Below are positions 1 through 64,000 of a stretch of DNA of 64,000 nt, one piece after another. The notes below the pieces were generated by a model. The model was not told the origin of the DNA. It worked only from the letters and a program-made list of their open reading frames with translations, and did no database searches. Within the stretch, counting starts at the first letter, position 1. Every line of letters starts with the position of its first letter. The position numbers and the translations under genes were made by a program. Source of the DNA: Candidatus Rifleibacteriota bacterium (GTDB lineage Bacteria > Muiribacteriota > Ozemobacteria > Ozemobacterales > Ozemobacteraceae); the NCBI GenBank assembly GCA_905236675.1, contig CAJOND010000001.1, forward strand, positions 62,001 to 126,000. The letters are read 5' to 3'.

Positions 1-1007
1 ATAAATAGTAGAAATAATTTATATCAAAAAATTCATTACGAGGATATGCATTAAAAGCAGTATCAACATTCCAATATAAACCTTCTATATACTGTGGATT
101 TTTGATAGAACCTTTTCTCCCAAGAAGAACAGCTGGACCTTTTTTATATTCTCCACAGGTTTTTATTATTGAAGTGCCACTTCCATAAACAGGAACATCT
201 CCTTCTTTTTCTGGATCTGAACCATGTTCTATAATCATAAAATGCTTTACTTTATGAATATTCCAATGACTTGGTATTTCACCAATCCATTTAATCCCAC
301 TGTATTTTAGAGTTATTTCATTATGGCTTTTGTTTGAGTTTTCTAAAGGCTCCACTTTTGTTTTTACTCTTATACCTTTTGTTACAGCATGTGAAACAAT
401 TCTTTTTTTCAGTTCTTTCAAGGTTTCAATTTCTTTCTTTTTTATCTTAATCAGCTTGTTAATGCAAGAAACCTTCCAGTCGAGGAAACGCACGATTTGG
501 TCTTGCTCTCCACGAGGAGGCACAGGAACCTTTATATTACGGAATTGAGGAGAATAAGTTCTCCATCTCATAGACATTATTCCTTTGCCAACTTTGTAGC
601 ACTGTTGAGAAAACATAGGAGTTCTAAACAAATAATGATAATAGTAAGAATTTATCCCGAATTTAGGCTTATAAATATCATAAGCTGGACTTGTTACACC
701 ATTATAATCAGAACAGCCTATTGCTCCCATCCAACATAATAAAATATTTACAATAATGTCGTTTTGATGAACAATTTTATAACCTTCTGCATTTCTAGCA
801 ATATTACCTGTTGTATGCTCTATATCAGAATGTCGTCTAACTCCAACGTCAGTATATAAAGATATAAGATTTACTTCGCTAAGTGGAGAATAGTTTCTTT
901 CGTCACGTAAATCAAATAAGGTTTTTATTCTTTGAATATTCCATTGTTCAGGAATAGAATTAAGCCAAATTTGATTTGTTTTTTTGTATTTTTCATAAGT
1001 TTTCATA
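1..1007 (-). CDS. hsdS: Type I restriction enzyme specificity subunit HsdS (truncated at window start; not in the ORF track)
   Basis: Reverse-strand reading from ATG at 1007 gives MKTYEKYKKTNQIWLNSIPEQWNIQRIKTLFDLRDERN... with two TRD-like halves (IPEQWN / IGEIPSHWN; PVPPRGEQDQIVRFLD) typical of HsdS; no stop before position 1. Confidence 0.9.
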
Positions 1008-1419
1008 AGAAGTTATTATATTTTTTTCTCTCTTGCTTTCAAAATTTACTGGACAAAAGACAAAAGCCTTTGGACTACAGATTTTGTTTAATTATAAAAC
1101 TTGGTTGGCATCAATAATACCAATCACACCTAATATTCTTTATATTCGTTCATAAGCTTATTATTTCACTTTTGTTTATTGTATTAAACAGGTTTTACTC
1201 TAGTTAAGTCACCACCCCGTCAGCCATTCGGCTGCCACCCCTCCTCAAGTAGGGGCTTTAGAACAATAACTACAAAAACCAACTACAATGACTACTTTTT
1301 TCATTTTTCGTAAGTTTTCATAAGATGATTATATAATAATTCAAAAAGATTTAAAACACTATAGAATCTAGCGAGTAATATAAAAATATGTTATCATCAA
1401 TATATAAGAGGTAAATATT

Positions 1420-1668
1420 ATGCCCTATGACGTATTAGTAAAAAAATTAGATAGTTTAAGCGAAATACAGAAAAAATCTGTTTTTGACTATATAAATTTC
1501 CTCATTTTTCAAAATACAAATAATAATTCAGAGCATAGTAATAGATTTAATCAAAGATTAGAGTATATTGATTCTTTAAATGAAAGTAAAAGTGAAAGAA
1601 CCACAAGAAATGTTCAAGAAATTGATCAATATATAAATGAAATAAGAAATGAAGAACGAGTATTCTAA
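1420..1668 (+). CDS. Putative antitoxin of a PIN-domain TA pair
   Basis: 82 aa acidic/basic small protein (MPYDVLVKKLDSLSEIQKKSVFDYINFLI...), overlaps the start of a PIN-like ORF. Confidence 0.6.
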   Translation: MPYDVLVKKLDSLSEIQKKSVFDYINFLIFQNTNNNSEHSNRFNQRLEYIDSLNESKSERTTRNVQEIDQYINEIRNEERVF

Positions 1669-2068
1669 AATATTTCTTGATACAGCTCCAATAATATATT
1701 TTGTTGAACAAAAAGAAAAATATTTAGAACAGATTAAGAATATTTTTAAATCTAATTACCTTTCTGAATATTACACTTCAACAATTTCTATTGCAGAATA
1801 TTCTTTATATCCCTATCTTTATGATAAATCGTTATTAAAAGACTATAACAAGTTTATTGATAGAATGGGAATAAATCTAATAGATATAAATAAAGAAATT
1901 GCAGAGAAATCAGCTTTAATTAAATCTCAATATAAATTTTTCAAAACTGCAGATTCTCTGCAACTAGCTTCCGCATTAGCGTATAACTGTGACTTATTTA
2001 TCACAAACGATAAACAGTTGCGGCAATTTTCAGATATTGAAACATTGGTTCTAGACGATTTGTTATAA
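1649..2068 (+). CDS. PIN-domain (VapC-like) toxin
   Basis: 139 aa; FLDTAPIIYFVE at N-term, TADSLQLASALAYNCDLFITNDKQL at C-term, characteristic of PIN domains. Confidence 0.8.
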   Translation: MKNEYSKIFLDTAPIIYFVEQKEKYLEQIKNIFKSNYLSEYYTSTISIAEYSLYPYLYDKSLLKDYNKFIDRMGINLIDINKEIAEKSALIKSQYKFFKTADSLQLASALAYNCDLFITNDKQLRQFSDIETLVLDDLL

Positions 2069-2219
2069 AATTGTTTTTCAACAACAACTACAACAAAAAC
2101 CATCTACAATAATTACTAAACTTTTTGTATGTTTTCATAAGATATAATTAGTTCAAATGGATTGTCACGTCTACAGCAATGACGAGCTTTTTCATTTCTC
2201 AATTCTCATTTTTCAACTC

Positions 2220-4229
2220 TCAATTCTCAATTCCTTTCATAATCTCTGCCATCATTCCATTTGCTTCTAATTCTAAAACATTTAAATCAGCGATGATTCC
2301 CTTCATATCTCGAAGCTCAACAGGCTTGTAGAAATATTTTGTAAAGCTGATTTCATAGCCAATAGTAGTTTTCTTTTCATCAATATAAGCGTCTGGTGCA
2401 TAAGGCAGAACTTCATTTTTAATAAAGCCGTCAATACCACCTTCATAAGTGAAAGGAATATTTTCATAATCCCTTAAATCAGGGTCTGCTTCGTCTTTAA
2501 CTGCTTTGGCAGTTGGGTCTTTTTCTGTAATAATTGGACGTATTTTTGTTAGTAACGCAGTTTTAAGTTTTGTAGCCTTTGCAAAAGTGTTCCAATCATC
2601 AAGAGGCACATTTGAAGGAACCGAAGATAAAGCTTTAATTACAGAGTCATATTCTTCTTTTTTCTTGAAAAGATTAGTAGGAATTTCTCTCTTAGGGAAC
2701 AGTCTCAAACGAAGAGGTCTTTCAACCGTAACATTCCAATAAGCAAAGTCTTCGTTATTGAAAATCTTACTCACTTCGCTTTCTTCCATTTCAAGAAAAA
2801 TTCTCAGTATTTCTTTGTGTATTTCTTCTGTAAATTCGCAGTTTTTCTTTCCCATATTCTTGCGAAGAGGCGATTTCATGCTTGTTGCATCGATAAGCTG
2901 AATCTTGCCTTTGCGTTTTTCTTCTTTTCTATTAGAAAGAATCCAGATGAAAGTTCCTATACCCGTATTGTAAAACATATTCTCTGGCACAGCGATAATG
3001 GCTTCAACAAGGTCATTTTCTATAAAATATCGACGAGCATTGCTTTCTCCACTACCTGCCTCACCAGTAAAAATAGAAGAACCGTTGTGAACTTCGGCAA
3101 TTCGACTACCAAGCTCAGTTTCTTTCTTCATTTTTGCCACATTGTTAAGCAAAAACAGAAGCTGACCATCGCTCGACCTAGGTATCATCTGCATTTGCTC
3201 GCCATCTTCAAGATAGGTGTTAAAGCGTGTGTCTAAGATTTCTTTTTTGCCACCCATCTTATCGGCATCTGTTTTCCAGCTTTTGCCATATGGAGGATTA
3301 GAAAGCATAAAATCGAATTGTCTTGTTGGGTTTGCATCGCTAGAAAGCGTAGAACCATAGCTAATATGTTCTGCCTGTTCCCCATCACCTTTTAATAACA
3401 TATCGGCTTTACAGATTGCATAAGTTTCGGGGTTTATTTCTTGCCCAAACAAATGTATGGATACTTTCTTGTTTTGCTTTTCAGCTAGCTCTAAAAGGCG
3501 CTCTTGGGCTACAGTGAGCATACCTCCTGTTCCACAAGCCCCATCATAGCAAGAATAGGTTGCGTCTTTTATTTTGTCAGCAATAGGCATAAATATGAGG
3601 TCAGCCATCAGTTCTACAACATCTCTAGGAGTCCAGTGTTCGCCCGCTTCTTCGTTGTTTTCTTCGTTAAACTTTCGGATAAGTTCTTCAAAGATAGTTC
3701 CCATTCCGTGGTTATCAAGCCCAGGATGTTTTATTATTGTCTTTGCGTCATCTTTATAAATTGGTTTGGGGCTAAGATTTATGTCGCTAGAAATGAATTT
3801 TTCTATGACAGAACCGAGAATATCAGCATCAATCATAGTGGCAATCTGATTACGAAATTTGAATTTTTCAAGGATTTCTTGAACATTTGGGGAAAAGCCG
3901 TCTAAGTATAATTCAAAATCAGCTCTAAGCTTTTGCTTATTGCTTCGGCTTGTCAAATCTTTAAGTAAAAATGGTGAAGAATTACAAAAAGCTTGTTTTG
4001 CAGCATTGCAAAGGGCTGCCCATTGATTGTCTATTTTAGCTTCATCAAGAGTTTTCTTCATCTTGCGAACATCTTCGGCAGTATCTTCAAGCATTGCATC
4101 TAATCTTCTTATTACCGTCATAGGAAGAATTACATCGCGATACTTGCCACGCACATAGACATCTCGCAGACAGTCGTCTGCTATTCCCCATATAAAACTA
4201 ACAATCTGATTGTGAATTATGTTATCCAT
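2220..4229 (-). CDS. hsdM: Type I restriction-modification methyltransferase subunit HsdM
   Basis: GEHWTPRDVVELMADL, DGACGTGGML, FDFMLSNPPYGKSW motifs of N6-adenine MTase HsdM. Confidence 0.95.
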   Translation of the reverse strand: MDNIIHNQIVSFIWGIADDCLRDVYVRGKYRDVILPMTVIRRLDAMLEDTAEDVRKMKKTLDEAKIDNQWAALCNAAKQAFCNSSPFLLKDLTSRSNKQKLRADFELYLDGFSPNVQEILEKFKFRNQIATMIDADILGSVIEKFISSDINLSPKPIYKDDAKTIIKHPGLDNHGMGTIFEELIRKFNEENNEEAGEHWTPRDVVELMADLIFMPIADKIKDATYSCYDGACGTGGMLTVAQERLLELAEKQNKKVSIHLFGQEINPETYAICKADMLLKGDGEQAEHISYGSTLSSDANPTRQFDFMLSNPPYGKSWKTDADKMGGKKEILDTRFNTYLEDGEQMQMIPRSSDGQLLFLLNNVAKMKKETELGSRIAEVHNGSSIFTGEAGSGESNARRYFIENDLVEAIIAVPENMFYNTGIGTFIWILSNRKEEKRKGKIQLIDATSMKSPLRKNMGKKNCEFTEEIHKEILRIFLEMEESEVSKIFNNEDFAYWNVTVERPLRLRLFPKREIPTNLFKKKEEYDSVIKALSSVPSNVPLDDWNTFAKATKLKTALLTKIRPIITEKDPTAKAVKDEADPDLRDYENIPFTYEGGIDGFIKNEVLPYAPDAYIDEKKTTIGYEISFTKYFYKPVELRDMKGIIADLNVLELEANGMMAEIMKGIEN

Positions 4230-4346
4230 TTTCTATCTTTCGCTTTTCACCACCATTTCACTATAGAAATTCCGTATTTACCTATTCAGAAAAACTCTGC
4301 AATATCCTTAGCGATCAAATTTTAATGATAAGAACGTTTTAGATAC

Positions 4347-5021
4347 TTAATATAACAATATTTTTAGCTCCTGAATTTCATAAGCAGTTGATTTGTCTAT
4401 ATCTTCGTCTAGAACAGCATTTGCAATAGCGTCAATATTTAACATTATGGTATCTTTACTATCAGCCGATTTAATTTTATCAACTATAGAGTTATTAATT
4501 TCCTCTAATAATATATCTATTGGCTCTCCTCCAATTATCTTGTTTATATTAGCTTTAACAATAAGTTTTGCACTAACTGTTATTTGATCTCCATTCTTTG
4601 TTAAAGATTTAACTTTATCTGTTTCAAAAGTTTTTGGCGTTAAACAGTCTTTAACACTCTGTACAACATCTCTTCCAGCCAAGTCAATAGCGGAAGCTGG
4701 CAAAAACTCTAGATTAATTCCAGCTCTTTTTGCAATCGCCATGCCTTCTGCAACTTTTTTAGTATGACCTCCAGCAAGAGAGTGAGCTTCTAACTCTGAA
4801 ATATTATAATTAATACCCTCTCTTCTAAGTATAATTGCAGCATCAAGAATTTCATCAATATCAGCTTTTCTTAGTTTCATTCCTATTAGACTAGAAAGTG
4901 GTATGTCTAACCCATTTGCCCTACTTTTAATCAGGTTTTTGACCACTAACAAGTATAAAATAACGAATTCTATAGAGAAAAAAGCTACCATAATAATTAT
5001 TGGAATTAACATTGAATTCAT
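4347..5021 (-). CDS. Short flotillin-like FloA family protein
   Basis: N-term TM; SLIGMKLRK, EAHSLAGGH, AIDLAGRDV, VKANINKIIGG resemble FloA (YqfA). Confidence 0.75.
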   Translation of the reverse strand: MNSMLIPIIIMVAFFSIEFVILYLLVVKNLIKSRANGLDIPLSSLIGMKLRKADIDEILDAAIILRREGINYNISELEAHSLAGGHTKKVAEGMAIAKRAGINLEFLPASAIDLAGRDVVQSVKDCLTPKTFETDKVKSLTKNGDQITVSAKLIVKANINKIIGGEPIDILLEEINNSIVDKIKSADSKDTIMLNIDAIANAVLDEDIDKSTAYEIQELKILLY

Positions 5022-5043
5022 TATATCACTCCTTAAATAAATA

Positions 5044-5538
5044 CTATAAATTACTTTCTTTTATCATCAGCACGACAGCATCACATTCGATGGAACGGCC
5101 TTCGCCAACGCTATCCATTTTTTCGTTTGTTCCAGCTTTAATAGAAACTCTGTCTTCGCTTATTCCAAGAACTTCGGCAATATTCTTTGCCATCAAAGCC
5201 TTATGAGGCGATAGCTTCGGGCGTTCGCAATGAATCATACAGTCGAGGTTACCAACCTTATAACCTTTTGAGTTAGTCAATTCAACCACATGTTTTAAAA
5301 GCTTAATAGAGCTGATTCCTTTGTATTTTGGGTCAGTATCGGGAAAATGCTGACCAATATCACCTAAAGCCAAAGCGCCAAGCATAGCATCCATAATAGC
5401 ATGTATAAGAGCGTCTGCATCTGAGTGCCCTTTTAAGCCTTTTTCATAATCTATCTTAACGCCGCCAAGCCAAAGTTCTCTGTCATCGGCAAAAGCATGA
5501 ATATCGTGACCTAATCCGACTCTTATGTCAGAAATCAT
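5044..5538 (-). CDS. ispF: 2-C-methyl-D-erythritol 2,4-cyclodiphosphate synthase
   Basis: VGLGHDIHAF, GHSDADALIHAIMDAMLGALALGDIGQHFPDTD. Confidence 0.97.
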   Translation of the reverse strand: MISDIRVGLGHDIHAFADDRELWLGGVKIDYEKGLKGHSDADALIHAIMDAMLGALALGDIGQHFPDTDPKYKGISSIKLLKHVVELTNSKGYKVGNLDCMIHCERPKLSPHKALMAKNIAEVLGISEDRVSIKAGTNEKMDSVGEGRSIECDAVVLMIKESNL

Positions 5539-5767
5539 ATTAGTATTCCTTTATCTATTTGCTAGAAGAGTTGTAGGTTGAAAAAGTAAGAATATTTATA
5601 CTTCGAACAATTCAACAATATCAAGCTATTTTAACAAAAAAAGAATGCTGAATAAAGAGATTTGGGCATAATACAGAGAAAACAAATTTAAAATCTTTAA
5701 TAAATTGCTGTTACTATGAATATTTCTGTATAATATCTCTATCTTATAATAATTATGGGCCAACGAA

Positions 5768-8143
5768 ATGAATTTAAACATCAAAAATAATGAATCTAAT
5801 AATGCTTCTAATACGAATCCCTTATCACTATCTTATTATCCCAAAATAGAAATGATTGGAAAAAAAGAAATCGACAATAATTATAATGTAGAAAACAGAA
5901 AAATAGAAACCTTAATGTCAAAGTTTATTCCTAAAAGCTTATCTGGAATATTTAAACAGATGAGCAACCTGGAAAAAAAGAAGGTTTACAATACATTAGC
6001 TGATGTTTTCCAAAAAATAAATAGAGAAGAAATATATCCTTTGGAAGCCCAAGGATTGGCAATGAATTATTATAATCGTGCCTTATTATCTGATACTACG
6101 GATATAAAAAATGCCTATAAACAGTTTGATTTATTTCGTATTTCTGGACCTAGTGACAAAGGAGCTGAAAAAGCAGAACTCTGCTTAAAACTATCTAATT
6201 ATAAAGATACAGAGAATAAATTTGCAGAAATATATTATTATTTGGGGAAATATTACTATTTAAACAAAAATGATTACAAAAAGGCTTTGGAACAATATGA
6301 AAAAGTCTTAGATTATTCAGATTCGAAAAGTTTTGAATACCAAAGTTCAAAATTATATATTGCTAGATTATATGATCATTTAGGCAATTTAAAAAAAGCT
6401 ATAGAAACTGTAAATGAATTAAGAGACTATGAGCCTAATTTTCCATCTAGTCTTAATCAAGAAAGAGCTGAAAGATTTAAAACAATGATGATGGATAATT
6501 GGCATGAAGAGGTTGATCTATTTAAAAGTCAATTACAAGAAAAACTTATTGAACAACAAGCTAAAGGTTTTGATAAATGCGCTAATACAGAAGAAAAAAT
6601 TAATAAAAATGAAATGTATAATCAATTTAAAGACTGTAAAGATAAGTATCCTGAAGAAATTCTCATAGAAGCTTATAAACATTATCAAAAGGCTGAAAGC
6701 TTATGTCGTGAAAACAGACATTTGCAAGCAGTTGAAGAATTTAAAAAAGTCAAAGAGATTCTTCCAGAACAAACCAATGATATAAATAATCGTATTCGTA
6801 TGTTAATCAATTGCTATACCGTTTCTGATGATAATAAAGAATATTATTATAATTATAAGATTCAGATTTTGAACGAAGACTTAGAAATAGCCATTAAAAC
6901 AAATAATAAAGATGATTTATGTAATGTGTATAACGAAATGGCAATAACTTACGAGGAATTAAATGACACAAATAAAACAATTAAGTATATGAAAAAAGCT
7001 GTAGATATTGCTGGATTAGCCTCTATATACGGTACTAATCTTGCAAATTGTTATGAAAGTTTAGGATTATACGATGAAGCATTAAATATATATAAATTTA
7101 TTTCAGAGAATAATCCCTCTTTTGCGGAACAATATGATATTAATTTAGATCCTCAGATATCTCGTTTAAACGATTTAAAACAAGGGAAAAGATGGGGAGA
7201 AAACCCCAATATCCATTCTGAGCATTCACAAAAAGGTGACGAATATTTTAATAAACAAGATTATGTGAGTGCTTTTTCAGAATATAATGCTTCTTATGAG
7301 CTTGATAAAAAAGAAATATCTTATCTAATTAAGATGCTGATGGTAAAAGAAATGTATGAAACGGAATATTTATACGAGATGCAAATAGTTTCAAATACAT
7401 TAATGACTTGTGAACAAAACGATAAAATAGAATATCTACCATTTTTGTTAACCTTATGCGGTGACTATATAATGTATGAGTTTTCCACATTAGCTAAAGA
7501 ACAAGCAGAAAACTGTTATGAAATTGCTATTGATTTATTAAATAAGGTATCTACTAATGAAAAGTTTGCTGCACCTTATTACAAATTGGCTAGAATAAAA
7601 GAACAACAAAAAAAATATCAAGAAGCTATGACTTTATATCAATTTACTAATATTATAGATAAATATTATGATACAGAAAAAGATATTGAGAGAATAAGAT
7701 TGATGTATGCAGACGATGGAATCAGTAATAAGAAGTCAGCGGAAAGACTAGTTTTAGAGATGGAGTTTTGCTTGAATTCCAAATCTTTTTCGGAAGTTAT
7801 AATAAAAGGGAAAAAAGCATTGGAATATGATCCCAATAATGTAAAAGCATATTATTTAATTTGCAAAGCTTTTGAAGCTTTGAAAGATAACCTTAGTAAA
7901 AATCAGCGTTATGAATTTAAATGGTTTGCAATGGAAGGCTTAAAAGCAACAAATATTAATTACTGCAAAGTAAGTAATGAAGGTAGTACTGACGATATTT
8001 TCTATTGGTTCTTAGGCATATGTTGTAAGCTAGAAAATAAAAAAGAACAGGCAAATTACTACTTTGATAGAATAATTGACCTGGAATGTTTAAAAAATAC
8101 AGTTATAGAAACGAAAGCTAGGGAAGAAAGAATGGGTCTGTAG
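5768..8143 (+). CDS. TPR-repeat protein, 791 aa
   Basis: Multiple degenerate TPRs (e.g. EIYYYLGKYYYLNKNDYKKALEQYEKVL). Confidence 0.8.
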   Translation: MNLNIKNNESNNASNTNPLSLSYYPKIEMIGKKEIDNNYNVENRKIETLMSKFIPKSLSGIFKQMSNLEKKKVYNTLADVFQKINREEIYPLEAQGLAMNYYNRALLSDTTDIKNAYKQFDLFRISGPSDKGAEKAELCLKLSNYKDTENKFAEIYYYLGKYYYLNKNDYKKALEQYEKVLDYSDSKSFEYQSSKLYIARLYDHLGNLKKAIETVNELRDYEPNFPSSLNQERAERFKTMMMDNWHEEVDLFKSQLQEKLIEQQAKGFDKCANTEEKINKNEMYNQFKDCKDKYPEEILIEAYKHYQKAESLCRENRHLQAVEEFKKVKEILPEQTNDINNRIRMLINCYTVSDDNKEYYYNYKIQILNEDLEIAIKTNNKDDLCNVYNEMAITYEELNDTNKTIKYMKKAVDIAGLASIYGTNLANCYESLGLYDEALNIYKFISENNPSFAEQYDINLDPQISRLNDLKQGKRWGENPNIHSEHSQKGDEYFNKQDYVSAFSEYNASYELDKKEISYLIKMLMVKEMYETEYLYEMQIVSNTLMTCEQNDKIEYLPFLLTLCGDYIMYEFSTLAKEQAENCYEIAIDLLNKVSTNEKFAAPYYKLARIKEQQKKYQEAMTLYQFTNIIDKYYDTEKDIERIRLMYADDGISNKKSAERLVLEMEFCLNSKSFSEVIIKGKKALEYDPNNVKAYYLICKAFEALKDNLSKNQRYEFKWFAMEGLKATNINYCKVSNEGSTDDIFYWFLGICCKLENKKEQANYYFDRIIDLECLKNTVIETKAREERMGL

Positions 8144-8166
8144 CCCACACATTGTCATAACCGTAT

Positions 8167-8186
8167 AACTCTTAGAGATAAGAGTT
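8167..8186. terminator. Hairpin AACTCTTA-gaga-TAAGAGTT between convergent genes
   Basis: Perfect 8-bp stem directly between the TPR gene and dxr 3' ends. Confidence 0.5.
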
Positions 8187-8187
8187 A

Positions 8188-9348
8188 TCATTTTAATAAA
8201 TTATTTACCTGTTCTTCTGCTTCTTTGCGTGACTTTGTATCTAGCTCAATAAGCTGGTCAATGCTCTTAACCGGTTCATTCTTGAATGCGTCTATTGTGT
8301 TGGAAATAACTTCTGGAATCTGCATAAAACCAATCTTTTTCTGCATAAATGAAGCTACAGCTATTTCATTGGCGGCATTCATAACACAGGGCATGATTCC
8401 ACCAGCTCGACCTGCTTTGAAAGCCAACTTCAAGCATGGAAAATCATCGTATCTTGGGTCAAAGAATGTCATACTTGCAGCTTTAACCAGATCAAACTTT
8501 GGCAACGGCGGATTCCAGCGTTCAGGCCAAGTCAAAGCATATTGAATAGGTAATTTCATATCTGGCCAGCCAAGCTGAGCAATAACCGAGCCGTCAGAAT
8601 ATTCAACCAAGCTATGAATCAAAGATTGTGGATGAACAACAATATCAATCTGTTCATAAGTAGCATCAAATAACCAGTGAGCTTCGATAACTTCTAAGCC
8701 TTTGTTCATCAATGTTGCGGAATCTATAGTAATCTTACCGCCCATATTCCAATTGGGGTGTTTTAAAGCCTGTTCAACAGTAACTTTGCTCAAATCTTCC
8801 TTGGGCATAGTTCTAAATGGACCACCAGAAGCAGTAATTATAATTCTATGCAGCGGGGTCTTTTCAGCACCTTGCAAACACTGGAAAATAGCAGAATGTT
8901 CACTATCAACAGGAACCAATTTAATGCCGTTCTTCTTAACAGCGTTCATAACCAGTTCGCCAGCAACAACAAGAGTTTCTTTGTTTGCCAAGCATATTAA
9001 ATGCTTTTGATTTATTGCTTCCCAAGCAGGTTTAAGCCCAGCAGCTCCCACAATAGCTGCTAGAACAGTGTCAACACCACTAATAGTAACAGCTTCAATA
9101 ACAGCTTCTTCCCCTACCCCAATCTTAATATTGGTGTCTTTTAAAGCCTGTTTTAAATCGTTTTCATGCTTAGTATCGGCCAATGCAATAAACTTGGGTC
9201 TAACTTCTCTCGCCTGTTCAGCCAACAACTGCCAGTTTTTACCAGCAGTCAAAGAGATTATCTTTAGCTTGTCTGGATTATTTCTTACAACTTCTAAAGT
9301 ATTTTTACCTATTGAACCAGTTGAACCGAGTAATGCAATGTTTTTCAT
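8188..9348 (-). CDS. dxr: 1-deoxy-D-xylulose 5-phosphate reductoisomerase
   Basis: LLGSTGSIGKNTLEVV, ANKETLVVAGELV, DSEHSAIFQCLQG, ITASGGPFR. Confidence 0.97.
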   Translation of the reverse strand: MKNIALLGSTGSIGKNTLEVVRNNPDKLKIISLTAGKNWQLLAEQAREVRPKFIALADTKHENDLKQALKDTNIKIGVGEEAVIEAVTISGVDTVLAAIVGAAGLKPAWEAINQKHLICLANKETLVVAGELVMNAVKKNGIKLVPVDSEHSAIFQCLQGAEKTPLHRIIITASGGPFRTMPKEDLSKVTVEQALKHPNWNMGGKITIDSATLMNKGLEVIEAHWLFDATYEQIDIVVHPQSLIHSLVEYSDGSVIAQLGWPDMKLPIQYALTWPERWNPPLPKFDLVKAASMTFFDPRYDDFPCLKLAFKAGRAGGIMPCVMNAANEIAVASFMQKKIGFMQIPEVISNTIDAFKNEPVKSIDQLIELDTKSRKEAEEQVNNLLK

Positions 9349-9552
9349 GTTTAAGAGCTTTCTCTATAAGAATTTGCTTCTATAATAACACCTTTAAAAG
9401 ATAAAGGAAAGAGGGAGAAGATAGCTTAGAGCAAATAGAGCGTATAGTCAAACAAAGCTTGGCGGTGTGATTGGTGTGAGGTGTGATAGGTTTTATTATA
9501 AGATATAAGACCAAAAATGGAGATATAAGATTCAAGATGGAGACTTAAGAAT

Positions 9553-9597
9553 TCTTGTATCTTAAATCTTATATCTTATATCTTATATCTTATATCT
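9553..9597. repeat. Heptanucleotide tandem array (TCTTATA)n, about 6 units
   Basis: tcttgta tcttaaa tcttata tcttata tcttata tcttata tct. Confidence 0.9.
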
Positions 9598-9713
9598 AAA
9601 TAAACAATAATACCAAGAGTCATAAGCTCTAAACAACCACACAAATTCATAACCTAAAAGTATACAATAACTATAATGACTACCTATTAAAACGTAAACG
9701 CTGGCAAAGCCTA

Positions 9714-10265
9714 CTAGAACAAAAGTCTCAAAAGCAAATAAAAAAGAACCGGTCCAAAAAGCAGCCCCAATACCAATAAAAACTTATTCCGTTCTCGAAT
9801 GCTATCTTTTTTAGGATTTAAAGAAGCAAAAATGTTTTTCCCTTCCTTTTTCCCGCCAGGCTCACCATGATTCATGCAATAAATGAAGCCATTTTCTGTC
9901 AAATCCCCTTCTACAGCAAATTCACATTCAACATCTTTCATAAAACTTGCTTGTAAATATTTTTCTCTTACCAATAAATCACGTATTTATTGATCATAAG
10001 TATTTATCATTTCACCATGATCCATATTATACATTTCTATACCACCCATCAAAACTCTTTGATTGCTAAAACATATTTTTTGAGGAGAAGACCTTCTGTG
10101 ATTATGAATTCTGCCAATATCACTCATGGCAACAAGAATGCAAGAAATAATAAAGATGATAATCGCTTCTACAATCGTTCTAACATGATTCTTTTTAGGT
10201 TTGACATTTGTATCTTCTAATTTGGTTTCTGTTTCACTTGATTTGTTTTCTGTTTCTGTATTCAT
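9714..10265 (-). pseudogene. Pilin/pseudopilin-like protein interrupted by an in-frame TAA at 9987-9989
   Basis: ORFs 9987..10265 and 9714..9974 are in the same frame; joined product NQRVLMGGIEMYNMDHGEMINTYDQ*IRDLLVREKYLQA... aligns with the intact paralogue at 44711..45124 (NIRVLQGAIEMYNMDNDTMMSTYIDFDKLQDGRYIKKA). Confidence 0.7.
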
Positions 10266-10404
10266 GTTTTTGTTGTCTACCCATTGTCATAAATGTATAG
10301 AAGATTATTTAGGTTATGATAGTTGTGATTGGTTTTGGGTTTTATTGTTTTGAAGAAAATTTGCAAAGTATCGAATATTTTTAATTATATTTGCTCTGCA
10401 ATCT

Positions 10405-10467
10405 TCGATTAAACAATCACCTCCAATCACACCCCATACCAATAAAACCTAAAAATCAGCTAAAGCC
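10405..10467 (-). repeat. G-rich dispersed element, copy 1
   Basis: Reverse complement ggctttagctgatttttaggttttattggtatggggtgtgattggaggtgattgtttaatcga matches the 60.57 and 61.56 kb copies. Confidence 0.8.
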
Positions 10468-10548
10468 CATACGCTATACTTTTTATGACAAATGTGTAGA
10501 CTTCTCTTAAATCTCCGCTCCGCCGCTTTTTTTCTCCCTAAGCCCTAT

Positions 10549-10570
10549 CAAAAAGGCTTTCGCCTTTTTG
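10549..10570 (-). terminator. Hairpin downstream of adhE
   Basis: CAAAAAGGC-TTTC-GCCTTTTTG perfect 9-bp stem. Confidence 0.7.
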
Positions 10571-10590
10571 CGGTCAAGCCTCGCTTAGCT

Positions 10591-13179
10591 TTACTTCTTT
10601 CCTTCGTAAGCGTTGATGAACATCTGCTTGATTTCGCTGATAAGCGGGTATCTCGGGTTAGCACCAGTGCATTGGTCATCGAATGCCATTTCGCACATTT
10701 CATCTAGGCTTTCATAGAACTTGTCTTCGCTGATGCCATATTCTTTTATGCTTGATGGAATACCTATTTCAGCTTTGAGTTTAGCAACAGCCTTTATAAG
10801 CAGTTCAACTTTTTCATCATCAGTTTCACCGCCAAGATTCAAATAATCGGCTACCCGAGCATATCTCCACTTGGCTTCAGGGTATTTATACTGTGGGAAT
10901 GCAGTTTGTTTGCTTGGTTTGTCAGAAGCATTGAATCTGATTACTTCTTCAATGAGCAAGCCGTTTGCTGTACCGTGAGCAATATGGTGAGCTGCACCAA
11001 GTTTGTGAGCCATTGAGTGGCATACGCCTAAGAATGCGTTCGCAAATGCCATACCAGCCATACAAGCGGCATGAGCCATTTTTTCTCTGGCTTTTACATT
11101 TGAAGCACCATCTCTATAAGCTTGAGGCAAATATTTGAATACCAGTCTGATTGCTTCAAGAGCAAGGCCATTAGTGAATTCTGAAGCCATTACAGAAACT
11201 CTTGCTTCAAGAGCATGAACAAGAACGTCTATACCAGAAGCAGAAGTAAGGCTCTTTGGCATATCAAGCATTAATTCAGCATCTACAATTGCCATATCAG
11301 GAGTTAATTCATAATCTGCTAATGGGTATTTGATTCCAGTGGATCCATCAGTAATAACCGCAAATGGAGTTACTTCTGAGCCTGTTCCAGCAGAAGTTGG
11401 GATACATACCATCATTGCTTTATCGCCCATATGCGGGAATTCATAAACACGTTTGCGGATATCCATGAATCTCATGGCAAGGTCATCAAACTTGACATCT
11501 GGATGTTCGTATAGCAGCCACATGATTTTTGCAGCATCCATTGGAGAACCGCCGCCTAAAGCGATTACTGTATCGGGTCCGAATGTTCTCATTTCTGCTG
11601 CGCCACGGCGGGCTGTTCCCAAAGTCGGGTCTGCTGTAACATCTGTAAATACTTTGTAATCAATATTGCAGTCGTCTAATACTTTTGTAACTTGTTCTAC
11701 AAAACCTTTATCAAAGAGGAACTTATCTGTAACTATATAAGCGCGTTTTCTGCCCAACTGCTTCAGTTCTTGAATAGCAGTAGCCAGACAGCCATATTTG
11801 AAGTAAACTTTTTCCGGAACTCTGAACCAAAGCATATTATCTCTCCTTTCGGCAACACTCTTTATATTCATTAAATGCTTAACTCCGACGTTTTCTGAAA
11901 CAGAGTTTCCGCCCCAGGAGCCGCAGCCCAGAGTAAGAGATGGAGCAAGCTTGAAATTATAAATGTCACCGATAGCGCCTTGAGAAGCTGGCATATTAAC
12001 GATAACACGAGAAGTTTTCATTCTTACGCCGAATTTGTCGATCTTGTCTTGAGCATTAACCTGGTCGGCATATAAAACTGATGTGTGGCCGATTCCACCA
12101 TGTTCTACAAGAACAGCAGCTTTTTCAGTAGCTTCTTCAAAAGTCTTTGCATGATACATAGCAAGAACAGGAGAAAGCTTTTCGTGGGCATAAGGTTCAT
12201 CAAGAGAAACATCTTCAACTTCTGCAATAAGAATCTTTGCTTTTTCAGGAACTTCTAAACCAGCTAATTTACCGATATTATAAGCTGACTGACCAACAAT
12301 CTTTGCATTAACACTGCCGTTTACGAGAATAACCTTGCGTAAGGCTTCGGCTTCATCAGCATTTAGAACATAAGCGCCACGTTCAATGAATTCCTGTTTG
12401 ATTTTGTCATATATGGAATCAAGAACTATAACAGACTGTTCTGAAGCACAAATCATGCCGTTATCGAAACTCTTGGAAAGGAGAATAGAATTGACGGCCA
12501 TTTTTATATGGGCGCTTTCATCGATAACTGCTGGAGTATTCCCAGCACCAACGCCGATAGCAGGCTTGCCGGATGAGTAGGCGGCTTTGACCATGCCAGG
12601 ACCGCCAGTAGCTAGAGTGAGATCTAATTCTCTCATAACCATCTGAGAAAGTTCTGTAGAAGGTTCGTCTATCCAGCCGATGATGTTTTCTGGAGCTCCT
12701 GCAGCTACTGCTGCATCAAGAATAGTTTTTGCTGCTGCAATTGTGCTTCTCTTAGCCCTTGGATGAGGAGAGAAAATCATACCGTTGCGGGTTTTAAGAG
12801 CAAGCAATGACTTGAAAATAGCTGTAGATGTTGGGTTTGTAGTCGGAACTATTGCTGCGATTACGCCTATTGGTTCGGCGATTTTCATAATGCCGAATGC
12901 TTCGTCTCTTTCGATGATTCCGCAGGTCTGTGCGTCTTTATACTGATTATAAATATATTCTGAAGCAAAATGGTTCTTGATAACCTTGTCTTCGACAATA
13001 CCCATGCCAGTTTCTTCAACTGCGAGCTTTGCAAGAGTAATTCTAGCGTTGTTCGCTGCTATAGCAGCGGCTCTGAATATTTCGTCAACTTTTTCTTGAG
13101 TAAAAGTTGAATAAATCTTTTGGGCAGCTCTGACTTGAGCAATTTTTTCTTGTAAAGATTCTGCAGAATTTACAGTCAT
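10591..13179 (-). CDS. adhE: Bifunctional acetaldehyde-CoA/alcohol dehydrogenase
   Basis: N-term aldehyde dehydrogenase (PTTNPTSTAIFKSL, FDNGMICASEQSVIV) fused to Fe-ADH (GGGSPMDAAKIMW, GTGSEVTPFAV, HSMAHKLGAAHHIAHG). Confidence 0.98.
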   Translation of the reverse strand: MTVNSAESLQEKIAQVRAAQKIYSTFTQEKVDEIFRAAAIAANNARITLAKLAVEETGMGIVEDKVIKNHFASEYIYNQYKDAQTCGIIERDEAFGIMKIAEPIGVIAAIVPTTNPTSTAIFKSLLALKTRNGMIFSPHPRAKRSTIAAAKTILDAAVAAGAPENIIGWIDEPSTELSQMVMRELDLTLATGGPGMVKAAYSSGKPAIGVGAGNTPAVIDESAHIKMAVNSILLSKSFDNGMICASEQSVIVLDSIYDKIKQEFIERGAYVLNADEAEALRKVILVNGSVNAKIVGQSAYNIGKLAGLEVPEKAKILIAEVEDVSLDEPYAHEKLSPVLAMYHAKTFEEATEKAAVLVEHGGIGHTSVLYADQVNAQDKIDKFGVRMKTSRVIVNMPASQGAIGDIYNFKLAPSLTLGCGSWGGNSVSENVGVKHLMNIKSVAERRDNMLWFRVPEKVYFKYGCLATAIQELKQLGRKRAYIVTDKFLFDKGFVEQVTKVLDDCNIDYKVFTDVTADPTLGTARRGAAEMRTFGPDTVIALGGGSPMDAAKIMWLLYEHPDVKFDDLAMRFMDIRKRVYEFPHMGDKAMMVCIPTSAGTGSEVTPFAVITDGSTGIKYPLADYELTPDMAIVDAELMLDMPKSLTSASGIDVLVHALEARVSVMASEFTNGLALEAIRLVFKYLPQAYRDGASNVKAREKMAHAACMAGMAFANAFLGVCHSMAHKLGAAHHIAHGTANGLLIEEVIRFNASDKPSKQTAFPQYKYPEAKWRYARVADYLNLGGETDDEKVELLIKAVAKLKAEIGIPSSIKEYGISEDKFYESLDEMCEMAFDDQCTGANPRYPLISEIKQMFINAYEGKK

Positions 13180-13526
13180 TTTAGTCTCCCTTTTTTTTGT
13201 AGAGTTAAGAGATAAGAGGATAGAGATAAGAGAATTGTTTATTGCTCAACCTATCGAAAATTGGTAATAATTCGTAAGTTTACATCTTAAATAAAACTCT
13301 ATAATCTAGTCTCTTATCACTTCGGTAATTGAATAACTGAAGTCTGATTTTTAAGAATCTTTATTTCAGCCATTTTTAGATGAAAGGCAATTCATAATAA
13401 TTTAATTATTCCATTCCCGAAGCAATATATTAAATGATTTTCTAAGTATTCTAAACCAAAGAATACTTTTTTACAAATCATCTTATATTTGTGAATTTTA
13501 TCACAAACTTTGTCGAGATACAACTA

Positions 13527-13556
13527 AAAAAGAGCGATAATTTATTTGCTCTTTTT
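13527..13556. terminator. Intergenic hairpin AAAAAGAGC...GCTCTTTTT
   Basis: 9-bp perfect stem with T-tract. Confidence 0.5.
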
Positions 13557-13725
13557 GTAGCGGATAAAGTAGCGTATAAAATTGCAAAAGCGGTAACTTT
13601 GCGTAAATTCTTCTAAGTATCAATGATGGGGGAGCTTCATTAGCTCGCAATGACTACTTGTCTAGAAATGGTATTCAAAGGCTATAGAACCACCGAAGCT
13701 GTTGCGCTTGCCAGTGAAACCATTT

Positions 13726-13771
13726 AGGTAGTTATTGTAATAGGTTTTTGTTGTTCTAAAGCCCCTACTTA
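13726..13771 (-). repeat. Dispersed intergenic repeat shared with about 1245-1296
   Basis: Reverse complement aagtaggggctttagaacaacaaaaacctattacaataactacct vs aagtaggggctttagaacaataactacaaaaaccaactacaatgactact. Confidence 0.7.
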
Positions 13772-14030
13772 ATGACATTGGGTAAGAGATAAGAGGCAAG
13801 AGAATTGGCTTTAGCTGGAGGTTGTTTGTAATTTAACCAGCTTTTCTAAGCTGGAGTAGGTTTTTACGACTAACCTTTTTAGAGTGCAATAGAGAGGCCG
13901 AGCGGAGGGAGGAAATGAGAATTGGGAAATGAGAATTGAGAAATGAGAGATTATTTAAAATCAAATTGACCGAATAAAGAAAGCGTGGTAGGATTTTATT
14001 TCAACGCCAACTATAATTTGGAGTAAATCC

Positions 14031-14375
14031 ATGAGTCTTAGCATAAGTTGCAAATTTGAAAATAATGTATCAATCATTTCTATCGAAGGTGAAATAACAT
14101 TTGAAAATTCAACACAGCTTCGAGAACAAATAGATGCCGAATGTGAACAGGGCCACTACAATATTATAATAGACTTAATCGGGCTTAAATATATGAGTTC
14201 AGCAGGAATGGGTGTTTTAGTCCATGGTATAAAACAAACCAGGGCCAATAATGGTGATTTGAGACTAATAAATCTTAGTGAAAAAATGCATCGTGTATTC
14301 CTAATCACTCAGTTTACTCATCATTTTAAGGTTTATAACAGTTTGGAAGAAGCGATTAATTCATTTGCTTCATAA
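14031..14375 (+). CDS. STAS-domain anti-sigma factor antagonist
   Basis: IIIDLIGLKYMSSAGMGVLVHGIKQTRANNGDLRLINL. Confidence 0.9.
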   Translation: MSLSISCKFENNVSIISIEGEITFENSTQLREQIDAECEQGHYNIIIDLIGLKYMSSAGMGVLVHGIKQTRANNGDLRLINLSEKMHRVFLITQFTHHFKVYNSLEEAINSFAS

Positions 14376-14451
14376 AAAATCGAAGCTAGATTTCTATATA
14401 TTATAGCTAGATAGTTGTATTGTTTTATCCTCTTTAACTATTTCCCCAAAA

Positions 14452-14598
14452 GAGGCTGTCCGAAAACTAGGTTTTGGCTCCATATTTAGATTATTCTAAT
14501 TATTTTAAAAACCCCCTTAATCCCCCTTTACAAAAGGGGGCAAGAACATTACTCCATACATTGAATTTTTGAGAAATTCTTAGTTTTCGGACAAGCTC
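14452..14598. mobile_element. 147-bp MITE-like element with 18-bp terminal inverted repeats
   Basis: gaggctgtccgaaaacta ... tagttttcggacaagctc; reverse complement of the right end is gagcttgtccgaaaacta (2 mismatches); flanked by AAAA. Confidence 0.7.
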
Positions 14599-14626
14599 AA
14601 AAGGGGATAAGACAGATTTTTATTAA

Positions 14627-15373
14627 TTACTGAGCAGATTCCCAATATTTTCTGCGAGCTTCCATATAATGGGGGTTCAGTTTGATTGCCTGTCTGAACT
14701 GCTCCATAGCTTCATCAGCATCGCCTTTTTTGCGAAGAATAATACCTAAATGATAGTGAAGATCGGCATAGTCAGGGTGAAGCTTTAATAGTCTTCTATA
14801 TTCAGCTTCTGCCTGGTCTATAAGACCTAAATCAGAGAAAATTGCTCCGAAATCAATAGTAACACTGCTTTTTGTAAGTCTTTCAGACAGATTATCTTCT
14901 AAGACCTGTCTGTATTCTTTTAAAGCTCTAACTGACATTCCCTGGTCTTCGTATATTCTACCCATATAATAACGAGCTGCAGCATATTTAGGATTAATGT
15001 TCAAAGCATTGTTAAAACTGGATAAAGCTTTGTCGTAAGCTTTATGTTCATAGAAAACAAGACCAACATTAAAGTGTGCATCAGCAAATTTTGGATTTAA
15101 AGCTAAGACTGATTCATAAGCGGCAACTGCTTGATCTCTTTCTCCTAGTTCTCTATAAGAGTGGGCTAGATGCATAAAATAAACAGGATTTTTAGGATTT
15201 TTATTTACGGCTTTTACATAACAGAAAGTAGCTTTATCATACTGTTTTTTTAAAAAGAAAGCATTTCCAAGGTAAAATAGTTTTTCATGGTCATTGGGCT
15301 GCATACGTAAATGTTTTATGCAGGCATCAACTACTTCATCTAGCATTTCTTCATTATAAACAGTTTCTGGCAT
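14627..15373 (-). CDS. TPR-repeat protein
   Basis: Tandem 34-aa TPRs (AYESVLALNPKFADAHFNVGLVFYEHKAYDKAL). Confidence 0.9.
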   Translation of the reverse strand: MPETVYNEEMLDEVVDACIKHLRMQPNDHEKLFYLGNAFFLKKQYDKATFCYVKAVNKNPKNPVYFMHLAHSYRELGERDQAVAAYESVLALNPKFADAHFNVGLVFYEHKAYDKALSSFNNALNINPKYAAARYYMGRIYEDQGMSVRALKEYRQVLEDNLSERLTKSSVTIDFGAIFSDLGLIDQAEAEYRRLLKLHPDYADLHYHLGIILRKKGDADEAMEQFRQAIKLNPHYMEARRKYWESAQ

Positions 15374-15396
15374 TAGTAGCTCCTTTCTTATTATTT

Positions 15397-16119
15397 TTAA
15401 TCAGTAGACAATATTGATTTTAAATCTTTTGCCTGTTTAGTTCGGGGTTCCATATGTCTGAAAGTAGATTTGTCCGAAACATAGTTTTTTAAAACTTCTA
15501 AGCATTCATAGTTTCGTTTATCCAGACTTTCTCTAAGTTCCTGGAAAACTGGAGCTAATAGTTTCAGGCCTTCTTCGTCACTATCAAAACTATCTTTTGT
15601 AAAGAACCTGACTTTGTGTATTATGCCATTATCACGGCGGAAAGTATCTAATTCTGGTTCATCGAGCTTTTGTGATCTGACAGAATAATATCTTGTATCA
15701 AAAAAGTGTTGTCGTTCATAGTCATCAAAGAGAGTTGCGCCCCAAATATAAGGGCTTTTAAACATCCAAAGAGGGAAAACAGGACCGAGAATATTTTTCA
15801 TTGAATCTAGCAATTCGTAATTATATTCATCTTCGCGGACAGTAATAATCAGATTATTATTTTGTAATGCAAATGAACCACCATCACTGAAAACACCTTC
15901 AATTCTCGTTATTTTTTCAGGTTTAGGAATACTTAGTATAATCTTTTTAGTGCGTTCATTTACTGTTTTATATAGTTCATCAGGCCTATCTTCGAATTGA
16001 ACTAAAATATTTTCCACAGGGAAATCAAAAGCACGTTCTAGTGTGTTTTTGATAATTTCCCTGTCTTTGCGGTTACTGAAAAATATATGTGTTTCGATGA
16101 TAGGTGATTCGTTACTCAT
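15397..16119 (-). CDS. Hypothetical protein in an apparent operon with the TPR and PP2C genes
   Basis: 240 aa ORF, tightly packed, same strand. Confidence 0.75.
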   Translation of the reverse strand: MSNESPIIETHIFFSNRKDREIIKNTLERAFDFPVENILVQFEDRPDELYKTVNERTKKIILSIPKPEKITRIEGVFSDGGSFALQNNNLIITVREDEYNYELLDSMKNILGPVFPLWMFKSPYIWGATLFDDYERQHFFDTRYYSVRSQKLDEPELDTFRRDNGIIHKVRFFTKDSFDSDEEGLKLLAPVFQELRESLDKRNYECLEVLKNYVSDKSTFRHMEPRTKQAKDLKSILSTD

Positions 16120-16123
16120 TTTA

Positions 16124-17596
16124 TCACTCCGCCTTTAAATAGATTATACTATGATCTTCTTCAGGAAGTTCATCAATATTTTGATTTTTTATTTGTTTTA
16201 AAATATTCCTTAACATTTCATCGGCATTTTGTTCGGGTATTTTGTCTAAAATATTTTTTAGGTCTTCATTGCTGATACGTTCTAAACCTTTACCAGGGAA
16301 ATCAGTGATTCCATCGGTATGAAGAAGTATTCCATCGCCTGGCATTATATTGATAACCTGGTCTTTGTATGGTTCTGTTCCTTGGTTGAATAGGCCTAAT
16401 GGAATTCCAGTCTGCAGTTCTGGAATCTCTGCAAAACCGCTTCTTGTTCTATTTATTATAGGAATAGTGCTTCCTGCCATTGCTAAGGTGATTTGGCTGT
16501 CTTTTGAACGATATAGTATTGCAGTTATATCAACAAATAAATCTGGCATCAAATCAGAATTTAAATAACAAGAGATTTTGTTTAACAATTTAGCAGGACT
16601 TTGACATTCTTCGATAAAACATTTGATTATTAATTTAAGTCTGCTTATATACAAAGCGGCGTTTATTCCATAACCTGAGCATTTTCCTAAAAGAATCATT
16701 TGTTTATCGGTAGTAAGACGTATAATATCTAGAAAATCAGCTCTTTTTGCTGAAGGCAAAAAATGCATGGCAAAATCCCAACCGTTTAGAGCAGGAGAAT
16801 CGTTAGTTATCATCGATTCATAAAGATTTTCTCGTATAATTTCAATATCAGTTTTTATTTCTTCTGTTTTTCTTAATGGTTTGCCACTATCATTAAAGTC
16901 TTTGTGATCTTCAAATATCAGGGCAAGATTTTTACAAAATTCTGTAATTACTTTATCGTCTATATTAGAGAGTTTGCTACTGCCTAATTCAACGAATATT
17001 CCCTTAACATTAGAATAAAAATCAATAGTTAATATTTGTCCATGAATATTATTGCCTTGAACTATACTTATGGGTTTTAAAAGTCCACCAGACTTTTTTA
17101 GTGATTCATAATCAGTCAGAGCTTTTATTCTATTAGAAATATCAGAGATTAAAGGGTCTTCCTGTAATATTCTTTCCGGTTTATTGGTTGAATTAATTTT
17201 TAAACCTGTTAAATAGCTTATTTCATTATTGTCACAGCTAAAACATACAAAAGTTCTATTGGGAATGTTTTCAGACAATAATCTTAGTGCATAAAAAACT
17301 TTATGTGATAAATCCATTTTAGGATTAATGATATGAAGACCGTATTGGATTCTGGAAAGCTTTTCTAACTTAACATTTAAGTCTTTTATTTCTTTTAAAT
17401 TCTGATTAGTTATTTTTTCTGAAGTATAACTATAAATAACGAGACCGGCTAAAATAACAAAAACTGCGGCTGCCCATAAAGATGTTTTTATCACATTATC
17501 AAAAATGAAACCGCATAAAAAAATAATAAAACTGACTACCGATAAAGGTAGACAGTATTTTATCATAATTAAATTTTTGTTATTGCTTTCTAACAC
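16124..17596 (-). CDS. Membrane-anchored SpoIIE/RsbU-type PP2C phosphatase
   Basis: N-term TM pair; C-term DFLDIIRLTTDKQMILLGKCSGYGINAALY...MPGDGILLHTDGITDFPG. Confidence 0.85.
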   Translation of the reverse strand: MLESNNKNLIMIKYCLPLSVVSFIIFLCGFIFDNVIKTSLWAAAVFVILAGLVIYSYTSEKITNQNLKEIKDLNVKLEKLSRIQYGLHIINPKMDLSHKVFYALRLLSENIPNRTFVCFSCDNNEISYLTGLKINSTNKPERILQEDPLISDISNRIKALTDYESLKKSGGLLKPISIVQGNNIHGQILTIDFYSNVKGIFVELGSSKLSNIDDKVITEFCKNLALIFEDHKDFNDSGKPLRKTEEIKTDIEIIRENLYESMITNDSPALNGWDFAMHFLPSAKRADFLDIIRLTTDKQMILLGKCSGYGINAALYISRLKLIIKCFIEECQSPAKLLNKISCYLNSDLMPDLFVDITAILYRSKDSQITLAMAGSTIPIINRTRSGFAEIPELQTGIPLGLFNQGTEPYKDQVINIMPGDGILLHTDGITDFPGKGLERISNEDLKNILDKIPEQNADEMLRNILKQIKNQNIDELPEEDHSIIYLKAE

Positions 17597-17625
17597 ATTT
17601 AGACGACTACGGTTAAAGGGCTATT

Positions 17626-18066
17626 TTAAGCTGCACGATAATTTTCGTATGATCTTTCTGAAGTTTCTTCCAAATATTTACAATGATTAGTAAGTGCTTC
17701 AATAGCTAATGGATCTCCTATTTTAGCTAATGAATCGCCAGCAGCAAGGCTGACTTCTTCTCTTGGGTCGTTCAATGCTTCTATTAATGCTTCTACAACA
17801 GCTGTACCACGTCTTTCACCCAGTTGTATGCAGGCAATTCTTCTAACACGCCAATCCGGACTTTTTAATCCTTTTATATAACGCCAAGTCTGATCTACAG
17901 GTGTGACAGATGCTAAGGGAACTATTTTTCTCTTTTTTAAAGTTGTGGTTTTCTTAGAGGAGTTATCAAATTTGCCTGAAATAAAGTTATATATTTTTTC
18001 AATAGTAAACCAACCAAAGAAATAAATGATTGATAAAGCAAGAATCTTAATTCCAATTGTTAACAT
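17626..18066 (-). CDS. HEAT-repeat membrane-anchored protein
   Basis: DWRVRRIACIQLGERRGTAVVEALIEALNDPREEVSLAAGDSLAKIGDPLAIEAL. Confidence 0.8.
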   Translation of the reverse strand: MLTIGIKILALSIIYFFGWFTIEKIYNFISGKFDNSSKKTTTLKKRKIVPLASVTPVDQTWRYIKGLKSPDWRVRRIACIQLGERRGTAVVEALIEALNDPREEVSLAAGDSLAKIGDPLAIEALTNHCKYLEETSERSYENYRAA

Positions 18067-18180
18067 AATAAAGCCTCCAAAAATCTAACTATCTTAGTTA
18101 TCGGCTTATTATGTTAAAATATTATAGTGAAATAGCATGTATTACTTTTGGACAAATCATATAGTGAAATGACAAAATAA

Positions 18181-18972
18181 CTAAGTATGGGTTATAGCGT
18201 TATATATAGTCAGTGAATTATTTAATAGTTCTAACCTCTGATTTAAGTTAAGTTGTAATATTTGTGCTACAGGTTTAACAACGAAAAATTCATTTGATGC
18301 TTCAAATTCATAATAAAAGCCATTCCATGAAGGTCGTGGGGCAAAAAGAAAAGTTTTTTTTATTCGGGGGTCTGAAAAATATTTTTTTAACTCGTATTCA
18401 TTGGGACCACAAAGAAGAAGCTTTTTAGAAAAATCTTTGTCATCTAATTCAATTGTTTCATCTTCCATTCTCGAAATAAAAGATGTTTTGGGCTTTATAT
18501 GGAATCTTAGAAAAGAATAACCAGGTTTATTTAAAATACAAATTGTACATTTTCTTTTATCTATTCTAGAAATATATTCGACGTCTAAAATACTATAATT
18601 AATACCAGAACATTCTCCAAGCATTATATTGTTATAACTTATATATTTTTCTCCAAAAGTAATATAGAATTTTTCGTTAAGATTTGGTATTGATTCTTTA
18701 CTCAAAAAGTATTCCAACCCATTTTGTTCGCAATATCTTATAATGCTAACTATTCTTTTATGTTCATAAAATATATATGATATGTACACAAGAATACAAC
18801 AGAAAACTATTAAAATACCTTTTGGTAAATATTCTAAAGAATCATTTTTATAATATATAACTACTGTTATTATACATAGAACAATAAAAACTACCATACT
18901 TAAAATTAATTTAAATATGGTAGTAGTTTCAACAATTGATTCATCTATACTCTTAGAGTTGTGGGCATTCAT
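18181..18972 (-). CDS. Membrane protein, possible paralogue of 50225..51082
   Basis: Two N-term TMs; YCEQNGLEYFLSKESIPNLNEKFYITFGEK...LGECSGINYSILD. Confidence 0.6.
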   Translation of the reverse strand: MNAHNSKSIDESIVETTTIFKLILSMVVFIVLCIITVVIYYKNDSLEYLPKGILIVFCCILVYISYIFYEHKRIVSIIRYCEQNGLEYFLSKESIPNLNEKFYITFGEKYISYNNIMLGECSGINYSILDVEYISRIDKRKCTICILNKPGYSFLRFHIKPKTSFISRMEDETIELDDKDFSKKLLLCGPNEYELKKYFSDPRIKKTFLFAPRPSWNGFYYEFEASNEFFVVKPVAQILQLNLNQRLELLNNSLTIYNAITHT

Positions 18973-19002
18973 GGTTAATGTTATAAAACTCTAAGAATTG
19001 AT

Positions 19003-19707
19003 TTAGAATTTAACTTTGACAGGTTCATTTTTTTCTAGTTCATCCAAAACAAACTTCAATGCTTCTTTTCTAGATTCTTGAGGAGCCCAGACGTGACCGC
19101 CGATAAATTCAATCCATTTACATGTCCAATCACGTTTTTCCAAAAACTTTAAATCTTGTTGCATAAGTTTATAGTTGTAATCAGTGGTTCCTGCTATAAA
19201 TGCACAAATTTTGTTATGGGGGTATCTTTTACGGTTTTCACCCTTTAATGTTGATTCGTGTATATAGCCAACATTTGTTATTACTGCTGCAACTGTATCA
19301 GGGTGGAAAAAGCTGAACATATGTGAAGACATTCCGCCACCAGAGGAACCAACAGCAATAATTTTATTTAAATCTATAGGGTATTCTTTAGCAAAGTGAT
19401 TGTTTAAATCTTCTTTTATTATGCTAAGTTCATGACGAATATCCATGCCGTTTCGTATCACGTTGGAGGAAATAATAATACAGTTGTATTCATCAGCTGC
19501 TTCCTGCCATATGTTTATCAATTCTACCCCTCTGCCGCTAGGTGAAAAGCCGAACAATACTGGTCTTGGAACGTATGATTTTATTCCTGTCGGCAAATAA
19601 ACTTCGTAATTATCAGGGTTGAATTCTCTTGCGATTACATCTTGATTAACTAGAACAAAAGCTATAAGCAAAACAAAAAGCACATTAAATAAACCAAAAC
19701 GCTTCAT
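19003..19707 (-). CDS. Secreted alpha/beta hydrolase (PHB depolymerase/LpqC-like)
   Basis: Signal peptide; IAVGSSGGGMSSHMF nucleophile elbow; HVWAP. Confidence 0.7.
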   Translation of the reverse strand: MKRFGLFNVLFVLLIAFVLVNQDVIAREFNPDNYEVYLPTGIKSYVPRPVLFGFSPSGRGVELINIWQEAADEYNCIIISSNVIRNGMDIRHELSIIKEDLNNHFAKEYPIDLNKIIAVGSSGGGMSSHMFSFFHPDTVAAVITNVGYIHESTLKGENRKRYPHNKICAFIAGTTDYNYKLMQQDLKFLEKRDWTCKWIEFIGGHVWAPQESRKEALKFVLDELEKNEPVKVKF

Positions 19708-19802
19708 TTTAAAATATGCCTCGATTCTTTTAAAATTATCGAAATCATACTTTAATTTTACTAAATATATATTAATTATGAAACTATTTTTTATGAGTTT
19801 TA

Positions 19803-20605
19803 TTATAAGTATAATCCAAAACAGATTAAATTAAGAATAATGAGTATTACGAATGATATAACTAAAAATGGCGTTATATTAAACTTTTTATTTTCTATCT
19901 CTTTATCTTCTTGATAGACATCAAAAATGGAAATGCTTTTTTCTTCTAATCTTCCCGCTTCCAGATATAGTGTTTTTTCGCTATTACAATAAGCTAAATC
20001 TTTGTTTAAAAAATATGAAATATTTTCTGCAGTTTTCATACTGTCTATATAATCATCTTCAGAAAATCCAAAAGAATAAAAATTAACTACTTTATTATTA
20101 TTTAATAAAAAAGAAAGATAGTATTTATGATAACACTGAGTGTCAGTGTGTTCTTCAACTGGTAATCCTTCATATAATCCATATCTATCTCCAGGATTTT
20201 TTATTTGAGGAACTACGTTATTGCCTACTTGCATTATTTCATCAAAACTTATTATATTTTTTCTTCTCCTTATATTAAATACTTGATTTAAGTCGTAAAT
20301 AAGTCTGTTTTTAAAATCAATTACTTTATAAGTTGTTATATAATAATTTGCCAATAGGACTAAACCAAAAGTAAGAAATGTAATAAAAATGCTTTCTGTT
20401 CTTGTATATCTTTCTCTTAGTATATATACCAAAAGCATATTTAAAGCATAAGGGAATAAAAAAATATCATTAGTTTGATGTTTTTTGCAAAATCTGATTC
20501 TATTTCAAAGAGTATTTTGTCGTCTTTAATTTCTATTATTTTACTATTACTTTTATTTCTATTTAATAAAAAGTTAAAGCTATCATAGAGGGTATTATCT
20601 TGCAT
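19803..20605 (-). CDS. Membrane protein split over two frames: 20441..20605 (0 frame, 54 aa) and 19803..20438 (-1 frame)
   Basis: 0-frame MQDNTLYDSFNFLLNRNKSNSKIIEIKDDKILFEIESDFAKN; -1 frame after the A6C run reads HQTNDIFLFPYALNMLLVYILRERYTRTESIF. Confidence 0.55.
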
Positions 20606-22817
20606 CTTTTGAATCTTTTTTTGAACAGAAATATATTAATGAACCTGATAGTAATATAAAAGCAATTAATCCACGAGAATCACCGTCTTTATGGTTTTCG
20701 CTGGAAACTAATTTGCCGTCTTTTATAAACAGATGAGTTTTCTGATTCTTTCCTAAAGAAACTTTTTCTTCTAATTCTTTGCCGTTATAATTGCATTTTA
20801 CAGTATATTCAACTTCGTTTGCAGATACGAAAGCGGAAGAATCTGTTTTATAATAATTCCCATTAAAAGGCTGACCGTTGATTGTCATATTATTTAGCTG
20901 GCTTTCAATGTGAATACCAGGTTTGTTGATTGGGTCAAGAACAGGAGATAAAGTATCGTATAGACCCATCGCAATCATCATAAACACGCCTAAAAGTGCA
21001 GCACCAGCAATTAAACCTGATGAATATAGAACACCTGATTCACGTTTTTCATCAATTTGAGGGTCGTCTTTCTTTCTGTCTACCCACCAGCGAATTAAAC
21101 CGCCAACCATAATTGGAGTTGAAACAGATATTGGAAGGTAAAGACCAACTGCAAAGCCTAGAGAGTTTATTCCCAGCATTTCAACAACCAGAGATATAAA
21201 AGCTCCGCAAATAACCAAAGCCCAGGGTAAATTGCCGCCAATAACTCCATCAATAACTGTTCTCATAAGATTTGCCTGTGGCGCATTGAGTTCTCCACGA
21301 ACAATGCCGTCTTTAAGCAAATACATTACGAAACCCATTGTAAGACCAGCAGTGATAACGCCAATCAATTCACCCATCTGTTGGTTTTTTGGCGTAGAAC
21401 CAATGAGAAAACCTGTTTTTAAGTCTTGTGAAGTATCTCCAGCGATAGCAGCAGCTATACAAACAAAAGCACCTACTGTTAAAACTGCTATTTTAGCATT
21501 TGGCATAGTTGACAAACCGCTAATTACAAATATTATGCTTGTCAGTAAAAGGGTTGCGATAGTCATTCCTGATATTGGATTTGAAGAAGAACCTAGCAGG
21601 CCGACTATTCTAGAAGATACTGTAACAAAGAAGAATCCGAAAAAGACTACTAAGAATCCTGCTACAACAGATAACCAAAGACTATCTACAAATACGAGGG
21701 TTTTCATATATATAGCTAAGGCTATAATAAGTATAGCTGAAGAACCAAAAACTATTTTACTAGATAAATCAAGATCGGTTCTTTTTGAAGAACTTTCACT
21801 GTTGTTTCCTAACGACTTGATACTTGTTCTGAAAGTATTAATCATCATAGGAATTGATTTAAGTAATGAAAAAATACCAGCAAAAGCTACACCGCCGGCA
21901 CCTATGTATTTTATATAGTTACTCCAGATGTCTCCTGCTGACATATCTTTGATAAGTATATCTTTTGCAGGGAGAATAGAGACGGTAGAGTATTTGCCAA
22001 ATAATGCAATCAAAGGAATAAGAACAAGCCAGCCGAAAATCGCTCCACCTAGCATTATAGCAGCAATTTGAGGCCCTATTATGTAGCCGACACCTAGCAA
22101 TTCTGGTGTAATTTCGCCAGATATTTCAGCTTTTTTGTAACCAGGAATCTCTGTACAGATTTCTTTACTCCATAACCCAAAAAGATTACTGTGCATTAAT
22201 GCTTGATACAATGCACCTATGCCCATGCCCCAAAATAAAGTTTTTGCTTTTGAAACATCTCCTTGCCCAGAAACTAGCACTTCTGCACAGGCGGTTCCTT
22301 CAGGGTAAGGTAATTTGCCATGTTCTTTAGATATAAAGCTTTTTCTTAATGGAATCATAAATATGACGCCGATTAAACCGCCAATAATAGCCATGAGAGC
22401 GATTTCTAGCTTAGAAACTTCAGCTCCCCAAATAAAAAATGCTGGTATAGTGAAAATAACGCCTGCTGCTACAGATTCTCCTGCGGAACCAATAGTCTGA
22501 ACAAGATTTGTTTCAAGAATAGTACCTTTTTTAAAGAAAATCTTGAAAATCGCAACAGCCATAACTGCTGCAGGAATCGAAGCTGATACTGTTAAGCCTA
22601 CTTTCAGACCCAAATAAGCATTGGCGGCACCGAATATGATTCCTATAACAATACCTATAATAATTGCTTTTAAGGTAAATTCATCGGGGCTTTCAGAAGC
22701 AGGAACAACACTTGGGTATTGATCTCCATCTATTTCTTTGTAAGCCAAAGGTGATAATTTGCTATTTTCAACAGATTCTTTATTTTCTACAGGTAATGTT
22801 CCTTTATTTTCACTCAT
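20595..22817 (-). CDS. OPT-family oligopeptide/metal transporter
   Basis: 740 aa, multiple TMs; GAANAYLGLKVGLTVSASIPAAVMA, GKLPYPEGTACAEVL. Confidence 0.95.
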   Translation of the reverse strand: MSENKGTLPVENKESVENSKLSPLAYKEIDGDQYPSVVPASESPDEFTLKAIIIGIVIGIIFGAANAYLGLKVGLTVSASIPAAVMAVAIFKIFFKKGTILETNLVQTIGSAGESVAAGVIFTIPAFFIWGAEVSKLEIALMAIIGGLIGVIFMIPLRKSFISKEHGKLPYPEGTACAEVLVSGQGDVSKAKTLFWGMGIGALYQALMHSNLFGLWSKEICTEIPGYKKAEISGEITPELLGVGYIIGPQIAAIMLGGAIFGWLVLIPLIALFGKYSTVSILPAKDILIKDMSAGDIWSNYIKYIGAGGVAFAGIFSLLKSIPMMINTFRTSIKSLGNNSESSSKRTDLDLSSKIVFGSSAILIIALAIYMKTLVFVDSLWLSVVAGFLVVFFGFFFVTVSSRIVGLLGSSSNPISGMTIATLLLTSIIFVISGLSTMPNAKIAVLTVGAFVCIAAAIAGDTSQDLKTGFLIGSTPKNQQMGELIGVITAGLTMGFVMYLLKDGIVRGELNAPQANLMRTVIDGVIGGNLPWALVICGAFISLVVEMLGINSLGFAVGLYLPISVSTPIMVGGLIRWWVDRKKDDPQIDEKRESGVLYSSGLIAGAALLGVFMMIAMGLYDTLSPVLDPINKPGIHIESQLNNMTINGQPFNGNYYKTDSSAFVSANEVEYTVKCNYNGKELEEKVSLGKNQKTHLFIKDGKLVSSENHKDGDSRGLIAFILLSGSLIYFCSKKDSKDAR

Positions 22818-22972
22818 CAGAAGTTCTACACTCCATATTATTAATTGTGTACAAATCTATTATAAAATTAGTATAATATTTTATCAAGAAAAGATAAAGA
22901 TTGTTTCTCGTATGTTGTTATTAGTAGTTAGTATATGTTAATATTTTGCAATTCATAATTACGAGGTTATTG

Positions 22973-24103
22973 ATGAAACAAGAGAAAACAGAACTAGTAG
23001 AATATAAAAACGATAATTTGAACAATAATGGATCTGAAATACCGCTTTTGGATAAAGAAAGAGTTAAGAAAAAACTAGTATTATCATCTATAACAATAAT
23101 TCTTTTGTTAGTATTCAGTTCTTTTTTTTATGTACATGGCGACAAATTATATTTTGATGAAACTAAGTTTTTAATGAATACCTTTTATACTATTAAAGTT
23201 TATGGTATTAGAGGCTATTTTGGGATGAAAGCGGCATTTAAAAAGATTGATGAAATAGAAAAGACAACTTCTTTTTATGTACCTGGTTCTAGTTTGTACA
23301 CTCTTAATAAAACAGGGAAATATACATATAACTTAAATAACAAACACGGCATGGATCTTTTACAAACTATTGCTATGGGTGCGAAATTTATGTATGAAAA
23401 TACAGATGGCTATTTTGATCCTAGTTTTGCAGCTTTACATGAGATATACGGGTTTCATACTCCAGATAAAACAGGTAAATTACCTAGTGATTCTCTTTTG
23501 AAATATACTATGCTGAAATGTGGCTATAATCATGTCTTACATCTTAAACAAAATGAAATGACTCTTAATGAGGGAGCGATGATTGATTTTGGCGGTATAG
23601 TAGGAGGGTATTCTGTTCTTGCTGCAAGAGAAATATTAAGAGCTTCTGGTTGCAAGGCTTTTCTAATAGATGATGCTGGTGATATATGGTTTGAAGGTGA
23701 AAAGCCAGATAAATCTCCATGGTTAATATTTGTTAAAGACCCTCGTGGCGGGTTTCTTGCAAAAATTGAATCAAAAACTCCATTAGCTATTTCAACTTCT
23801 GGTGATTATGAAAGATTTGTTGTGGTCGATGGAAAGAAATACGGTCATATTATGGATCCCAAAACGGGAAAGCCAGCAGAATATTATGATTCTGTAACTG
23901 TTGTGACTTTAGATCCTATTCAAAGTGATGTCTTAAGCACAGCGTTATTTGCTATGCCCCCTGAAAAAGCATATAAATGGGCGGAAGACAAACAGATTGC
24001 AGCTTTGTTTCTTGATAAGAAAGGAAAAATTACCGTTACAACAAAAGGGTATCTTTACTTTTCTGATATAAAAATGGATGATAGAAAATTGAGTAAAGAG
24101 TAG
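22973..24103 (+). CDS. apbE: FAD:protein FMN transferase (ApbE family)
   Basis: FLMNTFYTIKVYG, IDFGGIVGGYSV, GDIWFEG, HIMDPKTGKPA; ATG at 22973 preferred over the track start at 22946. Confidence 0.9.
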   Translation: MKQEKTELVEYKNDNLNNNGSEIPLLDKERVKKKLVLSSITIILLLVFSSFFYVHGDKLYFDETKFLMNTFYTIKVYGIRGYFGMKAAFKKIDEIEKTTSFYVPGSSLYTLNKTGKYTYNLNNKHGMDLLQTIAMGAKFMYENTDGYFDPSFAALHEIYGFHTPDKTGKLPSDSLLKYTMLKCGYNHVLHLKQNEMTLNEGAMIDFGGIVGGYSVLAAREILRASGCKAFLIDDAGDIWFEGEKPDKSPWLIFVKDPRGGFLAKIESKTPLAISTSGDYERFVVVDGKKYGHIMDPKTGKPAEYYDSVTVVTLDPIQSDVLSTALFAMPPEKAYKWAEDKQIAALFLDKKGKITVTTKGYLYFSDIKMDDRKLSKE

Positions 24104-24186
24104 GGAAGAGGGAAGAGGGAAGAGGGAAGAGGGAAGAGGGAAGAGGGAAGAGGGAAGAGGGAAGAGGGAAGAGGGAAGAGGGAAGA
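24103..24186. repeat. Perfect heptanucleotide array (GGGAAGA)12
   Basis: 84 bp = 12 perfect units starting in the apbE stop codon. Confidence 0.97.
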
Positions 24187-24273
24187 TAGAGTATGGTTCA
24201 TGGCGTGGTATGTGGTGGAAGAAAAGTGACGATTGTTGCTTTAGAGTAATGGTTATATAATAATAAAAGCATT

Positions 24274-24678
24274 ATGAATACTGAAAGATACGTTTCATTA
24301 AAGAAATCTGACTGGTACATAATATTAGCATTGTTTCTGTTATCTGTAATAATATTTGTTTCATTAGCTTTTACTAGAAATAAAAAGGTTGTCAGTTATC
24401 AGATAAAGCATTACGTTGGAAATCAGGAATATATAGAGAGGATTGAACCAGATAAGCAGACTTCAATTGTCGTACATGGTAAGTTAGGAGATATGATTTT
24501 AAATTTTGATATGGAAAAAGGAGCGAAAGTTGCTTCATCGACCTGTCCCTGTCAAGTTTGTGTTAATTCTGGCTGGTCAAAATACGATGCTTTAGTCTGT
24601 GTGCCAAATGCGGTAATAATTATACCAGACAGAATAGATTCAGAATCTGGCAATAGTGCTGATGCTGTAACAAGATAG
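24274..24678 (+). CDS. NusG domain II-like (NusG_II) membrane protein
   Basis: One TM then STCPCQVCVNSGWSKYDALVCVPNAVIIIP. Confidence 0.8.
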   Translation: MNTERYVSLKKSDWYIILALFLLSVIIFVSLAFTRNKKVVSYQIKHYVGNQEYIERIEPDKQTSIVVHGKLGDMILNFDMEKGAKVASSTCPCQVCVNSGWSKYDALVCVPNAVIIIPDRIDSESGNSADAVTR

Positions 24679-24700
24679 GAGATTTTAATCCATACTAGTT

Positions 24701-27565
24701 TTAAGAATTTCTAATAGATAACAGTTCATAAAGAGGAAAAGTTCTATTGGTTCTTCCTTTAATACTCATGCGTTCTATAAAATTTAAACGACCAGCACCA
24801 TGAAGCTGTCTAATACTGTAAGGGCAAACAAGGATACCGGTGTGTGTGGCTTTATGAGCTTGAACTTTTAATCTGGCAGCCAGATTTACCGGATTGCCTA
24901 TAACGGTGTAATCCAGTTTGCCACTTCTAGAACCTATTTTCCCTGAAACTGCATCGCCAGAACCTATGCCCATATATATCTTAAAATCAGGTAATTCATT
25001 TTTTAATCTTTTATTTATTTCTAATGCAGTTTTGCAGGCATTTAACACAATATTTTCTTCATTACATACTTTTCTAAATACTACCATAACAGTATCTTCA
25101 ATAAGTTTATCAATTTGACCATTATATTTTGTAGAAATTTCATCAACCGCGTCTATCATATTACCGATTATTTCTGTAACTTCGTCAGGTGTGTATTCAT
25201 TTAATTCTTTTTTACTTTTTAAAGCACAGAATAAAACAGCGACAGGAATTCTTTCCCCACTAGGTTGGAGTTGTTGTTCAATGTTAGAAGAGACTTCATT
25301 TATAACTTCTTTTGAAACATAGCTGCTCATCTTTTCTTTTTGCAGTAAAGCATCTGTCATTGAATTGAAACCATTACAAAGATTCTCAAATTCATCTCCT
25401 GAATTCCAGCTGATTTTATTTGAATAATCGCCTTCTGCAATTCTTTCTGCCCCTTTTTGGAGTATTCTTATTGGTGCGACGATCAAACCACTAAGTATTA
25501 TTGAGAGTGTAAGAATCATTATTATGATGTAAATGCCTATATTTTTGAGATTTATTTTATTACTGATATTGTCTTGTTTATTTTTTTCTGCAGAAGATAT
25601 AGCTATTGCATTTATTCTGCTTAAATATGTGCCTGTATTTATTGTATTATCTTTTTTCCATGTTTTTTGAGATCTTTCAGATAAAATTTGTTCTAATTTC
25701 GGCATAATATTTGAAATATTCATATTATTAGTCATTATCATATCGTTTGATTCAGATAAATCTCCGTTTCTTTTAACAGGAACAACAGCATTTCTGATGA
25801 TATAGTCTCCCATAACTTTTTGCTCGAATAATTCTGGCATTTGTGTTTTTATACTTTTTAATATTTTTTTATTTTCAAATTTAACTAAAACGGACCCTTT
25901 TATTTTGTCTTCATGAAGAGTATTTCCATAAATAGGAAAGAGTGAATAGAGAGAATTGGGTTCGTTAGGGATCGAAGTATGAATTTCGCCTATATTAGAC
26001 ATAACAGTAGATATAGAATGAGGTTGAAAATGGTATATACCCTCTAAATCACTAGGATCTTCTATTTTTGATAAGACAGTTTCACTAAAAAAGTTACCAA
26101 CAGTATCATCAAAAAGCTTTTTAGCATTTATCCCTAAAGCTAATAAGGCGTCATTAGGTTCAGCTTTGATTATATTTTCTTTTCCACCGAGATAATTATA
26201 AGATATAAGGTTAGCACCACTAGTTTTTATCCAATTATTTAATTTTTCATTTAGTTTTTCTGCTGATAATCCATTTATTTCATTACGTAATTTTGATACT
26301 TCTAATTCTCTATTGCTTATATAAGCTTCTATTGCTTTATTTATAACTTCAGTCTGCATTCTGGTATATGTTTGAATTTCATACTCAGAGTATTCTTCTT
26401 CGAAATACTGATTATAAAAAGACGCTATAAAAAAAGAGGCAAAAGGTAGTAAAACTGCTGCTAATACACAGATTATAACTCTTCCGAGAATATGTATATT
26501 GGCGACATAACCATAAATTCCTATTTTTAAAAGTCCAAAAGTTGCAAGCAACAATAAAAGTAAAGTTGGGAAACGCAGTCTCTTAATGATAGAACGCATA
26601 GGGTGTTCCAGCTTATCGTTAGGTATCGTTATTTTGATTATTGGTTCTTTTTCTAATAATTCTTTTAAATATAAAGGGTAATATGTGTCTAGGGTTCCGA
26701 GTCTCAAAAGCATTTCTTCTGATGTTTTTGAATAGATAGACAAGCCTTCTTTTTCAACTAGCTGGTAACGGAAAAATATAGGGTCTAATTTATCTGAGAT
26801 AGTTTCAATTGATTTTTTATTCTTAGAAAAGAGCAACTTATGGTTAAAGGTTTTATTTGATTTTAATATTGCATGTTTAGCAATTTTTTTCAGAGATATA
26901 TCTTTAACTTTGAATAAGCATAAAAACATTTGTTTATTTGTCGAACTATTGTAATCAAAACTTTTATAGTAAGCTACAATTTTACCTAGGTTTGGTTTCC
27001 CAGAAAGTATGGGGATAGCATTTTCTGGCATAAGATTTATTCCACCAGCAGCATGGAGAAATGTTTCTAAATAAATAATACTTCTGTCTTTATTTTGATT
27101 TTTTTCATTTTTTGATGAGTATGCTAGAAGAAGATTTTTTAATGAATACTTTGAACGTATTTTCAAATCATTATCTTCTTCATTAGATACATAATAATCA
27201 CAATAATTCTTAGATGTATTATAATAGTAAAGTGCTAATACCTTTGTTTCAGTCTGATTTTCAATAGCTTTTGACAGCTTTAATGCATTGAGTTCATCTT
27301 TTTGAAGATCTTTATTTGGGAACTCAGAGAGTTTTGATTCTATATAATAAGAATATGTAAGTTTGTTTTTTAATTCATTAACTTCATCTATTAGTTGAAT
27401 TTTAGCTTTTGAAACTATTCTTTTTTCACTTTGTTCCAATAGATATTTAATAGAAACGGTTAAGCCCAGATAAGGCAAAATAATCAGGAAAAACCAGATT
27501 AAGAAAATAAGAAAAGGATTGGATGATAATCTGGTATTTATGTTTATTCGTTTGAACTCTTTCAA
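24701..27565 (-). CDS. Membrane receptor with HAMP and class III cyclase-like domain, type A (copy 1)
   Basis: HAMP (APIRILQKGAERIAEGDYSNKISWNSGDEFENLCNGFNSMTD) then PVAVLFCALKSKKE...IDKLIEDTVMVVF...LDYTVIGNPVNLAARL. Confidence 0.9.
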   Translation of the reverse strand: MKEFKRININTRLSSNPFLIFLIWFFLIILPYLGLTVSIKYLLEQSEKRIVSKAKIQLIDEVNELKNKLTYSYYIESKLSEFPNKDLQKDELNALKLSKAIENQTETKVLALYYYNTSKNYCDYYVSNEEDNDLKIRSKYSLKNLLLAYSSKNEKNQNKDRSIIYLETFLHAAGGINLMPENAIPILSGKPNLGKIVAYYKSFDYNSSTNKQMFLCLFKVKDISLKKIAKHAILKSNKTFNHKLLFSKNKKSIETISDKLDPIFFRYQLVEKEGLSIYSKTSEEMLLRLGTLDTYYPLYLKELLEKEPIIKITIPNDKLEHPMRSIIKRLRFPTLLLLLLATFGLLKIGIYGYVANIHILGRVIICVLAAVLLPFASFFIASFYNQYFEEEYSEYEIQTYTRMQTEVINKAIEAYISNRELEVSKLRNEINGLSAEKLNEKLNNWIKTSGANLISYNYLGGKENIIKAEPNDALLALGINAKKLFDDTVGNFFSETVLSKIEDPSDLEGIYHFQPHSISTVMSNIGEIHTSIPNEPNSLYSLFPIYGNTLHEDKIKGSVLVKFENKKILKSIKTQMPELFEQKVMGDYIIRNAVVPVKRNGDLSESNDMIMTNNMNISNIMPKLEQILSERSQKTWKKDNTINTGTYLSRINAIAISSAEKNKQDNISNKINLKNIGIYIIIMILTLSIILSGLIVAPIRILQKGAERIAEGDYSNKISWNSGDEFENLCNGFNSMTDALLQKEKMSSYVSKEVINEVSSNIEQQLQPSGERIPVAVLFCALKSKKELNEYTPDEVTEIIGNMIDAVDEISTKYNGQIDKLIEDTVMVVFRKVCNEENIVLNACKTALEINKRLKNELPDFKIYMGIGSGDAVSGKIGSRSGKLDYTVIGNPVNLAARLKVQAHKATHTGILVCPYSIRQLHGAGRLNFIERMSIKGRTNRTFPLYELLSIRNS

Positions 27566-30500
27566 AGTTTGAGCTCCCTGTAGAAGATTTCAGACTCTTT
27601 ATTTTCTGAACAGAGTTCGATTTTGTTTTTTACACATTCATAAGTGGGTTCGTCTATAAAAACTTTGCTAGATATTGCTTTTTTTGTCATAGATTCTAAG
27701 TTTTCAGCTGTTTTTAGTATATCGCCTATGAGTAGAAATTCGCGTCTTCTTGCTTTTTTTCCGGCGAAACCTATCATAACTTCTCCAGTAGCAAGTCCAA
27801 TTCCGTTTTCTATTGAGAAAAGTCCTTTAGAAATTCGTTCCTTGTTAAAATTACTTAACTGTTCTCTCATTTCTAAAGCGGCTTTACAAGCATTTAAAAC
27901 ATAATCTTTATTTTTTTCTTCATAAAAAGCTGCTGAGATGGCATCTCCAACTATTTTTTCTATTGAACCGCCATACTTGATTATGGATTTTTCCATTAAT
28001 GTAAAATAATCATTTAATAAACTTACTACAGCTTCAGGGCTGTTTTTTTCTGAAATAGTAGTAAAACTTCTAATATCAGAACTTAATACAGTAACTTTTG
28101 CTCTAGTTATTTTTTTGTCTGTTGGGTTTTCTAGGCTGGTAAACAATTTATCAGAAACAAATCTTTTTAGTTTTTCTCGTTCACAGAGTCCAACAGACAT
28201 TTTATTGAAAGAATCGGATAATTCTTCCATTTCATCGCCTGAATTCATATTTATTTTAACATTAAGATGACCAATACTTATATAATTGAGAAATTTTGAA
28301 AAAGAATTAATCGGTTCTAACAATGCTCCAGAGAAGAAATCGGAAAGAAAAACAACTGCTATAATAGAATAAAATAGTAAAAACAAAGTTATTATTTTCC
28401 CGTTGATAAAAATCATTTTGGTTTTAGTAATCAAGGCTGCACTAACAATAATACTAGGGTTATCGCGATAATAACGCCAGTTTATCAGATAATAATAATT
28501 ATCATCTTCTTTTATTTCACTTCCAGAGCGTTCTTTGCCTATGGCTTTTCTCACTGCTTCTAACTGTAAATTCTTAAAGGGATAAACGTCAGGCTGATGT
28601 ATTTTTTCTCTAAATTCACTGGCATTTCGTTCAAACAAAGCATATTTAACTTGGGCATTTTCAAGATTCTGTTCTAATAGATTGTTATAATTTTCTAACA
28701 GTAATGTATTAAACCTATAAGCCATTATATCTCTCATATTTAGAAAACTATAAACGAGAGCTCTAGGCAAATTTGGGTTTTTTTCCGGAGTTAATAATTG
28801 ATATACAATTTTATCTTTCAAGGTTAAGCTTTCACTTTGAATAAGATAGCCTTCTTTAGCTAAAATATTATGGCTATTATGGTTCTCGAAATATACTTCC
28901 GTTATGCTTGAATATTTTAAATTTTGATTGCTATTATTTTGGTTTTCAGAAGTATTATTATCTAACAAATGCATATCCGACATAATACGATATAGATTTA
29001 TAAGTTTTTTGAAATGAACTGTTTCTCCATAAGAGTTTTCAGAAGAAAAACAAATATTTTTGCCATTTCTATCTAAAATGATAGCATAAGCAATGTTATT
29101 ATATATGCTATTAATATCACTTTTAAAAATACGTATTAATAAATTTAGTGCTTCTGAGTCTTTTTGTATTTTTGCACCATTTTTGGAAAATCTTTTAATA
29201 AAATAATCAGGTTTATACTTAAAATATGCATCAGATATTATCTTTTTATGCTTAAGCATATCAAAAGTTAAATTATCGACCACATCATCTTTTATTTTTT
29301 CTAATAAAGTCATTCTCTCATTAATCTTGTTTTCTATATTTGTAATAATTATTTTTTCTTCATTTTTTAACGTTAGATTTAAAATTATGAAAAGTCCTGT
29401 CATAGGAATAATAACAGCTACTAAAACTATTATTTTTACTTTAAAAGTTAAAGATAAATTAACCTTTATGAAATTGAGAAAAATATTAAAGATATAAATA
29501 GTAAGACCTAATATTATAATGCATATGGCTATGATTGTATATTCTTTATATTTTGTATAGTAGTTATTTGTTTCTGATTTATCTATACTTAGTTCTAACG
29601 AATGATTCTTTAAGTAAAGTAAATAATTCTCACATGATTTTTTATCACTTTCTTTATGTTCTTGAACAAAGTTATAAAAATAAAAAGGGAAGGGAGAATA
29701 AAATCTTATCTTATTTTCAGAATAATCCCAAGTAGGTTTACTAACTTCTTTTTTTGAAATGTTTCTTTTTATTTTTGATAAATTAGAATTTTTACATGCA
29801 GTATATAGTATTTTGTTAATTAAAATATCTGAACTTTTAACTAAAACATAGTATAACCCTAATATATTGTTCCTATTTTTATCTGTATTAATGAAAACAT
29901 TATAATACTGATAAATGTCATTATTTCCAAAGTTATTGGAAAAAAAAGAAATACAGTTGTTTGATTTTCCTATTTCTTTATAAAAAATACTTATTTTTTT
30001 TATGATTTCTAATGTAAAAGAATTCTTAAAATCAACTATTTCCTTTTTTAATTTATCTTTATATATTTTGTTGTAATTTATTATATTTATATTTTCTCTT
30101 TTAAAAATATTTTCTGATGATGGTAATAAAGGTTTATACCCATTAAAGTTTAATGCTGAATTTTCTAGAAATCTAAATAATATTGAGCCTATACAGGAAT
30201 ATAAAAATCTATTTTTGTCATCCTTTCCTTTAAGAATTGAATTATTGTCGTCTATATCAATATTTGTTAAATCATAACCAGAACACACGAAAATCATTGG
30301 TTCAAAGCCATATTTTTCTTTTAAGAAAGCTTTGGCATAATTAATAAATCCTTTTCCTATAAAATTAGGCTTATTGTTTTCATCGTATGAGTAAGTGTAT
30401 TGAGTGTCAGAGAAATTTGGAAATTTAAAATTTTTTTCTAGATCCTTAAATGCTGTCTCTATATGAGTTTTTGGCTTCAAATCTTCTTGGAAATTGTTCA

Positions 30501-30648
30501 TTTCACCAAGTAATTGTTCTTTTATCAGTTCAAAAGAAACAGTTTCGTATTTTTGCTCTAATTCTCTAAAATAACCATAAAGATAAATCAGAGGAATTAG
30601 AATCAGAAAAAAGATAGCTGTGATTCTTATGTGAAATAACGTTTTCAT
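27562..30648 (-). CDS. Membrane receptor with HAMP and class III cyclase-like domain, type B (copy 1)
   Basis: HAMP then VTVLSSDIRSFTTISE...IEKIVGDAISAAF...RREFLLIGDILKTAENLES; 4-bp overlaps with both neighbours. Confidence 0.9.
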   Translation of the reverse strand: MKTLFHIRITAIFFLILIPLIYLYGYFRELEQKYETVSFELIKEQLLGEMNNFQEDLKPKTHIETAFKDLEKNFKFPNFSDTQYTYSYDENNKPNFIGKGFINYAKAFLKEKYGFEPMIFVCSGYDLTNIDIDDNNSILKGKDDKNRFLYSCIGSILFRFLENSALNFNGYKPLLPSSENIFKRENINIINYNKIYKDKLKKEIVDFKNSFTLEIIKKISIFYKEIGKSNNCISFFSNNFGNNDIYQYYNVFINTDKNRNNILGLYYVLVKSSDILINKILYTACKNSNLSKIKRNISKKEVSKPTWDYSENKIRFYSPFPFYFYNFVQEHKESDKKSCENYLLYLKNHSLELSIDKSETNNYYTKYKEYTIIAICIIILGLTIYIFNIFLNFIKVNLSLTFKVKIIVLVAVIIPMTGLFIILNLTLKNEEKIIITNIENKINERMTLLEKIKDDVVDNLTFDMLKHKKIISDAYFKYKPDYFIKRFSKNGAKIQKDSEALNLLIRIFKSDINSIYNNIAYAIILDRNGKNICFSSENSYGETVHFKKLINLYRIMSDMHLLDNNTSENQNNSNQNLKYSSITEVYFENHNSHNILAKEGYLIQSESLTLKDKIVYQLLTPEKNPNLPRALVYSFLNMRDIMAYRFNTLLLENYNNLLEQNLENAQVKYALFERNASEFREKIHQPDVYPFKNLQLEAVRKAIGKERSGSEIKEDDNYYYLINWRYYRDNPSIIVSAALITKTKMIFINGKIITLFLLFYSIIAVVFLSDFFSGALLEPINSFSKFLNYISIGHLNVKINMNSGDEMEELSDSFNKMSVGLCEREKLKRFVSDKLFTSLENPTDKKITRAKVTVLSSDIRSFTTISEKNSPEAVVSLLNDYFTLMEKSIIKYGGSIEKIVGDAISAAFYEEKNKDYVLNACKAALEMREQLSNFNKERISKGLFSIENGIGLATGEVMIGFAGKKARRREFLLIGDILKTAENLESMTKKAISSKVFIDEPTYECVKNKIELCSENKESEIFYRELKL

Positions 30649-33545
30649 GATTGGTTTCTCAAGCCTAAGAGTTCATAGAGCGGGAAAGTTCTTTTTGTTC
30701 TGCCTTTAATTTCTATTCTTTCTATGAAATTTAAGCGACAAGCTCCATGTATCTTTCTAATACTGTATGGACAAAGGAGAATTCCTGTATTTTTAGCTTT
30801 ATAAGCTAGAGCTTTTAGTCTAGCTGCTAAGTTTACAGGGTCTCCGATAACCGTATAATCTAATTTACCATTTTTTGAACCTATTTTGCCAGAAACAGCT
30901 TCTCCAGAGGCAATACCCATATTCATCATGAATTCTGGAAGTTCTTTTTTCAATCGTTGATTTATTTCTAATGCTGTTTTACAAGCATTTAAAACTATGT
31001 TTTCTTCGGAATTGGTTTTTCTGAATACGACCATGATTGTATCTTCGACAAGTTTATCAATCTGACCATTGAACGAGGTAGAAATTTCATCTGTGGCATC
31101 AATTAAACAACTGATAATTTTGGTTACTTCTTCTGGAGAGTATTCACTAAGTGGTTTTTCTCCTTTTAAAACACAAAACAAGACTGAAACAGGGATTCTT
31201 TCTCCGCTTGGCTGGACTTGAACATCAGAGTTTAAAGATACTTCTTCGATAACTTCCTTAGAAACATAGTTTGTCATTTTTTCTTTTTGCATCAATGCTT
31301 CTGTCATGCCATTGAAAGCATTACAGAGATTTTCTAGTTCATCCCCTGACTTCCACTCTAATTTTTCTGAATAATCTCCTTTAGCTATTTTTTCTGAAGC
31401 TTTTTGTAATTTTCTAATTGGTGTGACTATAACTCCGCAAAGCAGGATAGAAAGAGAAATAATCATCATTGTTGTGTATAAAACTATATTTTTTAAGTTT
31501 AATCCAGAAAGGGTATCGTTGGAATTTTCTATCTTTTTTGCCACACTTGCGATTATTGCGTTAACTTTATTTAAATAATTTACGGAATTAACAGAAGAGT
31601 CGGTCATCCAATTTTTATAAGATTTCTTTTCGGTTATTTCATTTAAATTTTGCAAAAGTTTAGTATCTAAAGGAAATCCTTCTGAAAGTAGCATTTTGTC
31701 TTCTGTGGGCAATAATCCTTCTTCATTAACGGGAATAATAGCATTTCTAACCACATAATCTCCCATAGTCATAATCCTGAATAAGCTTGGCATTCTAGTT
31801 CTTAAGCTATTTAATAGTTCATAGGTATCAAATTTAATAAATACTGTTCCAATTACTTTATCCGCTTTCTTTTTATCAGAAAAGATTGGGAAAAAGGCAT
31901 ATAAAGAATTAGGTTCATTCTCAACAGAAGGGTATATTTGACTAATATTATTAACTATTTTATCTAAGCTGGAAGGTAAGAAATCGATATTCGTGTATTT
32001 GTTTTGTAATTCTGAAAGATCTTTAACTTCTGATATGTCAATTTTTTTATTAAAAGCGGTCTGAAACCCTTGATCTTCTATATATTTTGTTTCTTTTCCA
32101 TATGAGGAAAGATAATCTTCTGGGTCCGCTTTAATGATTATTTCTTTATCGTTTAAATAATTATATGAAATTACACTTGCTTTATATTCTTTAAGCCATT
32201 CAGATAGGAGAGAATGCAGTTCTTCTTTTGATTGCCCAGATATTTTATTTTGTAGCTCAGAGATAGCTAATTCATTATTTCCTATATAAGATTCTATTGC
32301 TTTATTGATTAATTCGGTCTGAATTTGTGTGTAATGCTGAATTTCACTTTCAGAATATTCTTCTGTAAAATATTGATTATAATAAGCAGTTAAAATAAAT
32401 GATGAAAAAGGCAATAAAACAGCTCCCAATACACATAAAACTACTTTTGATATTATACGCGTATTGCTAACATATCCATAAATTCCAATTTTTATTAGTC
32501 CAAAAGTAGTTAACAATATAAGTAACAATGTTGGGAAGGAAAGAAATTTAATAATTGCTCTCATTGGATGTTCTAGAGCAGAATGTTTTATAGTAACCTT
32601 TAAAACAGGTCTGTTTTGTAATAACTCTTTTAAATTTAAGGGGTAATAGCTGTTTAAAGTGCCTAATCTGATCAGCATCTCATCAGATGCTTCAGCTAGA
32701 ATTGATAATCCTTCTGTATTTCTTACAAATTTATAATAGAATTCATTATTTTTAATATCGTAGTCATAGTCATCGGCAGAATCACTTATGCTTTCTTTAT
32801 CACTAATTCTGACAATCTGTCTCTTATAGTTGTTTATAACTTTTTCATTAATTGCATTATCTATTATCTCTGTAAAAGGTATGTCTTTTTCTCTAAAAAG
32901 ACATAAAAACATTCTTTTGTTGTTATCGTTTGTTGTGTTGAAAGATTTGAAAAAAGCTAACATCCTACCCAATTTCTCTTTACCAGACAAAATCGGAGTT
33001 GCTTTTTCAGGCTTGATGTTTATTCCACCAGCAGCATTTAAAAATTGCTGGAAATAGATAACATTTTTGTTTTCTATTCTTTCATTATTTTTTATCGAAT
33101 CGTAGGTTAAAAGAAGATTTTTCATGGTTTGTTCTGAATACATACCCAAATCTTCTTTGAATTTATCTGAAATATATGAGGCAAAATAATTATTAGAGGA
33201 ATCTAAATAAAACAAAGCCGTAACATCTGATTTTGTTAGTTCCTTTATAGTTACTCCCAGTTTTAAAGCATTTAAACCAATAATTGATTCTACATTGGCG
33301 AGATCAGACATTTTTCTTTCTATATAGCATGATGAATTCAAATCTTTTTGGAAGTTACCTACTTCTTCTATCAGCTGTATTTTTGCTCTTTCAAGCTGCC
33401 TTTCTTCGCTTTCTGTCAGCATTATTTCAACAACATATGATAAGACAACAAATGGAAGAATTATAAGTAAAAACCATAATGAGAATAGTAGAAATGGTTT
33501 TGCTGTCAAATTTGCTCTGATTATTTTTTTATTTAATAGATTCAT
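30645..33545 (-). CDS. Membrane receptor with HAMP and class III cyclase-like domain, type A (copy 2)
   Basis: PVSVLFCVLKGEKP...IDKLVEDTIMVVF...LDYTVIGDPVNLAARL; paralogue of 24701..27565. Confidence 0.9.
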   Translation of the reverse strand: MNLLNKKIIRANLTAKPFLLFSLWFLLIILPFVVLSYVVEIMLTESEERQLERAKIQLIEEVGNFQKDLNSSCYIERKMSDLANVESIIGLNALKLGVTIKELTKSDVTALFYLDSSNNYFASYISDKFKEDLGMYSEQTMKNLLLTYDSIKNNERIENKNVIYFQQFLNAAGGINIKPEKATPILSGKEKLGRMLAFFKSFNTTNDNNKRMFLCLFREKDIPFTEIIDNAINEKVINNYKRQIVRISDKESISDSADDYDYDIKNNEFYYKFVRNTEGLSILAEASDEMLIRLGTLNSYYPLNLKELLQNRPVLKVTIKHSALEHPMRAIIKFLSFPTLLLILLTTFGLIKIGIYGYVSNTRIISKVVLCVLGAVLLPFSSFILTAYYNQYFTEEYSESEIQHYTQIQTELINKAIESYIGNNELAISELQNKISGQSKEELHSLLSEWLKEYKASVISYNYLNDKEIIIKADPEDYLSSYGKETKYIEDQGFQTAFNKKIDISEVKDLSELQNKYTNIDFLPSSLDKIVNNISQIYPSVENEPNSLYAFFPIFSDKKKADKVIGTVFIKFDTYELLNSLRTRMPSLFRIMTMGDYVVRNAIIPVNEEGLLPTEDKMLLSEGFPLDTKLLQNLNEITEKKSYKNWMTDSSVNSVNYLNKVNAIIASVAKKIENSNDTLSGLNLKNIVLYTTMMIISLSILLCGVIVTPIRKLQKASEKIAKGDYSEKLEWKSGDELENLCNAFNGMTEALMQKEKMTNYVSKEVIEEVSLNSDVQVQPSGERIPVSVLFCVLKGEKPLSEYSPEEVTKIISCLIDATDEISTSFNGQIDKLVEDTIMVVFRKTNSEENIVLNACKTALEINQRLKKELPEFMMNMGIASGEAVSGKIGSKNGKLDYTVIGDPVNLAARLKALAYKAKNTGILLCPYSIRKIHGACRLNFIERIEIKGRTKRTFPLYELLGLRNQS

Positions 33546-36500
33546 ATCTTGAGTTCTTTGTAGAAAGGATCATGGTTACTATCGTCTTCGCAAAAATCCA
33601 TATGGTTTTTTACGACAACATAAGTTTGTTCATCTATAAAAATTCTGCTTGATACAGCATTTTTAGTCATTGATTCTATATTTTTGGCAGATTTTATTAT
33701 TTCACCAATAAGTAAGAATTCTCTTCTTCTGGATTTTTCTCCTGCAAAACCAATCATAACTTCGCCTGTTGCTAAACCGATTCCATTTTCTATAGCGAAT
33801 AAACCTTTTGCAATACGTTCTTTGTTAAATGATTCCAGGTTTTTTCTCATTTCCAAAGCTGCTTTGCAGGCATTAATAACATAGTCCTTGCTTTTGTCTT
33901 CGTAAAAGGCTGCCGATATTTCATCCCCGATTATTTTTTCTATAGAACCACCAAATTTGATAATTGATTTTTCCATTAAAGTAAAATAATCATTTAATAA
34001 ACTAACTACCTCCTCGGGTTTGTTCTTCTCAGAAATAGTGGTAAAACCTCTAATGTCAGAGCTAAGCATAGTAACCTTTGCCTTAGTGATTTTTTTATTA
34101 TCAGAATCCTCAATACTAGAAAACAATTTATCAGAAACAAATCTTTTGAGCTTTTCTCTCTCGCAAAGTCCTTCAGACATTTTGTTAAAAGAATCTGCAA
34201 GTTGCTGCATTTCATCTCCAGTTTTCATTTCTACTTTTATATTAATTTGCCCTAAACGAATTTCATTTACAAAACTAGACAAAGCTTTTATCGGTTCGTA
34301 TATAGCTCCGGCAAAAAAATCTGATAAAAGAATCGTAGCAAACATACTATAAATCAATAATATAAAAAAGAGTAAGCTGCTATTAATTATTCTTATTTGA
34401 GTTTTGGGAACTATGGCAGCTGCTACAAAAATTAGAGGATTATCGCTATAATACCTCCAGGTTTTTATATAATAATTTTGACTAGTTTCATATATATCGC
34501 TACCTGAATTTTTTATTCCTATTGCTTTATTTACCGAATCTATTTGCATTTCCCTGTATGGATAACTTTTATTTTGAGGTATTATTTCTCTGAAACCACT
34601 GTCATCCCTCTCGAAGACAGCATATTTAACTTGAGCGAAAGAATTATCTTGAGATAAAAGTTCCTTATATTTATTATTTAAAACAAAATTTACTCTTGTT
34701 GCCATTATATCTTTCATGTTTGTATAGTTGAAAGCTAAAGCTTCTGGTGAGTCGGGCTTGTCTTTTGAGGCTAATAACTGGTAAACAATTTTATCTTTTG
34801 GAGTTAAAGTATCGCAGGGAATAAGGTGGCTTTCTTTGGCTAATTCATTATTTTTATTATAAGTTTTTAGAAATGAGCTTAGATTATTTTGAACCGAAAC
34901 ATTATGATTCTCAAATTTATGACTTTCTTCCGTATTTTTCCCTAATAATCCCATTTCTGAAAGAATTTTTGCAAGTAAAGTAATCCTATCGACTTTTTCT
35001 ATTTTTTTATTCTCGTTTTCGCTAAATGCTTTTGCTGATTTCCCAGATTTATCTAATATATATAATTGACTAAAAATATTACTGGTTCCTTCGTATGCTA
35101 GTTTATGCAGTATTTGACTTTTATCTATCAGTTTAAAATTATTAAAAAATTTATCTATAGAGGAATTAAATAATAGATCTTCAAGCATTTTTTTATGCTT
35201 GAGCAGATCTATAGAAAAATTATTAACCGCATCATTCTTTATTTTATCAAATAACTCAAGCCTATCGGAAATGATTTTCTCAGATTTAGATATTAATATT
35301 CTATTTTCGTTTTCCATTCCTAAATATGAAATAATCCATAGACCAGTCATTGGAACTATGACAGCAACCAATACTATGATTCTGATTTTTAAGGAAAGAG
35401 GGGTATTAAAATTAACTATTTTTAAGAATATATTAAAAATATATATAATCAAAAGAAAGATTATCACAAACAAAGTGTTTTTTATAATATTTTTAAAAGT
35501 TAAGTATTTGTTTGGAATTGATTTCCTTTTAACAAAAACACAAAGGGAATTGTTTTGTATATAATCTTGATAAACTTTGTATGACTCATCATCCCCCGAT
35601 CTGTGTTCCAATATGAAATTATAAAAATGAGATGGGAAAGGTATTTCAAATTCTATGGTTTCTTTGGTTAAATTCCAAGTGGGTATTTTTATTCCTTTAT
35701 TAGTTATTTTTCTTTCTATTTTTGTCAATTTGTCTCTATTATTATTAAAACATGCTGAATAAATCAGTCTCTTTATATTTATATCAGAACCCTTGAATAG
35801 AACATAATATAGACCTAAGATGTTATTACTTTTATTGCCTTTATTTAAAAAAGCATTGTAATATTCATAAACTCTTTGATTCCCGAACTTATTGGCAAAG
35901 AAAGCAAAACATTTATTGGGTTTCCCTAAATTTTTATAAAAAATGGATATATTTTTAATAACTTCCAAAACAAAAGTCTGTTCATTATATTTTTTTAGTT
36001 TTTTATAACTTGATTCAAAATTTTCCAAAGTATCATCTACTATAGGTTTAATATTTATAAACTCGTTTTTATTATTATTTAAGCACTGATATATAATGCT
36101 GCTTATACAAGAATAAAGGAAAATGTCTTTTTTATCTTTGTCGTCATAGAGCTTATCTTTATCAATAAACATGGTATTGGAAAAATCATTATCGGTTGTT
36201 ATAAAAACAAAGGGTTCCATATCATATTTTGAACCAAGATAATTACTTGCTTTATATATAAAGTCTTTCCCTAAAAAAGAAGTTTTTTTACCATCGTTAA
36301 AAGTATTGTTGTTTAATTCTGAAATATTGAACTGAGTTTCTAAATCTTTAAACGCGTTTTCGATATATTTTTCAGGAAGTAAATCTTCCTGGAATTCGCT
36401 CATTTCTTTTAATAATTGTTCTTTTACAAGTTCCTCTGTGGCTGTTTCATTTTTATCTGCCAATTCATCAAAATATAAAAATAAATAATAAAAAGGGATA

Positions 36501-36550
36501 ATTATTAATGCAAATAAAGTTAAAACTCTAATGTGGTTAAAGATTTTCAT
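33542..36550 (-). CDS. Membrane receptor with HAMP and class III cyclase-like domain, type B (copy 2)
   Basis: VTMLSSDIRGFTTISE...IEKIIGDEISAAF...RREFLLIGEIIKSAKNIES; paralogue of 27562..30648. Confidence 0.9.
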   Translation of the reverse strand: MKIFNHIRVLTLFALIIIPFYYLFLYFDELADKNETATEELVKEQLLKEMSEFQEDLLPEKYIENAFKDLETQFNISELNNNTFNDGKKTSFLGKDFIYKASNYLGSKYDMEPFVFITTDNDFSNTMFIDKDKLYDDKDKKDIFLYSCISSIIYQCLNNNKNEFINIKPIVDDTLENFESSYKKLKKYNEQTFVLEVIKNISIFYKNLGKPNKCFAFFANKFGNQRVYEYYNAFLNKGNKSNNILGLYYVLFKGSDINIKRLIYSACFNNNRDKLTKIERKITNKGIKIPTWNLTKETIEFEIPFPSHFYNFILEHRSGDDESYKVYQDYIQNNSLCVFVKRKSIPNKYLTFKNIIKNTLFVIIFLLIIYIFNIFLKIVNFNTPLSLKIRIIVLVAVIVPMTGLWIISYLGMENENRILISKSEKIISDRLELFDKIKNDAVNNFSIDLLKHKKMLEDLLFNSSIDKFFNNFKLIDKSQILHKLAYEGTSNIFSQLYILDKSGKSAKAFSENENKKIEKVDRITLLAKILSEMGLLGKNTEESHKFENHNVSVQNNLSSFLKTYNKNNELAKESHLIPCDTLTPKDKIVYQLLASKDKPDSPEALAFNYTNMKDIMATRVNFVLNNKYKELLSQDNSFAQVKYAVFERDDSGFREIIPQNKSYPYREMQIDSVNKAIGIKNSGSDIYETSQNYYIKTWRYYSDNPLIFVAAAIVPKTQIRIINSSLLFFILLIYSMFATILLSDFFAGAIYEPIKALSSFVNEIRLGQINIKVEMKTGDEMQQLADSFNKMSEGLCEREKLKRFVSDKLFSSIEDSDNKKITKAKVTMLSSDIRGFTTISEKNKPEEVVSLLNDYFTLMEKSIIKFGGSIEKIIGDEISAAFYEDKSKDYVINACKAALEMRKNLESFNKERIAKGLFAIENGIGLATGEVMIGFAGEKSRRREFLLIGEIIKSAKNIESMTKNAVSSRIFIDEQTYVVVKNHMDFCEDDSNHDPFYKELKI

Positions 36551-36901
36551 TGTCTGAATCTTACCTTCAGTTCACAATGAATTATATCTTTCTTTTTTAA
36601 TATATTTATATAATCAAATATTGGGATTAAATGTTTGCCCATTATTAGAAATATCCATATTTTTTATGATTTACTTATATACAAATTCTTATTTCTTCTC
36701 TGAAAAATAAAATGACAGAATAGAAATATTATATATCTTGAACATACAACTTTTCCGAAGCTTTTACAAGCCTATTTCTTCTAGAGTATTCTCATTGGTA
36801 AAAAATCTTTACAATTTAATCATGAAATATTACAAAAAAACAATGTATATATATTTTGGCAGTTGATTTTTGTATCATAAAAAGTTAATATAAATTCAAT
36901 C

Positions 36902-38098
36902 ATGATTAAAAAACATTATATCTACATCTGTTTTATTATATCTTTTTTTATAATTCAATCAGTTTCTTTATTTGCTTTAGAAGATTTTACTTCTAATCCA
37001 GTTTTTTTTATTGGTGAGGATATAATTCATCCACAAGGGATGATAATAACGGTTAATGAAATTAAACGACAATCGTCTAATAATAGTTTTGGGTTAGGTA
37101 GGGGAAATCAAGTAAAAAAGGACGATTTATTTATAAATTTAACTTTATTAAACAATGGAACTAAAGATCAAAGTATAGATTTAACTAATGATTTCTCATT
37201 AAACTTAGGCGCACACGAATATAAGCCAAGTTTTGACCTTAATTCAAGACTTAGAATAGATTCATTAAATGTAGGAGCAGGAACTCAGTCAAGAATAGAT
37301 TTAAATTTCAAAATTAATCAGAATGAAACAGAACCTCCCGAATTATTATTTTGTTTTCATGATTCATTAGTTAGAATAATATGCGATGAAAAATTAGGGA
37401 AAATAGTTACAGATTCAGGATCATATAATCCATCAGATGAGGATATTGCAAAGACTGCAAAGATACTGTTAGAATCAGGTCGTTTAACTGCAGCAAAAAA
37501 TTTATGTGAACCTGTGTTATTACGTAATCCCAACGATTGTAAATTTTTATTGTTAATGGCAAAAGTATATAAATTAGCCTTAGATGAAGAACAGGCAACA
37601 TATTACCTTCAAAAAATTGATGTAACTAAAATGAGGGGACCAGATGAAGCAGAAGAAGCTGCTTTATTGGCTATATCCATTGATAATTCTGAAATAGCTT
37701 TATCTTTGTTAGAAGCTTATAATGCGGTAGGATTACTTAATGACGACCAGAAGTCTTTATTGGCACGTGCTTATTACTACGAAAATCAACTTGATAATGC
37801 CTCGATTATTTTAAATAAGCTTTTTGAATCTGGCTATACAGATTCAAAAGCTTATTTCACAATGGGTAACGTATATAACAAAAAATATGACAATGAAACC
37901 GCAATTTACTATTGGGAAAAAGCTGTAGAAAAAGAACCAGATTATTCTGAAGCTTTATTTAATATAGGTGTCGGTTACTATAAACTTGGAGATATAAAAA
38001 AGGCAAGAAGTTATTGGGAAAAGGTTATAGATAGTGATCCTGATTCAAAAACTTTGTCAGCTGCTAATTCTGCTCTAAAAGATACTGAAGATATGTAA
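36902..38098 (+). CDS. Secreted TPR protein with N-terminal DUF4352-like beta domain
   Basis: Signal peptide; KKDDLFINLTLLNNGTKDQSIDL; C-term TPRs (YYWEKAVEKEPDYSEALFNIGVGYYKLGDIKKA). Confidence 0.75.
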   Translation: MIKKHYIYICFIISFFIIQSVSLFALEDFTSNPVFFIGEDIIHPQGMIITVNEIKRQSSNNSFGLGRGNQVKKDDLFINLTLLNNGTKDQSIDLTNDFSLNLGAHEYKPSFDLNSRLRIDSLNVGAGTQSRIDLNFKINQNETEPPELLFCFHDSLVRIICDEKLGKIVTDSGSYNPSDEDIAKTAKILLESGRLTAAKNLCEPVLLRNPNDCKFLLLMAKVYKLALDEEQATYYLQKIDVTKMRGPDEAEEAALLAISIDNSEIALSLLEAYNAVGLLNDDQKSLLARAYYYENQLDNASIILNKLFESGYTDSKAYFTMGNVYNKKYDNETAIYYWEKAVEKEPDYSEALFNIGVGYYKLGDIKKARSYWEKVIDSDPDSKTLSAANSALKDTEDM

Positions 38099-38237
38099 AA
38101 ACGAAAGGTTGATTATTAATTTGGTAATTAATTAAATATTATTCTTGTAGTGGTCAATAATAAAAAAGCAAGTTAAGCTGTTTTGGATTTTATGAGAACT
38201 GTTTGATTAAATACCTTAATAATATTGATATAATAAT

Positions 38238-39263
38238 ATGAGTTCTTATCAAGTTAAGTTACCTGTTTTTGAGGGACCTTTTGACTTATTATACCATCTT
38301 ATAGAAGAACAGCAGATAGATATTTATGATATTCCAATTGCTCAAATAACTGATCAATATTTAGAGCATATACAAATGATGGAAATTCTCGATATGGAGA
38401 TAGCGTCAAGTTTTTTAGTGATGGCTGCTACTTTAATTGAGATAAAATCTAAAATGCTTCTTCCTAAAGAAAAACCTCAAGAATTTGAGAGTGGTGATGA
38501 ATTTATAGATGAAGCCTACCAGGAAGAAGATGCTAGAACACAATTGGTGGAACAGCTTTTAGAATATAAGAAATTTAAGCTCATGGCTCAAGAACTTCGT
38601 CTGATGGAGAAAAATGCTTCTAGAATCTATACTAGAAACAGCGACATAGAGCGTCATCCTGAAGAAATATTAGAAATAAAAATAGGTGCGATAGAACTTC
38701 TTGATATTTTCCATACAATAGTAAGACGAAGATTAATGCCACCTATTCACAGAGTAGTTCTGAATAAGCTTAGTATTATAGATAGAATAAAAGAAATACG
38801 TGAAATGCTTAAAAAGTTCAAAGGAGAAATAACGTTCGCACGTATTTTAAAAAAAGAAAAGACCCGTTACGATACAGTTCTTTCTTTTATGGCGATTCTA
38901 GAAATGATAAAAGATGGAGAAATTGGCTGTAGTCAAGATGGAAATTTTAAGCCTATATTCATAACTCCAGTTAATAAAAATAATAAAAACAAAGAAATTG
39001 ATGATTTTGAAGATGTTCCTGATGACGTTTCAAAAATGCCTTTAGATAAAAGTGTTAAAAAAGCTAATGATGATTTAAAAACTATAAAAGTAAAAGATAT
39101 TCCTGAAGAAATGCTAACTTTCAAGACACCTTCCCAAATTGAAGCAGAAAGATTAGCACAATTAGAAGCAGAAAAAGAAACTTTAATACCAGTAACTCCT
39201 GATTTGGAATTTGTTACAGAGCAAAACAACGAAATACCAGAATCAGAAAATGATATAAATTAA
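38238..39263 (+). CDS. scpA: Segregation and condensation protein A
   Basis: FEGPFDLLYHLIEEQQIDIYDIPIAQITDQYL, followed by scpB. Confidence 0.95.
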   Translation: MSSYQVKLPVFEGPFDLLYHLIEEQQIDIYDIPIAQITDQYLEHIQMMEILDMEIASSFLVMAATLIEIKSKMLLPKEKPQEFESGDEFIDEAYQEEDARTQLVEQLLEYKKFKLMAQELRLMEKNASRIYTRNSDIERHPEEILEIKIGAIELLDIFHTIVRRRLMPPIHRVVLNKLSIIDRIKEIREMLKKFKGEITFARILKKEKTRYDTVLSFMAILEMIKDGEIGCSQDGNFKPIFITPVNKNNKNKEIDDFEDVPDDVSKMPLDKSVKKANDDLKTIKVKDIPEEMLTFKTPSQIEAERLAQLEAEKETLIPVTPDLEFVTEQNNEIPESENDIN

Positions 39264-39278
39264 TAGAGAGCAATAAAA

Positions 39279-40157
39279 ATGGACGATTTAAAAGAACTAG
39301 AAAGAACATCTGAAACAGAAAATATTGAAGAATTAAATCAACTAGACGGTTTAAATGATTCTAACAGTGAAGAAAAAGGTTTATTTGAAGAAAACAATGT
39401 TTCGGATTATGATACCTTGTGTGCTGCATTAGATGGATTGCTGCTTGTGCATAACAAGCCTATAACCTATGAAAAGCTTTCAGAAGTTCTGGGAATATCT
39501 ATGGAAGCAACAGAACAGTTGGTTTTGGCACGTAAAAAAGATTACGAACAAAATCCAAAATGTGGATTACAGATTGCAATATTAGAAAATGGTATTGAAT
39601 TAGCAACTAAAGCTAAGATTTCTAATTTTATTCAGAAGCTTGATGGGCAAAAGCTGGTTTCATTATCATTGCCTGCTCTCGAAACTCTTTCTGTTATCGC
39701 TTTCAAACAACCAATTACAAAGGCTGAAATAGACGCAATACGTGGAGTGAATAGTGATGGAGTAGTAAGTACTCTTTTAGAAAAGAAATTAATATATATT
39801 TCTGGTGAAAAGAAACAAGCTGTTGGTAGGCCTAGATTATATTCTACTACTCAAGATTTTCTTTATTATTTTGGAATGAATAGTTTAAAGGAATTGCCTG
39901 TTCCGTCTATTGATGTCAATGACGCTCTTGTTCAAGAGGCTCAAAAACAAGATAGTTTAAATCAGCAGAAAGAAATAGAAAAAGATTTTAATACAAGTCA
40001 GGGTTTTTTGCCGATAGATGAAAATAACGATGTGGGTGAAGTATCAGCGAATGAATTTGTTGAGGATGAAAAAAAGGTCGAACCTACTTCGAACGGGCAA
40101 GAGAATAAATCTTTAAATTTAGTTTATGATGCTGAACCTCAAAATATTGGAGAATAG
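39279..40157 (+). CDS. scpB: Segregation and condensation protein B
   Basis: LPALETLSVIAFKQPITKAEIDAIRGVNSDGVVSTLLEKKLI. Confidence 0.95.
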   Translation: MDDLKELERTSETENIEELNQLDGLNDSNSEEKGLFEENNVSDYDTLCAALDGLLLVHNKPITYEKLSEVLGISMEATEQLVLARKKDYEQNPKCGLQIAILENGIELATKAKISNFIQKLDGQKLVSLSLPALETLSVIAFKQPITKAEIDAIRGVNSDGVVSTLLEKKLIYISGEKKQAVGRPRLYSTTQDFLYYFGMNSLKELPVPSIDVNDALVQEAQKQDSLNQQKEIEKDFNTSQGFLPIDENNDVGEVSANEFVEDEKKVEPTSNGQENKSLNLVYDAEPQNIGE

Positions 40158-40159
40158 AA

Positions 40160-41473
40160 TTGTCTTCTTCACCATACCTTAAAAAAGTTTTAGATAACGG
40201 AATAACAATAGTTGCTGAAAAAATAGACACAGTGCAGAGCATCGCTTTAGGAATGTTTGTTCATAGCGGTGTAATATACGAGTCTGACAAGATGCATGGA
40301 GTGTCTCATTTTATTGAACATATGATGTTCAAGGGCACTTTAAAACGGACTGCAAAGAAGATTGCTAGTGAGTTTGATCGCATTGGTGGGGTTTTGAACG
40401 CATTTACTTCCAAAGATTTTTGTTGTTATTATGCGAGAGTTGTCAAAGATAAGCTTGCAAAAGCAATTGACGTATTAGGCGACATGATAATGAATTCAAC
40501 GTTTCCTGAAGATGAAATAGAAAGAGAACGCCGCGTAATTCTAGAAGAAATCAAAATGTATGAAGACTCCCCAGATGAAATCATACATGAGCTTCTTGGT
40601 CAGAATATCTGGAAGAAAGCAAAATTAGGTAGACCAATTCTCGGAACAAGACAGACTGTAGGATCTATGACGAGGGATGATATTTATGAAGTCTTTGAAA
40701 AACAGTATGTTACAGAAAATCTTTTAATTTGTATAGCTGGTAATTTTGACTGGGACAATCTTTGTGTTCAAATAGAACATAAACTTAAGAATATGAGAAA
40801 AGGTCGATTTTCTCATAAACTGCAGAAAGTTAAGCCATCTTCAGATGCTTCGGTATACGTTAAGAATATGGAACAGGTTCATCTTACACTTGGCACAGAA
40901 GGAGTGTCTTTTTCAGATGACAGACGTTTTGCTCTGACAATATTGAATGCTGCTTTTGGTGGAGGAATGAGCAGTAGATTATTCCAGGAAATACGAGAAA
41001 AGAGAGGTTTGGCATATACTGTTTATTCATATCACACCTCTTTAGCAAATACAGGATTATTTGGAATATATGCAGGAACTTCGATGGCTCAGCTTCCAAT
41101 GGTTTTAGAAGTATGCCGTAAAGAAATGGAAAAGTTTAAGGACAAAGGTATTAGTAGCCGGGAACTTAATGCTACAAGAGAACAGCTTGAAGGGAATATG
41201 CTGTTAGGTTTGGAAAGCATGACTAACCGTATGAATCGTTTGTCTATGGGCTTTTTATATAATGTTGAACCTCTGGCTCCAGAAGATACATTAGCCCCTT
41301 ATCTAGCAGTGACGACGGATGAAGTTAATGCTTTGGCCAACTATTTATTAGATGAAAAGAAACTTGCTATAACTACTATAACTCCTACTGCTGATATAGG
41401 TTCTCTCTTGGCAAAAGCTGGTTATAGCAGTAGGAATATAGAAATTATAGGTAGCGAAAGGATAGAAAAATGA
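40160..41473 (+). CDS. M16 family zinc peptidase (PqqL/YmxG-like), TTG start
   Basis: GVSHFIEHMMFKGT (HxxEH), FGGGMSSRLFQEIREKRGLAYTVYS. Confidence 0.95.
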   Translation: MSSSPYLKKVLDNGITIVAEKIDTVQSIALGMFVHSGVIYESDKMHGVSHFIEHMMFKGTLKRTAKKIASEFDRIGGVLNAFTSKDFCCYYARVVKDKLAKAIDVLGDMIMNSTFPEDEIERERRVILEEIKMYEDSPDEIIHELLGQNIWKKAKLGRPILGTRQTVGSMTRDDIYEVFEKQYVTENLLICIAGNFDWDNLCVQIEHKLKNMRKGRFSHKLQKVKPSSDASVYVKNMEQVHLTLGTEGVSFSDDRRFALTILNAAFGGGMSSRLFQEIREKRGLAYTVYSYHTSLANTGLFGIYAGTSMAQLPMVLEVCRKEMEKFKDKGISSRELNATREQLEGNMLLGLESMTNRMNRLSMGFLYNVEPLAPEDTLAPYLAVTTDEVNALANYLLDEKKLAITTITPTADIGSLLAKAGYSSRNIEIIGSERIEK

Positions 41474-42555
41474 CAAAAGAAAGAATTTCAAGACTGAGAA
41501 AGAGATTCTCAAATAATTATGAAGCCGTAGTTATTACAAATTTAAATAACGTCAGATATCTTTGCGGTTATACAGGTTCTAATGGAGTTCTGTTAGTTAC
41601 AAAGAAAGATGCTTTGTTTTTTACAGATTTTCGTTATCAGGAACAGTCTCAAAAAGAAATTAACGGTTGTGCAAAAATAGTTATCGTTAAAAATGGAGAA
41701 GATAAAGCTTTATTTGAAAAAATCAATAGTATGAAAATCAAATCTTTAGGTTTTGAAAAAACTATTGAAGTTTGCAGATTTTTACAATTTGCAGATTACT
41801 TTAAAAATGGAAAGCTTATTCCTACAGAAAATCTTGTTGAATGGTTAAGAGAAATAAAGGATATGGAAGAGGTAAATTCTCTTCAAGCAGCTTTCGATAT
41901 AGCAGATCAGTCTTTAGAAATGCTTATTGCAGATATGTATCTTGGGATGAGCGAAATTGAAGTTGCTGCATTGCTTGAGCTATATATGAAAGTTAATGGT
42001 TCTGAAAAACCAAGTTTTGATACTATTGTAGCTTTTGGTTCTAATGCTTCTTGTCCTCATCATCAACCTACTGACAGAAAAATTAAAAAGGGTGATATGC
42101 TTAAAATTGACTTCGGAGCTACTTTTAATGGTTACCATTCAGATATGACTAGAACTTTCTATATAGGCAAAGCTCCTGCGAAGTTTAAAAAGATTTATGC
42201 TACCGTTTTAGAAGCTCAAGCAAAAGCAATAGAAGCTATAAAAATAGGTGAAGAATGTAAAAAGATCGATGCAATAGCTAGAAAAGTTATTAATGACGCT
42301 GGTTATGCGAAAAACTTCGGTCATGGTTTAGGTCATTCTTTTGGCTTAGAAATACATGAAAAACCAGCTTTTTCACCATTGAATCCCAGTAAAATAGAAT
42401 GCGGTCATACTTACACTGTCGAACCAGGGATTTACATCCCAGAATGGGGTGGAATCAGAATAGAAGACTCTTTCTATGTCCACCAGAAAGGTTTGCATAG
42501 GTTTACTAATTTCCCAAATAATTTAATAGAATTGGAATTAAAGAGAAAAAAATAA
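41470..42555 (+). CDS. Xaa-Pro aminopeptidase (M24 family)
   Basis: DFGATFNGYHSDMTRTF, GHGLGHSFGLEIHEKP, VEPGIYIPEWGGIRIED. Confidence 0.95.
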   Translation: MTKERISRLRKRFSNNYEAVVITNLNNVRYLCGYTGSNGVLLVTKKDALFFTDFRYQEQSQKEINGCAKIVIVKNGEDKALFEKINSMKIKSLGFEKTIEVCRFLQFADYFKNGKLIPTENLVEWLREIKDMEEVNSLQAAFDIADQSLEMLIADMYLGMSEIEVAALLELYMKVNGSEKPSFDTIVAFGSNASCPHHQPTDRKIKKGDMLKIDFGATFNGYHSDMTRTFYIGKAPAKFKKIYATVLEAQAKAIEAIKIGEECKKIDAIARKVINDAGYAKNFGHGLGHSFGLEIHEKPAFSPLNPSKIECGHTYTVEPGIYIPEWGGIRIEDSFYVHQKGLHRFTNFPNNLIELELKRKK

Positions 42556-42589
42556 ACTAGAATGCTTGGTTTTGCCAAGCATTCTAGTT
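42555..42589. terminator. 15-bp perfect hairpin
   Basis: AACTAGAATGCTTGG-ttttg-CCAAGCATTCTAGTT directly at the M24 peptidase stop; T-tail weak. Confidence 0.7.
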
Positions 42590-42605
42590 CTTACTTAATG
42601 TTAAA

Positions 42606-42875
42606 GTGGATGAATTTTCAAAAAAACAATTAGCAAGAAATTTATCAATTCAAGCAGCTGGTCTTGGAGCAAAACTTCCTCCTATTGAGAAGAAAAAAGA
42701 GACCACGCTTTCTAAAGAAATTGATTGTAGAAAATGTGTTCATTTTTTTGTCACTTGGGAAAAAAATTGCCCATATGGTTGTAAGTCATATGGGTTCAAA
42801 GGTCCTCAAATTCCCTCTATTGTTGTAAAATCATCATCAGGTGAAAGTTGTAAGTTTTTTAAACAACGAGTATGA
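42606..42875 (+). CDS. Small conserved Cys-rich protein
   Basis: IDCRKCVHFFVTWEKNCPYGCKSYGFKGPQIPSIVV...CKFF; GTG start. Confidence 0.7.
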   Translation: MDEFSKKQLARNLSIQAAGLGAKLPPIEKKKETTLSKEIDCRKCVHFFVTWEKNCPYGCKSYGFKGPQIPSIVVKSSSGESCKFFKQRV

Positions 42876-43051
42876 TTGCAATCTTTTGTATTTTGTGATA
42901 ATATTTTGCCCTAAAGTTAAGAAAACATTCATTCCTATGTTTTGCAATCGTATTTTTTCTAACGAAAAATCAAAGGCTTGCCGATGATATTGTTAAGAAA
43001 GACTGAACCAGCAGAACTGTTCAGGATTGCAAGGAGGCGTTTTAAAAGCAG

Positions 43052-44473
43052 ATGACACAGCAGGGTATTCACTTTATTGGAATCGGCGGTGTTGGAATGA
43101 GTGGCATTGCCAGCATTTTCTTACAGAAGGGCTACAGAGTTTCTGGCTCGGATATAAGCGAAAACGATAGAACCCTTAAATTGGCTAATCAAGGTGCACG
43201 TATCTTTATTGGTCATAAATCTTCCAATATTATTGATGGCATAGATTGGGTAGTTGTTTCTTCGGCTATCAGTCATAATAACCCTGAATTGGTTGAAGCT
43301 CAAAAACGTAAGCTTAATATAGTTCACCGTTCCGACCTTTTGGCAGAACTCTTCTTGGATGCTAAATGTGGAATAGCTGTAGCTGGCTGCCATGGTAAAA
43401 CCACTGTTAGCTCTATGATTTCTACTGTTCTTACAGAAGCAGGGAAAGATCCAACTTGTGTCGTAGGTGGGCATGTAAAAGCTCTAAACGGTAATTCTTC
43501 TTTCGGCAAATCAGGTTTGCTTGTAGCAGAGTCTGACGAAAGCGATGGGACTTTCTTGAAATATTTCCCTCAATATGGTGTTATTACTAACATCGATAAC
43601 GACCATATGGATCATTATTCAAGCTTAGATGCCATTATTGAAGCTTTTGAAAGATTCGCAAGTCATATAAGTGAATCTGGTGGTCTTTTCCTTTGTGCTG
43701 ATGATGTAATTGCTCGTAATCTTTCTCTTCCAGAAAAACTTCGCACTATAACCTATGGTATAGATACTGCTGCTGATTTTATGGCCGAAGATATCAGCTA
43801 TCATCCCTTCGGGTCTAGCTATACTTTAACAGTCGGCGGCAAAGATTATGGTAGAGTAGAACTTTCTGTTCCAGGAAGACATAATGTTTTAAACTCCCTC
43901 CCTGTAATAGCTTTCTGCATTGAGATAGGTCTTTCTATCGAAGTAATACTTGAAAGTCTTAAAAATTTCCATGGTGCAGGACGCAGATTTGAAATTAAAG
44001 GCGAATGTGAAGGTGTTACCGTAATAGATGATTACGGTCATCATCCAAACGAAATAAAGGCAACTCTTGAAGCTGCCAGTAGCTTAGGGGCAAAAAGAGT
44101 TGTTGTAGTATTCCAGCCTCACAGATATTCAAGGACTCTATTTCTTTCACAAGAATTTGGACGTTGCTTCGACAATTGTGACAAGCTTTTCATTACAGAT
44201 ATTTATGCTGCATCTGAAAAGCCTATTCCTGGTGTAACAAGTAAAGTGATTCTGGATCATATGCCTGTTTCTAACAGACGTAAAGTTAAAATGGTCAAGA
44301 ATGTTGATGATGTTAAGTATATGCTACTTAACTATGTTGAACCAGGAGACGTAATATTCACGATGGGCGCTGGTAATATTACAAGACTCGGCAATGAGTT
44401 CCTTGAATCTATGCGTGCAAGGAACCACGTGGTTGATTTCAATAATATTCCAGCAAGTATGGCAGCCGTATAA
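43052..44473 (+). CDS. murC: UDP-N-acetylmuramate--L-alanine ligase
   Basis: HFIGIGGVGMSGIA, GCHGKTTVSSM, DDYGHHPNEIKATLEA. Confidence 0.97.
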   Translation: MTQQGIHFIGIGGVGMSGIASIFLQKGYRVSGSDISENDRTLKLANQGARIFIGHKSSNIIDGIDWVVVSSAISHNNPELVEAQKRKLNIVHRSDLLAELFLDAKCGIAVAGCHGKTTVSSMISTVLTEAGKDPTCVVGGHVKALNGNSSFGKSGLLVAESDESDGTFLKYFPQYGVITNIDNDHMDHYSSLDAIIEAFERFASHISESGGLFLCADDVIARNLSLPEKLRTITYGIDTAADFMAEDISYHPFGSSYTLTVGGKDYGRVELSVPGRHNVLNSLPVIAFCIEIGLSIEVILESLKNFHGAGRRFEIKGECEGVTVIDDYGHHPNEIKATLEAASSLGAKRVVVVFQPHRYSRTLFLSQEFGRCFDNCDKLFITDIYAASEKPIPGVTSKVILDHMPVSNRRKVKMVKNVDDVKYMLLNYVEPGDVIFTMGAGNITRLGNEFLESMRARNHVVDFNNIPASMAAV

Positions 44474-44485
44474 TCGGAGTTTAAA

Positions 44486-44599
44486 ATGGTAATCCTTACT
44501 GTTTTAGGGTTGTTTACCGTAGCAGTAGTAATATCTAGTGTAACTGTAACTCTTGGTTTTAAAGTTTTAGATCTTATTAAAGCTAAATACGGTTCTTAA
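44486..44599 (+). CDS. 37-aa single-TM small protein (below ORF-track cutoff)
   Basis: MVILTVLGLFTVAVVISSVTVTLGFKVLDLIKAKYGS; preceded by CGGAG, followed by a terminator. Confidence 0.6.
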   Translation: MVILTVLGLFTVAVVISSVTVTLGFKVLDLIKAKYGS

Positions 44600-44612
44600 A
44601 CGACTATTATAA

Positions 44613-44655
44613 AAAACGCTTTCTAACCTTTAATGAGTAGAAAGCGTTTTTTTTT
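44613..44655 (+). terminator. Rho-independent terminator
   Basis: AACGCTTTCTA...TAGAAAGCGTTTTTTTTT. Confidence 0.9.
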
Positions 44656-44710
44656 GAAAATATAGTAATAAACTAAATATAGTGTATAATATTATTTTAT
44701 AGGAGAGAAT

Positions 44711-45124
44711 ATGGCTACAGAACAAAAAAAGAAAAATGAATCTTCTTGTTTTTCAATATTTTTTGAACTTTTTATAGTGATGTTTATTATTGGTATATTA
44801 GCGGCAATGGCCATACCTAATTACCCTCGTCATGGAAGTAGATCACATGCTAGACAAAAATCTTGTTATTCCAATATAAGAGTTTTACAAGGAGCTATTG
44901 AAATGTACAATATGGACAATGATACTATGATGTCAACATACATCGATTTTGATAAGCTTCAAGATGGTAGATATATAAAAAAAGCAGATGATTATTTTTC
45001 TCCAAATACTCCTGAAACAAGTTGTAAATATAATATGTATGGTGATATTACTGATGATGGGCAGGTATATTGCGTTTATCATGGTACTGTAGATAACACT
45101 GTTACAGGTTACTATGAACCATAA
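44711..45124 (+). CDS. Type IV pilin / pseudopilin-like protein
   Basis: ELFIVMFIIGILAAMAIPNY N-terminal helix; intact paralogue of 9714..10265. Confidence 0.8.
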   Translation: MATEQKKKNESSCFSIFFELFIVMFIIGILAAMAIPNYPRHGSRSHARQKSCYSNIRVLQGAIEMYNMDNDTMMSTYIDFDKLQDGRYIKKADDYFSPNTPETSCKYNMYGDITDDGQVYCVYHGTVDNTVTGYYEP

Positions 45125-45199
45125 AATATTATGAAGCTCTATTTTGTTTAAAAACTTTGGCTTTTAGGTTTTGTCTGACTAATAATTTTTTTTTCACGC

Positions 45200-45291
45200 T
45201 ATACCTTCTTTTAATTTCAAGGACTGTATGGCAGACGAAAGGCTTGTAGGCTTGAATCACTTAAGCTTTTACAACCCTTTTCTTTTTTTGT
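45200..45291. repeat. Degenerate partial third copy of the small-RNA unit (terminator half only)
   Basis: ttcaaggactgtatggcagacgaaaggcttgtaggcttg...gcttttacaacccttttcttttttt vs ttcaaggactgtatagcagacgaaaggtttgttggcttg...gcttttacaaacctttttctttt. Confidence 0.7.
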
Positions 45292-45323
45292 AATTTTTGA
45301 TGTAAAAGGGAGAAAAGGGAGGC

Positions 45324-45352
45324 TTTACAATTACTAGGAATAGCATTATACT
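45324..45352 (+). promoter_or_regulatory. Sigma70-type promoter, copy A
   Basis: TTTACA-17 nt-TATACT. Confidence 0.7.
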
Positions 45353-45358
45353 TTAGTT

Positions 45359-45558
45359 AGAAACATTCAGATGCGCTAACATCTGAATGCCCATAAGTCG
45401 CTTAGTTAACAGGTGTAGCAAAAGCTAACACCAAAACGGCGACAACTAAGAGTATTAAGGCTACTCTTTTCACTGTGCAACCTCCTTTTCTCAGGTAAGG
45501 TATAGCACTTCGGAACCGCTGTAAATCTAGCTATACGTTTAGGTTTATAGCGGTTTTT
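45359..45558 (+). ncRNA. Predicted antisense small RNA, copy A
   Basis: Starts just after the promoter; ends in terminator AACCGCTGTAAATC...GGTTTATAGCGGTTTTT (14 pairs incl. 2 wobbles). Confidence 0.6.
45402..45473 (-). CDS. 23-aa hydrophobic peptide, copy A (GTG start)
   Basis: AAAAGGAGGTTGCACA-GTG; (M)KRVALILLVVAVLVLAFATPVN. Confidence 0.55.
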   Translation of the reverse strand: MKRVALILLVVAVLVLAFATPVN

Positions 45559-45627
45559 CCATTATTGGATTTTCAAAGAACTATTTAAATTAAAAAAAAT
45601 ACTAGAAAAAAAAGGATAAAGGGAGGC

Positions 45628-45656
45628 TTTACAATTACTAGGAATAGCATTATACT
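45628..45656 (+). promoter_or_regulatory. Sigma70-type promoter, copy B
   Basis: TTTACA-17 nt-TATACT, same spacer sequence as copy A. Confidence 0.7.
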
Positions 45657-45662
45657 TTAGCT

Positions 45663-45870
45663 AGGAACATTCAGGTGCGCTAACACCCGAATGCCCATAA
45701 GTCGCTTAGTTAACAGGTGTAGCTGAAGCTAACACCATAACGGCGACAACTAAGAGTATCGTGACTACTCTTTTCATCGCTATAACCTCCTTTTATCCTT
45801 CAAGGACTGTATAGCAGACGAAAGGTTTGTTGGCTTGCTATACGTGAGCTTTTACAAACCTTTTTCTTTT
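45663..45870 (+). ncRNA. Predicted antisense small RNA, copy B
   Basis: Ends in terminator AAAGGTTTGT...ACAAACCTTTTTCTTTT. Confidence 0.6.
45706..45777 (-). CDS. 23-aa hydrophobic peptide, copy B
   Basis: AAAAGGAGGTTATAGCG-ATG; MKRVVTILLVVAVMVLASATPVN. Confidence 0.55.
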   Translation of the reverse strand: MKRVVTILLVVAVMVLASATPVN

Positions 45871-45902
45871 ACTTTTTCGTTTTCAAAGAGCTTTATTATT
45901 AC

Positions 45903-47435
45903 TTAATTAGAGTCTAAACTTCGATACTGAAGAGCTTCAGCCATGTGAGAGTCCAAGACTTCTTCCGAACCTTCCATATCAGCTATGGTTCTGGATATTC
46001 TTATGATTTTGTCATAAGCCCTAGCGGATAATTTGAAAGTTCTCGCAGCTCCAACAAGCAGTTCTTTAGCCGAATTTTTTACTAAGCAGCTTTCTACAAG
46101 ATTTTTTGAAGGGAGATGAGAATTTAACAAACCATTATTAGATTTTCTTGATTTTTGTTTGTCTCTAGCCTCTAATACTCTTTTTCTCACAATATCCGAG
46201 CATTCTCCATCTGGTTGATTTGCAAGTTCATATGGAGCTAAAGGCGGAACATAAACGTGTAAATCAATTCTATCAAGCAATGGACCAGATATTTTGTTTC
46301 TATATTTTTGAATCTGACTAGATGAACATCTACATTCTATTTCTGGGTCATTGGCATAACCACATGGGCAAGGATTCATTGCTGCTGCCAGCAAGAAATT
46401 TGCAGGGAATCTACATGTTTGAGTAGCTCTAGAAATTGATACTTGTCCTGTAGTAAGCGGTTCTCTTAATACTTCTAAGACAAAACGTTTAAACTCAGGC
46501 AATTCGTCTAAAAATAAGACACCATTATGAGCTAAAGATACTTCGCCTGGGCTAGGAACTCTTCCACCACCAATTAAAGCTATATCTGAAATAGTGTGAT
46601 GCGGGTCTCTGAAAGTTCTTGTGGTTATCAGTCCAGAACCTGGTGGTAAAAGACCTTTTATACTATATATTCTTGTTACATCCAATGCCTCTTCAAATTC
46701 CAACTTTGGCATTATTGTCGGCAAAGCTCTTGCCAACATAGTCTTACCAGAACCAGGAGGTCCAGAAAAAATAATATTATGCCCTCCGCTAGCGGCTATT
46801 TCTAATGCTCGTCTTGCAAGATCCTGTCCCTTAATGTTTGCCATGTCATTACAAACTATTTCTTTGCTGATTATATCTTCTGTTGGAACTGGAATCTTTG
46901 AAGTATCAGTGGGAACAAGCGGATTATCAGACTTTAAATCATCAATAAATTCTTTTAAGCTATTAAAGCCTATTACTTCAAAATTTGGAATTACCATAGC
47001 TTCTCTTACGTTTTGCATAGGTAATACAATGCCTTTATAGCCTTTTTTTACAGCCATTAACGCTATTGGCAAAACTCCTCTTGTATGACGTAAATCCCCA
47101 TTTAAACTAATTTCTCCAACAAATACGTATTTTGATGTCAAACTAGATGGAATTACTTCTATTGCAGAAAGTACTGAAGTTACTATTGCAAGATCAAGAC
47201 CTGAACCTTCTTTCCTTAAGTCGGCCGGGGCTAAATTCACAACTAATTTAGTTGATGGGAAAGAGACTCCAGAGTTTTTCAAAGCTGTTCTAATTCTCAA
47301 CTTAGATTCATTTACCGAAGTGTCCGCTAATCCAACAAGTTCAAATGTTGGTAACCCACCTGAAACGTCTGTTTCTACAGATACTTCTAAAGCTTCAAAT
47401 CCTGAAATTATAGCCGATGCGATTTTTGAAAACAT
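45903..47435 (-). CDS. comM: YifB/ComM Mg-chelatase-like AAA+ ATPase
   Basis: GPPGSGKTMLARALPTIMP, FRDPHHTISDIALIGGG, NPCPCG. Confidence 0.95.
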   Translation of the reverse strand: MFSKIASAIISGFEALEVSVETDVSGGLPTFELVGLADTSVNESKLRIRTALKNSGVSFPSTKLVVNLAPADLRKEGSGLDLAIVTSVLSAIEVIPSSLTSKYVFVGEISLNGDLRHTRGVLPIALMAVKKGYKGIVLPMQNVREAMVIPNFEVIGFNSLKEFIDDLKSDNPLVPTDTSKIPVPTEDIISKEIVCNDMANIKGQDLARRALEIAASGGHNIIFSGPPGSGKTMLARALPTIMPKLEFEEALDVTRIYSIKGLLPPGSGLITTRTFRDPHHTISDIALIGGGRVPSPGEVSLAHNGVLFLDELPEFKRFVLEVLREPLTTGQVSISRATQTCRFPANFLLAAAMNPCPCGYANDPEIECRCSSSQIQKYRNKISGPLLDRIDLHVYVPPLAPYELANQPDGECSDIVRKRVLEARDKQKSRKSNNGLLNSHLPSKNLVESCLVKNSAKELLVGAARTFKLSARAYDKIIRISRTIADMEGSEEVLDSHMAEALQYRSLDSN

Positions 47436-47458
47436 GTTTTAATTTCCTTTGCTATTGA

Positions 47459-47499
47459 ATTAGGAAATTAAGTAAATAGTTTACTTAAAATTTCCTAAT
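47459..47499. repeat. Inverted repeat between divergent genes
   Basis: attaggaaattaagtaaa-tag-tttacttaaaatttcctaat. Confidence 0.6.
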
Positions 47500-47687
47500 G
47501 ACTAATCAACCGAAAATTGGAAATCGGACATTTTTTTATGTAAAGAAATGTAAAGATAAATTGTGCTGATACACTTTTAATTATGCCCTAATTAATAACT
47601 TGACAATGAAGAGTAATAATTGTATAAACTTATGCGTCGGTTCTTTAATGCCGTACATAGTAATTTCATTTTTGAGGAGACAATGTA

Positions 47688-48668
47688 ATGGCCAAAGGTC
47701 CTGTTTCTCAGTTTATTAATCATCATTTTCGTCATTTCAATTCTGCTGCCCTCATGGATGCTGCAAAAGCCTATGATGAACACATTAATAAAGGCGGCAA
47801 AATGATGCTTGCTATGGCTGGTGCAATGAGCACAGCCGAACTTGGTCTTTCTCTTGCTGAAATGATTCGTCAAGACAAAATTTCTATTGTTTGCTGTTCA
47901 GCAAATAATCTAGAAGAAGATGTCATGAATCTTGTTGCTCATAATCACTATTATAGAGTTCCGCATTATCGTGACCTCACCCCAGAACAAGAACAGGAAC
48001 TTTTGAATAATCACTATAATCGTGTTACAGATACTTGTATTCCTGAAGAAGAAGCTTTTAGAAGATTAGAAGATCATTTAGTAGATATTTGGAATGATAT
48101 GAAAGCTAAAGGCGAAAGATTGTTCCCATGGGAAGTAATGTATCGCTTACTTAGAAGTGGTGTTCTTGAACAGTACTATGAAATAGATCCAAAAGATAGC
48201 TGGGTTTTAGCAGCCTGCGAAAAGAACATCCCTATATTGGTTCCAGCTTGGGAAGACTGCACAACAGCAAATATATATACTGCTCACTGTATTAAAGGTG
48301 AATTCGATGCTTCTAAGTCAATGATTAAAAACGGCATTGAAACAATGATTTTCTTAACCGAATGGTATAAAAAGAATGGTGGCGGTCAAGGCTGCGGTTT
48401 CTTCCAGATTGGTGGAGGTACTGCAGGTGACTTCCCAATTTGCTGTGTTCCAATGATGGAACAAGACTTAGGCTGGAAGGGTACACCACTTTGGGCTTAT
48501 TTCTGCCAGATTTCAGACTGCACTACTTCTTATGGTTCTTATTCTGGTGCTGTTCCAAACGAAAAGATTACCTGGGGTAAGCTTTCACCAACAACTCCAA
48601 GATTCATTATTGAATCTGATGCTACAATAGTTGCTCCATTACTTTTTGCTTATGTATTAGGCTGGTAA
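47688..48668 (+). CDS. Deoxyhypusine synthase-like protein
   Basis: MMLAMAGAMSTAELGLSLAEMIRQ, VPAWEDCTTAN, FFQIGGGTAGDFPICCVPMM. Confidence 0.9.
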   Translation: MAKGPVSQFINHHFRHFNSAALMDAAKAYDEHINKGGKMMLAMAGAMSTAELGLSLAEMIRQDKISIVCCSANNLEEDVMNLVAHNHYYRVPHYRDLTPEQEQELLNNHYNRVTDTCIPEEEAFRRLEDHLVDIWNDMKAKGERLFPWEVMYRLLRSGVLEQYYEIDPKDSWVLAACEKNIPILVPAWEDCTTANIYTAHCIKGEFDASKSMIKNGIETMIFLTEWYKKNGGGQGCGFFQIGGGTAGDFPICCVPMMEQDLGWKGTPLWAYFCQISDCTTSYGSYSGAVPNEKITWGKLSPTTPRFIIESDATIVAPLLFAYVLGW

Positions 48669-48686
48669 AGAATAAAACATATCTTG

Positions 48687-48719
48687 AAAAAAAGCTGGGC
48701 TTATAGCCCAGCTTTTTTT
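48687..48719 (+). terminator. Rho-independent terminator
   Basis: AAAAAAAGCTGGGC-TTATA-GCCCAGCTTTTTTT. Confidence 0.95.
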
Positions 48720-48729
48720 ATAATAATTT

Positions 48730-49275
48730 ATGGAAGAGACGAATATTAAAGAACAAGCATTATTATTTGATTGTGCTAATAATAAAAGAAAAATCAGGCA
48801 AATTACTTTAATAGCTATTTTAGTTGCCTGTGCTGCAGCATTACAAATGTTGGAATCTCCTCTTCCTAGACTATTACCTTGGCTTAAAATTGGTTTAGCA
48901 AATGTAATAACTCTTTATGCAATAATTCGTATAAATGGTATTACTGGAATATTTATTGCTACTTTAAGAACTTGCTTAGCAGCAATAATTTTTGGTAGCT
49001 TTCTGTCTCCTATTCATATAATTTCATTTTCTGGAGCCGTTTCAGCTGCTATAACTATGGCACTGATTAATAGATTTATTCCAAATTCATCTTTATGTAT
49101 TATTAGTGTATTTGGAGCTATTTCTAGCAATATAGCACAATTAATTGCTGTTCAATTATTATTTGCTTCCAATTTAACATTCTGGTTTCATCTGGCTTTA
49201 ATAATATTGATTGGAATTCCAGCGGGATTGGTCGTTGGAAAAATAACTTATGAATTATTAAAGAGAACAGAATAA
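48730..49275 (+). CDS. Gx transporter / heptaprenyl diphosphate synthase component I-like membrane protein
   Basis: ALQMLESPLPRLLPWLKIGLANVITLYAI. Confidence 0.85.
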   Translation: MEETNIKEQALLFDCANNKRKIRQITLIAILVACAAALQMLESPLPRLLPWLKIGLANVITLYAIIRINGITGIFIATLRTCLAAIIFGSFLSPIHIISFSGAVSAAITMALINRFIPNSSLCIISVFGAISSNIAQLIAVQLLFASNLTFWFHLALIILIGIPAGLVVGKITYELLKRTE

Positions 49276-49298
49276 ATTGCTTAGCTTAATTACTAACT

Positions 49299-50186
49299 TT
49301 AATGGTTTCCTGCTGCCAAAGCTAATTTTATTGAGTCTAATCTGATTTCTTTGGTGTCTGCCCTAGAAAGTAAGATGACAGGACACTTTGCTCCTATAAT
49401 CATACCGCCGGCTCTAGTATTACCATAGTACAAAATGCTCTTTCCTACAATATTGCCAGTATCTATATCTGCACAGACCATAACATCAGCGTTACCTTCA
49501 AATTTTTTCTTAACATGTTTGATTTTTGCGGCTTCTTCCGAAATAACATTGTCTAATCCAAATGGTCCATCGACGATGCAATCATCGCCAAAGAAGCCTT
49601 GGTCACTCATTTTTGCAAGAACAGCCGCATCTAAACTGCTTTGAATCTTTGTGTTTACAAGTTCAGCTGCCGAAAGAATACCTACTTTAACAGGATTGCA
49701 ACCGAACTTTTTAGCTATTTTGCAGGCATTTTTTATTATTTCTATTTTGTTTTCAAGAGTAGGTAATGGAATCATGCCACCATCTGTAAGGAATCTTAAT
49801 GAATCATTTGCTTCATAAACCAAAACATGAGATAGAACGCTAGAGTCTTTAATTCCTGTTTCAGAATTTAATACAGCTTTTAGAAGAATTGGAGTAGATA
49901 TATTGCCTTTCATCAAAGCTTTAGCTTTACCTAACCTTATTAATTCAACTGTTTTGAACGCAGCTTCTTCCGGGGTTTTCGCATCAATCATTTCAGGCTT
50001 AAAACCAGGAGCACATTTATCTATGAATTGCTGCATTATTTCAATGTTGCCAACAAAAATACAGTTTACAAAACCAAGCTTCGAAGCTTCATAAGCAGCG
50101 GTTATACTGTCTACTTCTTCAGGCATACAAATAGCCAGTGATACTTTTTTATTTCCCAGTAAATGGTCTATATCTGCAAAATTCAT
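49299..50186 (-). CDS. Phosphate butyryl/acetyltransferase family
   Basis: ALMKGNISTPILLKAVL, LTDGGMIPLPTLE, SDQGFFGDDCIVDGPFGLDN. Confidence 0.85.
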   Translation of the reverse strand: MNFADIDHLLGNKKVSLAICMPEEVDSITAAYEASKLGFVNCIFVGNIEIMQQFIDKCAPGFKPEMIDAKTPEEAAFKTVELIRLGKAKALMKGNISTPILLKAVLNSETGIKDSSVLSHVLVYEANDSLRFLTDGGMIPLPTLENKIEIIKNACKIAKKFGCNPVKVGILSAAELVNTKIQSSLDAAVLAKMSDQGFFGDDCIVDGPFGLDNVISEEAAKIKHVKKKFEGNADVMVCADIDTGNIVGKSILYYGNTRAGGMIIGAKCPVILLSRADTKEIRLDSIKLALAAGNH

Positions 50187-50224
50187 TTATTATGCTCCTT
50201 GTAATTCTTTTAAACTTACTTAAA

Positions 50225-51082
50225 CTAAACGGACGTCAATTCAGAGAATAGTCTTAGGTTTTCTTCAAGAAATTTTAAATTATCTTCAAAAGAAAAGAAA
50301 AAAGAGTTAATAGTTTTTGAAACTACAAAACAATCATCGTTCCCTTCATAAACACAATCATCTTTTGACTTTTCTTTAAATATTTTACGTATTTTATCAC
50401 TGAAAAATTCTTCCGCATCGTCTTTGTTTTCAACGCTTAGGACAAATCTATTATTAAATTCATTATCTTGGTTAAACTTAAGATTATTTTTATAATAAAA
50501 ATGAATATGATTTTTAAAATCAGATTTGGCGGGTGTTGATTTATAGCCTTCACCACAGGTGTATGAAATATTATAATATTGTTTTATGTTAAATTCATTA
50601 CTTAAAACAAAGAATGGAAAATTAATATTTATTTTTTTTATAATTAAAAGACTAATTGTATGAGAACCAAAACTTCCATTTTCTTTAGAATATTCAAAAG
50701 AAAAGTCACAAAGAGTAAATTCGATTCCTGATTTTTCTCCATGTATTATGTATTTATATTTTACTTTCCAGTTTTCATCTGTATCAAATGATATAAAGTC
50801 ATATTTTGTATTATAAGGAATATTATTAGATTCAGCGATAAAAGTTAAATGATTTTTGTCACAATACTCTTTTATTTTTTTCTTTTTTAAATAAGACCTG
50901 ATAAATACAAAATATAAGAAACCTAGTGCTACTGCAATAAGACATAAGAAAAAAAATAAAAAATCAGTAAATGTTGCAGGTTTGTTGGAAATCCTAGCAC
51001 TTGCTGCATAGGAAAAATTTGAAATAGAAACAAATAATAAAGTAATAAACAACATATTATTTTTATAAAAATGACTTATCAT
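50225..51082 (-). CDS. Membrane protein, possible paralogue of 18181..18972
   Basis: YCDKNHLTFIAESNNIPYNTKYDF...HGEKSGIEFTLCD. Confidence 0.6.
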   Translation of the reverse strand: MISHFYKNNMLFITLLFVSISNFSYAASARISNKPATFTDFLFFFLCLIAVALGFLYFVFIRSYLKKKKIKEYCDKNHLTFIAESNNIPYNTKYDFISFDTDENWKVKYKYIIHGEKSGIEFTLCDFSFEYSKENGSFGSHTISLLIIKKININFPFFVLSNEFNIKQYYNISYTCGEGYKSTPAKSDFKNHIHFYYKNNLKFNQDNEFNNRFVLSVENKDDAEEFFSDKIRKIFKEKSKDDCVYEGNDDCFVVSKTINSFFFSFEDNLKFLEENLRLFSELTSV

Positions 51083-51153
51083 TTTTTATTTTTCTCCTAT
51101 TTCTACTTATTGAAATGAATTTGAGTAAATTAGGCTTAAATAAATATGTGAGA

Positions 51154-51345
51154 TTACCAGAATTTATTCCCTTCAGAGTTATATTCAAAGCCTGCTTTGA
51201 ATAGGGTTTCTTCTAAGTTTTTTCTGTTAATGTTTAGAGTGGCACAAAGTTCATCTAGTGATGTAAATTCATCTCTAAGCTTCATGTTTACAAAACTTAA
51301 TAACATCATTGGGTCTTGGGGAAGATTCGAATTATTATCTTTCAT
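51154..51345 (-). CDS. DUF4250-like small protein
   Basis: LPQDPMMLLSFVNMKLRDEFTSLDELCATLNINRKNLEETLFKAGFEYN. Confidence 0.75.
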   Translation of the reverse strand: MKDNNSNLPQDPMMLLSFVNMKLRDEFTSLDELCATLNINRKNLEETLFKAGFEYNSEGNKFW

Positions 51346-51353
51346 AAATCAGA

Positions 51354-51566
51354 TTATTTGGCTACGTAAAGGGTGCAGCAGCAATGTCCTTCATCGCGCA
51401 TTTTTTTGCATGGACAAATAGTATCTTCATTCTGTTCTGGAACACAGGGGCAATAGCCATTGGTTGTAATAAGCCTTTTGTGTATTGCTTCAACGACTTT
51501 TTCGTTGGGATTTAGCTGCATATTGTGTTTTTCTAGATATGGTTTAACATCTGTTATTGTTTTCAT
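51354..51566 (-). CDS. Ferredoxin-thioredoxin reductase catalytic-domain-like protein
   Basis: YCPCVP...ICPCKKMRDEGHCCCTLY Cys pattern. Confidence 0.85.
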   Translation of the reverse strand: MKTITDVKPYLEKHNMQLNPNEKVVEAIHKRLITTNGYCPCVPEQNEDTICPCKKMRDEGHCCCTLYVAK

Positions 51567-51714
51567 TTCTTGGGACCTTTCTCAATATATATAAATAATA
51601 TCAGAATTTTATGTGTCATACAATCAACAATTAAATATACAATCTATGAAAACAAAAATAGATTTACTTTTTTAATATTTCAAAAATAATTTAACTTTGT
51701 TATAATAAACTATT

Positions 51715-52317
51715 ATGAATAAATTAAATAATGAAGAATTTTTACAGCTTGTCGAAAAAGTTATTGCTTTCCATACCAAAAGAGCACCAGGAATTGCTAT
51801 TTCAGTAGAAATGGTTAATTTAGCAAAAGAACGTTTAGGGGATGTGCCAAAACTTTGTGCAATTGCTGAAACTAGGGCTTGTTTGCCGGATTCTATACAG
51901 TATTTGCTAGGTTGCACTATTGGAAATGGAAATTTAAAAGTATTAGAGTCTATTGGACGTTTTGCATTGACTCTATATAACCGCAAAGATGGAAAAGGGG
52001 TTCGTATCTTTGTAGATCAGAATAAGATAGACAAAGAAAAATATCCTGAGTTATATAAGTTTTTAAGAAGAGAACGTTCTAAAGAAGTTAAAAATTTCGG
52101 GCCAGAAAGAAAAGTCTCTAATGCTCAAGTTGTTAAAGAATTTGTAGATTCAGGAAGAGATATATTCTCTTTAGAAGAAGTTACTATATTAAATACAGAA
52201 AAACCACCTATTCTAGAATGTGGCATTTGCGAAAAATGTGGTGAATCATTTACAAAGCAAAAGATTACTGATAAGCTTTGTTTATGTTGTTCTGGCGAAT
52301 TAGCTTATTATAAATAA
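51715..52317 (+). CDS. FmdE-family protein with C-terminal zinc ribbon
   Basis: FHTKRAPGIAISVEMVNLAKERLG..., CGICEKCGESF...LCLCC. Confidence 0.8.
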   Translation: MNKLNNEEFLQLVEKVIAFHTKRAPGIAISVEMVNLAKERLGDVPKLCAIAETRACLPDSIQYLLGCTIGNGNLKVLESIGRFALTLYNRKDGKGVRIFVDQNKIDKEKYPELYKFLRRERSKEVKNFGPERKVSNAQVVKEFVDSGRDIFSLEEVTILNTEKPPILECGICEKCGESFTKQKITDKLCLCCSGELAYYK

Positions 52318-52324
52318 GTAATTA

Positions 52325-52753
52325 TTAGAAATTTACTTCAAATAGGTTCAAAAAATAGAATACCGCAGCAATATATTTGTCTATTCCTTTTGCTGAACCT
52401 ATAGTAGCATAGTTTTTGTCTCTTATGGTTCCATCATCACAAACTTTGCCTATAGTTGCATAGTACTTGTCTCGAACTGTTCCGTCGCTATCAACTTTTC
52501 CAATCATAGTATAATTTTTATCTCTGATTGTGCCGTCATTATTGATGTGACCTAAAGATGCATAATTAGAATTTCGAATGGTACCGTCTTTATCTATTTT
52601 CCCAATGGTAGAACCATTCGAATTGCGAACAGTTCCATCATTATCTGATCTACCTATAGTTTGATTGTATTTCCCATAAAAGGTTTGAGCATTTGCGGAT
52701 GCAGATATAAAAAATAAAAAGATTATAAAGAGTAGTTTTATATACTTTTTCAC
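52325..52753 (-). CDS. Secreted repeat protein (beta-flower-like)
   Basis: About 18-aa repeats: IGKIDKDGTIRNSNYAS / LGHINNDGTIRDKNYTM / IGKVDSDGTVRDKYYAT / IGKVCDDGTIRDKNYAT. Confidence 0.75.
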   Translation of the reverse strand: MKKYIKLLFIIFLFFISASANAQTFYGKYNQTIGRSDNDGTVRNSNGSTIGKIDKDGTIRNSNYASLGHINNDGTIRDKNYTMIGKVDSDGTVRDKYYATIGKVCDDGTIRDKNYATIGSAKGIDKYIAAVFYFLNLFEVNF

Positions 52754-52761
52754 AATATATC

Positions 52762-53196
52762 CTAAAACTTCATTAGATTAATTCCTGTTAAAGAATCAGG
52801 TTCACGATTAATTTCAACGTCAATTGTGTCAATAAATATTTCTCCAGTGACACTTATTATGCCTCTGGTTAAATGCCCGCCCAAAGCTTCTCCTTCATCG
52901 TTTGATACGACTATATGAAGATGCAAGTATGGATCACCGTCTTTTGTGGATATATTACCAAGGAGAGATAGTATTTCCATATTTTGGTTAAAACAGTAAC
53001 CACAATATCTTTTCTTTTTAAAACTATAGAAACCTGCTTCAACAAGTTGAGTTGCACCTATTCCACTAACAGAACCTGCTCTTATAGCCTCTTTCTTGCA
53101 TACTTCAGTTATAGAAGAAATGATTTCGTCTCCTCTATTGAGTCTAATAACGAATCTATTGCCAGCCTTTTTATATTCCATTTCTTGACCTTTCAA
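52762..53196 (-). CDS. PPC (DUF296) domain DNA-binding-like protein
   Basis: FVIRLNRGDEIISSITEVCKKEAIRAGSVSGIGA...HLHIVVSNDEGEALGGHL. Confidence 0.85.
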   Translation of the reverse strand: MKGQEMEYKKAGNRFVIRLNRGDEIISSITEVCKKEAIRAGSVSGIGATQLVEAGFYSFKKKRYCGYCFNQNMEILSLLGNISTKDGDPYLHLHIVVSNDEGEALGGHLTRGIISVTGEIFIDTIDVEINREPDSLTGINLMKF

Positions 53197-53353
53197 AAAG
53201 TTGGGTTACTATATAATACAACAAAATTTATAAAAGTACAACCATATTCATTTTTTGCCCTTTATTTTTGTTTCTAGCAAATGCATCAATTTTTAGTTAA
53301 GTTTATTTTAGTGCCTAGTAGCTATTAAAGGCCAAAATTTTCTTGACGAAAGC

Positions 53354-54415
53354 TTATTCTTTAGTAAAAGACAATATTTCATCTAGTTCTTGTTCTGTTG
53401 GTTTATAATTATAGAACAATTCATAGAAGTCATAAAATTCTTTACGGATATCTATATTGAACTTTTCAGGATAAAGAATGTTTCCAAGCCATAAAATACC
53501 TATTATTCTATTTACAGAAGGAGGCATATCTAAAACATTATATGGAATACAGGGAACAAAATACACTCTTTTTTCTTTGCAGGCTTTTATGTTTTTCCAC
53601 CCACTATTTAAACTCATAAGAAGTTTTGTTGCGTCTTTTTCTGTGGGTGAGGCTGAATGTATTCTGTCAGCCAAAAGAATCACATCAGGGTTCCAAATCA
53701 TGATTTGTTCCATGTTTATAGATATTCTGCCATCTGAGGCATTATCTCTTTCAACAACATTAAAGCCTCCAGCAAAATCTATTATTTCACCATGACTAGT
53801 CCCTTGAGCAGAGCTGTTTAAACCCTTAGGTCCCTGAGCATAGTAAACTTTTATTTTTTTAGACTTTTCCAGTTCCTTACAGATTTTGTCAGATTTTTCT
53901 AATATTTTTTCGCAGTAATCTGCAAGCCTGTTAGCTCGTTCTTCTTTGTCTAGAATTTTCCCTACAAAGCGGTATACTTCTGGAATAGTCTTTACTTTCA
54001 TTTCAAGCATTACTACAGGTATACCAGTTGCTTTTTGAAACTGTTCAGCCAAATTGATTGTAGTTGTTTCCAAATAAGTAAACATTATTGCTATATCTGG
54101 TTTGGCTGCCATTACTACTTCTCTATTTGCGGAATTATTTCCACCTGTTGTTCCTAAAACTGGCAAAGAATGATATTTCTCCGGAACAACTCTTTTTTCT
54201 CCAGGAAGTAAATCGAAAGCCCATCCTGCAAGCATATCCAGATCTAATGTATGCATCAAAATTATTCCTGGTTGATGATTCACATATACTTTGTTAATTT
54301 TGTCTGGTATCTCAACTGTTCTTCCTGTCATATCTGTTATTGTTCTAGCTTCAAGCAATACGGAGCAGATTATAAATGTTGATAACAAAAAAATAATTTT
54401 AAATCTTTTATTCAT
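53354..54415 (-). CDS. Iron/cobalamin-type ABC transporter substrate-binding protein
   Basis: Signal peptide; RTITDMTGRTVEIPDKINKVYV, KPDIAIMF, WNPDVILL. Confidence 0.85.
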   Translation of the reverse strand: MNKRFKIIFLLSTFIICSVLLEARTITDMTGRTVEIPDKINKVYVNHQPGIILMHTLDLDMLAGWAFDLLPGEKRVVPEKYHSLPVLGTTGGNNSANREVVMAAKPDIAIMFTYLETTTINLAEQFQKATGIPVVMLEMKVKTIPEVYRFVGKILDKEERANRLADYCEKILEKSDKICKELEKSKKIKVYYAQGPKGLNSSAQGTSHGEIIDFAGGFNVVERDNASDGRISINMEQIMIWNPDVILLADRIHSASPTEKDATKLLMSLNSGWKNIKACKEKRVYFVPCIPYNVLDMPPSVNRIIGILWLGNILYPEKFNIDIRKEFYDFYELFYNYKPTEQELDEILSFTKE

Positions 54416-54445
54416 TTCGTAATCACCTAATTTGCAGAATAATGT

Positions 54446-55495
54446 TTATTGTATGTTCTTTCTTTTTCCTAACCTTAGTAAAAGATAAATAAAGAATGGA
54501 GCACCAATTAGAGATGTTATGATTCCTAATGGTATTTCTGTTCTCATTGCAGTGCGTGCAATATTATCTACAACTAGCAAATAAGTTCCTCCTATAAGTA
54601 TGGAAAGAGGTAATAGTCGGTTGTAGTCAGGTCCAGTTAACATTCTGGCAAAATGTGGAATTATCAAGCCAATCCATGCAATTTGTCCACAAATACTTAC
54701 TACTGTTGAAGTTATTAGTGTAGCTGCTGTTATAACTATCAGTCTTACCGCTTTTGTGTTAACTCCAAGAGCCTTAGCTTCTTCATCACCAAATGTCATA
54801 ATGTTTATTCGCCATCTGATTAAATAAAGAAGAATTAATCCTGATAAAACTATTGGAACAGCTATTTTTATAGCATCTGTATCAATAGAAGTCAGACTTC
54901 CCATTAACCAGAAAGTGATTTCTGGCAGCTGGCTATAGGGGTCAGCAAGATACTTAGCAACAGAAATAAAAGAACCAAACATAGAAGATACAATCATTCC
55001 TGCTAAAACAAGTACAAGAATCACATTATATACTCTACCGACCGAAGCTGTAATAAATAAACTCAGGCTTACTGCAACCAGACCAAATAGAAAAGCAGTG
55101 ACTTGAATTCCAAAAAATGATAGCGAAAAAAGAATTCCAATAGCAGCACCAAAACCTGCACCTGTTGAAGCTCCTAGAATATCGGGAGAAACCATTGGAT
55201 TGCAGAAAATACCTTGATACGCAGCACCAGCAGCAGCTAATGCTGCACCAGTTATGACAGCGGTCAAAATTCTTGGAAATCTAATGTGGCAGATTACATG
55301 GGTAAGCCCATCATCTTTTATAGATGACCAGTCACTTATAGCCATATACAACCATTCGAAAAGCTGATTTAAGCTTATAGGATAGCGACCTAGACAAAAG
55401 GAAATAATAATCATTAGGAATAAAACAAAAGCCCATATTTTGATATGGGAAAAACTATTTCGATTATCATTATTAATGATTTGTTTTTCTTCCAT
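54446..55495 (-). CDS. FecCD-family ABC transporter permease
   Basis: HIRFPRILTAVITGAALAAAGAAYQGIFCNPMVSPDILGASTGAGFGAA; WIGLIIPHFARMLTGPDY. Confidence 0.95.
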   Translation of the reverse strand: MEEKQIINNDNRNSFSHIKIWAFVLFLMIIISFCLGRYPISLNQLFEWLYMAISDWSSIKDDGLTHVICHIRFPRILTAVITGAALAAAGAAYQGIFCNPMVSPDILGASTGAGFGAAIGILFSLSFFGIQVTAFLFGLVAVSLSLFITASVGRVYNVILVLVLAGMIVSSMFGSFISVAKYLADPYSQLPEITFWLMGSLTSIDTDAIKIAVPIVLSGLILLYLIRWRINIMTFGDEEAKALGVNTKAVRLIVITAATLITSTVVSICGQIAWIGLIIPHFARMLTGPDYNRLLPLSILIGGTYLLVVDNIARTAMRTEIPLGIITSLIGAPFFIYLLLRLGKRKNIQ

Positions 55496-55600
55496 TATTA
55501 GCTTGTTTTGATTGCAAGTTTAAACCCGCAGAGTAATATTATTCCTAATAAGAGTTTAATATACTTTATACTACTATGCAAATAATTTATTAATGTGATG

Positions 55601-56668
55601 TTAAGAAATGAGCCGCTTAGTTTCAATTTCGTTTTTCAGTTTTACTAGCAATTCTTTTTCTAAGTTTCGGTCTGCTCCGAAAGCATATTTGTCTATTACA
55701 GATAAACCTTCTTCGATAAGGGTTTTTGCTTTTTCTGAATCATTATATAATTTGTAATAATAATAGGCTAATATTCTCTTTGCATTAGAATCCTCATCAT
55801 TACATATAACCGGTTCTATTTTCCTGAAAAAAACATCAGCTTTTTCTTTATCTATTTCGATTTCAGAATAATAGAAAATCAGCCAATAATAAGCTTGATA
55901 ATAAATAAGATTTAATTTTCTATTCCATAACATATTAGTAATTTCGTGCGAACCTTTTTCCATTCCTTCTTTTTTATTTAAAGCTAATAGATAATAATAA
56001 TAAAACAGATAATACAATATCTTTTCTAATTCTGAAGGTGATTTATATGGGAGTTCTTCTAATGGCTTTAAATCGAGATTTGCGAAACTTTCATCTTTTA
56101 TGAGCAATTTGCTTTTGTCATGGATATAACCTAGAATACCTTTATATAGCTTATTATATATATAATTATGAATTAAAATATGATTAATTGAATGAAATAT
56201 CATGCCTGTTGAAAAACCTATTAAAAACCATTCTGTTAAATTTAGTGATTCACCATTAAAAAAGGCAACTATTGGTTTCAGCGTCAGAGCAAAAATAATG
56301 ATGCTTATAATAAGTTTTGAATATTTTTCAGAAGCTGATAATTTTTTTTCCATTAGATAGTAATCTGGTTTAATATTATCGCTATCTATAGTTGGAATAT
56401 ATAAGCAAAGAGGCGAGGGTTGGTAAATGATTTTCACCCACTTATTTTTAATTTTTGTGAAAACTAACCCGAAAAGAGAAATAAATTTTGTTCTGTAACC
56501 ATATTTCCTGGCAAAGATAAAACTGTACAAAGCTATATATAAGTTGGCTATAATTGTAGAAATAATAAAAAAGCCTGTAATAAAAGCCATTGCTTTTATA
56601 CAAAAAATTGGAACAGTATAATCAATATTTTTTAGTAAATTTGTTATAATATTACTCATAATTTCCAT
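55601..56668 (-). CDS. Multi-TM membrane protein with helical-repeat C-terminus
   Basis: 355 aa, several TMs. Confidence 0.65.
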   Translation of the reverse strand: MEIMSNIITNLLKNIDYTVPIFCIKAMAFITGFFIISTIIANLYIALYSFIFARKYGYRTKFISLFGLVFTKIKNKWVKIIYQPSPLCLYIPTIDSDNIKPDYYLMEKKLSASEKYSKLIISIIIFALTLKPIVAFFNGESLNLTEWFLIGFSTGMIFHSINHILIHNYIYNKLYKGILGYIHDKSKLLIKDESFANLDLKPLEELPYKSPSELEKILYYLFYYYYLLALNKKEGMEKGSHEITNMLWNRKLNLIYYQAYYWLIFYYSEIEIDKEKADVFFRKIEPVICNDEDSNAKRILAYYYYKLYNDSEKAKTLIEEGLSVIDKYAFGADRNLEKELLVKLKNEIETKRLIS

Positions 56669-56814
56669 CTCTATAGCAAGTTATATAAAACTTTTAAGTA
56701 ATCTTATACTATTTATATTACCATGGCAAATTAAACATAAAAAAAGCCTATCTTGCACAGAATCTCCGAATATACTATTATCTATTAAAAAGATAGTTTG
56801 ATAGGAGTTTGTTA

Positions 56815-58647
56815 ATGCCCCTTTTTGTTTTAGATGAAGATACAGAATTCCTGGATATAGATGCTGTTGTGTTACCTTCTTTCAAGGGAGTTGATAGATT
56901 TTACCGCTTTAATTCTTTTAATGATAAAAGTCTCAATGAATTACTAAAAACTTTTTCAGATGAAGATAAAATACAAAGCTTAACAAAACGTGAAAATTCT
57001 ATAAAAAGCAGATTGGCAAAACTTATAAAAATAAATAACTCTGGAGAATTAGAAAGAAAATATTCCAAAATTATTAATGAATTAGTTTGGGATAACAAAT
57101 ATGAGCTTCATTACGTATTATATAACCACAATGATGATATTTCAGAAGGTTTAAAAATCTATCCCTGGCTGCTCACAGAACTTGCCAAAATTCCTAAAGA
57201 CCAATTATACAAAGATTTAGAAACATTATTGATATATTTTAAAAAAGAAGAAAAATATAAGGAACTAGAGAGAAAAACTCAAGAAAAGATAGAAAAATTA
57301 GATAACAAAATATTAACATTAAATAAATTAGATGATAAATACGTTATTACTTTTAATGTTGATATAAAGGAACATTTAGCCTCTCCATACAGAAATTATC
57401 AATACTCAAATTTATCTAAAATATATGAAAATATAATTAAATTAGCGTTAAAGAAAAAAATTACCAAAATTGCTATTCCTATCATTGATTTTCATGATAT
57501 GCCTGACTCTAATTATTATATTAATATAGCTAGAGATGAAGTAAGATATTTATTAAAAAAAGAAGAAATAGATATAACTGTTTATTTGCTTCTTACTAAT
57601 GAAGATAATGATTATTTTAAAGAAAGACAACCTGAAAACATATATGAAAAAATAGCTTCTTTTAAAGAGTACGAAGATAAAAATAAAGTAGAGATAGAAA
57701 TACAGGCCAAAGAAGCTTTTGAAAAATATAAAGAATATTTAAATAAAAAAAATGAATTTTATAAATTATTAGAGCAAAATAAAGATTTGCTATATTCAGA
57801 TGAGTATTCTGATTTTAGGGATTCATATAGAAATATTAGGCATAAATTTGATTCTTTTTATATAAAAAATAAAAAACATTACTCAGATGAAGATTATCTT
57901 TATTTTTTCTATGATTATCTTTTGTGCATTGATAACGAAGACAGTCTTTATGACAATGAACCTAGAAATGAAATAGATGAAACAGAACCAGATGTTAATA
58001 AATTAAAATACTGGGATGAAAATGCTTTCTGGGAAGATATTGATTATCAAAACAACAAATTAGGTATAGAATTTGAGTTATCTACAGATGAATTTCCTAA
58101 GTATCGTAGAAATAATGAAAAAATTCTAAAAAAATTAGGCGAAGATTTAAAATCTTGTCTAGCTGAAAAAGAACAAAAATATGAATCAAGAATTCTTTGT
58201 GAATATGCGCCTTCTAAGAGAAAAAATCTTCAAAAAGAAATAGAGTCATTAATTGAGGGAAAAAAAGAAAGCTTTTCTCAAATGGTTTTAAGAATAATCA
58301 AGAAAACGCATAGAGAAAATGTTGCTTGTTATAAGGCTGCCAATGTAAATAAGAATATTTTTTCGAAAATACTTAAAGATGCTAACGGCGATGAGAATAA
58401 AGACGGTACAGCGTATGTGTACAATCCTAACAAAAAAATAGCTTTAGCATTTTCTATTGCTTTGAGGTTAAAATTAAAAGAGGCAGAAGAACTTTTGCAA
58501 AAGGCAGGTTACGCATTTTCAGATAGTCCTCAGGATATAATTGTTAAAACATTTATACAAAAGGGAATTTATGACATAGATTTAGTAAATCAGTTCCTTT
58601 TTAGATTTAATCAGCCTTTGTTGGGCTCAACTGCGAGAGAGAATTAG
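56815..58647 (+). CDS. Degenerate macro-domain protein with C-terminal XRE-like domain
   Basis: MPLFVLDEDTEFLDIDAVVLPS (macro N-term without NAAN), KKITKIAIPIIDFHDMP (degenerate catalytic loop), C-term SFSQMVLRIIKKTHRENVACYKAANVNKNIFSKILKD...KKIALAFSIALRLKLKEAEELLQKAGYAFS; ATG at 56815 preferred. Confidence 0.65.
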   Translation: MPLFVLDEDTEFLDIDAVVLPSFKGVDRFYRFNSFNDKSLNELLKTFSDEDKIQSLTKRENSIKSRLAKLIKINNSGELERKYSKIINELVWDNKYELHYVLYNHNDDISEGLKIYPWLLTELAKIPKDQLYKDLETLLIYFKKEEKYKELERKTQEKIEKLDNKILTLNKLDDKYVITFNVDIKEHLASPYRNYQYSNLSKIYENIIKLALKKKITKIAIPIIDFHDMPDSNYYINIARDEVRYLLKKEEIDITVYLLLTNEDNDYFKERQPENIYEKIASFKEYEDKNKVEIEIQAKEAFEKYKEYLNKKNEFYKLLEQNKDLLYSDEYSDFRDSYRNIRHKFDSFYIKNKKHYSDEDYLYFFYDYLLCIDNEDSLYDNEPRNEIDETEPDVNKLKYWDENAFWEDIDYQNNKLGIEFELSTDEFPKYRRNNEKILKKLGEDLKSCLAEKEQKYESRILCEYAPSKRKNLQKEIESLIEGKKESFSQMVLRIIKKTHRENVACYKAANVNKNIFSKILKDANGDENKDGTAYVYNPNKKIALAFSIALRLKLKEAEELLQKAGYAFSDSPQDIIVKTFIQKGIYDIDLVNQFLFRFNQPLLGSTAREN

Positions 58648-58663
58648 CCAAGCAGTGCTTGGC
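58647..58663. terminator. Hairpin GCCAAGCA-G-TGCTTGGC at the stop of the macro-domain gene
   Basis: 8-bp perfect palindrome overlapping the TAG stop. Confidence 0.5.
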
Positions 58664-58683
58664 CGTGGTTGGTGTTTGGTGAT

Positions 58684-58727
58684 GAATTGAGAATTGAGAA
58701 TTGAGAAATGAGAAATGAGAAATGAAG
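58684..58727. repeat. Heptanucleotide tandem repeats (GAGAATT/GAGAAAT)
   Basis: gaatt gagaatt gagaatt gagaaat gagaaat gagaaat gaag. Confidence 0.9.
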
Positions 58728-59314
58728 AAATGGCTAACAATATGGATCAAGTAGTTGTTAAATATAAAAAAGTTAGATTTAAATTATTTATTCGGAAAAT
58801 TTATAACTATATTGTTGATCGTTTAAGAGGGGGAATTGTTTTTGAAATAGTTAAGTTTAGCATTTTAAATTTTTTTAAAAATCTAGATTTTATTTCTCTA
58901 AAAAAAATGTTTTATTCTATATTAATTTATTGTTTAAGTGGAACTGTAGTTAAAAATTTAATAGGAATTAATGTTTTTGAAGAAGAATTATTTCCCTTAG
59001 AAAATCTATTTACAGAATCTAATAAGAGATTCTGCCATTGGGCTCCTAAGGATAAGCTGAATAACATATTTAAAGAAGGTTTGTTCCCTGGCAAAAATCG
59101 TAAATATGTTTATATTACAGATGATTCTGAATCTTTAAAAAATCGTGGGTATTTTTTATATAAAACCTTAAATACTTGTAAAAAAGACATGGTTTTTGTA
59201 AGAATAGATATTAACATTACCAAGCTTTTAGAAGAATATAAAGTTTTTAAAATCATCAGAAAACATGAATATATTGTGGAGAAAGTTTCACCAGATTGTT
59301 TGATTAAGCATTAG
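58715..59314 (+). CDS. Membrane-anchored protein with ADP-ribosyltransferase-fold-like C-terminus
   Basis: C-term CHWAPKDKLNNIFKEGLFPGKNRKYVYITDD...MVFVRIDINITKLL...HEYIVEKVSPDCL; start may be 58730. Confidence 0.5.
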   Translation: MRNEEMANNMDQVVVKYKKVRFKLFIRKIYNYIVDRLRGGIVFEIVKFSILNFFKNLDFISLKKMFYSILIYCLSGTVVKNLIGINVFEEELFPLENLFTESNKRFCHWAPKDKLNNIFKEGLFPGKNRKYVYITDDSESLKNRGYFLYKTLNTCKKDMVFVRIDINITKLLEEYKVFKIIRKHEYIVEKVSPDCLIKH

Positions 59315-59346
59315 TTGAAATCTTTAATTGTATTGGTTTATTCTAC

Positions 59347-60501
59347 TCAGTCAAATGACCAGCGGTCTGGAACATAGAATTCCATGGCTTTAGATTTTTC
59401 GCCTATCCCGATTTTCCAGGCTGTAATAGGAGAAATATAACTTTTGTTTATATCACCATAACCACCAGAAAACATAATTTCGTCAGGATAGTACTTTTTC
59501 GCAGCATTTGATTGTTCTCTTCTATAGTTTTCTCTTTCATACAAATCAAAAGCACCAAAAGCATGAAGAGTTTCGTGAGCTATGGTCCCAGCCTCAATAG
59601 GTTGTCCCCAGCCACTTTTAAATAACCAGGAAAAATCATGATAATCATCAGGATTAGAGCCTGCATAATCAAGGAAACAATAGGAACGGCCATCTTTATC
59701 TATAATAAAATTAGTTACAATATTCTCACATTGTGTTTCGTAGCGAATTTTCTGTTTAAATTCTTTCCCTGTTAAACCCATGCTTTTTAGAACCTTACGA
59801 AAACTGCCGTAAGCATCAGGATCATTTTCATTGAGACCATATATCTTATCTATGGGGATCGCAGAATCTCCCAAGGGGTAAATATTTTCAAAAGTAATGG
59901 TAGAACCATATTTTTTAGCTTCTCTAGTAAGCCATTTTTCAGCAATTTCCAAATTCTTTTTATAAATCTTATGATAATTGTCGTTTTTCCAGTTTTTTTC
60001 AGAAACAAAGAAAGTGCAAACGCAGATACTACCGCTTAAAGTCTTAGCTAAGCCTACATTTTTAGTATGAAGTAAGCCATCTTCAGGAAGAACTGTACCT
60101 TCAGGCATGTAAAAGAAAGCATCATTGAGCAGGTTATGGCTTTTGCCGTGTTTACCGCTTTCTACTGACATATCGTGGCTTTTTCTTTTTCTACCAGAAT
60201 CTTTTATTTCTTTTTGGCTTTCTACTTCCTCTTCTTCATCTTCATCATATTCTGATTCTTCTTCAGAATCTACCTCTTCATCATCTTTCTTCTTGACTCC
60301 TGAATCCCAATTAAAAGCAATCATATCACCTTTGGTAAAAGTATTGTCATAGGTATCTGTATTATTTGTAAAATCTACATTATAAGTAAACTTTTCGTTT
60401 CCAACTATATATTCATTCTGGTTTTTACTATTGTTAGACAAAACGATAGAAGAAATGCAAAGAAAAGAAGCTACTGATAAAGCTATTATTTTATATTTCA
60501 T
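59347..60501 (-). CDS. Secreted zinc metallopeptidase (metzincin-like) with acidic linker
   Basis: Signal peptide; IAHETLHAFGAFDLYE = HExxHxxGxxD; D/E-rich linker. Confidence 0.8.
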   Translation of the reverse strand: MKYKIIALSVASFLCISSIVLSNNSKNQNEYIVGNEKFTYNVDFTNNTDTYDNTFTKGDMIAFNWDSGVKKKDDEEVDSEEESEYDEDEEEEVESQKEIKDSGRKRKSHDMSVESGKHGKSHNLLNDAFFYMPEGTVLPEDGLLHTKNVGLAKTLSGSICVCTFFVSEKNWKNDNYHKIYKKNLEIAEKWLTREAKKYGSTITFENIYPLGDSAIPIDKIYGLNENDPDAYGSFRKVLKSMGLTGKEFKQKIRYETQCENIVTNFIIDKDGRSYCFLDYAGSNPDDYHDFSWLFKSGWGQPIEAGTIAHETLHAFGAFDLYERENYRREQSNAAKKYYPDEIMFSGGYGDINKSYISPITAWKIGIGEKSKAMEFYVPDRWSFD

Positions 60502-60520
60502 GAAATTTCCTTTATTTATA

Positions 60521-60567
60521 GAATAGAGATTAGAGGCAAGAGGTTAGAGGTTAGAGGTTAGAGGATT
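60521..60567. repeat. Heptanucleotide tandem repeats (GGTTAGA-like)
   Basis: gaataga gattaga ggcaaga ggttaga ggttaga ggttaga ggattg. Confidence 0.9.
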
Positions 60568-60568
60568 G

Positions 60569-60639
60569 TTTTAGCTAGTCTTTTTAGGTTTAATTGGTGT
60601 GGGGTGTGGTTGGTGTGATTGTTTAATCGAATCTGGATT
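60569..60639 (+). repeat. G-rich dispersed element, copy 2
   Basis: ttttagctagtctttttaggtttaattggtgtggggtgtggttggtgtgattgtttaatcga. Confidence 0.85.
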
Positions 60640-60650
60640 GCCACTCACTT

Positions 60651-60700
60651 TTCCCTTCTCTCTTCTCTCTTTTCTCTTTTCTCTTTTCTCTTATCTCTCT
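60651..60700. repeat. Heptanucleotide tandem repeats (GAGAAAA on the - strand)
   Basis: ttctctcttctctcttttctcttttctcttttctcttatctctct, 7-bp period. Confidence 0.85.
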
Positions 60701-60726
60701 AGAAAAGGCTTTCAGCCTTTTCTAGA
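60698..60726 (-). terminator. 13-bp perfect hairpin overlapping the stop of 60722..61507
   Basis: TCTAGAAAAGGCT-TTC-AGCCTTTTCTAGA. Confidence 0.75.
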
Positions 60727-61507
60727 TATTCGGGTCTACTACATGGGTATTATAATTAACATTTGTTGCCCCATTTCTAAGAGGGATGAGAGTAAAAGAA
60801 GCCTTTATTTTTCCATTAAAGTAATAGAATTCCATTATTGTCTGACCATTAACTTTTTTTGAGTTACTCCAACTCTTACTAGGGGTATTCGTCGTAAAGT
60901 TAGCTTTACAACTGCCATTAATATTAACACTACCGTTGGCCAAGAAAGCAACAGTGTGTTTCATTTCTATTTCATCACCATAAAAGTAAGTTATATATTC
61001 AGTCATTGTCCCCTGTGGGTCTAATTTATTAGTAATAGTTCTTGCAGGAGCATTCTTATGGATGTGATAATCAGTTTTTGATACTGGAAGAGATTGATTT
61101 TTTTTATCTATTAATGCTTTTATATCTGCAAAACCGCCGCCTTTTGAAGAAGAATCATTGTCGTCATCATCATCATCGTATTCTTCGTCTTCACTGCTTG
61201 ATGATTCATCAATGCTTTCATCATCGTCATCATCATCATATTCTTCTTCTTCACCTATTTCTTCATCATCTTCACTTTGTTCTTCGTTATCTGTTTCAGC
61301 ATTATTGCCAGTATTCCAGTTAAAAGCAATCATATCTCCTTTTGTTAAGATATTATCGCTAATGCTGGTTTTATCTTTTGATTCTGTGTAGGCAGATTCT
61401 TTTCCGCTATATAAGTAATGGTCTATATCTGTATTGTCACTTGATAGAACGATTGAAGAAATGCCAAGAATAGAAGCTACAGATAAAGCTAGTATTTTAT
61501 ATTTCAT
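60722..61507 (-). CDS. Secreted protein, acidic low-complexity linker plus conserved C-terminal domain
   Basis: Signal peptide nearly identical to 59347..60501; KGDMIAFNWNTG; EEEEYDDDDDDES linker; C-term EYITYFYGDEIEMKHTVAF...VDPNI. Confidence 0.8.
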   Translation of the reverse strand: MKYKILALSVASILGISSIVLSSDNTDIDHYLYSGKESAYTESKDKTSISDNILTKGDMIAFNWNTGNNAETDNEEQSEDDEEIGEEEEYDDDDDDESIDESSSSEDEEYDDDDDDNDSSSKGGGFADIKALIDKKNQSLPVSKTDYHIHKNAPARTITNKLDPQGTMTEYITYFYGDEIEMKHTVAFLANGSVNINGSCKANFTTNTPSKSWSNSKKVNGQTIMEFYYFNGKIKASFTLIPLRNGATNVNYNTHVVDPNI

Positions 61508-61560
61508 GTAATTTCCTTTAGTTAGAGAATAGAGATTAGCGGCAAGAGTTTAGAGGATTA

Positions 61561-61635
61561 TTTTAGCTAATCTTTTTAGGTTTAATTGGTGTAGGGTGTG
61601 GTTGGTGTGATTGTTTAGCCGAAAAGCTGGATTGC
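61561..61635 (+). repeat. G-rich dispersed element, copy 3
   Basis: ttttagctaatctttttaggtttaattggtgtagggtgtggttggtgtgattgtttagcc. Confidence 0.85.
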
Positions 61636-61752
61636 CACGCCTCTTTCAGAGGCTCGGAATGACATTTACCTAAGAACTTTCGCAGTATTACAAACTAAAC
61701 AATTCTCTTACCTCTTACCTTTTGTCTCTCCAGAAAAGGCTTGCAGCCTCTT

Positions 61753-62562
61753 CTAGATATTCGGGTCTATTATATCCCATTTATAATCTATACGCCAAAA
61801 ATTGTTTCCTTGAGGTGTAAGAGTGAAAGTATATATTATTTTTCCTCCAAAATAAGTGAATTTTGTTACCCAGACATTGCCTTGTTGTGTTGTATTTGAT
61901 ACAACAGTAGGAGGGGTATTTGTCTTATAATTGGTTTTAACATTTCCGTTAATTCTGTATGTACCGTTAGGATAAAAGTTAAGTGTATGTGTTAATATTA
62001 TTTCATCGCCATAGAGATAGGTTATATATTCTTGTACAGAGCCCATGGCATCTAATTTATTTATAACAGTATTATGAGGTGCATTCTTATGGACATGAAA
62101 ATCAGATTTTGATTCAGGAAGAGTCGAATTTTTATTTTCCAACTTTGATTTTATATCTCCGAAACCATTACTATTACTTGGTTCGGCATTTCCGTCATAG
62201 TCTTCTGTATAATCTGAATCATCGTCGTCATCGTTATCACCGTCAATGTCATTATCGGTATCGTCACCGTCTTCATCGCTAGAATCATCGTCAGAATCAT
62301 CGTCAGAATTTTCAGCTAATTCTTCATCATCAGTTTCATCATCTGATTCATCATCAACTTCTTCTTTTTTAGAGCCTTTTTCCTTAGTATTAGGACGATT
62401 AAGTGCTAATAGTTTTTCGCTATCAGATTCAAGGCTGTCATTGGCTGATTCATTTTGAATTAGAAGAGAAGAGTTTAAATCCAATATAGTATAAATAGGG
62501 GCAGAGTATGCACCCAAAGCAATAGATATAAATGCTGCTGTTGTTAATAATTTGTTATTCAT
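61753..62562 (-). CDS. Secreted protein, paralogue of 60722..61507
   Basis: C-term EYITYLYGDEIILTHTLNFYPNGTYRINGNVKTNYKTNTPP...IDPNI; D/E/S-rich linker. Confidence 0.8.
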   Translation of the reverse strand: MNNKLLTTAAFISIALGAYSAPIYTILDLNSSLLIQNESANDSLESDSEKLLALNRPNTKEKGSKKEEVDDESDDETDDEELAENSDDDSDDDSSDEDGDDTDNDIDGDNDDDDDSDYTEDYDGNAEPSNSNGFGDIKSKLENKNSTLPESKSDFHVHKNAPHNTVINKLDAMGSVQEYITYLYGDEIILTHTLNFYPNGTYRINGNVKTNYKTNTPPTVVSNTTQQGNVWVTKFTYFGGKIIYTFTLTPQGNNFWRIDYKWDIIDPNI

Positions 62563-62659
62563 ATTGTTTCATCCTTTTTTACTTCCTGTTAAGGGGAGAT
62601 GTCACGCATTGAAAGAGAAGCTTTTTAGTTCACTGTTTTCAACTTTCACTTCTCAATTA

Positions 62660-64000
62660 TTATTCTTCATCGTAGTCATCGTAATCAGAGTAATCTTCAT
62701 CACCAGAATAATCTTCATCACCAGAATAATCTTCATCGCCAGAGTAATCTTCACCTTCAAGATTCTTGTGAAGATTTTTCTTTGAGTTATCCCAGACACC
62801 GATGAAGTGATCTATTGGACAATCTGGCTTACTACCATCATCAGTAGTCATTTTTCGCATGAAGTGTCTGACACCTGTGGCACCGTTCCCAAAATTATAA
62901 AGCATTGTAAATTCTAAATCACCCTTAATAATCTGCTTTGCATACTTAGCTTTATTTTCTTCAAAATCTTCAGGGACATCAACATAAACACAGTTTCCAA
63001 GCTTTTCATAAATGTAATCGCCTATTTCCTGGTAATCATTTACATAGTCTTCGTTCTTATCATTAGGAACGTTGAAAGCGTAGCAAACCTGTGTAAGCTT
63101 ATTGTTTTCAAAAATATATTCAACTTCAGCAGTGTGTTTGCAATAATAACCTTTATAAAACAAAGAATTGCCTGTATCTTCTATTAAAGGCCATTTAACA
63201 GCTTTTTTTACTGTATCAATCTTGTCACCCCATTTAAAAGGAACCAGGTCTATACAAGCTCCTTTGTAATGTTTTATTTTTGTATGTTCATCAGAAGATT
63301 TTTTAGATTCACTTTTATCTGATTTCTTTTTCTTTGGTTCTTCTTTAGGCTCATCATCCGAAGACTGATTTAATAAAGCTTCGTCGCCCTCTAATTCTTC
63401 AATTTCTAAATCTGAAGTATCCATAACAATAATTGCATGGGTTAGCATAGGCTCATCAGAGCCCTTCTTATAATCTTTATTTTTCTCAATATAATGGCTT
63501 ATTAAGGTTCTATTATTGTTCAAAAGCCACATATCTGTATAATCAGCTTCTCCGCTAGAAATCTTTTTTGCATAATTATCTGCTTTTTTATTTAAATTTC
63601 TAGGAGATTCAGCTTGAATACAATATTGAGAGCCATAATTATCGTTTATATATTGAGTTATTCTTACATACTCTTTTACAGTATCTATTGGTTTTTCTTT
63701 CTCGTCTACAGTGAGCATATAACTTACACCATTTAACTTCTTGTCTTCGAAAAGAAAAACGATTATCCCTCCAATATCTTTGTTGGAAGAAGTAATAGCA
63801 ATAGATTCATCGTCTTTTTCTAAAATTTGATCTTTTAGTTTTTTGGAAAGAGCTTTTAGACTATCTCCCCATTTATAGTCTACTAAGCCATCACAGGCAT
63901 ATTTATATTTCTTTATTTTGGCTTGATTGGCTTTTTTTTCAGCTAATTCTTCATAAGAGCCCATTTCGTCATCGGTTGCTTTTTTTGATTTGGTAGCGGC
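62660..64000 (-). CDS. Two-domain repeat protein with C-terminal DYSGDE repeats (5' end beyond window)
   Basis: Two copies of a KIKxYKxAC.DLVxxKWGD... domain; C-term (EDYSGD)n; frame is open upstream of the track ATG to position 64000. Confidence 0.75.
   Translation of the reverse strand, partial: AATKSKKATDDEMGSYEELAEKKANQAKIKKYKYACDGLVDYKWGDSLKALSKKLKDQILEKDDESIAITSSNKDIGGIIVFLFEDKKLNGVSYMLTVDEKEKPIDTVKEYVRITQYINDNYGSQYCIQAESPRNLNKKADNYAKKISSGEADYTDMWLLNNNRTLISHYIEKNKDYKKGSDEPMLTHAIIVMDTSDLEIEELEGDEALLNQSSDDEPKEEPKKKKSDKSESKKSSDEHTKIKHYKGACIDLVPFKWGDKIDTVKKAVKWPLIEDTGNSLFYKGYYCKHTAEVEYIFENNKLTQVCYAFNVPNDKNEDYVNDYQEIGDYIYEKLGNCVYVDVPEDFEENKAKYAKQIIKGDLEFTMLYNFGNGATGVRHFMRKMTTDDGSKPDCPIDHFIGVWDNSKKNLHKNLEGEDYSGDEDYSGDEDYSGDEDYSDYDDYDEE

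Follow-up and report, generated by a model that had tools for sequence, protein, structure and literature searches.

Adjoining half-site class III cyclase receptor genes of Candidatus Rifleibacteriota as predicted heterodimeric membrane adenylyl cyclases

Organization of the cyclase locus

The window is a stretch of 64,000 nucleotides from a Candidatus Rifleibacteriota genome (contig CAJOND010000001.1, positions 62,001 to 126,000), and its minus strand carries four adjoining genes for HAMP/class III cyclase receptors, transcribed in the order B1-A1-B2-A2 (Table 1). All four products match PF00211 (1.6e-16, 4e-10, 2.1e-17 and 8.6e-10 for B1, A1, B2 and A2, respectively; 38.9–63.8 bits against a cut-off of 21.9 bits), and the match lies at the C-terminus with a HAMP domain preceding it, that of B2 falling below the Pfam cut-off. 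The description in the first-pass annotation of two tandem pairs of complementary half-site cyclase receptors is thus borne out by four open reading frames with PF00211 domains above the cut-off, with amendments of detail. The annotation gave each protein a HAMP and one large extracytoplasmic sensor, but a hydropathy scan places four transmembrane (TM) segments in each, bounding two extracytoplasmic regions of ~300 aa; and it read every gene junction as a 4-bp ATGA overlap, which is correct for two of them, but the B2/A2 junction is TTGA.

The cyclase domains are more alike than the proteins that carry them, with B1 and B2 sharing 77% identity in the domain and 51% over the whole ORF, and A1 and A2 75% and 53%. 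Pfam recognises no sensor domain in 61 homologs, and an AF2 model of B1 (pLDDT 59.9) is of too low a quality for a sensor to be recognised from it. The neighboring genes code for an OPT transporter, ApbE, a NusG domain II protein, a TPR protein and an M16 peptidase, with no evident shared pathway among them, and promoter and terminator scans return matches no more frequently than chance. Elsewhere in the window, at 47688-48668 on the plus strand, is a gene for a deoxyhypusine-synthase-family protein (PF01916). Its homologs in two congeners (L101 and L104) are 99.7–100% identical to it in protein and ~90% in DNA, whereas the genes nearby in those congeners reach only ~50–78% identity; in both of them this gene adjoins the cyclase pair.

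Table 1. Positions of the receptor genes, cyclase domains and junctions in the window, and of related genes elsewhere in the same genome (G000)
Feature	Position	Strand	Description
Gene B1	33542..36550	-	1002 aa; 4 TM, two extracytoplasmic regions, HAMP, metal-type cyclase half-site
B1 cyclase domain	33587..34111	-	D1, D2 present; purine Asp to Glu, Asn to Lys, Arg to Asn; without KG lysine
Gene A1	30645..33545	-	966 aa; 4 TM, two extracytoplasmic regions, HAMP, purine/transition-state half-site
A1 cyclase domain	30669..31250	-	D1 to Val; K, D2, D3, N, R, KG lysine present
Gene B2	27562..30648	-	1028 aa; layout as B1
B2 cyclase domain	27601..28131	-	Metal-type half-site
Gene A2	24701..27565	-	954 aa, TTG start; layout as A1
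A2 cyclase domain	24722..25303	-	D1 to Ala; K, D2, D3, N, R, KG lysine present
B1/A1 junction	33542..33545	-	ATGA, 4-bp overlap
A1/B2 junction	30645..30648	-	ATGA, 4-bp overlap
B2/A2 junction	27562..27565	-	TTGA, 4-bp overlap (A2 start TTG)
Fused B-A gene	C22:28365-34424		Open frame
Fused B-A gene	C22:34439-40756		Open frame
Fused B-A gene	C22:47156-53362		Open frame
Fused B-A gene	C22:78971-84943		Open frame
Single-copy receptor L038	C4:9714-12629		4-TM, HAMP, cyclase; complete site; no adjoining partner

Catalytic residues of the two domain types

Residue positions were read from an alignment to solved class III cyclases together with all 29 PF00211 domains of the genome, and the residues to which the first-pass annotation had assigned a function do stand at catalytic positions. 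The type B domains (B1 and B2) have both metal-binding aspartates, the first (D1) in SSDIR and the second (D2) in IIGD or IVGD, as had been proposed. They had also been thought to be without the block that reads DYTVIG in type A; the block exists as REFLLIG, but the purine-selecting Asp (D3) is replaced by Glu, the ribose Asn by Lys and the transition-state Arg by Asn. The type A domains (A1 and A2) are the complement, again as proposed, with Val or Ala at the first metal Asp (LFCVLK, LFCALK) and with Lys (IDKL), purine Asp (LDYT), and Asn and Arg (VNLAAR) all in place. A position that the first-pass annotation had not considered follows the same pattern: a phosphate-binding Lys in a KG motif is present in A and gone from B, and its column, judged by residue spacing and the C2 sequence, is presumably that of K1065 in the C2 domain of mammalian transmembrane adenylyl cyclases (tmACs).

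The division of metals to B and of Lys, Asp, Asn and Arg to A holds, but A1 and A2 also have the second metal Asp (IDKLVED, IDKLIED) and B1 and B2 also have the Lys (IEK), so neither half is fully stripped. No subunit has every catalytic residue as Rv1625c and CyaC do, since A is without D1 and B without Asn and Arg; the full set of two metal Asp, base-selecting pair, Asn and Arg is obtained only by combining one A with one B. In both half-site cyclase domains dN is much lower than dS, reflecting purifying selection on each of them.

Distribution of half-sites, pairs and fusions

The 29 PF00211 domains of the genome comprise ten B, ten A and nine complete ones, none of the nine having an adjacent cyclase partner. 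With the ten B and ten A domains paired and the nine unpaired ones all complete, the pairing of half-sites is not due to chance (Fisher p = 1e-7). Pair loci were partly chosen by A-type score, and a census of all 61 domains of a near-complete relative (G027) was run for lack of that bias: none of the 36 paired domains, which form about eighteen B/A pairs, is complete, compared with 23 of the 25 unpaired ones. For the two genomes combined, a complete site is found in 0/56 paired versus 32/34 unpaired domains (p ~2e-22, ignoring kinship). Unpaired A or B genes occur almost solely at contig ends or as damaged copies. With 61 class III cyclase domains in ~5.4 Mb, the set in the relative is unusually large.

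The window genome contains two further split gene pairs, on contigs C6 and C9, and contig C22 has B and A joined as halves of one open frame of ~2,000 aa with about eight TM segments; four such genes are intact and a fifth has a frame break near 43,700. Four fused genes, including the frame-broken one, form a tandem array of ~25 kb (L030 and L031, C22:28365-53362), with the remaining one (L032) lying apart. Damaged fused receptors are also present, with the A half broken into frames on C28 (L035) and the B cyclase domain seemingly missing on C38 (L036); this may be decay or assembly error. The nearest named records are Candidatus Riflebacteria metagenome-assembled genomes from rumen, goat and groundwater.

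The search of relatives for such gene pairs, an in-depth survey of this phylum, yields 77 non-redundant B/A pairs, 39 split and 38 fused. All 77 B domains have D1 and D2 and few keep Asn (three) or Arg (nine); D1 is absent from every A domain and K, N and R are kept in every one. The K1065 equivalent is retained in 75/77 A domains and D2 is gone from about half. D3 is Asp in 69/77, as expected for ATP, with S, T, I or N in the other eight. The fused products are ~2,000 aa long and the metal half always comes first. A single polypeptide of the tmAC kind is thus found in the C22 paralogs and in 38/77 pairs, but not in the window, where the four ORFs are separate. The constancy of these features over 77 pairs, and the presence of natural B-A fusions in the same genome and in the phylum, support the proposed A:B heterodimers.

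At a strict threshold, 23 of the 24 genomes in the window's family have A-type domains, and half-site pairs are present in the remaining one as well. A-type signals in other families of the phylum were pursued at three loci (L092, L093 and L096), each of which is a complete single cyclase. A rule that B always lies upstream of A is contradicted by A-B split pairs of relatives (L135, L162, L159 and probably L130 and L134). Four of these (L134, L135, L159 and L162), apparently with A then B, are the reverse of the window and of all fusions, and three of the four have His at the D1 position of A.

Some other loci have departures of their own. The fused protein at L065:9806-15967 has D, K, D, D, N and R in its first half and no D1 in its second, and would be either intermediate or reverted. 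On a contig labelled Fibrobacter sp. (L078:5532-12771), ~1.2 kb separates a metal-type cyclase from one of the transition-state type, in which an in-frame TAG directly follows IDK; these are possibly an independent case of a half-site pair. The contig titled 'Erysipelotrichia bacterium INTA.CYC.134' (L069) groups with Riflebacteria cyclases and its match coordinates are identical to those in family member G030 (C563:3421-3981), so its public label looks wrong.

Evolutionary history

In a domain tree built with the catalytic columns masked, a branch with SH-aLRT 94 sets the A domains to one side. Grouping B in a single clade (p-AU 0.70) is not rejected, and the same is true of a single clade for A+B (p-AU 0.80); these results are consistent with, and do not prove, one duplication behind the A and B types. 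A tree of concatenated pairs has a 99% branch that parts split from fused pairs with two exceptions, a frame-broken gene and a basal split pair, and is compatible with about one fusion event. The window pairs cluster with the single pairs of two congeners, which are next to the same ApbE and NusG-like genes, so either a whole pair has been duplicated in tandem in the window or one has been lost from its relatives.

The single-copy receptor L038 is like the window receptors in its four TM segments, HAMP and related cyclase domain, and differs in having a complete site and no adjacent partner. Full-length orthologs are present in most family members, with all twelve examined being unpaired, and L038 looks like a living form of the pre-duplication state. 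The complete-site single receptor, the split B/A pair and the B-A fusion all coexist.

Comparison with known class III cyclases

The same partition of residues is known from eukaryotic enzymes. In tmACs the C1 aspartates hold the metals and C2 contacts base and ribose and, through R1029 and K1065, the phosphates (PMC9223806); in soluble guanylyl cyclase (sGC) the alpha subunit supplies the metal Asp pair and beta the Arg and Lys, and homodimers are inactive because the catalytic residues are divided between subunits (PMC3591389). Sequence profiles of the two types follow this partition. The A profile prefers sGC beta (2.5e-15) and tmAC C2 (5.7e-13) to sGC alpha (4.8e-8) and C1 (1.6e-8), and within AC5, AC8, AC9 and AC10 (AC10 being sAC) it selects the C2 half; the B profile prefers sGC alpha (2.1e-12) to beta (1e-3) and picks the C1 half. 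These preferences probably stem from the retention of the same residues rather than from common descent. An AF2 model of a 1174-aa stretch of a fused relative, from a 31-row alignment, has a mean pLDDT of 79.5 but a pTM of only 0.54; human AC5 and AC9 are among the top structures that Foldseek retrieves for it (TMq 0.28–0.31). A lone cyclase domain gives 0.14, about half as much, and the doubling is what would be expected if both domains superpose jointly on AC5 or AC9, which is an indirect indication.

Mammalian AC1-AC9 (class IIIa, C1a/C2a) are similarly built of two homologous membrane halves, with the metal Asp pair in the first and Lys/Asp/Asn/Arg/Lys in the second; the fused relatives have the same order of halves, and one live and one dead site are predicted in both. 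They differ in that the window pairs are separate genes, in having 6 TM per half where the window halves have 4 TM, large extracytoplasmic regions and HAMP, and at C1 Arg484, where all 77 B domains have Gly; regulation by G proteins is not expected. Gly at this position is also seen in two complete single cyclases of the genome (L003 and L008). The sGC alpha/beta enzymes share the two-gene heterodimer pattern, B and A resembling alpha and beta respectively, but are soluble, haem/NO-regulated, eukaryotic and make cGMP.

Bacterial class III cyclases are described as homodimerizing monomers (PMC4821796, PMC12505454), and a 2022 review gives fused ones as unknown in bacteria (PMC9552081). Among open-licence papers we find no report of bacterial heterodimeric class III cyclases; an earlier mention elsewhere is possible. 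The homodimeric Rv1625c, CyaC and CyaB share the catalytic fold, and CyaB, along with other bacterial cyclases, is among the closest solved sequences to the window domains, but each of their subunits has the full set and forms two symmetric sites, whereas the window subunits have half each. There is an engineered parallel: the Rv1625c single mutants D300A and R376A are described as inactive and co-expression restores activity (PMC4821796). These too are two complementary half-dead cyclases with one site restored, but in the window the division is natural and is fixed across a bacterial family.

Predicted mechanism and alternatives

From the gene layout, the complementarity of residues and its invariance, the purifying selection and the fusions, we infer dimerization, activity, cAMP as the product, and sensing. 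B1:A1 and B2:A2 are very likely obligate heterodimeric membrane class III adenylyl cyclase receptors with one composite site and gating by two subunits, 'obligate' and 'catalytic' being predictions made from sequence. By analogy with tmACs, sGC and Rv1625c, whose division of residues is fixed in the window pairs, obligate A:B dimers with one cAMP-making site would be expected. B would supply the two aspartates that hold two catalytic metals (the role of tmAC C1 and sGC alpha) and A the purine-selecting Lys and Asp, ribose Asn, transition-state Arg and phosphate Lys (the role of C2 and sGC beta), making one composite site complete and the pseudo-symmetric site dead in each heterodimer. TM4 and HAMP would relay signals from the extracytoplasmic regions and so set how far the shared site closes, a single cAMP output thereby integrating two different subunits, and the eight cNMP-binding proteins encoded in the genome could read it. 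The genes of a pair would be translationally coupled and duplicated as a unit, and in a sister lineage the pair would have become one polypeptide.

Receptors with HAMP usually homodimerize, and each subunit might likewise work alone, B with substitutes for the Asn and Arg and A as a one-metal cyclase; the second Asp of A1 and A2 and the Lys of B1 and B2 leave some room for this. We consider it extremely improbable, given that the half-sites come in pairs, often fused one-to-one, that D2 has gone from about half of the A domains, and that either of the corresponding Rv1625c mutations was described as inactivating by itself (PMC4821796). Loss of the Arg484 equivalent from B could be taken to mean that the pairs are catalytically dead pseudo-receptors regulating other proteins, but this is very improbable: the invariant residues (K, N and R in A, D1 and D2 in B) are exactly those that one composite site needs, complementary retention of this kind is not that of a decaying dead site, and both domains are under purifying selection.

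Other alternatives accept the heterodimer and concern its partners or its product. Pairing could be promiscuous (A1:B2 and so on), making a combinatorial network rather than insulated pairs, and the numbers of A and B domains in each of the two genomes, along with the high identity of the cyclase domains between the window pairs, make this conceivable; strict adjacency, coupling, repeated fusion and the near-restriction of unpaired halves to contig ends or damaged copies favor pairing in cis, and we regard cross-pairing as possible but doubtful. The product could be another nucleotide such as cGMP, as the eight relatives' A domains with a substituted purine Asp might suggest; it is unlikely here, A1 and A2 having the Lys and Asp that form the adenine-selecting pair of C2. 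For the heterodimeric adenylyl cyclase that we prefer, the natural B-A fusions are the strongest sequence evidence of one-to-one association.

The chemistry would be of a known kind; the novelty lies in a predicted heterodimer in bacteria and in its fused form. In these membrane receptors a single active site would depend on cooperation between two different sensor subunits. We think it probable that pseudoheterodimeric membrane adenylyl cyclases acting as two-input cAMP gates arose independently, and expanded greatly, in a single bacterial family, with all three stages coexisting. If so, the stages would be the complete-site single receptor, the split complementary pair and the metal-half-first fusion, and with its own sensors on each half every enzyme would be a two-input gate for cAMP. 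Natural cases are numerous in the lineage, where pairs occur split as well as fused and an unduplicated relative persists, so that the steps from homodimer to pseudoheterodimer are directly testable in it.

Follow-up and report, generated by a model that had tools for sequence, protein, structure and literature searches.

There are two adjacent units of common design, A and B, in the stretch of DNA analysed here (the window), which comprises 64,000 nucleotides with a GC content of 32% and belongs to contig C1 of a draft genome of 5.17 Mb (G000). Both strands of each unit carry predicted features (Table 1). The plus strand carries a promoter, a hairpin and an intrinsic terminator, and the minus strand carries a Shine-Dalgarno (SD) sequence followed by a hydrophobic reading frame that lies wholly opposite the predicted plus-strand RNA.

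An earlier note on this DNA had described the two promoters and the two minus-strand frames behind AGGAGG, and all four are present. The two peptides differ at four residues without an insertion or deletion, as the note had stated, and the hairpins near the RNA 5′ ends carry both the compensatory change and the G·U pair on the minus strand that it had reported. Also borne out was its description of terminator stems that are unlike in sequence and nevertheless paired (AACCGCT.../...AGCGGTT in one copy versus AAAGGTTTGT/ACAAACCTTT in the other), with a common GCTATAC loop and an upstream GTATAGC. The partial third copy that it had proposed is real, although decayed. This copy C (G000:C1:107178-107279 in genome coordinates) is without promoter and without hairpin 1, and its degenerate frame reads VKKKLLVRQNLKAKVFKQNRAS.

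Table 1. Features of the tandem units, in window positions
Feature	Position	Strand	Basis
Unit A	45304-45568	both	sequence
Unit A putative anti-SD arm at the mRNA 3′ end; GGGAGAAAAGGGAGG on the plus strand, complementary to SD flank 45481-45492	45308-45322	-	own-versus-swapped duplex test, fold
Unit A antisense promoter, TTTACA-N17-TATACT	45324-45352	+	sequence; arrangement kept in 26/26 units
Unit A predicted antisense RNA, ~200 nt, start inferred ~7 nt past the -10	45360-45558	+	promoter, terminator, fold z = -7.2
Unit A hairpin 1	45364-45389	+	covariation over 26 units
Unit A peptide VKRVALILLVVAVLVLAFATPVN, 23 codons, hydrophobic	45402-45473	-	sequence, frame and core tests
Unit A Shine-Dalgarno AGGAGG	45481-45486	-	sequence
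Unit A GTATAGC element, complementary to terminator loop	45500-45506	+	unit alignment
Unit A intrinsic terminator, 15-bp stem, loop GCTATAC (45530-45536), T tail	45514-45558	+	
Unit B	45608-45875	both	sequence
Unit B putative anti-SD arm, AAGGATAAAGGGAGG on the plus strand	45612-45626	-	near-perfect complement of SD flank 45786-45800
Unit B antisense promoter, TTTACA-N17-TATACT	45628-45656	+	sequence
Unit B predicted antisense RNA, start inferred	45664-45865	+	promoter and terminator
Unit B hairpin 1	45668-45693	+	unit alignment, covariation
Unit B peptide MKRVVTILLVVAVMVLASATPVN, 23 codons, hydrophobic	45706-45777	-	sequence, frame and core tests
Unit B Shine-Dalgarno AGGAGG	45786-45791	-	sequence
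Unit B GTATAGC element	45809-45815	+	unit alignment
Unit B intrinsic terminator of class II/III, with a basal stem of 10 bp, loop GCTATAC (45837-45843) and T tail	45821-45865	+	
Decayed unit C, SD/leader/terminator half only, degenerate frame	45178-45279	+	covariance model R2, 64 bits

Elsewhere in the window, a run of four large genes forms an ABAB repeat (24701-36550, minus strand) in which cyclase-like C-terminal sequences and HAMP-like linkers can be recognized by eye. Three adjoining secreted-protein-like genes at 59347-62562 (minus strand) resemble one another in their N termini and in acidic stretches of low complexity.

Distribution and genomic setting

There are 26 full-length representatives of the unit, and they are found in five Candidatus Riflebacteria MAGs from rumen and goat abomasum (genome-wide counts rest on model searches). 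Six occur in the window genome, three in CAJOQX01 (G001), seven in ONIU01 (G002, RUG334), five in JAFPZP01 (G003) and five in CAMJNS01. When related genomes were searched with a covariance model built on 11 units, 21 units were recovered above 100 bits in four genomes, with no strong match in 20 other genomes of the same family. A pattern scan of the named genomes added five units in the fifth genome, CAMJNS01, where four are in tandem and one is dispersed. Together with the fold of the unit A plus-strand RNA (z = -7.2), these recoveries put the design far outside what chance would give. Strong matches to a second model built from all 26 units (R2) are confined to the genus, and a blastn search of 76 genomes found units in three genomes of the same genus and nowhere else. 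One blastn match (G039:C53) and weak model matches in G009 and G024 were rejected after the loci were read and such a peptide was found to be missing.

Three more distant loci, which were among the weak matches to R2, are candidates for a wider class and are excluded from the 26. Two of them, paralogs from a different family of the phylum, carry MKRKILLILVLMLLLVKNLH opposite a hairpin with a clear terminator (L120, G039:C39:5572-5757, E 3.7e-8) and MKRKIRTILVLMLLLVNNLH opposite a hairpin (L121, G039:C30), and a third locus carries MKILIKVLILVSFLLIATAAY with a hairpin and terminator (L123, G000:C91:298-524). These putative hydrophobic peptides have 20-21 amino acids, and the loci are without the GCTATAC loop and without an obvious anti-SD arm.

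The tandem array adjoins comM in the window genome, in G002 and in G003. Fragments in G001 agree with the same setting, as does unit S5_4 of CAMJNS01, in which the sequence upstream of the leader resembles the comM 3′ end. Two orthologous units, one in G000 and one in G002, are surrounded by GDP-sugar (sugar-nucleotide) genes. There are also prophage units in two species (G002 and G003), flanked by an Rz-like spanin and a phage integrase. One listed IMG/VR contig matches the unit pattern, and no further viral copies were found; a blastn search of phages and plasmids gave no match. The unit-bearing prophage of G002 (C170) additionally carries an Avd-like protein and the reverse transcriptase of a diversity-generating retroelement beside a tail-fibre-like gene (L075:2707-4843). 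In the same genome, a head-to-head palindrome without an ORF (L057, G002:C156:17916-18105) consists of two promoter-plus-hairpin halves from different units and is flanked by full units in inverted orientation (15454- and 19438+). It looks as if inverted units had been joined by recombination at hairpin 1.

Conserved features of the two RNAs and the peptide

All 26 units have a strong sigma70-like antisense promoter with 17-nt spacing and, on the same strand, a 5′ hairpin and an intrinsic terminator, which together predict an RNA of approximately 200 nucleotides spanning the complete ORF and the SD. Hairpin 1, which directly follows the inferred start, shows compensatory change. Across the 26 units 87.7% of its cells are paired, double changes occur in eight of the ten pairs, and there are 48 double-change cells versus 17.3 in shuffled alignments. 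Its covariation score of 0.461 compares with 0.187 after shuffling and is reached by none of 500 shuffles, which do not remove the relatedness of the units; slid controls, which retain this relatedness, agree with the shuffles and are only 16-43% paired.

The terminators fall into three sequence classes. Classes II and III comprise 17 units; their basal stem is 97.6% paired, with 26 double-change cells versus 6.7 in shuffles, and its covariation score of 0.513 (0.205 shuffled) is equalled by none of 500 shuffles. The GCTATAC loop is present in 25 of the 26 units, the exception being G3_0 with GAATTAC, and there is almost no variation in the upstream GTATAGC. The earlier note had suggested that these two elements form a loop interaction. 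Their complementarity is kept, but since both are invariant in sequence, an alignment cannot show that they pair. Pairing of GCTATAC with GTATAGC in the spacer beyond the SD is conserved in only part of the units and is not counted as evidence. A loop-loop (kissing) role and a protein-binding role are equally possible.

Read on the minus strand, the terminator hairpin is the leader hairpin of the peptide mRNA. This raised the possibility of a riboswitch or other leader element on that strand. The idea was rejected, since in every unit this hairpin comes with a T tail and a strong promoter on the plus strand.

An SD and a hydrophobic frame of 21, 22 or 23 codons lie wholly inside the predicted antisense RNA in 25 of the 26 units, the remaining unit (S5_1) being frameshifted. 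The start codons of the 25 intact units, each of which is provided with an SD, are GTG (11), ATG (8) or TTG (6). Frame 0 is open in all 25, whereas the other two sense frames are open in none and in two, respectively. The core is without a charged or strongly polar residue in 23 of the 25 peptides. A core free of such residues would be expected to persist in only about 7% of cases after 20 random substitutions, and the median difference between units is 33 nucleotides. Within the group of 23-codon frames, dN (0.25) is lower than dS (0.46), giving a dN/dS of about 0.55. In the comM group, variation at third codon positions does not exceed that at first positions, so that the peptide-coding signal is modest in this group; constraints on the RNAs of the two strands may explain part of this pattern. 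Searches of the peptides against Pfam and NCBIfam gave nothing above the cut-off and only signal-peptide-like noise below it. No Pfam match indicates homology to the Hok protein, which is about twice the length of these peptides.

A sigma70-type promoter for the peptide mRNA was looked for across the units and was not found. There is, however, an AG[CT]TCTTT block (mRNA strand) some 20 nucleotides before the leader hairpin that is common to most units, including those at unrelated sites. In the window it is located at about 45577-45586 (A) and 45886-45895 (B), in each case without an accompanying sigma70 box. This block might serve as a promoter of the peptide mRNA or as a site for a regulator. 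For units at comM, transcription by read-through is possible.

As judged from the sequences, the strongest regulatory feature of the units is one that the earlier note had overlooked, namely a predicted pairing of the mRNA ends that covaries unit by unit. A conserved GGGAGG-type block precedes the antisense -35; on the mRNA strand it can be read as an anti-SD, about 80 nucleotides past the stop codon. The flanks of this block match the SD flank of their own unit, as exemplified by unit B (GGATAAAAGGAGG with CCTCCCTTTATCC), L028 (GAGGTTGAAAGGAGG with CCTTTTCAGCCTC) and L047 (GGCAAGAAAGGGGG with CCCCCTTTTTTGCC). Over the 26 units, the duplex of each SD flank with its own arm averages -22.1 kcal/mol, a value equalled in 0 of 20,000 permutations; permuted partners average -16.6 ± 0.63 kcal/mol. 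When the SD core is left out, the averages are -9.5 for own and -6.3 for permuted partners, again equalled in 0 of 20,000. Same-sense and hairpin-1 controls are null. The dispersed units alone give the same outcome (0 of 20,000), and in the comM group the effect persists in weaker form (24 of 20,000).

Predicted minimum-energy mRNA folds contain 9-20 SD-arm pairs in 25 of the 26 units, and unit G1_x1 is without arm pairing. The fold z-score of the unit B mRNA is -7.6. In nearly all full-length mRNAs the predicted probability that the SD is unpaired is near zero. When the arm is removed, predicted SD openness rises on average, although it stays low in unit A and some others through local pairing. 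Because the SD is predicted to be still substantially paired after 3′ truncation in many units, arm removal alone may not suffice to expose it.

Interpretation and relation to known systems

We think it quite probable that the units are type I toxin-antitoxin-like modules, in which full antisense overlap is combined with a lock formed by 5′-3′ end pairing. The minus-strand mRNA would encode a single-helix membrane-type peptide of 21-23 amino acids, the putative toxin. From the promoter between the peptide stop codon and the mRNA 3′ arm, an RNA of ~200 nucleotides would be made as the complement of the entire ORF together with its SD and leader, and this putative antitoxin would block ribosome binding and form a substrate for RNase III. 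In cis, pairing of the 3′ arm with the SD flank of its own mRNA would keep the primary transcript translationally silent. Perhaps 3′ trimming removes the arm and ends this silence, with the trimmed mRNA then guarded by the antisense RNA. Transcription, the processing step, membrane toxicity and antitoxin action are all inferred from sequence.

Since toxicity is part of that inference, the peptide might instead be an antisense-controlled small membrane protein, a regulator or stress peptide acting on a membrane partner at physiological level. Orthologous units at fixed places (beside comM, and among GDP-sugar genes in two species) and moderate purifying selection on the peptides fit this explanation. 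Nevertheless, we regard it as unlikely, given the many paralogs, the decayed (C) and frameshifted (S5_1) copies and the prophage location, and given that double locking by antisense RNA and end pairing is typical of toxin genes rather than of housekeeping peptides.

Two further explanations were considered. The arms are inverted repeats around the promoter-ORF segment, and the G002 palindrome shows that recombination occurs at units. The arms could thus be the DNA-level ends of an invertible or mobile segment, with the SD/arm match a by-product of inversion or gene conversion. This is very improbable, because the orientation of the segment relative to the terminator is identical in all 26 units, the arms vary between units in a manner that a site-specific recombinase would not tolerate, and they overlap the SD precisely, with SD occlusion as the predicted effect. 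Alternatively, the plus-strand RNA might be a trans-acting small RNA that uses GCTATAC as a seed, as the invariance of the loop and its upstream complement among nearly all units with variable stems would allow. The opposite frame would then be incidental. This is scarcely credible, as 25 of the 26 units retain on that strand an SD, a start codon, length changes that stay in frame and a hydrophobic core.

If the units are type I-like modules, there is a tentative possibility, which we rather doubt, that the paralogs in one cell form a cross-talking network. GCTATAC in the antisense RNA and GTATAGC in the mRNA leader would serve as a common kissing or protein-binding handle through which any antisense RNA could engage any paralogous mRNA, while each SD/arm pair would remain a private, unit-specific lock. 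Such a network would amount to two-layer type I control, shared plus private, and we know of no described system of this kind.

The earlier note had called the locus Sib/Ibs-like tandem antisense RNAs. The architecture, the 26 units and the compensatory hairpins uphold this likeness, but membership of the family is not supported by Pfam or Rfam. At the Rfam gathering cut-off no family matches, and at E <= 10 there is no Sib (QUAD) match and nothing meaningful. The best match to Pfam PF13956 (Ibs_toxin) in the window genome scores 15.1 bits versus a cut-off of 27 and is not at the units. The unit family therefore resembles Ibs/Sib in its working and is not homologous to it by either database. 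In E. coli, the Sib (QUAD) RNAs are antisense to the ORF and SD of tiny, very hydrophobic peptides and occur as multi-copy repeats (PMC4147584), and the Riflebacteria units likewise combine a hydrophobic peptide, an antisense RNA over ORF and SD, and repeats. They differ in phylum, in peptide length (21-23 amino acids versus the 18-19 given for Ibs in the earlier note), in RNA length (~200 nucleotides versus a repeat of ~140) and in having strong predicted anti-SD end pairing and a GCTATAC terminator loop.

End pairing has precedents elsewhere. In AapA/IsoA of Helicobacter pylori, a 3′ anti-SD hides the SD by a 5′-3′ long-distance interaction and 3′ trimming is needed (PMC6733600). The Riflebacteria units share the multiple copies, the cis-overlapping antisense RNA and a putative SD-hiding 3′ anti-SD, but no sequence relation was seen, and their antisense RNA would start from a promoter located between stop codon and 3′ arm. 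In Hok/Sok of plasmid R1, pairing of the mRNA ends silences the full-length transcript and 3′ processing activates it (PMC4147584). Similar end pairing of the full-length mRNA is predicted here, although the Riflebacteria antisense RNA covers the whole toxin ORF and that of Hok/Sok a leader region. Finally, published type I systems had come from Proteobacteria, Firmicutes and Tenericutes until 2025, when MsoT1/MsoA1 of the cyanobacterium Microcystis was reported as the first from elsewhere (PMC12390103). It is likewise a type I-like locus in an unexpected phylum, in an unrelated organism; it is supported by a growth effect in E. coli, whereas the Riflebacteria units are known here from sequence alone.

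No earlier type I system in this phylum was found by the searches made, and a literature search, with most subscription journals outside its scope, found no paper joining Riflebacteria with toxin-antitoxin systems. If the units are indeed type I systems, then 26 representatives with covarying RNA structure extend such systems to an uncultured phylum, which suggests that the narrow range known for type I systems may be an artefact of searching. Full antisense overlap and SD/anti-SD end pairing, known separately, would be joined in one 270-bp unit, and the compensatory changes make both modes of control directly testable.
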